Virus record (IMG/VR): IMGVR_UViG_3300023500_000032
Location: 1 to 22,590 of that record
Source of the DNA: a virus
Direction: 5' to 3' (one strand)
Length of the DNA stretch: 22,590 bases
The notes under the pieces were generated by a model, which was not told the origin of the DNA, searched no databases, and was given only the letters and a program-made list of their open reading frames with translations. Shown here in pieces: positions 1 to 22,590 of this stretch; the first letter of the stretch is position 1, and each line of letters begins with the position of its first letter. Position numbers and translations under genes: made by a program.

Positions 1-686
1 TGCGATTGAACAATGTCCGTCTGCACATTTTCCAGCCACTTGAATCTGAACCCAGCCCAGCTTTGCTCAGCCATAATTTGAAAACATGCATCAACACCAT
101 AACCAGCATTAACAGCCTTATGTAATTCTCTACCTACTCCGTCAATAGCAGTTTGTGTATTTGCCGCACGTTTTGTTTTTCTAACTTGTAGCCAATCATC
201 AAGAAGCTGTTTTTTAGGTAGCGCAGGGAAAGAATCATAATTTATGCTTCCGCTTCTATTCTTTCCTTCTTTCCTTCTTTCATTCTTTCCTTCTTCTTCT
301 GTGGTCATCTGTTGGTCGCTTGTTGGTCGCTTGTTGGTCGCTTGCTGGTCATCTGTTGGACTTTTTGTTGGTCGCTTATCTTGATAATCAGCCCATTTTG
401 CTATGGTGCATATAGAGAATCTGTTGGTCGTTTTGATGGTCAATTCATTCGTTGATGTAAGCTTGCTTAGCGATGTTCGTATTTGTCTTTCTGATAAGTT
501 TAAATCTAAAGCAAGCTGTTTTCTGCCAATAATTAAAGAGCCTTTTGGTAAATCATAACCTCTATATCTTGATGGCTTAAAGTTGGCATTAAGTAATAGA
601 TGTAGAAACAAGCGCACTGTGTTGCCGTCTGTGTACCATTCCCAAAGCTTTATTTTTCGCGAAAGTTTTATAAATGAATTATCCAT
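1..686 (-). CDS. Replication initiator-like protein with N-terminal winged helix, partial (C-terminus beyond window)
   Basis: The reading frame is open from ATG at 686 to the left edge (228 residues seen). I translated it from the minus strand. Residues 1-110 look like a helix-turn-helix/winged-helix domain of the phage replisome-organizer type: they begin MDNSFIKLSRKIKLWEWY and include GRKQLALDLNLSERQIRTSL, a good recognition-helix pattern. A low-complexity polar linker follows (Q, T, K, E rich, about residues 104-147), then a second folded part with conserved Trp residues (DDWLQVRK, QSWAGFRFKW). This N-terminal DNA-binding domain, flexible linker and C-terminal domain is the plan of lambda O-type initiators, which bind origin iterons and recruit the helicase loader. 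The start overlaps the stop of the preceding gene (TAATG), implying coupled translation. The linker is encoded by an 11-bp repeat array (see 301-375). Function is inferred from domain pattern and context; a helicase loader, if present, lies left of the window. Confidence 0.75.
   Translation of the reverse strand, partial: MDNSFIKLSRKIKLWEWYTDGNTVRLFLHLLLNANFKPSRYRGYDLPKGSLIIGRKQLALDLNLSERQIRTSLSKLTSTNELTIKTTNRFSICTIAKWADYQDKRPTKSPTDDQQATNKRPTSDQQMTTEEEGKNERRKEGKNRSGSINYDSFPALPKKQLLDDWLQVRKTKRAANTQTAIDGVGRELHKAVNAGYGVDACFQIMAEQSWAGFRFKWLENVQTDIVQS
247..301. other. Strand-asymmetric pyrimidine/purine tract next to the iterons
   Basis: About 55 bp that are nearly all C and T on the plus strand (repeats of CTTTCCTTCTTTC), hence nearly all purine on the coding minus strand, where they encode a Glu/Lys/Arg-rich stretch (EEEGKNERRKEGKN). 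It directly adjoins the iteron array. In lambda ori a purine/pyrimidine-asymmetric, easily melted segment lies next to the iterons, so this is a candidate DNA-unwinding element. It could also simply encode a charged linker. Confidence 0.45.
301..375. repeat. Array of 11-bp iteron-like repeats inside the initiator gene (candidate replication origin)
   Basis: Seven units based on YTGGTCRY start at 301, 312, 323, 334, 345, 356 and 368, so spacing is 11 bp except for one 12-bp step. Three consecutive units and the last one contain exactly TTGGTCGC; the others are degenerate (GTGGTCAT, CTGGTCAT, TTGGACTT). Two more related units lie at 424 (TTGGTCGT) and 436 (ATGGTCAA). Because 11 is not a multiple of 3, the encoded peptide does not repeat at the unit length, which suggests the DNA rather than the protein is being conserved. 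Lambda and related phages place origin iterons in the middle of the initiator gene, as here. Confidence 0.6.
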
Positions 687-814
687 TATTTTCTAGCTTT
701 ATCAAAAAGCTTTGCGCACTCGATCACTAAGTAATCATCACAGCAATGAGCTTGCATAAGCTTTAATAACTCAATTTTTGGGTCTCGTGTTTGGGGTTTT
801 ACGGTTTTATACAT
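686..814 (-). CDS. Small protein of unknown function (42 aa) upstream of the initiator
   Basis: The ATG at 814 is preceded by AGGAG five bases upstream; a longer in-frame start at 883 lacks such a site, so 814 is preferred. The product starts MYKTVKPQTRDPKIELLK and ends FDKARK. It holds adjacent cysteines (HCCDD) and is mostly helical-looking, with no recognised domain. It overlaps the initiator by one base of TAATG, so the two are co-translated, and both lie directly downstream of the promoter at 896-923. A role linked to replication control is possible from position only. Confidence 0.6.
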   Translation of the reverse strand: MYKTVKPQTRDPKIELLKLMQAHCCDDYLVIECAKLFDKARK

Positions 815-895
815 TGGAACTCCTCGGACAGATTTATTCTTGGAACGGTAGGGGAGCAACCCCCCACCTATATCTACGTCCAAGAAGATTACGCT

Positions 896-923
896 ATTAT
901 AGCATCAATTCAGCTTATTTCAA
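896..923 (-). promoter_or_regulatory. Consensus-like sigma70 promoter reading left toward the initiator genes
   Basis: On the minus strand -35 TTGAAA (923-918), a 16-bp spacer, and -10 TATAAT (901-896), extended by TGC immediately upstream. Transcription would start near 889 and read the 42-aa gene and the initiator. The -10 sits in a near-palindrome GCTATAATAGC. The -35 overlaps the 3' end of the upstream gene (stop at 917-915). Between start site and gene is a G/C-rich imperfect hairpin (847-868) with an unpaired A/C in the stem, of unknown role. Confidence 0.6.
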
Positions 924-1160
924 CGACTTAAAAACAGAGTGCCATATATTATCATCGCTGATTGACTCTATTTTATACACCGTATCAGCGTTGGAAATGG
1001 CACAACCGTAATTGTCCTCCAATCTGTTCAACATTCGGTAAGCTGTACCTTCACTGCCCAATACTTTAGCTAGCTCTTTAATCGTTGCACCTTTAATCAG
1101 TAACAGGAGGGCATTGCTTAGTTTTGCATCTGCTTCTTGTAAATATGCTTTTTTAGTCAT
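915..1160 (-). CDS. Small helix-turn-helix-like protein (81 aa)
   Basis: ATG at 1160, preceded by GGGGAAG; the stop of the upstream gene overlaps the start by eight bases (ATGACTAA). A longer frame to 1220 exists but would overlap the upstream gene much further and lacks a better site. The sequence KLSNALLLLIKGATIKELAKVLGSEGTAYRMLNRLE resembles a winged helix: two helices, a turn, then a recognition-type helix rich in Arg/Asn, with a short strand pair after it (CAISNADTVYKIES). A DNA-binding role, perhaps in early gene control, is inferred. No family is recognised with certainty. Confidence 0.7.
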   Translation of the reverse strand: MTKKAYLQEADAKLSNALLLLIKGATIKELAKVLGSEGTAYRMLNRLEDNYGCAISNADTVYKIESISDDNIWHSVFKSLK

Positions 1161-1674
1161 TTTCTTCCCCTTTTTGTATTTCGTGCGCGTCCATGATTGC
1201 AGCTGTCTTATCAATAGCACTTCTCACATCATGTTTTGAACCTTTGCCCCAAAAGGCTATACGTGGTATGTATCGTTCACTATCTACTACTCTTGTGCAA
1301 TTCTTATCAAGCCAATCGAGTCTTTGTCGGTCTGTTATTTCATTATCACTAAGCCTACGCACGCTTGATGGGTGTGGCTCTTGCTTTAAGGCATCTACCA
1401 TATTTGCATGTATTTTCTCACGTTCTTTTGTCCAAAAGTTCCCATGCTCACTATCAACTAAGTTTATATAACTCTCTGTCATAGCTCTCGCTGCATTGTA
1501 TAATTGACTGTTAGGCTCTGGCTTCTCTGCTTGTTCGTAGTCGGCTATTGCTTGCACAAGCAGATTGATAGCATTCACATGTGATGACTTACCCATTCTA
1601 TGCGCGCGAGGGGCAAACGCTTGAAGAAAATCCAACGCCTGCTGCATTGCTTCTTTTACTGTTTGTTTACTCAT
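1153..1674 (-). CDS. Phage protein of unknown function (173 aa)
   Basis: The start ATG at 1674 (a GTG lies one codon upstream) follows AAGGTG with about eight bases spacing. The N-terminal half is helical (EAMQQALDFLQAF, NAINLLVQAIADYEQ) and the C-terminal part contains RQRLDWLDKN, a short motif common in phage proteins of this sort that carry a Trp-Leu-Asp helix. Ends ...EIQKGEEND. No catalytic motif was found. It is the fifth gene of the leftward early operon and its stop overlaps the start of the HTH-like gene. Confidence 0.75.
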   Translation of the reverse strand: MSKQTVKEAMQQALDFLQAFAPRAHRMGKSSHVNAINLLVQAIADYEQAEKPEPNSQLYNAARAMTESYINLVDSEHGNFWTKEREKIHANMVDALKQEPHPSSVRRLSDNEITDRQRLDWLDKNCTRVVDSERYIPRIAFWGKGSKHDVRSAIDKTAAIMDAHEIQKGEEND

Positions 1675-1687
1675 CACTCACCACCTT

Positions 1688-1837
1688 TTATTTCAGCCAT
1701 TCAAAGCTCCCATCTGTTGTATATTGTGCGGCGTGGTGTTCGACTGCTTGTTGCTGCATACTTGTAATGTCTGACAACATACCAATCCACAAACCGAACA
1801 ATATTCCCACCATGATACACGATATATAATTACTCAT
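1688..1837 (-). CDS. Small single-TM membrane protein (49 aa)
   Basis: ATG at 1837 with AAGGAG eight bases upstream; the start overlaps the stop of the preceding gene by ATGA. Residues 4-22 (YISCIMVGILFGLWIGML) form one hydrophobic segment, followed by a soluble tail with QQQAVEHHAAQYTTDG ending FEWLK. Similar short phage proteins with an N-terminal TM and a HHAA tail are common in early operons, without known function. The good ribosome site and the coupling support it as real. Confidence 0.65.
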   Translation of the reverse strand: MSNYISCIMVGILFGLWIGMLSDITSMQQQAVEHHAAQYTTDGSFEWLK

Positions 1838-1986
1838 TTAAAGGACTCCTTAGCTTTTAAAAAATCCGCAGGGGTCATTTTAGAGATATACGTTACGAAT
1901 GCTGAATCATGCAGACGTATATCGGCTTCATTTAGCTTCTTTCCAACGTAGTCAATTAGCTCCCTGCCGCTAATCTCTTTATTCAT
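1834..1986 (-). CDS. Small protein of unknown function (50 aa)
   Basis: ATG at 1986 overlaps the stop of the upstream gene (TGATG) and its own stop overlaps the next start (ATGA), so it lies seamlessly in the leftward operon. The peptide begins MNKEISGRELIDYVGKKL and ends FLKAKESFK; it is charged and probably helical, with no recognisable motif. The tight packing on both sides is the main evidence that it is a gene. Confidence 0.6.
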   Translation of the reverse strand: MNKEISGRELIDYVGKKLNEADIRLHDSAFVTYISKMTPADFLKAKESFK

Positions 1987-2315
1987 CACTCACCCCCAAT
2001 ATTCATATAGTCTGCCAGAGTGTCGTGGTCAAAATCATCAATGCCAACGCCACGGTTTTTATCGAATATAAATGTGATACCAGCGTTGTAGACTTCCATA
2101 GCTTCATCATCACCTGCTTCTTCACGAATCAATGCACGCACTGCTTCCAAGTCAGGCTGCCCGATAATCGTAATTTCTTCAATCTCAAAACCCGCATCTA
2201 TGGCGGGTGATGTAGGTGTTTCGGTCTCCCTTTTCCAAGTGCGTATATTCGCTTCCAGCTTGATAGTCATCTCGCATTGACATGCTTCTATATATACTTT
2301 AAATTTCTTTTTCAT
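1986..2315 (-). CDS. Phage protein of unknown function (109 aa)
   Basis: ATG at 2315 follows AAAAGGGG with six bases spacing. The product is acidic, with a short N-terminal strand region (KKKFKVYIEACQCEMTIKLEA) and a central IEEITIIGQ strand, then helices. No motif points to an activity. It is second in the leftward operon, two genes downstream of the control region. Its ribosome site is a perfect ten-base match to the complement of the loop of the putative small RNA at 2737-2817. Confidence 0.75.
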   Translation of the reverse strand: MKKKFKVYIEACQCEMTIKLEANIRTWKRETETPTSPAIDAGFEIEEITIIGQPDLEAVRALIREEAGDDEAMEVYNAGITFIFDKNRGVGIDDFDHDTLADYMNIGGE

Positions 2316-2316
2316 T

Positions 2317-2631
2317 TCATACCCCTTTTAGCTCTAAAATTGCAACAAGCAAGGCTTCGCGTGTGTCTACTGATTGTGATACTTTGCGATAACATGCGTG
2401 CATTGAGTCGTGTTGCTCCCACACTTTGCATCTATACCAGATCAAGCATTCAATCCATTGTTCTGCGTTTGTTAGAGGATCGAATACCTCCTCATTTCCA
2501 GAAGCGTCGCAATAGCAAACCTCCTTATAAGAAAAAACTTGTGTCCTTATAAAGACTATTTTTCCCATAGCTTCCGCAATCTTCTTTAATGCCTCGGCTT
2601 TATGCTCTTTTAAGTATTGTTTATCTTTCAT
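2317..2631 (-). CDS. Phage ABA-sandwich-like protein (104 aa), first gene of the leftward early operon
   Basis: ATG at 2631, preceded by an AAAAGGGG ribosome site. The C-terminal half has the layout of the phage ABA sandwich domain: FDPLTNAEQWIECL, then a strand segment (YRKVSQSV) and a terminal TREALLVAILEL helix. Such domains occur in many small early proteins of Gram-negative phages and have no assigned function. N-terminal helix KEHKAEALKKIAEAMGK is charged. The domain call rests on pattern only and needs a profile search. Confidence 0.7.
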   Translation of the reverse strand: MKDKQYLKEHKAEALKKIAEAMGKIVFIRTQVFSYKEVCYCDASGNEEVFDPLTNAEQWIECLIWYRCKVWEQHDSMHACYRKVSQSVDTREALLVAILELKGV

Positions 2632-2668
2632 ATTGTCGCCCCTTTTTTGTACTGCTTACCTGCGCATT

Positions 2669-2695
2669 CTTGCATAATATGAAAGATGATGCAAG
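2669..2695. promoter_or_regulatory. 27-bp imperfect inverted repeat, candidate operator of the leftward operon
   Basis: Arms CTTGCAT and ATGCAAG enclose 13 bp, with partial further pairing (AT at the next positions). It lies 38-64 bp before the first leftward ATG, where an operator for the leftward promoter would be expected, and contains the only -10-like hexamer there. It could instead be a hairpin in the mRNA leader. The binding protein is not known. Confidence 0.4.
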
Positions 2696-2736
2696 CTTTA
2701 TTTTGCACTTATTTATTTTTAATGTTATGGTGCGTC

Positions 2737-2817
2737 TGTCGCGGGCGAGTTACCCCTTTTCTCGCCACGACACTCCCCTTGAGGATGCCTTAAAAAGCAT
2801 CCTCTTTCTTTTTATAT
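2737..2817 (+). ncRNA. Candidate small RNA with pyrimidine-rich anti-SD loop and its own terminator
   Basis: A hairpin of TGTCG/CGACA plus GGCGAG/CTCGCC (2737-2772, small internal loop) presents an 11-base loop TTACCCCTTTT. It is followed at once by an intrinsic terminator. Upstream, TTGCAC (2703-2708), 17 bp, and TATGGT (2726-2731) with extended -10 TG would start transcription near 2738, exactly at the hairpin. The loop contains TACCCCTTTT, the perfect complement of the ribosome site of the gene starting at 2315; CCCCTTTT is also complementary to sites at 2631 and 1160. The -35 is weak, so the promoter is uncertain. Confidence 0.45.
2781..2817 (+). terminator. Intrinsic terminator, rightward
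   Basis: Perfect 8-bp stem GAGGATGC/GCATCCTC with loop CTTAAAAA, followed by TTTCTTTTTATAT. The T tract follows the hairpin only on the plus strand, so it stops rightward transcripts. No protein gene precedes it on that strand, which is the main argument that a short RNA is made here. Confidence 0.8.
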
Positions 2818-2861
2818 ATCATAAATTTGCTTTTTTATTTAATAGCGTTAGAGTTCGCTTC

Positions 2862-2937
2862 ACCAGTCCTCGCGAGGGTTGTAAGCCTCCTTTTTGGAGC
2901 TGCCCTCAAACTGATTGGCTTATATGCGAAGACTGGT
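2862..2937. other. Strongly folded element with possible pseudoknot
   Basis: An outer 12-bp stem pairs 2862-2873 with 2926-2937 (ACCAGTCCTCGC with GCGAAGACTGGT, one mismatch). Inside it, GAGGG (2874-2878) can pair with CCCTC (2903-2907), TAAGCC (2882-2887) with GGCTTA (2917-2922), and CTCC/GGAG (2887-2899) closes a T5 loop. The first two pairings cross, which would be a pseudoknot. The strand is undecided, since no terminator or clear promoter adjoins it. It might be a structured RNA, a protein-binding DNA site or a recombination site. Confidence 0.5.
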
Positions 2938-3077
2938 AATCAAGCATATAGTAAAACAAGTTCAATAGTTTGTTTGTGGCATTCTCTATTAACCAAAAAA
3001 ATGCAGCAATCAGGGAAGGCTTATTAAACTGGGTGCTTGAGTAGTATCAATTTTATTTATGCAAAGCTACATCATTA

Positions 3078-3095
3078 TAAATTCAACTGAATTTA
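3078..3095. promoter_or_regulatory. 18-bp palindromic operator candidate
   Basis: TAAATTCA, AC, TGAATTTA: eight-base arms in perfect inverted order with a two-base centre. Its right arm covers the -35 box of the rightward promoter, the classic position for a dimeric repressor that blocks RNA polymerase. No repressor gene is in the window to pair with it. Confidence 0.6.
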
Positions 3096-3120
3096 CAGCG
3101 TTATAATCAACATCTACAAT
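3092..3120 (+). promoter_or_regulatory. Rightward early promoter
   Basis: -35 TTTACA (3092-3097), 17-bp spacer, -10 TACAAT (3115-3120), each one mismatch from sigma70 consensus. The predicted start near 3127 leaves a leader of about 20 bases with AAGGGAG before the ATG at 3147. It would drive the whole rightward operon through the recombination genes. Confidence 0.7.
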
Positions 3121-3146
3121 ATGGTATATAAACAAGGGAGATTTAT

Positions 3147-3332
3147 ATGGAAGCAATTACATTAGAAAAAGTAAAATACGCGAAATGCAAGTGTTGCGGC
3201 AGGGGTTTTCCGAAGGCACATTGGATTTTGCCAACTCGTGAAGAGAAAATGTCAAAAGCAGCACATATAGATAAATTCGAGGCGAACAATAATACACTGT
3301 GTAAGCCTTGCATTTATATTAAACTTGCATAA
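3147..3332 (+). CDS. Small CX2C/CX2C putative zinc-binding protein, copy 1 (61 aa)
   Basis: First gene of the rightward operon, ATG six bases after AAGGGAG. Two cysteine pairs, C14-X2-C17 (within CKCCGRGF) and C52-X2-C55 (CKPC), would make one zinc knuckle-type site; the 34 residues between are basic and polar (HWILPTREEKMSKAAHIDKF). No family is recognised. A nearly identical copy lies at 3996-4181. Being the first product after the early promoter, a role in host takeover or regulation is possible, but nothing in the sequence proves this. Confidence 0.7.
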   Translation: MEAITLEKVKYAKCKCCGRGFPKAHWILPTREEKMSKAAHIDKFEANNNTLCKPCIYIKLA

Positions 3333-3389
3333 TCTGCAATAAGGTGTAAGCTTGGCGATATGAAAAAGGGGGATTGATATGAAGAATGA
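3147..3389 (+). repeat. Direct repeat, copy 1 (243 bp)
   Basis: Contains the whole CX2C gene, a 46-bp intergenic leader and the first codons (MKNE) of the next gene. Matched throughout, with scattered substitutions, by 3996-4238; the offset is a constant 849 bp. The leader in both copies contains a five-codon minigene (Met-Lys-Lys-Gly-Asp) whose codons include the ribosome site and whose stop is one base before the downstream ATG. Confidence 0.85.
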
Positions 3390-3993
3390 GAGATTTAAGC
3401 ATGATTTTTTAGATGGAAATGGCAAAGTAGATGCAAGGCATCACAAAAATGGTGGTGGTATTGTCGCATTATCTGCGAGTGTTCATGTTAAAGCATTTGT
3501 CGGAAAAAACGCGGCTGTTTCACAATTTTCAGTTGTCGGTGAATTCGGTGTAATCAATGGCGGTGTAATCAGGGGCGGTTTAATCTGGGGTGGTGAAATC
3601 AATGGCGGTGTAATCAATGGAGGTGAAATCTGGGGCGGTGTAATCAATGGCGGTGTAATCAGGGGCGGTTTAATCTGGGGTGGTGAAATCAATGGCGGTG
3701 TAATCAATGGAGGTGAAATCTGGGGCGGTGTAATCTGGGATGGTGAAATCAGGGGTGGTGTAATCTGGAATGGTGCGGTTGTTAAAGTTTCCCCGATCGT
3801 GTTAATCGGCGGTAAATACACATTAACAGCCATTGATTGCGATATAAAGATTGGGTGCAAGATTGCTAAATGTGAGTGGTGGCTAAGAGCGACTAGAAAA
3901 CAAATAGATGAAATTGAAAATGGCGCATCAAAACATTTTAAAGCTATAAAATTGGCAGCAAAGCTCATTAAAGAGCTTCAAAAACAGGGGTAA
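3379..3993 (+). CDS. Beta-solenoid pentapeptide-like repeat protein of phages (204 aa)
   Basis: ATG follows AAAAAGGGGG. Residues 1-57 contain loosely repeated short strands (VALSASVHVKAFVGKNAAV) like hexapeptide-type phage proteins. Residues 58-132 are 15 uninterrupted five-residue units of the form (V/E/L)-I-(N/R/W)-G-G. These suggest a beta-solenoid with a regular Ile stack and Gly turns, though they are not the classic A(D/N)LXX pentapeptide. The C-terminal 70 residues (PIVLIGGKYTLTAIDCDIKIGC, then a basic helical tail with CEWW) resemble the conserved end of a widespread phage repeat protein family of unknown function. Those relatives usually show V-x-G-N/D-A-x-V repeats. Known pentapeptide proteins can mimic DNA, but no such role is shown here. 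Confidence 0.8.
   Translation: MKNERFKHDFLDGNGKVDARHHKNGGGIVALSASVHVKAFVGKNAAVSQFSVVGEFGVINGGVIRGGLIWGGEINGGVINGGEIWGGVINGGVIRGGLIWGGEINGGVINGGEIWGGVIWDGEIRGGVIWNGAVVKVSPIVLIGGKYTLTAIDCDIKIGCKIAKCEWWLRATRKQIDEIENGASKHFKAIKLAAKLIKELQKQG
3550..3729 (+). repeat. Two identical 90-bp tandem units within the repeat protein gene
   Basis: 3550-3639 and 3640-3729 appear identical base for base; each encodes six five-residue units (VINGG, VIRGG, LIWGG, EINGG, VINGG, EIWGG). Three diverged 15-bp units follow to 3774. Perfect identity, including synonymous positions, implies a recent duplication, so the number of copies probably varies among relatives. Confidence 0.9.
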
Positions 3994-3995
3994 AA

Positions 3996-4181
3996 ATGAA
4001 ATCAATTACATTAGATAAAGTAAAATATGGCAAATGCAAGTGTTGCGGAAGAGGTTTTCCAAAGGCTCATTGGGTTTTGCCGACGCACGAAGAGAAAATG
4101 TCAAAAGCAGCACATATAGATAAATTCGAGGCTAACAATAATACACTGTGTAAGCCTTGCATTTATATTAAACTTGCATAA
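3996..4181 (+). CDS. Small CX2C/CX2C putative zinc-binding protein, copy 2 (61 aa)
   Basis: Differs from the copy at 3147-3332 at only a few residues (for example KSITLDKVKYGK and WVLPTHEEK); C14, C17, C52 and C55 are kept, and the last 29 residues are identical. This pattern suggests both copies are functional. It starts two bases after the stop of the repeat protein gene with AGGGG as ribosome site. As for copy 1, function is unknown. Confidence 0.7.
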   Translation: MKSITLDKVKYGKCKCCGRGFPKAHWVLPTHEEKMSKAAHIDKFEANNNTLCKPCIYIKLA

Positions 4182-4238
4182 TCTGCAACAATGTGTAAGC
4201 TTGGCGATATGAAAAAGGGGGATTGATATGAAGAATGA
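3996..4238 (+). repeat. Direct repeat, copy 2 (243 bp)
   Basis: Second copy of 3147-3389 (see there). Homologous recombination between the two would remove 849 bp, including the beta-solenoid gene and one CX2C gene, and leave an intact joint between the remaining CX2C gene and the gene at 4228. Confidence 0.85.
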
Positions 4239-4428
4239 AGGTCTAATGCTGTTCTATAATAAAGCGGCAATCAATAGTAAGAACTATGCGCAACTTGGAC
4301 GGGTTTTGAAATGCACTGAAGCATCAAGAATGAATAGAACACAAAAAGACAATGTTATTAACAGCGTTAATATGCAACGCCGCGTTATTCGGTGGAAGAA
4401 AGTATTATTTGAGGGGGACACTGTATGA
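4228..4428 (+). CDS. Small basic protein of unknown function (66 aa)
   Basis: ATG preceded by AAAAAGGGGG in the duplicated leader; the first four residues are the same as those of the beta-solenoid protein because the duplication extends into the coding region. The remainder is basic (RRVIRWKKVLFEG) and unrelated. Its stop overlaps the next start by ATGA. No domain was recognised. Confidence 0.7.
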   Translation: MKNEGLMLFYNKAAINSKNYAQLGRVLKCTEASRMNRTQKDNVINSVNMQRRVIRWKKVLFEGDTV

Positions 4429-4736
4429 GTAATAATATGAAAGACGCTATTGAGAGAATGCGAGAGCTTGCCGATGGTGCATTCCCAGAAAAGGGTAATT
4501 ATGGATTATGTCGTGAAATGAGTCCCTATCCGATTATGGTTTCAAACTTAGCTTTAGGATGGGCTAAGCATAGTGGCAGTGAATGCTATCCAATCCCTGC
4601 GAGCAGCCATGGATACTCCGCTATTGATGAATACTCACGGAACATGGATCTATGGCGAGGTGAGCAGGGAAGATTGCGAAGAGAGCTATGCTCTTATATC
4701 GCTGATAAATTAGAGAAAGCAGTCGACAAGTTATGA
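4425..4736 (+). CDS. Phage protein of unknown function (103 aa)
   Basis: Coupled to the previous gene by ATGA and to the next by ATGA. It has the flavour of small phage early proteins: an N-terminal helix (MKDAIERMRELADGAF), a Gly/Ser/Pro-rich middle (SECYPIPASSHGYSAIDEY) and a C-terminal basic helix (LRRELCSYIADKLEKAV). It has single cysteines but no paired motif. Activity is not predictable. Confidence 0.75.
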   Translation: MSNNMKDAIERMRELADGAFPEKGNYGLCREMSPYPIMVSNLALGWAKHSGSECYPIPASSHGYSAIDEYSRNMDLWRGEQGRLRRELCSYIADKLEKAVDKL

Positions 4737-4891
4737 AAGAAAAACAAGTGTGCGATTGCTGTTTGCGTCTTAATGCAGCAACAGAGATGGGAAAATATAA
4801 AGGGCGCGATTACTGTCTTGAGTGCATTAAAGACGCGCGTATCTTAAAGATGAACGTTAAAGATGAGCTGGGGGTGTTGGATGAAAGTTAA
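4733..4891 (+). CDS. Small zinc-ribbon-like protein (52 aa)
   Basis: ATG at 4733 overlaps the upstream stop (ATGA). Two CX2C pairs, C7-X2-C10 (CDCC) and C28-X2-C31 (CLEC), are separated by 17 residues with a GKYKGRDY turn, a typical zinc-ribbon layout. A helical tail follows (IKDARILKMNVKDEL). It is distinct from the two 61-aa CX2C proteins. Such phage ribbons often serve as host or transcription-modifying peptides; this is inference. It overlaps the start of the next gene by 11 bases. Confidence 0.7.
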   Translation: MKEKQVCDCCLRLNAATEMGKYKGRDYCLECIKDARILKMNVKDELGVLDES

Positions 4892-5156
4892 AAGTAAAAT
4901 TAGACTATGGGTATATGAAAAAGATGGAAGCTATTCGTTGTACGGATTTCATAGCGATTACGACAGTAGCTCGATTGGGGTGTGTATGACACCAGAAGAT
5001 GAGCCTTTTATTGTAGATGTAGAGGTAGATTTTGCAGAGGATAAAGGCAGAAAAAATGCTTTAAGCGCATTTGATCGTAAAATTGCAGATGCATTGCAAA
5101 AAGTTGAAATTGCAAAGGAAGCCAAACAGCGTTTTCTAGCAATAAGTGCAGAATAA
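4881..5156 (+). CDS. Phage protein of unknown function (91 aa)
   Basis: The ATG at 4881 has GGGGG six bases upstream; an in-frame start 18 bases earlier has no site. The N-terminus is strand-rich (KIRLWVYEKDGSYSLYGF), the middle acidic (VDVEVDFAEDKGRK), and the C-terminal third a long charged helix (DRKIADALQKVEIAKEAKQRF). No family recognised. Confidence 0.7.
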   Translation: MKVKSKIRLWVYEKDGSYSLYGFHSDYDSSSIGVCMTPEDEPFIVDVEVDFAEDKGRKNALSAFDRKIADALQKVEIAKEAKQRFLAISAE

Positions 5157-5167
5157 AGGGGGCTGAT

Positions 5168-5266
5168 ATGATTGAACTAATCATAGGCACACTGGCATCA
5201 ATAGCTGTAGTATTTCTTATGGCATTCGCGCATTTTTTGGTGTTTGGAGGTGATGACGATCTATAA
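5168..5266 (+). CDS. Single-TM micropeptide (32 aa)
   Basis: ATG preceded by AAAGGGGG. Residues 2-26 are almost entirely hydrophobic (IELIIGTLASIAVVFLMAF) and the end is acidic (GGDDDL), the pattern of a one-TM inner-membrane micropeptide with acidic tail. It overlaps the next gene. Function unknown; small TM phage peptides can affect lysis timing, superinfection or membrane enzymes. Confidence 0.6.
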   Translation: MIELIIGTLASIAVVFLMAFAHFLVFGGDDDL

Positions 5267-5459
5267 CTCTATAAAATCAAAGTATGAAATAGCTAGTTAT
5301 AATTATAACAAGTGGCTGAATATATCATATTTGGAATCAGAATGCGAAAAGAATGGCAAGTCTATATTACAAGTTAAGGATTTAGTTTCATATTTTAATG
5401 GGAAAGTGGATGCTTATTCAGAAACAATGATAATTATCAGCAAAGGGGGCAAGCGATGA
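5253..5459 (+). CDS. Small protein of unknown function (68 aa)
   Basis: The start is uncertain: GGAGG ends two bases before the ATG at 5253, which is unusually close; a TTG at 5244 or GTG at 5250 could be used instead. The protein starts MTIYNSIKSKYEI, is rich in Tyr, Asn and Lys, and ends KGGKR; mixed helices and strands, no motif. It overlaps the TM micropeptide and the next gene (ATGA). Confidence 0.6.
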   Translation: MTIYNSIKSKYEIASYNYNKWLNISYLESECEKNGKSILQVKDLVSYFNGKVDAYSETMIIISKGGKR

Positions 5460-5608
5460 GTAGCCAAAAAGAAACGCTATGCGGGAATCACTGGCTTGAG
5501 TCTGGAAGCCCGTTCAAAGAGTTGATTGAGGAGGTGGCGCAATTTTCAGCGGGTGATAAGAGCTTTTCAGCGAGATTAGAGAAAGAATTAAGGGAGAAGA
5601 AGAAATGA
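5456..5608 (+). CDS. Small protein of unknown function (50 aa)
   Basis: ATG overlaps the preceding stop and the stop overlaps the annealing protein's start, both ATGA, with GGGGGC as ribosome site. The sequence has a Trp and Cys near the start (LCGNHWLESGSPF) and an acidic then basic helix to the end (RLEKELREKKK). Its tie to the annealing gene may mean co-regulation with recombination. Confidence 0.6.
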   Translation: MSSQKETLCGNHWLESGSPFKELIEEVAQFSAGDKSFSARLEKELREKKK

Positions 5609-6270
5609 GTAATAAATTAAAAGCGGCAGAACAAACAGAAATTACGCAAGTAACACCAATGTCAATGATTAAAGAAGGTATGCAGCAAGATAATGTTGAC
5701 GTTGGAAAAATGGAGAAGCTCTGGGAGTTACAGCAACAATATGAAGCAACGCAGGCACGTAAAGCATTCGTATCAGCTATGGCGAAGTTTCGCGAAGAAT
5801 GTCCAGCTATTGTTAAAACAAAGCAGGCGCATAATTCTAAATATGCAGGACTAGCAGAAACACTAGCGCAGATTAAAACTATCGAGTCAGAGTGTGGCTT
5901 ATCTCATTCATGGCGAACAGATAGCAAGGGCGGAACTGTTGAAGTGACTTGTGTTGTGACCCATTCGCAAGGGCATAGCGAGCAAACCACGCTTATTGCA
6001 GAACCCGACAAGTCAGGAAGCAAGAATAGCATTCAGGCTATCGGTTCAAGCGTCACATACTTACAACGTTATACATTGTTTTCGTTGCTCGGCTTGGCAT
6101 CAAGTGAGGATGATATTGATGGTAATGCAAAGCACTTTGACGGCGATGTTGTAGCTGCATTTCAGGAAGCATTAAGCAAACAAGTATTGCGTAGTATTTG
6201 GGCTTCATTAAGTCCAGCGCAACAAAAACAACATCGTGATGATTTAGATGTAAGGCTGGGTGAACTATAA
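5605..6270 (+). CDS. erf: ERF-family single-strand DNA annealing protein (221 aa)
   Basis: The core of the Erf family is visible at residues ~70-175: KQAHNSKYAGLAETLAQIK, then SLGLSH-like ECGLSHSW, and the hallmark GSSVTYLQRYTLFSLLGL followed by an acidic SSEDDIDGN. In P22 and relatives this protein coats single strands and anneals complementary ends during homologous recombination and genome circularisation. Length (221) fits the family. It is coupled to the nuclease downstream (TAATG), a pairing that forms a two-component recombination system. The C-terminal 45 residues (QEALSKQVLRSIW...) are variable in the family. Confidence 0.9.
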   Translation: MSNKLKAAEQTEITQVTPMSMIKEGMQQDNVDVGKMEKLWELQQQYEATQARKAFVSAMAKFREECPAIVKTKQAHNSKYAGLAETLAQIKTIESECGLSHSWRTDSKGGTVEVTCVVTHSQGHSEQTTLIAEPDKSGSKNSIQAIGSSVTYLQRYTLFSLLGLASSEDDIDGNAKHFDGDVVAAFQEALSKQVLRSIWASLSPAQQKQHRDDLDVRLGEL

Positions 6271-7034
6271 TGCGCGAACATACCAAGATGCCAGACGAGG
6301 AATACTTCAAGATCAAAGCTGCATCATGTTCTCTGCTCAAACGTTTGGGGTGTCCTGCAAAGGCACTCATCCCGTTTAAACCAACGCAGGCAATGCAGTT
6401 GGGGACGCTTATCCATTGTACGGTGCTTGAACCTGATGAGTTTGATTCACGTTATATTGTTGCGCCAAAGATTAACAAACGCACAAAAGTAGGCAAAGAG
6501 GAGTGGGCTGCATTTGTGGAGAATAACAAAGCTAAGACCGTTATCACCATGGAGGACTATGATATATCACACTACATTGCAAGGTGCGTTATGGCACATT
6601 CTGTAGCGTCTGACTTTCTTTCTGGTGGTGAAGCAGAGCGCGTGTTTCAATGGGAAGATGACAACACTGGCATTAAATGCAAAGGCAAAGCAGATTATGT
6701 GAAAGGTAATGTTATTGTTGACTTGAAAACAGCGGCAGATTGTAGTACTGCTGGATTTAGTCGGGCATGTGCTAATTTTGGCTATCACATGCAAGATGCT
6801 CATTATTCTAACGGCTCTGAATGTGACCAGTTTATATTCGTTGTCGTGGAAACTTCATACCCGTTTGTTGTGAGTGTGTACGAGCTTGATGATGATGCGA
6901 AAGAAATCGGCAAACGTGCTATTGAAGAAAATATAAGCCGTTATGTCGAATTGAATATGTTTGATGGATGGGAAGATGGTTATAATGATGACCAGACAAT
7001 AACAAAACTATCATTACCAGCATGGGTAAAATAA
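6270..7034 (+). CDS. RecE-like PD-(D/E)XK exonuclease (254 aa)
   Basis: Residues 42-60 (MQLGTLIHCTVLEPDEF) match the conserved start of the RecE-C/exodeoxyribonuclease VIII-like family. Probable metal-binding and catalytic residues: H49, E123, D142 (KADYV), D151 and K153 (IVDLKT), with a downstream Q175-D176-A-H-Y179 element matching the Qxxx(Y) motif. It would degrade one strand of double-stranded ends to give 3' tails for the annealing protein next door. Start at 6270 shares one base with the upstream stop. Family and role are confident; the direction of digestion is by analogy. Confidence 0.85.
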   Translation: MREHTKMPDEEYFKIKAASCSLLKRLGCPAKALIPFKPTQAMQLGTLIHCTVLEPDEFDSRYIVAPKINKRTKVGKEEWAAFVENNKAKTVITMEDYDISHYIARCVMAHSVASDFLSGGEAERVFQWEDDNTGIKCKGKADYVKGNVIVDLKTAADCSTAGFSRACANFGYHMQDAHYSNGSECDQFIFVVVETSYPFVVSVYELDDDAKEIGKRAIEENISRYVELNMFDGWEDGYNDDQTITKLSLPAWVK

Positions 7035-7046
7035 AGGAGAGTAGAA

Positions 7047-7493
7047 ATGAATATATACAGTTTTACAGGGCGTTTGGCACGAGATAGTGAGACACGTTTT
7101 ACACCAGGCGGCATGGCTATTTGCTCTTTTTCAGTGGCAGTGGACTATGGTTTTGGAGAAAATAAAGGCACGAACTGGTTGCGTTGTTCTTTATTTGGTA
7201 AACGTGCCGAAGGTCAATTGCCTAAATATTTAGTGAAGGGTACACAAGTTGCTATTAGTGGTGAGTTACGTATTCGTGAATATGATGATAAAGAAGGCAA
7301 TAAGCGTACGTCCGTCGAAGTGTCTGTGGATAAACTAGACTTGATTGGTGGTCGCACCGAGCAGCAAGGCAATAACGCTCCACAAAGACCGCAGCAATAT
7401 CAACACATGCCAGCGCAAGGCGAACAGCCGTATAGGCAAGGCACAGACCCTTTTGCAGATAATGTGGTTGTAGATGATGATATTCCTTTTTGA
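7047..7493 (+). CDS. ssb: Single-stranded DNA-binding protein (148 aa)
   Basis: AAAGGAG precedes the ATG. The N-terminal OB fold (residues 1-105) begins MNIYSFTGRLARDSETRFTP and contains FSVAVDYG and a NWLRCSLFGKRAE block. A Gln/Pro-rich linker (about 107-138) leads to the acidic tail DDDIPF, the signature tip that recruits repair and replication partners. It is placed directly after the annealing and nuclease genes as the third part of the recombination cassette. Confidence 0.95.
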   Translation: MNIYSFTGRLARDSETRFTPGGMAICSFSVAVDYGFGENKGTNWLRCSLFGKRAEGQLPKYLVKGTQVAISGELRIREYDDKEGNKRTSVEVSVDKLDLIGGRTEQQGNNAPQRPQQYQHMPAQGEQPYRQGTDPFADNVVVDDDIPF

Positions 7494-7590
7494 CATAAGA
7501 AAGCGCGTTATGTCAGAAAGTTGGTAGTTTTGAATATAAGCAATCGGTCAGATGTTTTGAAATAGTCTGACGCTGGATAACGTAACCAGC
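7491..7590 (+). other. Three successive stem-loops between ssb and the next gene
   Basis: TGACATAA/TTATGTCA (7491-7515, starting in the ssb stop codon), GTCAGA/TCTGAC (7547-7571) and GCTGG/CCAGC (7572-7590). The last is followed by ATTTTACT, too weak a U run for a confident terminator. They may attenuate transcription or protect the mRNA 3' end. Confidence 0.45.
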
Positions 7591-7613
7591 ATTTTACTAA
7601 AGGAGCGTAACAA

Positions 7614-7937
7614 ATGACAGAAGAACAAGATATTGAGAATAAGATACAAGATAAAAGATTGAATGCGCCACGACTATGCCCCAATGATATTGATGAGGTA
7701 ATTGTCGGGGAAACTTTCACGGTACTGCCGAGTGGCAAGTGTATGGTATGTGAATTAACGTTAAAAAACGGGTTTACAGTTCGCGGCGAATCTGCGACAG
7801 TGAGTAAAGAAAACTTTGATGAAGAAATTGGTCATTCTATTTCTAGGAAAGACGCTCGAAACAAGATATGGGGATTTGAAGGCTATCTATTACAGCAACA
7901 TATTTTTGATAGCTCTTTAAATTCTGAATATATCTAA
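7614..7937 (+). CDS. N4 gp49 / Sf6 gp66-family protein (107 aa)
   Basis: AAAGGAG lies before the ATG. The body fits the phage gp49/gp66 family: RLNAPRLCPNDIDEVI, a central CELTLKNGFTVRGESA and ENFDEEIGHSISRKDARNKIWGFEGYLL, in the usual order. Family members are small early proteins of N4-like and P22-like phages of unknown function. The 38-residue N-terminal extension is acidic and lysine rich. The gene stands somewhat apart, after the hairpins following ssb. Confidence 0.85.
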   Translation: MTEEQDIENKIQDKRLNAPRLCPNDIDEVIVGETFTVLPSGKCMVCELTLKNGFTVRGESATVSKENFDEEIGHSISRKDARNKIWGFEGYLLQQHIFDSSLNSEYI

Positions 7938-7974
7938 ATAAAAAGCCTGCGCAGTTGGCAACATTATGTGCAGC

Positions 7975-8029
7975 TGCTGCATATTCTGCAACAACTGCTA
8001 TCATAGGCAATAGAAAAAGGGAGATTGAT
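7975..8029 (+). repeat. Third, diverged copy of the leader element
   Basis: CTGCATATTCTGCAACAA then AAAAAGGGAGATTGATATG align with the leaders ending at 3379 and 4228 over about 56 bp, with substitutions in the middle. The five-codon minigene ATG of those copies is lost (ATAG instead). It supplies the ribosome site for the gene at 8030. Confidence 0.55.
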
Positions 8030-8374
8030 ATGACTAAAGAACAAAAACTTAAATGCAACCTTGCAGCCGCTGAATTTCTTGGACAGAGCATAACACTATG
8101 TGATAATGGTGATGTTATATTCATACCAATTAAACTTCTCGGGGTTGATACTACGACCGAGTTTAACATATTCACCAACCCTGCCGATTGCCTTGCCGTG
8201 GTTAAGAAACTTGGGGAGCAGTGCGTTGATATTCTTAACGTTGCTAATGATAAATTTGAAATGACGGGGTGGCAATTCTATGACTGCGAGAATGAGATTG
8301 AAGGTACAAAATACGACACATACGAAGAAGCAGTAAGCGCGGCTTGTTTAGATATTAAAGGAGGAAGAGAGTGA
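8030..8374 (+). CDS. Phage ABA-sandwich-like protein (114 aa)
   Basis: ATG at 8030 with AAAAAGGGAG; an upstream in-frame ATG at 7955 would read through the leader element and is not preferred. The protein shows FNIFTNPADCLAVVKKLGEQ, a strand (KFEMTGWQFYDCENE) and DTYEEAVSAACLDI, the layout of the phage ABA sandwich domain. A similar layout is seen in the leftward gene at 2317-2631. Contains five Cys. Function unknown. Confidence 0.75.
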   Translation: MTKEQKLKCNLAAAEFLGQSITLCDNGDVIFIPIKLLGVDTTTEFNIFTNPADCLAVVKKLGEQCVDILNVANDKFEMTGWQFYDCENEIEGTKYDTYEEAVSAACLDIKGGRE

Positions 8375-8466
8375 TGACTAAAGAATACATAATGCAGCGC
8401 ATAAAATGGCATGAAGAAGAAATCATTAAGCTTGAGCGTGAGCTGCGTGAGATAGCTAATAAATGA
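8374..8466 (+). CDS. Coiled-coil micropeptide (30 aa)
   Basis: AAGGAGG lies nine bases before the ATG, and the start overlaps the upstream stop (TGATG). The peptide is one charged amphipathic helix (RIKWHEEEIIKLERELREI). Such peptides often act by binding another coiled coil. The strong ribosome site supports translation; function unknown. Confidence 0.6.
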   Translation: MTKEYIMQRIKWHEEEIIKLERELREIANK

Positions 8467-8588
8467 AGTCATGGGATGATGTAAACACAATAGCCGACTA
8501 CTACCTGTCATGGGTAGTAGGGGCAATGATGTGGTATGACATTGTTGCTTTTAATTATTCAACGCCTTATGAATTGTTGCGTTTTTAG
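8463..8588 (+). CDS. Small aromatic-rich protein, last gene of the rightward operon (41 aa)
   Basis: ATGA overlap with the coiled-coil peptide. The product begins MKSWDDVNTIADYYLSW and is rich in Trp/Tyr, ending PYELLRF, with one hydrophobic stretch (WVVGAMMWYDIVAF). It runs 38 bases into the 3' end of the convergent holin gene. The alternative is that only a stem-loop spacer lies here; coupling to the previous gene is the main support. Confidence 0.45.
   Translation: MKSWDDVNTIADYYLSWVVGAMMWYDIVAFNYSTPYELLRF
8498..8520. other. Perfect 8-bp stem-loop between convergent operons
   Basis: CTACTACC, loop TGTCATG, GGTAGTAG. It lies 31 bp beyond the stop of the leftward late operon and within the last rightward ORF. 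Neither strand has a U run after it, so it is not a standard intrinsic terminator, though it may slow polymerase or stabilise the late mRNA 3' end. Confidence 0.5.
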
Positions 8589-9075
8589 CTGCGCTGCTTG
8601 CGGATGATCCAAAGTAGTAATTGCCAACTTGCACAAGTAATGCAGTTAATGCGCCCAGGAGTATGTTAATTGGCTGCATAGCTTTGTCTTGTATATCAGC
8701 AAATGCAATCATGCCAAGCACGGCAAAGAAACCGATCACCACTACACAAGCCAACACCTTAGGAGCATTGTCCCCGGTCTTAATTTCGCGTTCGCGTGCG
8801 TTGCTTCTGTCGCCTGCATTGATACGCTGTACATCAATACCAAGTTTTTCCATATCAAGTTTGAATTGATTATCAGCCTGCTTGAGTTTTAGCATATCTG
8901 CTGGTGTTGCTGATTGCATAGCTTTGGCGAGCTGGGCTTCTTCGTTGCCTGATTTTGGTGTGATACCAATAGCTGTGAGTCCTGCCGATACTGCCATGCC
9001 CGCAATGGGCGAGCCTACCGCGCTTGCAAGCATTGGTGCTACTGTGGCTAGAGTTTCTTTCCAATCAAATGACAT
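8551..9075 (-). CDS. Holin, three-TM GTA-type family (174 aa)
   Basis: GGGAG lies nine bases before the ATG at 9075. The N-terminus is hydrophobic with Gly and Ala (ETLATVAPMLASAVGSPIAG). A conserved soluble stretch follows (SATPADMLKLKQADNQF, DVQRINAGDRSNARE), then TM segments VLACVVVIGFFAVLGMIAF and ILLGALTALLVQVGNYYFG, ending FGSSASSAAKN. This is the order and wording of the GTA_holin_3TM-type family. Holins make lethal inner-membrane holes that release the lysozyme. The gene is the last of the late operon, not directly adjacent to the lysozyme at 10590. Other small membrane proteins at 11005 and 11361 might act as antiholin or further holins. Confidence 0.85.
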   Translation of the reverse strand: MSFDWKETLATVAPMLASAVGSPIAGMAVSAGLTAIGITPKSGNEEAQLAKAMQSATPADMLKLKQADNQFKLDMEKLGIDVQRINAGDRSNAREREIKTGDNAPKVLACVVVIGFFAVLGMIAFADIQDKAMQPINILLGALTALLVQVGNYYFGSSASSAAKNATIHKALNN

Positions 9076-9076
9076 A

Positions 9077-9235
9077 TCATAACACTCCCTTATTATACAT
9101 AACTTTATTAGCAATTCGGTTTAATGTATTTTTGTCTGTAATCCCTTTTTTGCGCCACTTATCTTTAATGATATTGCGCTTTGAAATTAGCAAACGCATC
9201 CGCGCCAACCCTCCGTCAAGCACTAAACTTCCCAT
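9077..9235 (-). CDS. Small basic protein of unknown function (52 aa)
   Basis: ATG at 9235 follows AGGAG by seven bases; the longer open frame upstream does not have a better site. The product starts MGSLVLDGGLARMRLLISKR and is strongly basic in its second half (KDKWRKKGITDKN). Its stop is one base from the holin start. The short Gly-Gly N-terminus and cationic body suggest an interaction partner of a membrane or fibre protein, which is only a guess. Confidence 0.6.
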   Translation of the reverse strand: MGSLVLDGGLARMRLLISKRNIIKDKWRKKGITDKNTLNRIANKVMYNKGVL

Positions 9236-9245
9236 GTCTAATCTC

Positions 9246-9533
9246 CTATAATGGCTTAGGATACTTGGCTTTGATTGCAATACGCGTGTCATATTCTGTT
9301 GTAGTGCCATCTCGCATATCATTGAAACGCTTGTCATCCCAATGCACCATCTTATATTCAGCCGCCCTATCGCGTTGATATTGTGTAGCATCATGCAATA
9401 AGTTCAGCACTGCAAGTTCAGCGTCCACTTTTAAGTTGTCAAGAATGACTACTTTGCCCTCAATATCTTTAGCTATGCCGTCTTCAATAAAAGACGTGGT
9501 TGGGTGTGTTGCATATATCGCCTTATCTCTCAT
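9246..9533 (-). CDS. XkdW-like tail-associated protein, diverged copy (95 aa)
   Basis: AGGAGGT is the ribosome site for ATG at 9533. The C-terminal half has ATQYQRDRAAEYKMV, DGTTTEYDTRIAI and KYPKPL, which match the gene at 11687 (ATQYQRDRVYP, NSTTTWKDAI, RIPKPL). The central QLDMQYHD of that copy is replaced by WDDKRFNDM. Both resemble XkdW/small tail proteins that follow phage fibre genes. As in the other copy, this gene directly follows a fibre gene, so an assembly or attachment role for the collagen-like fibre is inferred. Confidence 0.75.
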   Translation of the reverse strand: MRDKAIYATHPTTSFIEDGIAKDIEGKVVILDNLKVDAELAVLNLLHDATQYQRDRAAEYKMVHWDDKRFNDMRDGTTTEYDTRIAIKAKYPKPL

Positions 9534-9534
9534 T

Positions 9535-10515
9535 TTAATCTACCTCCTCAATGATTATAGTTGATGTGACTCGCGCAACCGCGCCAAAGTTATTATCAGC
9601 GAAAGTTCTCTGATTGTACAATATTTGCGCAGTTTTCCCCAAAATAGTTGCTGTATAAGTTAGAGGAGATACAGACGAAGGTGAGTCTATGTATTCATAA
9701 TGACACGTGTCTGGTGTAGCCCAATATCCATTTGAGATTGTAGCCATGCCTAGCAGTCGATACCCCGCGGGTGCGGGTATGCCAATATCGACACCATTTC
9801 TGCGCATGCCGAAAACTGCGGCTGGGGATGCTAGATTGTCGCTTTCTCCATGCCAGCGGACACTAACCTTAATACGCTTGGTTGCACTGCTGGGTGTTAT
9901 TGTAGCTGCTAACCCAACAATGTCGGCTCTTACGTCTGCTAATAAAGATTGGCTTGATGCTGTATTTAGATGTGTTTGCACTGGGGCTTGATTTGATGCA
10001 CCTGCAACACCTTGAATGCCCTGCGCCCCATCTGCGCCCGCAACACCCTGAATACCCTGAATACCCTGAATACCCTGCATGCCTTGAGCACCATCGGCAC
10101 CAACGGCACCTGTCGCACCATCTGCGCCCGCAGCACCGACGGGCAATACTGCCACGGCTGTCGTGTCAAGAATTGTGACATCTGTTAATTCAATCGCGCC
10201 AGTGCCAGCAGGTAAATCCCAAGTCTCTACCCAAGGAGCAACACCTGCTAAGTTGAAAACAGCTTTATATGCTATACTTAAAACGTCATGCCCTGCCCCG
10301 TTTGTCGGAGCAAGAGATATAGCAACCGCGTTTCCAGCATTATCAACAATCTTACCGTTGAGAACTTTCACAATTATTTCAATTGGGAGCACTTTCACTC
10401 TACCTGATGGCGCATCATATTCAAAAACGCCATTGGGGATTATTGTGATAGTCCCGCTTAAAGTAACACCCGATGCGGATTCGATGTTTGACGTGACTGT
10501 TTGAATAGTTTCCAT
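9535..10515 (-). CDS. Collagen-like tail fibre protein (326 aa)
   Basis: Residues 1-125 are strand-rich with many Val and Ile; residues about 127-171 are uninterrupted Gly-X-Y triplets (GAAGADGATGAVGADGAQ..., GIQGIQGIQGVAG), and residues 175-326 form a C-terminal beta domain (HWRWHGESD-like VRWHGESDNL, ending IIIEEVD). Collagen-like triple helices are common shafts in phage fibres. A trimer with N-terminal anchor, triple-helix shaft and C-terminal receptor tip is inferred. The ATG at 10515 follows GAGGT at long spacing. Fibre 2 of the window (fibre 1 is at 12049). Confidence 0.85.
   Translation of the reverse strand: METIQTVTSNIESASGVTLSGTITIIPNGVFEYDAPSGRVKVLPIEIIVKVLNGKIVDNAGNAVAISLAPTNGAGHDVLSIAYKAVFNLAGVAPWVETWDLPAGTGAIELTDVTILDTTAVAVLPVGAAGADGATGAVGADGAQGMQGIQGIQGIQGVAGADGAQGIQGVAGASNQAPVQTHLNTASSQSLLADVRADIVGLAATITPSSATKRIKVSVRWHGESDNLASPAAVFGMRRNGVDIGIPAPAGYRLLGMATISNGYWATPDTCHYEYIDSPSSVSPLTYTATILGKTAQILYNQRTFADNNFGAVARVTSTIIIEEVD
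10045..10080 (-). repeat. Tandem 9-bp repeat within the collagen-like region
   Basis: ACCCTGAAT three times and ACCCTGCAT once, in direct succession, each encoding Gly-Ile-Gln or Gly-Met-Gln. Slippage or recombination would lengthen or shorten the shaft without a frameshift. Confidence 0.85.
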
Positions 10516-10517
10516 GA

Positions 10518-10580
10518 TTATTTCTTACCTCTCGATTTACAATACCAATTTATCAATTCGTCATGTGCTTCTTTGCTCAT
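10518..10580 (-). CDS. Possible micropeptide between lysozyme and fibre (20 aa)
   Basis: ATG at 10580 with AAGGA four bases upstream; the frame begins MSKEAHDELINW and ends SRGKK, with its stop two bases before the fibre start. It is charged and contains one Cys. It may be a leader that helps translate the fibre gene rather than a functional peptide. It is too short to judge by composition. Confidence 0.4.
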   Translation of the reverse strand: MSKEAHDELINWYCKSRGKK

Positions 10581-10589
10581 ATCTTCCTT

Positions 10590-11012
10590 TCAATCCGTGT
10601 TTATGTAATAACCTAAGCGCATTTGCGAGCTTAGTTCTTTTGCCCTACTTCCAACTTGTCGCGCCCATTTACTATCCAGCATCTGCACGGCAGCTTCGTT
10701 ATAGTCATGTATAAACAATGCATCAATCATCTTCTTAAAGCCCTTAAAGCGGCTTATACCCATGTTAAAGACCATGTTGATTAAGCAATCAAGCCGCGCG
10801 TCATGTAATGAATTGAATGCTGGGAAATTGGATAGTAATTCCTCGCGGGCAATCTTAATATCATTTTCCAACATCATTAAAGCTTCGCATTCTGTAATGC
10901 CTACATCATCTAAGTTTCTTCCACATCCGATGGTTGACTTACCGACAGTGTCAGTATACGGCTTTAAACGCATGCCTTCATGTCGTGTTAATTGTACTGT
11001 TAGTTTAGTCAT
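10590..11012 (-). CDS. T4-type lysozyme, glycoside hydrolase 24 (140 aa)
   Basis: Starting at ATG 11012, Glu12, Asp21 and Thr27 fall where T4 lysozyme has Glu11, Asp20 and Thr26, in RHEGMRLKPYTDTVGKSTIG. Family blocks CGRNLDD, ARLDCLINMVFNMGISRFKGF and KWARQVGSRAKEL are present. It hydrolyses the MurNAc-GlcNAc bond of peptidoglycan. There is no signal peptide, so it relies on the holin. An alternative ATG seven codons upstream (11033) has no ribosome site. The start overlaps the upstream stop by eight bases (ATGACTAA). Confidence 0.95.
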   Translation of the reverse strand: MTKLTVQLTRHEGMRLKPYTDTVGKSTIGCGRNLDDVGITECEALMMLENDIKIAREELLSNFPAFNSLHDARLDCLINMVFNMGISRFKGFKKMIDALFIHDYNEAAVQMLDSKWARQVGSRAKELSSQMRLGYYINTD

Positions 11013-11364
11013 CTTCGCTGTTCTCACGGACATAGAAGGGGTGGTGTGGGGACTGCTCTTTTATCATGTGAATCATAAAAGCAATACCGCTTATAAGCAG
11101 AAATAGCACAGATATAGTAAAGGGAATTTCTGACAGCATGCCTTGTTCAGCACTGAATAAATGCACGATTGAGTATAGAGTGCCGAGCAATGAGCCTATA
11201 AACGCAAGTGATGCAGCTACAGCATGCTCCATAAAGTGCTGTTGCACGACAACATCATCTGAATGTGCATTGCGTGTTTGCCATGCTAAATAGAAGAACC
11301 GCACCGTGGCTACAAGAAAAACAGAGAATAGCGTAACCCTTCCAGCGTCAAGTAAGTGCATCAT
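11005..11364 (-). CDS. Three-TM membrane protein in the lysis cassette (119 aa)
   Basis: Two adjacent in-frame ATGs (11364, 11361) follow the upstream stop directly. Hydrophobic segments are at residues about 10-30 (VTLFSVFLVATVRFFYLAW), 50-72 (AASLAFIGSLLGTLYSIVHLF) and 82-103 (IPFTISVLFLLISGIAFMI), with a charged C-terminus (YVRENSEDD). It lies immediately upstream of the lysozyme, where holins or antiholins are usually encoded. No family name is certain, and the role is inferred from position. Confidence 0.7.
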   Translation of the reverse strand: MMHLLDAGRVTLFSVFLVATVRFFYLAWQTRNAHSDDVVVQQHFMEHAVAASLAFIGSLLGTLYSIVHLFSAEQGMLSEIPFTISVLFLLISGIAFMIHMIKEQSPHHPFYVRENSEDD

Positions 11365-11690
11365 TTTGCACCGCCTTGCATGGCTAGGGCAATGCCTTGC
11401 CAGACTAGAGCCATTGTAGCTAAAGCTATAGTGCCGAACACAGTCCCCATCACACCCCAAGCTACACGCTTAAACATCGCTGAGCGTTCACTACGGGCTT
11501 TTACGCACTCCTTTAAGTCATCAGTATGCGGTAGTTCTTCAATAACGTGTTCCATGTGCCTTAATGCCTTAGGGTCTGGGGTTCTACCAAGAGTCCTTTC
11601 AATTTCATTAAGCTTTCGGTGGTGTGTTTGAGTCATAGACTCCAGCTGCACTATCTTAACGTCTTCGGCTCGTCGATTTAGTTCTGTCAT
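11361..11690 (-). CDS. Coiled-coil protein with C-terminal TM (109 aa)
   Basis: Residues 1-70 are charged with heptad-like spacing (EDVKIVQLESMTQTHHRKLNEIERTL); a TM segment lies at about 78-103 (VMGTVFGTIALATMALVWQGIAL). The pattern, soluble helix then membrane anchor, resembles XhlA/haemolysin-type lysis accessory proteins. It is coupled to the XkdW-like gene upstream (ATGA) and to the three-TM gene downstream. Holin, antiholin or membrane-anchored partner are all possible. Confidence 0.65.
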   Translation of the reverse strand: MTELNRRAEDVKIVQLESMTQTHHRKLNEIERTLGRTPDPKALRHMEHVIEELPHTDDLKECVKARSERSAMFKRVAWGVMGTVFGTIALATMALVWQGIALAMQGGAK

Positions 11691-12049
11691 AGCGGTTTAG
11701 GTATGCGTGTTTTTTCGGCAGTGATAGCATCTTTCCATGTTGTTGTGCTGTTCATCATGTCATGATATTGCATATCAAGTTGGTCTTGTATAGTTGGGTA
11801 CACTCTATCACGCTGATATTGTGTAGCTACAAGCCCTGACTTGAACGTGTCCCTTGCCAGTGCATCCCCTTCTACCCATGTCTTAACACCCCACTTCGGT
11901 ACATGGAAGCCTACAGGCTGAATGTCAGTGGCATTGTGCGGAATAGTGTAGGTTTTAGCTGCTGTAGAATCCGTGGACGCATCTGCGTTAATCAGTTCGT
12001 CTTCTGTGTACAGCTTGGTTTTAGAGTCGTACTTATGTATAAGTTTCAT
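11687..12049 (-). CDS. XkdW-like tail-associated protein (120 aa)
   Basis: ATG at 12049 overlaps the stop of the fibre gene (TAATG), with AAGGGTGA as ribosome site. The N-terminus (KLIHKYDSKTKLYTEDELI) is followed by WGVKTWVEGDALARD. The C-terminal motif RVYPTIQDQLDMQYHDMM, then TTTWKDAI and IPKPL, is typical of short tail proteins of the XkdW type encoded after fibres. Probable role is in fibre assembly or attachment, by position. A diverged copy is at 9246. Confidence 0.8.
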   Translation of the reverse strand: MKLIHKYDSKTKLYTEDELINADASTDSTAAKTYTIPHNATDIQPVGFHVPKWGVKTWVEGDALARDTFKSGLVATQYQRDRVYPTIQDQLDMQYHDMMNSTTTWKDAITAEKTRIPKPL

Positions 12050-13077
12050 TATAGTTCACCCTTGAATGTTGCGGTAATTGATACCCATGTAGTTGCGTTG
12101 CCCGTGTGGGCATCATTACCCACAAACTGCACGGCACCTGAAGGGTATATGTCAACCCTACCTACACCGCCAGAGGTTGCTTGGCTCAGCATAAGATTGG
12201 TAGATGGTCGCATACCAACTGGGAGCGTAAATATAGTTGTGACTGTTGTGTTTGAACCGCCTTGGACAAGACCTTTCATGTACACTACGCCGTTTGTTAA
12301 ATCCTTAGTATATCGGGCATACCAACCTGTCGCGGCATCAGCCCAACTATTCACAAACGTAGGTGTGTACCAAGTGAAATTATTATCACCTATAGCACTC
12401 CAAGCTGACCATACGCCACCGATAACACTGCAATGATGGACGGGTTGCGAGGCTAATAACGCATTCAGCGGCGTAGCTCTTAAATATCTATATTGATTAG
12501 TAGCGGAGTCATAAAAATGCCGCATGACTTCGATATACCAATAACCCGCGGGCAATCCGTTTTGTGATACTGATAGAAAAACATTATAAGCACCTATAGC
12601 CAAATCGTCAGCCCATGTTTGTAGTCCGTAATCAGCAGGAAGATGTCTAACCCGTACAGACCAAGAGCCATCGGCACGCTTCACGCTGTTCGTGCGACCT
12701 GCTGCTACTTCGTCTGCTGCACCCACCATAACACCCTGTGTCGCAATCGAATAAGTGTCACCAGCTTGTGGAGCTACACCTGCGACAAACGTCAATGTTG
12801 TAGCTGTGTTGCTTATAATCGACTCTGCACGTAATAATACACCACCTCTGTTAATGATGACAACACTACCTGCGAACGCATTAACACCAAGCGCAAGCCC
12901 CGTGTCAACCATGGTCGAGGCACTGCCGCTCGTTGCCGTGCCTGCGATTTGACCAATGCCTTGGAGCGCACCTAAATGCGCGTCAATCGCATCAGCATTC
13001 TGACGTAACATGTTCTGCCAGCCAAATTCAGCATCGGCGGGTTTCTGTAATTTGATATTTGGTGTAAGTGTTGGCAT
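12049..13077 (-). CDS. Tail fibre protein (342 aa)
   Basis: The start at 13077 overlaps the stop of the hub gene (TAATG); a longer frame from 13122 lies within that gene and is rejected. The N-terminus PTLTPNIKLQKPADAEFGW is typical of fibre proteins that attach to the tail tip. It is followed by a DAIDAHL helix, strand-rich regions (GSVVIINRGGVLL), a ADGSWSVRVRHLP block and a C-terminal beta domain ending NATTWVSITATFKGEL. These ends are common in receptor-binding fibres. Fibre 1 of the window. Confidence 0.85.
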   Translation of the reverse strand: MPTLTPNIKLQKPADAEFGWQNMLRQNADAIDAHLGALQGIGQIAGTATSGSASTMVDTGLALGVNAFAGSVVIINRGGVLLRAESIISNTATTLTFVAGVAPQAGDTYSIATQGVMVGAADEVAAGRTNSVKRADGSWSVRVRHLPADYGLQTWADDLAIGAYNVFLSVSQNGLPAGYWYIEVMRHFYDSATNQYRYLRATPLNALLASQPVHHCSVIGGVWSAWSAIGDNNFTWYTPTFVNSWADAATGWYARYTKDLTNGVVYMKGLVQGGSNTTVTTIFTLPVGMRPSTNLMLSQATSGGVGRVDIYPSGAVQFVGNDAHTGNATTWVSITATFKGEL

Positions 13078-15389
13078 TATACCACCTCGATAAAACTCAT
13101 TTTGAGCGTTTGTTTTTCCCAAGCTACGTCTTTCTTCAACACCATCATTTTGTACGGTGGTGGATCTCCAGGCGGCATGTCTATGCTGTCGAATGTAACC
13201 ACATCACCAACTTCCAAGCGCAGCAACCTCATTTGTACTTGTGCCGATGGTATCACACGTCTGCCATTTTTCCACCTGTTCACGAAGTTTGTTGCAATAG
13301 TCGTTAATTCAGCTAGTGGCACGTTCCATTTGTCTTGAAACGTATCAAGTGCGGCAATGTCATAATCGTGAATGCTTACTAGGTCTGCAACGGCTACGCC
13401 TGAATTAAAACTTGCTTCGTTTGACCCTGCTCCAGTGAAACCACTTACTATCAACGACTCATTCTTTAATTCAGCCCAGCCCCTGCGATAAGTGGGGTTG
13501 TTCATCACATCATTCATCTGAACTGCTTCAACTGGCAAGTCAGCGGACAACGGCTCTGGAACAAGTGACAACTGACCACGCACCACCGCCCATTGTGCTT
13601 CAAGCAGCCAAGCAAGTTCCGATAGCATTGCAAAAGCCTTCACGGGTTTGGTGAGTGTTCGCGAGCCTGTGCGTAGTGGAAAGCGTGTCAATGAGTTAAA
13701 ATCAACATTCTCTGTATTTAAGTTGATTCTGTTGATGATTAAATCTTTAGCAATGTCAACCAGACTCCACTCAACCCCGCCGTTGGTCGCAGCAGTGTAA
13801 CCAATGTCCAGCCAGACAGTACCGTTGTCTTGCCACATCGCAGGGTCTGTCCCAGGTGTGACAGCACCGCCGTTTGTTGTGAGTGCGTTCCAACTATTTG
13901 TACCATGTACGACTGTATCACCGATGGCATAAGTGCCACCAGAAGCCCAAGCTAAACCAGCCTTAACTCGAGGCACGCTAACGTCAGCAAGCTCAATAGT
14001 ATCTTGTACAGTAAGAGTGTACTTGCCCCCACTCCACGCCATGTCGCGCACAATGCCTTCATAAAAGGGGATGGTTTCAGTGATGCCAACATAGCCAGCG
14101 CGAATGCGAACGGGGCGACCGCGCAGCTTCTTAGCCATCAAGCCGTTGACCGAATCCTCGGGGAGCAATGTTACAGATACACGACCGATCATTGACTTGG
14201 TTGGTTTAGGTGTAAGCTGTGCCGTGGCTGTTGACACTGAATCAAGCCCTGGGCGTGCTGTAACTTGATATACATTTGGTGATCCAGGGACTAATTCTAC
14301 AATCGCATTCTCTGAAATAGTAATAGGGTCGCCGATGTAGGATATGCCGATTTCACTTATCGCTGGAGTCTCATCGTTCAAGCTATTGGATGTCATATCA
14401 ATTTTTGCACGCCACCACTGATGCGCCGTTAATGTGTCGCCTGACGCTGTAACACCATGGAGCGTCCAGTTTGTAAGCGTGGGTTCTGCTGCAATCACTG
14501 CGCTGTCAGTGTAATGCATTGTGATAGTCATGCTCGTGCCAACTGGCACGATGTCTTTAAATGTTATTATGCCTGTACCGATGGGAGTAACACCAATATC
14601 AATAGTCCGTACAGCCGAACCGCTAGACTGAAACCCGTTCTTACCCCCAATCACGAAGCCATCACCGCTTGCCAATGCGATTGTATGAGCGTATGCACCT
14701 ATGCTGTAGCTAGATACGTTCAACGAGACTGAATAGACAGTAGTAGCTACACTGTTTTGTTGAACTCCTGGCGAGTATGGAGAGTTATACCCGATCTCTA
14801 GCTTATACTGAAAACCCTTTCTTAGTGAAGCAGACAGACCAACAACATCAACAACAATCTGACCACTGTTAGCAGCGACTTGTGTTGAGCCTTTAAATCC
14901 CACCTGATTTCCTGCACTGTCTACTATTCTTATATTGACACTTGTTGCAGAATTGCCCGTGTTATTTACAGACAATCGAATGTCCTCCGCAAGGAAAGTC
15001 CCAGATGCTGTAAACGGTAAAACTATAGAATGGTCATTAGACACTATCACTCTGTCAAAGTGGTCGAAAGCATCACCACGTCCCCACCCTTTCGAGTGTG
15101 TCCTGCTAGTAACATTTACTTGATAGTTCATAACATGTGGCACAAGACCAGTGAAGCCGCTGCCTGTTATCGCTACCAAGTTGCCGTTGTCAAGTATGAG
15201 TGAATCTTTGACACGGATTGCAGATACGCCTACATCCAGACCAGCCGCAGCATCATTGATTCCGCTCCAATCCGAAGCTTTTGACAGGCGGCGTTGTGCG
15301 CCTTTGTCCGCCCAAATATCCATAAACAAGACAGGCTGATTGCCATCTCTCAAAGACTCTGACATAAACTGATCGCTGATAGTCAACAT
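13077..15389 (-). CDS. Tail hub / tip protein with carbohydrate-binding-like insert (770 aa)
   Basis: The start overlaps the upstream stop (TAATG). The N-terminus (MLTISDQFMSESLRDGNQPV) is followed by long beta-rich regions. A hub-like section follows (RVSVTLLPEDSVNGLMAKK, PFYEGIVRDMAWSGGKYTL), and around residues 478-530 a short module has the YAIGDTVVHGTNSWNALTT ... MWQDNGTVW pattern of chitin/carbohydrate-binding CBM5/12-like repeats. The C-terminus (LRLEVGDVVTFDSIDMPPGDPP) resembles the conserved end of prophage tail hub proteins. Placed after the distal tail protein, it would cap the tube and support the fibres. Assignment is by pattern and order. Confidence 0.75.
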   Translation of the reverse strand: MLTISDQFMSESLRDGNQPVLFMDIWADKGAQRRLSKASDWSGINDAAAGLDVGVSAIRVKDSLILDNGNLVAITGSGFTGLVPHVMNYQVNVTSRTHSKGWGRGDAFDHFDRVIVSNDHSIVLPFTASGTFLAEDIRLSVNNTGNSATSVNIRIVDSAGNQVGFKGSTQVAANSGQIVVDVVGLSASLRKGFQYKLEIGYNSPYSPGVQQNSVATTVYSVSLNVSSYSIGAYAHTIALASGDGFVIGGKNGFQSSGSAVRTIDIGVTPIGTGIITFKDIVPVGTSMTITMHYTDSAVIAAEPTLTNWTLHGVTASGDTLTAHQWWRAKIDMTSNSLNDETPAISEIGISYIGDPITISENAIVELVPGSPNVYQVTARPGLDSVSTATAQLTPKPTKSMIGRVSVTLLPEDSVNGLMAKKLRGRPVRIRAGYVGITETIPFYEGIVRDMAWSGGKYTLTVQDTIELADVSVPRVKAGLAWASGGTYAIGDTVVHGTNSWNALTTNGGAVTPGTDPAMWQDNGTVWLDIGYTAATNGGVEWSLVDIAKDLIINRINLNTENVDFNSLTRFPLRTGSRTLTKPVKAFAMLSELAWLLEAQWAVVRGQLSLVPEPLSADLPVEAVQMNDVMNNPTYRRGWAELKNESLIVSGFTGAGSNEASFNSGVAVADLVSIHDYDIAALDTFQDKWNVPLAELTTIATNFVNRWKNGRRVIPSAQVQMRLLRLEVGDVVTFDSIDMPPGDPPPYKMMVLKKDVAWEKQTLKMSFIEVV

Positions 15390-16231
15390 TATAGTTTTTC
15401 CTGAAATTTTAGGCTAAATGATGGCATATACCCAGCCTGCCCGACTTTGAGCGGTGCGCTTTTACCGTTATGACGACCCATATAACACGCTGTCTGGTCG
15501 CTATCGGGAAAACAGCTTATCCAAAAAGGCTGCAAGACTTCTAACGCCGATTCGATGAATACTTTAAGCTCATTCCTTTTTTGAGCGTCCAACCATGACC
15601 ATTTTAGAGTTTGCTCTATTCGCACATATCTCCGCGAAAGAACTTCACGACCTGTTGCCGCTTTAAACGCGGTTGAAACGTAGGTTTCACCATACATATC
15701 ATGACCTAAGTCAAAATACGGCATAATCAACGAACTACCAATGAATAATTCGGGGAGTTTCACAGTTGCATTTGGAGTCAAGCCTGTGATTGTGATTGTA
15801 TATACGCTTGCGTAAGCGTGTGGTGTGAGATTGTATATAACAGAACTATTTTGCGGTGCATAAATTAAACTTGAGAAAACTTGCACACCATCAGCTAAGA
15901 TAGTTAGCGTACCGCCTGCAAACCTAGTCAGAGATTGACTATTACGAGAAGCGCCCAATATCATTGTATCAGCCGACACAACGCCTGCGAAACCCAAAGC
16001 AGCACCGAATTTAGTGAAGTTGCCAGCGGCATTAATGCCGAAACCATCCCCAGACGGAGTGCTGACGCTAAATGACAGCGTGCCATTTGCATCAGCGATA
16101 GGTAATGCAGGTCTGGACATATCCCACACCCACGCGTCTGACAATGGAGCGGAAGCATCATCAACACCAGCTAACATTGTGTACGCAACCCCTTTCAGCA
16201 GATTGTTGTAGCATATTCTTGGTTTATCCAT
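15389..16231 (-). CDS. Distal tail protein (280 aa)
   Basis: TAGGAG lies before the ATG at 16231. Starts MDKPRICYNNLLKG and has a beta-rich N-terminal half with Gly/Ser turns (LSFSVSTPSGDGFGINAAG). A Dit-type C-terminal part follows, with VRIEQTLKWSWLDAQKRNELKVF and a final MPSFSLKFQEKL. The order tape measure, distal tail, hub is the usual one in siphoviruses. I cannot say whether it carries an extra sugar-binding domain. Confidence 0.65.
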   Translation of the reverse strand: MDKPRICYNNLLKGVAYTMLAGVDDASAPLSDAWVWDMSRPALPIADANGTLSFSVSTPSGDGFGINAAGNFTKFGAALGFAGVVSADTMILGASRNSQSLTRFAGGTLTILADGVQVFSSLIYAPQNSSVIYNLTPHAYASVYTITITGLTPNATVKLPELFIGSSLIMPYFDLGHDMYGETYVSTAFKAATGREVLSRRYVRIEQTLKWSWLDAQKRNELKVFIESALEVLQPFWISCFPDSDQTACYMGRHNGKSAPLKVGQAGYMPSFSLKFQEKL

Positions 16232-16232
16232 G

Positions 16233-18617
16233 TTATGCTCCTAAAGGTGCTTGATGAACACCACGCCCGAATGCATCAGCGATAGCAGGAGCGAAACCGT
16301 CAACCATTGTCTGCATTGTGTCTGGGGTAATGCTCGCAGTATCAAGCGTCTGTATTTTCAAGTGAAAGTTTATAGTTTGTGATGCTGTGCCTTGCTGGGC
16401 AGGTGCAGCTTGAGGCGGTGCTGGCGGGGTAGATGCAGTTGGAACGCTTCCGCCTGAAGGTGCAGCTCCTCCACCTCCACCTCCACCTCCACCTCCACCA
16501 CCGAAAGACTGAGACTGAATAGCTGAAATCTGCGATGCAGTGAATGCAATAGAAGCCGCCGCCGCTATCGCGCCAACAATCGGGCCACCTATACCCGTAC
16601 CCCATGCAAAAGCAGTTACGGCAGACTCATAGCCTGCAATTACTGCTTTCGCAGTAGCTACCGCCTTGTGCGCTTTAAATGCTACTTTGCTTTGTTTTCC
16701 AAGCACTGCCAGCATTTTCTCGCCTGAATTTATAGCACCTTTCACGTCCATGTCACGGACTGCACTGATGAATTTTTGTGAGTCAGACTCTGCCTTCATA
16801 GCTTTCTTAGCACGCACATCGTCAATATTGCTTATCCTGTCAGCAACATCTTGCGCTTGTGCTAGTTGCGACTCATCAAAGGTGGCTTGCATCTCTTCAT
16901 TCCAAACATGGTTATCAATAAAACGCTGACGTTCCTCATCCTGCCTAATTAAATCCAAGTCTAACTGTGCAAGGTATCGCTCTTCTTTTGTTGCGTTAGA
17001 TGTGTCGGCAAGGATCGCAAGATCTTGATATTTTGCGCGTTCACGATCAATGACTTTTTGTGCTGCAATGTCAGCTTGCTCTTGCGCTAATGCGTCAGCC
17101 TCAAGTTTTAATTTGTCAGCTTCAAGAATTGCTTGTTTTTTAATCTCTTTCTTTGTGGCTTCATTTTCTTTAAGTATAGTAATTTCTTGATTTGCAATGA
17201 ACTTATCAGCTTCAATCTGTGCTTGTGCAATTTGATTAGATTCCTGAATAGATGCGCCTGCTGCAATAGCTTGCTCGAATGCTGCTTTATCACCAGTTAG
17301 CATAAGCTTTGCACGCTGCAATTGTAATTCGCCCATTGTCTTTGTAAGTGCTGCAATTTCATCTTTAGCACTTTGAACGGCATCAAGACCAAATAGAGTT
17401 TCAGGATGAAATCTCTGATTCTGTAAATCAGCAAGCCGCTTTTTCATTCTCCCAAGGTGGATTTCTGTATCGCTTAATTTGATATTTACAGCGTCAAGCG
17501 TGTTTGCGCCTGTCATGACCTCATAAAATATCTTCATCCCTGTAGTTGCATTAGTAAGCTCATGCACAAGGGCGCGCAATGCCCCCGTTTCAGTCTTACC
17601 GATAGTAATAGCCAAAGCTTCTGACGCAGAGTCCAACTGCTTCATATCACCCGCTAGATTATTGTTTCGTATTCTTGCCTGTTCGGTCGCTGTCTGCGTG
17701 CCTGTAAGTGCTTTTGCAAGTGTGTCAAGGCTATCTGCTTGCGTGATGAGAGCATTAGCTGTTGTGATTGATTCCAGACCGAATAGCTTGGTCTTTTCAG
17801 TAGTTGTCAAGTTAGCTTCTTTCAGGTTTTTTATAGCCTGCGTAAAGCCCACGATTTCTGGGTTAAACTCTCTTTTAGTTTGAGTTGACAGTTTTAACAA
17901 AACAGCCCTTAACCCAGTGCCAGCTTCGCCGCCCTTGATTGATACAGCCGCCATGGCTTGAATAGCTGCGTTTGTTTCTTCAAATGATAGACCAACGCTT
18001 GCTGCTACTGTACCAGCGTTTTTCAATGCAACAGATGTATCACCAATAGCAGATGAGCCAAACTTTGCACCCGCCGCAAGAACATTCACAAACCTACCCG
18101 CTTGATCTGCACCTGCACCAAACTGATTCAATGCGCCGCCTGCCGCTTCTGCCGCTGCGGCTAAACCCAAACCACTAGCCTCTGATAATGTGATAACTTC
18201 GCGTGTAACCGATGCCAAAGCTTCACTATTTGCCAATAGGTCAGGCTTTGCAGATGCTACAAGTTTAAATGCTTCTGCTACTTGTGTAGCGCTTTGGGTT
18301 GTTGTTGCGCCAAATTCTAGCGACTTCCTGCTTAGGAAATCTAATTTTTCACCAGTTGCGCCTGTAATCGCTGATAAATCAGACATTGCAGCTTCAAAGT
18401 CCGCAGTCTTTTTAATTGAGTAAGCTGCCGCCGCTGTCGCCGCCGCCGCTGCAACTGCACCGAATGCCGCCGCCCCTGACTTCAACGAATTATTCAGCTT
18501 ATCCGTTGCAGTTTCTGTGCTGTGCGCTTGTTTGCCGAATTTATCAAGCGCATTTGTGCCATCTTTAACCTGCCTGCTATCTACAGCTAAACCAACGTCT
18601 ACAATATCACTTGACAT
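16233..18617 (-). CDS. Tail tape measure protein, TP901 type (794 aa)
   Basis: AAGGAG precedes the ATG at 18617. Residues about 68-350 match the TP901-type tape measure core: ADFEAAMSDLSAITGATGEK, the repeated VAEAFKLVASAKPDLL and GEAGTGLRAVLLKLS elements. A long charged helical region (~430-660) follows, then a hydrophobic stretch (IGGPIVGAIAAAASIAFTA) and a run of 12 glycines at about 706-717. The product sets tail length and leaves with the DNA. At the usual 1.5 angstrom per residue it suggests a tail of about 120 nm (calculation only). It starts two bases after the GT reading frame ends. Confidence 0.95.
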   Translation of the reverse strand: MSSDIVDVGLAVDSRQVKDGTNALDKFGKQAHSTETATDKLNNSLKSGAAAFGAVAAAAATAAAAYSIKKTADFEAAMSDLSAITGATGEKLDFLSRKSLEFGATTTQSATQVAEAFKLVASAKPDLLANSEALASVTREVITLSEASGLGLAAAAEAAGGALNQFGAGADQAGRFVNVLAAGAKFGSSAIGDTSVALKNAGTVAASVGLSFEETNAAIQAMAAVSIKGGEAGTGLRAVLLKLSTQTKREFNPEIVGFTQAIKNLKEANLTTTEKTKLFGLESITTANALITQADSLDTLAKALTGTQTATEQARIRNNNLAGDMKQLDSASEALAITIGKTETGALRALVHELTNATTGMKIFYEVMTGANTLDAVNIKLSDTEIHLGRMKKRLADLQNQRFHPETLFGLDAVQSAKDEIAALTKTMGELQLQRAKLMLTGDKAAFEQAIAAGASIQESNQIAQAQIEADKFIANQEITILKENEATKKEIKKQAILEADKLKLEADALAQEQADIAAQKVIDRERAKYQDLAILADTSNATKEERYLAQLDLDLIRQDEERQRFIDNHVWNEEMQATFDESQLAQAQDVADRISNIDDVRAKKAMKAESDSQKFISAVRDMDVKGAINSGEKMLAVLGKQSKVAFKAHKAVATAKAVIAGYESAVTAFAWGTGIGGPIVGAIAAAASIAFTASQISAIQSQSFGGGGGGGGGGGGAAPSGGSVPTASTPPAPPQAAPAQQGTASQTINFHLKIQTLDTASITPDTMQTMVDGFAPAIADAFGRGVHQAPLGA

Positions 18618-18619
18618 CT

Positions 18620-19452
18620 TTAACTCCTTAGTAGCGCAAATAGCGACTTAACTTTATTTTCAACATTTGACTTCATGCTTTCAATATCAATGCACGGCAT
18701 TTGGCAATCATTACCATTTGCCCTGTAAAACTCGTTTACATACGCAACAGACAAGCGTCTCATTGCGTTTAGTTCAAACCATGACATACGTATTCCAGAA
18801 AGCTTAGAAAACGCTTCCAGTTCCTGCCATGTGTTAGCAATCAAGCCGCTGCCCGTTTGCTGTGCTTCGCCCATTTCAATTAACCAGCCTACTACATATT
18901 CAAGCTCGCCAACGGCTGGAAGCTTAAAGTCTGGATCATCGCTTAATCTTTCGATACGTGAGCCGCGTGACTCGCATTCGACACCTTCCTTCTGTTTTGG
19001 TATCGAAGCCAGCCACGCTCTCTGTCTAACGTATTGTTCAGCTTGCTCTAGGCACTCGTAAAAAAATTGGCGCGTTCACCCACGAACACGTCAACTTGTT
19101 CTTTAATCCAGCCGTGGGTTTCGTATAATTTGCGTGCTTCGCTTTCTGAAAACTCCAACGCTTCGCCGCCAAGAATAAGACCAGACCAGCCCAGCGTACA
19201 TGCAGCAAGTAACTCCAACGCTTCGGAATCAAGCCCTGTAAAATCAGGCTTACGACCCTTGCTTGCACGCATCAAACGGCGGTTTTGAATCTCGCGTTGC
19301 TTGTTGCGATATGCCGCCGAATCAGTACCAGCAAGCAAGATTGTCATAGGCTCGCCATCATGTAACAACGGCTCACCAGAGACTGGATGTTCCAGCTCCA
19401 ATGTTGCGCCATTATTTGATTTTTCTTCTAAGTTAATGTCGTTTAAGTCCAT
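18620..19452 (-). CDS. Tail assembly chaperone GT, -1 frameshift fusion (about 277 aa)
   Basis: Translation begins as the G protein at 19452 and shifts -1 on the run of seven T (minus strand, 19066-19060), so the G stop at 19050-19048 is skipped. I read the T frame directly: after Phe-Phe it continues YECLEQAEQYVRQRAW, a region with a conserved KLPAVGELEYVVGWL, and ends LFALLRS at 18620. The T part is 146 residues. In lambda-like phages, G and GT together chaperone the tape measure during tail assembly; the T part binds the tape measure. A weak in-frame ATG at 18874 is not needed. The tape measure gene follows at once, as expected. Confidence 0.85.
19048..19452 (-). CDS. Tail assembly chaperone G (134 aa)
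   Basis: ATG at 19452 has AAGGAG about nine bases upstream. The protein starts MDLNDINLEEKSNNG and contains GLDSEALELLAACTLGW, ALEFSESEARKLYETHGWI and EQVDVFVGERANFF, a usual pattern of the shorter chaperone. It is made when no frameshift occurs (most ribosomes) and ends ...FFTSA. It lies between tail tube and tape measure. Confidence 0.9.
   Translation of the reverse strand: MDLNDINLEEKSNNGATLELEHPVSGEPLLHDGEPMTILLAGTDSAAYRNKQREIQNRRLMRASKGRKPDFTGLDSEALELLAACTLGWSGLILGGEALEFSESEARKLYETHGWIKEQVDVFVGERANFFTSA
19060..19066 (-). promoter_or_regulatory. Programmed -1 ribosomal frameshift site (T TTT TTT)
   Basis: In the G frame the codons are AAT TTT TTT ACG; the heptamer T TTT TTT permits both tRNA-Phe to slip back one base, after which reading continues as TAC GAG TGC. 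This is the canonical X XXY YYZ form with four bases to the run edge and no stop before the overlap ends at 18620. I saw no obvious strong stem-loop immediately downstream. Confidence 0.85.
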
Positions 19453-19465
19453 TTAATTAAGCTCC

Positions 19466-19909
19466 TTATGCTTCAAATAATGATTGTGGGTCGATAGCAA
19501 TATCAACAACGGTGGTTTCAACGCTATCGACTGCAATAGCACCTTGCGCGGCTTTCATTACTTTTCCTGTTAATGACCCTGTATTACCAGATGGCAACGT
19601 GATAATAAATGAGAAACTAGCCGATGAATTTAAAGCGGTCTGTAACAATACTTGCCCCCCGTCCGTCACTATTTTACCAATCGTTATAGTCATATTGGAG
19701 ATATTGTAGGATCCTTTTAACTTTTGCGGGTAAGCACGCTGTAGTGTTTGGTGTGCGATTTCGTTGAAAACTTTGCCAAGCTCGCCCCCAATATCTACAA
19801 CCTCCCCGATATTTGTAAATGTTACTGCTGCATAACCAGACGCGTTATAAGTTGCTGGAAGTGTTGCAGATATGCCGATTGTGGCACCGTTCATGTTTGA
19901 AACTGGCAT
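19466..19909 (-). CDS. Major tail tube protein (147 aa)
   Basis: AGGAGG lies six bases before the ATG. A beta-rich protein starting MPVSNMNGATIGISATLPAT, with FTNIGEVVDIGGELGKVFNE, a SNMTITIGKIVTDGGQ stretch and a C-terminal VDSVETTVVDIAID strand. This matches the layout of siphovirus tube proteins, and the gene lies just before G/GT. Hexameric rings of it would form the tail tube. It has no extra Ig-like domain. Confidence 0.85.
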   Translation of the reverse strand: MPVSNMNGATIGISATLPATYNASGYAAVTFTNIGEVVDIGGELGKVFNEIAHQTLQRAYPQKLKGSYNISNMTITIGKIVTDGGQVLLQTALNSSASFSFIITLPSGNTGSLTGKVMKAAQGAIAVDSVETTVVDIAIDPQSLFEA

Positions 19910-19923
19910 GATAGCCTCCTGTT

Positions 19924-20367
19924 TTATCGTGTTACAAAAGCCCGATAATTTGCGCGGATAACGATTTCATAAAATCCACCGCTGACCCTTCCACCATCTC
20001 TATTGTTAGAAATGATGTTAATTTCTTGTCCTGAATAAGTTAGCTTAGAGCCAATCTTTAAAAGGACTAAAACTTGTTCTGCTTTCTGCTTGACAATGAT
20101 TGCGCCCACGTCAGCAGGATATTTCAATATGCACTGATAAAAACCCACTGCATTATCAGTATCAGCAAGTGAGAACGCCGCCTTGCCAGCTGGAAACGTT
20201 GTCATTTCCATAAACTCGCGCCTTGCTTGTGGCTTATAAATGCCGCGCTTGCTTGTGTATGATACGCCATCCCACGCTGAATATGCGCCGTTATCGTGGA
20301 CTATATCAATGTCCAAAGAACCACCCAGCATCAACGATGTAAAAGCTTGGTCAATTTTAATGCTCAT
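19924..20367 (-). CDS. Tail terminator protein (147 aa)
   Basis: Contains MSIKIDQAFTSLMLGG, the middle motif RREFMEMTTFPAGKAAFSL, and FYEIVIRANYRAF near the end, an arrangement like the DUF4128/gpU-type terminator family. Terminators cap the tail tube when it has reached length and join it to the head. The gene overlaps the one upstream and precedes the tube gene by 14 bp, the normal order. Confidence 0.75.
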   Translation of the reverse strand: MSIKIDQAFTSLMLGGSLDIDIVHDNGAYSAWDGVSYTSKRGIYKPQARREFMEMTTFPAGKAAFSLADTDNAVGFYQCILKYPADVGAIIVKQKAEQVLVLLKIGSKLTYSGQEINIISNNRDGGRVSGGFYEIVIRANYRAFVTR

Positions 20368-20732
20368 CGTAACGCCCTGACTTCATCTTTCACAATTTGA
20401 CGAACACGAGCCACACTGCGCCCTACCATACCGTCAATATTTTCATATTTTTTAGCGTATGGCAGATGGTTTGTGAAATAAGTCAGCCCATCACCGCTTG
20501 CGCCATTGTTTATTTCAGATGTTACAGCCGAACCGCTTGGATCTTTTCTGCCTAAAATATTACCAGTTGGCTTGTTTTCTTGTATCTGCCAGTTTCCTTT
20601 TAGCCGACCAGTGTCCACCCGTGTTTGCTCGACAATGCCGCTGAATAATTCAACCTTAACAGCCCTCGCCAGATTACCTAAATCCTTACCGCCTTTACTA
20701 GCCAAGCGTTCTAAATCAGCCGCCCAACTCAT
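20364..20732 (-). CDS. HK97 gp10-like tail completion protein (122 aa)
   Basis: Starts MSWAADLERLASKGGKDL; RVDTGRLKGNWQIQENKP is the family block (tyrosine/threonine-glycine-Arg-Leu-Lys-Xaa-Xaa), and LPYAKKYENIDGM, then RVRQIVKDEVRALR follow, as in HK97 gp10-like proteins of the head-tail interface. Overlaps with both neighbours show coupling. It is predicted to act during joining of head and tail. Confidence 0.85.
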   Translation of the reverse strand: MSWAADLERLASKGGKDLGNLARAVKVELFSGIVEQTRVDTGRLKGNWQIQENKPTGNILGRKDPSGSAVTSEINNGASGDGLTYFTNHLPYAKKYENIDGMVGRSVARVRQIVKDEVRALR

Positions 20733-21085
20733 TTGCGCACCTGTACAAAGAAAACAATAGCAGTCGAACTATCTGGTTTAATAGTCTTGATATTTTGAAT
20801 GCTCCAATCTTCACCAGCTATCAATACTCTGTCGTCAGCTTGCGGCGTTTGTGTGTTACTTAAAATCAACTCTTTATCACCTACTAAAATTCGCTTCCCA
20901 TCTATAACTTTGTCATGATATGGGCGCAACAATCCAACAGTGGCAAGACCTGTCACTCCGCCTGCTATTACAGTGCCTGTAATTGGGTCGAACACCTCGC
21001 CCATGGTGCGCTGTAGCGTAACATTAGCACCGAACTTAGTTAGGAGCTTTAGTGTAGTTGCAGCCATATTGCCATAGAAACTCAT
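20729..21085 (-). CDS. Head closure / stopper-like protein (118 aa)
   Basis: The start overlaps the upstream stop (TAATG). Beta-rich with VTLQRTMGEVFDPITGT, GLLRPYHDKVIDGKRI and EDWSIQNIKTIKPDS, similar to small closure proteins between the adaptor and tail completion genes. The order adaptor, closure, completion, terminator, tube fits siphovirus head-tail modules. The assignment rests on order and pattern. Confidence 0.7.
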   Translation of the reverse strand: MSFYGNMAATTLKLLTKFGANVTLQRTMGEVFDPITGTVIAGGVTGLATVGLLRPYHDKVIDGKRILVGDKELILSNTQTPQADDRVLIAGEDWSIQNIKTIKPDSSTAIVFFVQVRK

Positions 21086-21594
21086 TATCTATGCAACTCA
21101 ACAACGTATAAGCCGCTATTATTTAATAATGTCCGCAATAATGAGTCACCTGTACTTGTGCGAGTTGCTTTCTGGTCTGCACCATCAACTACTGCATAAG
21201 TGACATCTACCGCGCCCTCTACGCGCTCACGCTTCGCTACAAGGTTTGGATTAACTGGACGGTTATACAGGTCAATCCCTGCATGTACGTCAAGCGCAAA
21301 CGCCCATTGGCATTGTCTAACCTGTCTTGGGATTTCGTTCGCGTTCCAGTACCAGCCCTCAAGCTGCAAGCCGAAGCGTGGAAACGACATTGATTGGTCA
21401 CGAACATTACGCGTGCCTTTCAGATTGGTTTCGTGATGATCGATGAATTGAGCGGCTTTAACTAACTCCACCTCTGTAGATAGCCCCACGGGGATATTCA
21501 CGCCAACGCTTGCTGCATACGCAACAAATTCAGCCACGGTTGAGTAGCTGTTTGCATTGGCAACATTGCTGCCGTCTTCAACTATTAAAGCCAT
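21085..21594 (-). CDS. Head-tail adaptor, DnaT-like fold family (169 aa)
   Basis: Starts MALIVEDGSNVANANSYSTV. AEFVAYAASVGVN, VKAAQFIDHHETNLKG, then SFPRFGLQLEGWYWNANEIP and RQVRQCQWAFALDV follow; these are the usual blocks of the family labelled DnaT-like ssDNA-binding in phage genomes, which acts as head-tail adaptor. The name DnaT is structural; no replication role is implied. ATG at 21594 lies three bases after the LEM-like gene's stop with no strong ribosome site, so coupling is likely. Confidence 0.8.
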   Translation of the reverse strand: MALIVEDGSNVANANSYSTVAEFVAYAASVGVNIPVGLSTEVELVKAAQFIDHHETNLKGTRNVRDQSMSFPRFGLQLEGWYWNANEIPRQVRQCQWAFALDVHAGIDLYNRPVNPNLVAKRERVEGAVDVTYAVVDGADQKATRTSTGDSLLRTLLNNSGLYVVELHR

Positions 21595-21597
21595 TAT

Positions 21598-21822
21598 TTA
21601 GAAGCTTTGCAAAAGCATTTCTAAATCAGCCTTTGTAGATTTTGAATCATATTCAATACCAGCTTCTTCACATTGCGCCTGCAAATCTGCTTTAGAGCCT
21701 GCTTTAATTTCTTCTTCTTCTTTATACAATTTATGCACTGACGCATCATAATCACTTTTATTCATAATGATTTTAACACCTGCATTATTGACGATTGTTA
21801 CTGTTTCGCATGTTTCTGACAT
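21598..21822 (-). CDS. LEM/HeH-domain protein (74 aa)
   Basis: AAAGGAG lies before the ATG. The N-terminal part (TVTIVNNAGVKIIMNKSDYDA) is strand-rich; after an acidic KEEEEIKAG linker, the last 30 residues KADLQAQCEEAGIEYD, TKADLEMLLQ fit the helix-extended-helix (LEM/SAP-like) fold. Such proteins lie after the coat gene in many lambdoid-type phages and may help packaging or capsid maturation. Function is not established. Confidence 0.75.
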   Translation of the reverse strand: MSETCETVTIVNNAGVKIIMNKSDYDASVHKLYKEEEEIKAGSKADLQAQCEEAGIEYDSKSTKADLEMLLQSF

Positions 21823-21838
21823 ATTACACTCCTTTGTT

Positions 21839-21893
21839 TTAACTGCTTAATTTGAGGCACTGCCGAAGCAATGCCCCATTGTTAAGCAATTAA
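21839..21893 (-). other. Long stem-loop with cUUCGg tetraloop after the coat gene
   Basis: On the minus strand the 10-bp stem GGGGCATTGC/GCAGTGCCTC (two G-U pairs) is closed by TTCG, and an outer 12-bp stem TTAATTGCTTAA/TTAAGCAGTTAA (one G-U pair) extends it after a small internal loop. The structure begins in the coat gene's stop codon (21892-21890). There is no U run after it. It may protect the abundant coat mRNA or lower transcription into downstream genes. Confidence 0.65.
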
Positions 21894-22590
21894 CCCAATA
21901 ATGTTGCTACATGTTCTGGTTTCCATACCTTGGTACCCCAAGCCATTGCAACTTGTAACATTGCTTTGCCTTGACCAAGATAAACAGACACTTCAAATGG
22001 CAAGCCGCTGATTGGGTCTACAACCATCATACGATCAACAGCACTATCACGAACCACGCCACCGATTACAGGTGTTGCAGGTGCGCGCGCTACAAGCTCG
22101 ATAGCAGAACGATTGAAACAAACGTTACGTGCAGATGATGCAGTGACAGTGATTGCAGTGACTCCAGCGATTGCATTACGTAAACCAGGGGCTTGCAAAG
22201 TGATGGTGTCACCTGCCGCTGGGTTAGCACCTGCAAAACTGACAAAAGCAACAACGTATTTATTAGTGTCACCCGCGAAAGATACAATGTCACCAGCAGA
22301 TACAACACCAGTGCCAGCCGCTGCTAAGGTAATAACAGTTGAGCCAACAGCATAACCAGCTGCATCGGTAGCAGCATTAGCCATGGTGCCTGCTGTGAAG
22401 TTCTGCACCTGTGCTGACTGACGTAAATCCAAGCCAGCCAATGGAAGCAAAATACCTTGACGTTGCAAAACGTCTGTGCCTGTGATGTTAGCTTGAGATT
22501 GTTTGCCCTGAATGGTTGCACCAGCGGTTGTATTCATAACAAGCTGATGACCAAATTCGCCAGCGCCGTTGTCCACAAGGATTTTCTTAG
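21890..22590 (-). CDS. P22-type major coat protein, C-terminal part (N-terminus beyond window)
   Basis: The open frame continues through the right edge (codons before GTG at 22576 are KKIL), so the true start is outside. Visible are GHQLVMNTTAGATIQG, TDVLQRQGILLPLAGLDL, GYAVGSTVITLAAAGTG, and the ending FNRSAIELVARAP ... DPISGLPFEVSVYLGQGK ... MAWGTKVWKPEHVATLLG. This is the conserved C-terminal half of the P22-coat family with its inserted Ig-like domain (around residues 80-150 of the fragment). It builds the icosahedral shell. Confidence 0.9.
   Translation of the reverse strand, partial: KKILVDNGAGEFGHQLVMNTTAGATIQGKQSQANITGTDVLQRQGILLPLAGLDLRQSAQVQNFTAGTMANAATDAAGYAVGSTVITLAAAGTGVVSAGDIVSFAGDTNKYVVAFVSFAGANPAAGDTITLQAPGLRNAIAGVTAITVTASSARNVCFNRSAIELVARAPATPVIGGVVRDSAVDRMMVVDPISGLPFEVSVYLGQGKAMLQVAMAWGTKVWKPEHVATLLG

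Follow-up and report, generated by a model that had tools for sequence, protein, structure and literature searches.

Initiator gene and its product

The first gene of the viral record considered here (22,590 bp, analysed over its whole length and called the window below) contains an array of direct 11 bp repeats, which raises the question of whether these repeats are a replication origin, read by the product of the very gene in which they lie. The gene (positions 3–686, - strand) has 228 codons and is truncated by the contig edge at base 3, the record being a genome fragment; PHROG profiles, an AF2 model and homologues identify it as an initiator gene. The 228-amino acid product matches the PHROG DnaD-like helicase loader profile phrog_2514 (E 3e-24, spanning only the N-terminal residues 2–143) and the PHROG replication initiation O-like profile (E 1e-14), and Pfam searches of the window protein gave neither a DnaD nor a RepA_N match. 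According to the model and the homologues, the gene encodes, in order, a winged-helix DNA-binding domain, a disordered linker and a helical C-terminal domain.

An AF2 model of the window protein, built with the proteins of the window and of the collected relatives' loci only (mean pLDDT 82), is best over residues 20–100 (pLDDT ~95–98) of the winged-helix domain (residues 1–102; 381–686, - strand), which has helices at 55–62 and 66–78 and wing strands at 82–86 and 91–95, while linker residues 111–144 are mostly below 50 and so predicted to be disordered. Residue 55 is the first residue of helix 55–62 and residue 67 the second of helix 66–78; both thus lie at helix N-termini of the helix-turn-helix, residue 67 in its recognition helix. 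The C-terminal helical domain (residues 150–228; 3–239, - strand), placed by the predicted helices at 159–227 and by identity with the nearest relative, locus L001, is probably the helicase-recruiting part. Over residues 175–228 it is identical to the L001 protein at 20/20, 20/20 and 14/14 residues, and the next gene after the L001 initiator encodes a DnaB-type helicase (PF03796, E 2e-72). The window itself ends inside the initiator gene; locus L003 encodes the same final 41 residues and continues with a start resembling that of the L001 helicase.

A sequence search for a solved structure of a relative found none. In the PDB the model has no fold match with E under 1e-3: TubR comes first at a weak 7e-3, and other winged-helix proteins, among them CzrA-type repressors and the plasmid replication initiator 4pt7, are similarly weak matches. 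The viral fold matches of the model are replisome organizers and O proteins.

Three other regions of the window were noted. Positions 3379–3993 (+ strand) hold a 204-amino acid open reading frame with strong in-frame 15, 30 and 90 bp repeats (GGVINGGVIRGGLIWGGEI), probably encoding a beta-helical repeat protein. Positions 5605–7493 (+ strand, opposite to the initiator gene) hold a recombination cassette with an ERF-type annealing protein, a DUF3799 PDDEXK nuclease and an open reading frame that by eye resembles a single-strand DNA-binding protein. An open reading frame at 9535–10515 (- strand) has collagen-like GIQGIQGVAG repeats with a 9 bp tandem repeat and is likely tail-fibre related.

The repeat array and its purine tract

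On the + strand, TGGTC/TGGAC cores begin at 302, 313, 324, 335, 346, 357 and 369, in steps of 11, 11, 11, 11, 11 and 12 bp, and two outlying cores begin at 425 and 437, 12 bp apart and 56 and 68 bp from 369. The seven units with a single 12 bp step and the two further units 50–70 bp away that the initial annotation described are thus where it placed them, with the refinement that the unit at 302 is a half core only (TGGTC). Every unit has the same orientation and is GACCAACA-like on the coding (-) strand, where sequence and unit profile define six linker cores within 310–373 and a partial seventh. In the direction of transcription these are iteron 1 (AGCGACCAACA, 366–376), iteron 2 (AAAGTCCAACA, 354–364, 12 bp past iteron 1), iteron 3 (GATGACCAGCA, 343–353) and iterons 4, 5 and 6 (each AGCGACCAACA, at 332–342, 321–331 and 310–320); the partial unit (GATGACCACAG, 299–309) was recognised by sequence and is below the unit threshold. 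The spacing of the outlying pair, 12 bp, is a multiple of three, and these units fall where the gene encodes the wing of the DNA-binding domain (see below).

The array is detected by TRF and by a repeat finder, and it far exceeds chance, even when the protein is kept constant: 20,000 protein-preserving synonymous recodings reach its period-11 score of 31 in 3 cases, and 20,000 codon shuffles of the linker in 0. In the window GACCAACA occurs 6 times against 0.68 expected, 5 of the 6 within the array region, and a tandem 20-mer pattern has three matches (0 expected), all in the array and none elsewhere in the window.

Next to the array lies a purine-rich tract (246–300, - strand), GA-rich on the coding strand and a candidate melting element by its sequence, by repeat finding and by the family trend described below. 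It corresponds to the 55 bp pyrimidine/purine-asymmetric stretch noted earlier, which turns out to be an 8 bp repeat. We note that the period of this tract is 8 bp in both the window and L001 and 9 bp in most relatives; as 8 is not a multiple of three, the tract too may be kept as DNA.

Conservation of spacing among relatives

Viral contigs, bacterial genomes and named phages yielded 302 usable relatives, and we examined the period in 131 initiators less than 70% identical in the domain, which come from phages and from genomes of several phyla. A significant 11 bp period is found in the first 105 nt after the winged-helix domain in 122 of the 131, and in 26 of 28 relatives below 50% identity. 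Control stretches of the same size show it in only 7/130 cases when taken from the domain and in 5/118 when taken from the C-terminal part. A protein-preserving null, built for the relatives from synonymous codons at pooled codon usage, is beaten by 110 of the 131. The initial annotation had named relatives that keep the linker and lack the DNA repeats as evidence against its reading; this did not turn out to be so, since 122/131 relatives have the array, while about 7% show no significant 11 bp period and some of these have 12 bp. It had also argued that a period not divisible by three points to selection on the DNA, and with this both the protein-preserving null and the synonymous bases discussed below agree. 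The window fits the class, its direct 11 bp repeats following immediately on the winged-helix domain.

Linker arrays average 5.2 units, with 401 steps of 11 bp and 58 of 12 bp. The mean unit has A at position 1, A/G at 4, A/G at 5, C at 6, C/A at 7, and A, A/G, C and A at 8–11, and there are 95 different consensus 11-mers among the 122 arrays. Of the conservation of spacing and core that the initial annotation proposed to look for, the 11 bp spacing and the position of the array are thus kept in relatives, but the core sequence is not. Compared with the gene, the 40 nt past the last unit are purine-richer in 112/122 loci and AT-richer in 115/122, and 9 or 8 bp periods are common in the tract that follows the array.

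In L001, which at 62% overall identity is the nearest relative, the equivalent place holds an 11 bp-spaced array of a different unit, AACAGTCAACC, followed by an 8 bp purine repeat (L001:5385-5422). The nucleotide identity of the window and L001 is 95–100% in the C-terminal half, from about residue 155, but only about 45–67% in the DNA-binding domain and array, and the 600 bp upstream are unrelated (26% identity without gaps). The switch in identity lies in or near the purine tract. With the C-terminal half shared and the domain and the array differing together, we conclude that domain and array were exchanged as one block.

Two residues of the helix-turn-helix predict two bases of the unit

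With the unit register aligned from the DNA alone, 99 domain columns and 11 unit positions give 1,089 residue-base pairs. After background correction residue 67 and base 4 covary most strongly (z 17), followed by residue 55 and base 7 (z 14). Base 4 is G in 25/26 loci with Arg67 and 14/14 with Lys67, and A in 42/49 with Gln67; base 7 is C in 61/65 with Arg55, and mostly A or T with Leu, Tyr, Ile or Val. Contacts of Arg or Lys to G and of Gln to A are classical in the major groove. The window obeys the code: Arg67 in the recognition helix (codon 486–488, - strand) predicts G at unit base 4, and Arg55 in the preceding helix (codon 522–524, - strand) predicts C at base 7, and its units have both. 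The first assignment rests on covariation, on the counts just given and on the held-out and synonymous tests, the second on covariation, on the counts in the first and the held-out loci and on the synonymous test.

Among nearest non-overlapping pairs of loci that differ at residue 67, the base differs as expected in 33 and in the opposite way in none; for residue 55 the numbers are 39 and 1. On the tree, where few branches are well supported, residue 67 changes 27 times and residue 55 19 times; the well-supported independent pairs are only 5 and 4, too few for significance, with on average 4.1 and 2.0 in the same direction and 0.0 reversed. A prediction recorded beforehand was compared with a held-out set drawn from two further collections: 52 domains, none of which reaches 70% identity to any of the 302 training loci. 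An array is present in 42 of the 52. Residue 67 predicted base 4 correctly in 37/39 of these (Arg or Lys with G 24/25, Gln with A 13/14), and residue 55 predicted A or T with Leu, Ile, Val or Tyr in 31/36 and C with Arg in 3 of four cases only. In genome-derived loci, counted by eye and titled Bacteroidota, Bacillota, Fusobacteria, Spirochaetes, Pseudomonadota and Candidatus Shapirobacteria, Arg or Lys goes with G in 12/12 and Gln with A in 8/11. The array units are thus very probably sites recognised by the protein of the same gene.

Additional units at wobble positions of the wing

When the DNA of each domain was scanned with the profile of its own array, extra units appeared at offsets -76, -64 and -52 from the domain end, 12 bp apart, in frame and within the wing codons. 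A strong domain match is present in 65/119 loci when each is scanned with its own profile; when profiles are swapped between loci the number is about 14. The outlying units of the window occupy two of these fixed family positions: ATTGACCATCA at offset -64 (434–444, - strand; codons around residues 82–85) and AACGACCAACA at offset -52 (422–432, - strand; codons around residues 85–89), both recognised with the window's own PWM and backed by synonymous covariation. In such wing units bases 4 and 7, the two specificity bases, are both third codon positions.

This permits a synonymous comparison, for which we used only the fourfold-degenerate codons of 220 domains that share less than 80% identity. 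G ends codon -75 in 49/55 domains with Arg or Lys at 67 and in 2/62 with Gln, codon -63 in 48/48 against 0/10, and codon -51 in 51/72 against 2/75; C ends codon -72 in 58/73 domains with Arg55 and in 8/106 with Leu, Ile, Tyr, Val or Phe, codon -60 in 69/76 against 7/95, and codon -48 in 56/69 against 7/81. The p values for these six wing codons are 1e-11 to 1e-31, and none of the remaining testable domain codons is comparable (smallest p about 4e-3). In matched pairs, residue 67 gives 50:0, 10:0 and 50:0 at codons -75, -63 and -51, and residue 55 gives 56:2, 67:0 and 53:3 at codons -72, -60 and -48, with no comparable excess at ten control codons. The control codons have the ancestry and codon usage of the wing codons, so that neither phylogeny nor G+C content readily accounts for the wing covariation. 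Judged from these comparisons the outlying wing units are evidently genuine, and the prediction of synonymous wing bases by residues 55 and 67 indicates that the gene itself carries sites which its initiator product reads. In addition, array base 5 tracks wing residues 83 and 87 throughout the family, A going with Thr and G more often with Ala, which suggests that the DNA sites have shaped wing amino acids.

A model for an in-gene origin and its alternatives

It is highly likely, in our judgement, that the array is the cognate site cluster of its own initiator and acts as an in-gene phage replication origin. The initial annotation's proposal of iterons and a candidate melting tract inside an initiator gene, with selection acting on the DNA, gains support from the comparison of relatives and from the way in which the core tracks residues predicted to contact DNA. 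The array, its conservation, the residue-to-base code and the DNA-level selection are supported by the sequences; from them we infer physical binding, its geometry, melting, helicase recruitment and origin function, as follows. Winged-helix protomers would occupy the non-palindromic units in head-to-tail order, with one protomer to each helical turn and all on one face of the DNA, Arg67 reading G4 and Arg55 reading the G opposite C7. The wing part would supply two units (up to three in relatives) in 12 bp, in-frame steps with the specificity bases at wobble positions, and the linker part about five to seven units in 11 bp steps, a period that runs through all three codon phases. An O-some-like complex over the wing and linker units might then melt the adjoining purine/AT-rich tract, and the C-terminal domain may recruit the phage DnaB-type helicase encoded next door.

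Two alternatives accept that the units are bound by the initiator. They could be a partition or silencing (centromere-like) site comparable to tubC, as the best PDB fold match is to TubR, which serves plasmid segregation as a DNA-binding protein and binds tandem short repeats. That match is weak, however, and is equalled by other winged-helix proteins including the replication initiator 4pt7; moreover, the matches among PHROG profiles and viral folds are to replication initiators and replisome organizers, the gene next to the L001 initiator encodes a DnaB-type helicase, and no TubZ-like partner was noticed among the listed open reading frames of the window, so we regard this explanation as improbable. 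Marginally less probable still is that the units are operators for self-repression or for blocking transcription inside the gene. Iteron-bound initiators often autoregulate, and the code points to probable binding rather than to its purpose, but the array is about 310–390 nt inside the gene, not at a promoter, and is nearly always followed by the purine/AT-rich tract.

Two others deny the DNA repeats a role of their own, and both are rejected as contradicted by the synonymous-site data; we give them almost no credence. Repeats are frequent in regions such as this linker, which is predicted to be disordered, and might be a by-product of replication slippage in low-complexity sequence. Slippage does not account for a period of 11, not a multiple of three, conserved in 122/131 divergent genes with 95 cores, for cores that track residues 55 and 67, or for units that recur at synonymous positions of the folded wing. 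Equally, a selected peptide, TNKRPTSDQQ, might bring the DNA repeats along, and similar peptides do recur among relatives. But a single gene reads the DNA unit in three phases, so that its repeats encode differing peptides, 110/131 relatives exceed the protein-preserving null, and covariation at wobble bases cannot stem from a peptide; the wing amino acids even follow the array, Ala being preferred over Thr at 83, and Ala more frequent at 87, when base 5 is G.

Returning to the in-gene origin, we consider it likely, though less so than the reading of this one array, that the window belongs to a large cross-phylum initiator family with self-addressed origins, in which the 67/4 and 55/7 code sets specificity, the sites occupy the three-phase linker and the wing wobbles and have shaped wing residues, and specificity (replicon incompatibility) can be read from sequence. 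Two residues would then predict the specificity bases of the site, candidate origins could be located in thousands of uncultured phages, and phages could be grouped by replication specificity. Such genes would also illustrate overlapping information clearly, the coding sequence of a DNA-binding domain preserving at its synonymous positions a site for that same domain, and self-addressed sites would account for the joint transfer of domain and origin when phages recombine.

Comparison with known systems

RepA_N plasmid initiators (pSK41, pUSA03) likewise have a winged-helix N-terminal domain, an origin within rep, in the part that encodes a dispensable linker, and a replisome-facing C-terminal domain (PMC5703833). 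The pUSA03 rep gene (L462:101-1060) differs in an in-gene period of 23 bp, about two turns, against one turn in the class described here; its protein has the Pfam RepA_N domain, and RepA_N does not match the domain model used here. We rejected pUSA03 as a hybrid initiator, as it is a plain RepA_N with 23 bp repeats; a hybrid initiator has been described for pPR9 (PMC5703833). The TubR/tubC system resembles the window in the weak fold likeness of the winged-helix domain and differs in that TubR serves partition, has its site outside the gene and is without a helicase-linked C-terminal domain.

Among other named phages, TP901-1 speaks against the proposed reading: its Rep (L110:2748-3566), annotated as an experimental replication protein, has a 15 bp and no 11 bp period in its linker. 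An 11 bp array is present in r1t ORF11, and the r1t replisome organizer reportedly binds repeats in its own gene. The annotated origin of Lactobacillus phage A2 was set aside, since it overlies the end of a primase gene and the adjoining open reading frame.

In λ and the Stx phages, the iterons lie mid-gene between the DNA-binding and C-terminal domains of O, with an AT-rich melting tract beside them (PMC7466680), and the known arrangement to which the initial annotation likened this gene indeed matches ori-λ. The window shares with λ the mid-gene iterons, the candidate melting tract, and a DNA-binding domain, linker and replisome-facing C-terminal domain. The sites themselves are different: those of λ are 18–19 bp inverted repeats, bound by dimers, in 20–24 bp steps, whereas those of the window are non-palindromic and in 11 or 12 bp, one-turn steps. 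No 11 bp period was found in the λ O gene, and membership of the window gene in the λ O family proper was rejected, as it has no 18–19 bp palindromic iterons at about 20–24 bp steps.

The closest precedent for the repeats is Salmonella phage L, in which gene 18 is an initiator gene with six imprecise 11 bp repeats (TGTCCAACGGA), named as the likely origin, and is adjoined by a DnaB-type helicase gene (PMC8022706). The unit of its relative ST160 gp18 is the same, TGTCCAACGGA, and in Sf6 gene 43 a rep_origin annotation spans the 11 bp repeats. The Sf6 and ST160 proteins are distant, with about a quarter of their residues shared with the window protein or with the query by which they were retrieved, and the phage L/ST160/Sf6 group has Asn at residue 67, unlike the Arg of the window. 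The initial annotation did not recognise the repeats as known ones; 11 bp repeats of this kind had in fact been reported for phage L (PMC8022706), but no code, wing units or wobble embedding is described for the phage L type, and in the openly accessible literature searched we found no description of class-wide conservation, the code or the wing sites. In-gene origins (λ, RepA_N) and 11 bp repeats in one phage were thus known already, and the class-wide code and the wobble-embedded sites are what the present comparison adds; with them the 11 bp repeats of phage L would pass from a curiosity to an instance of a general rule with a testable recognition code.
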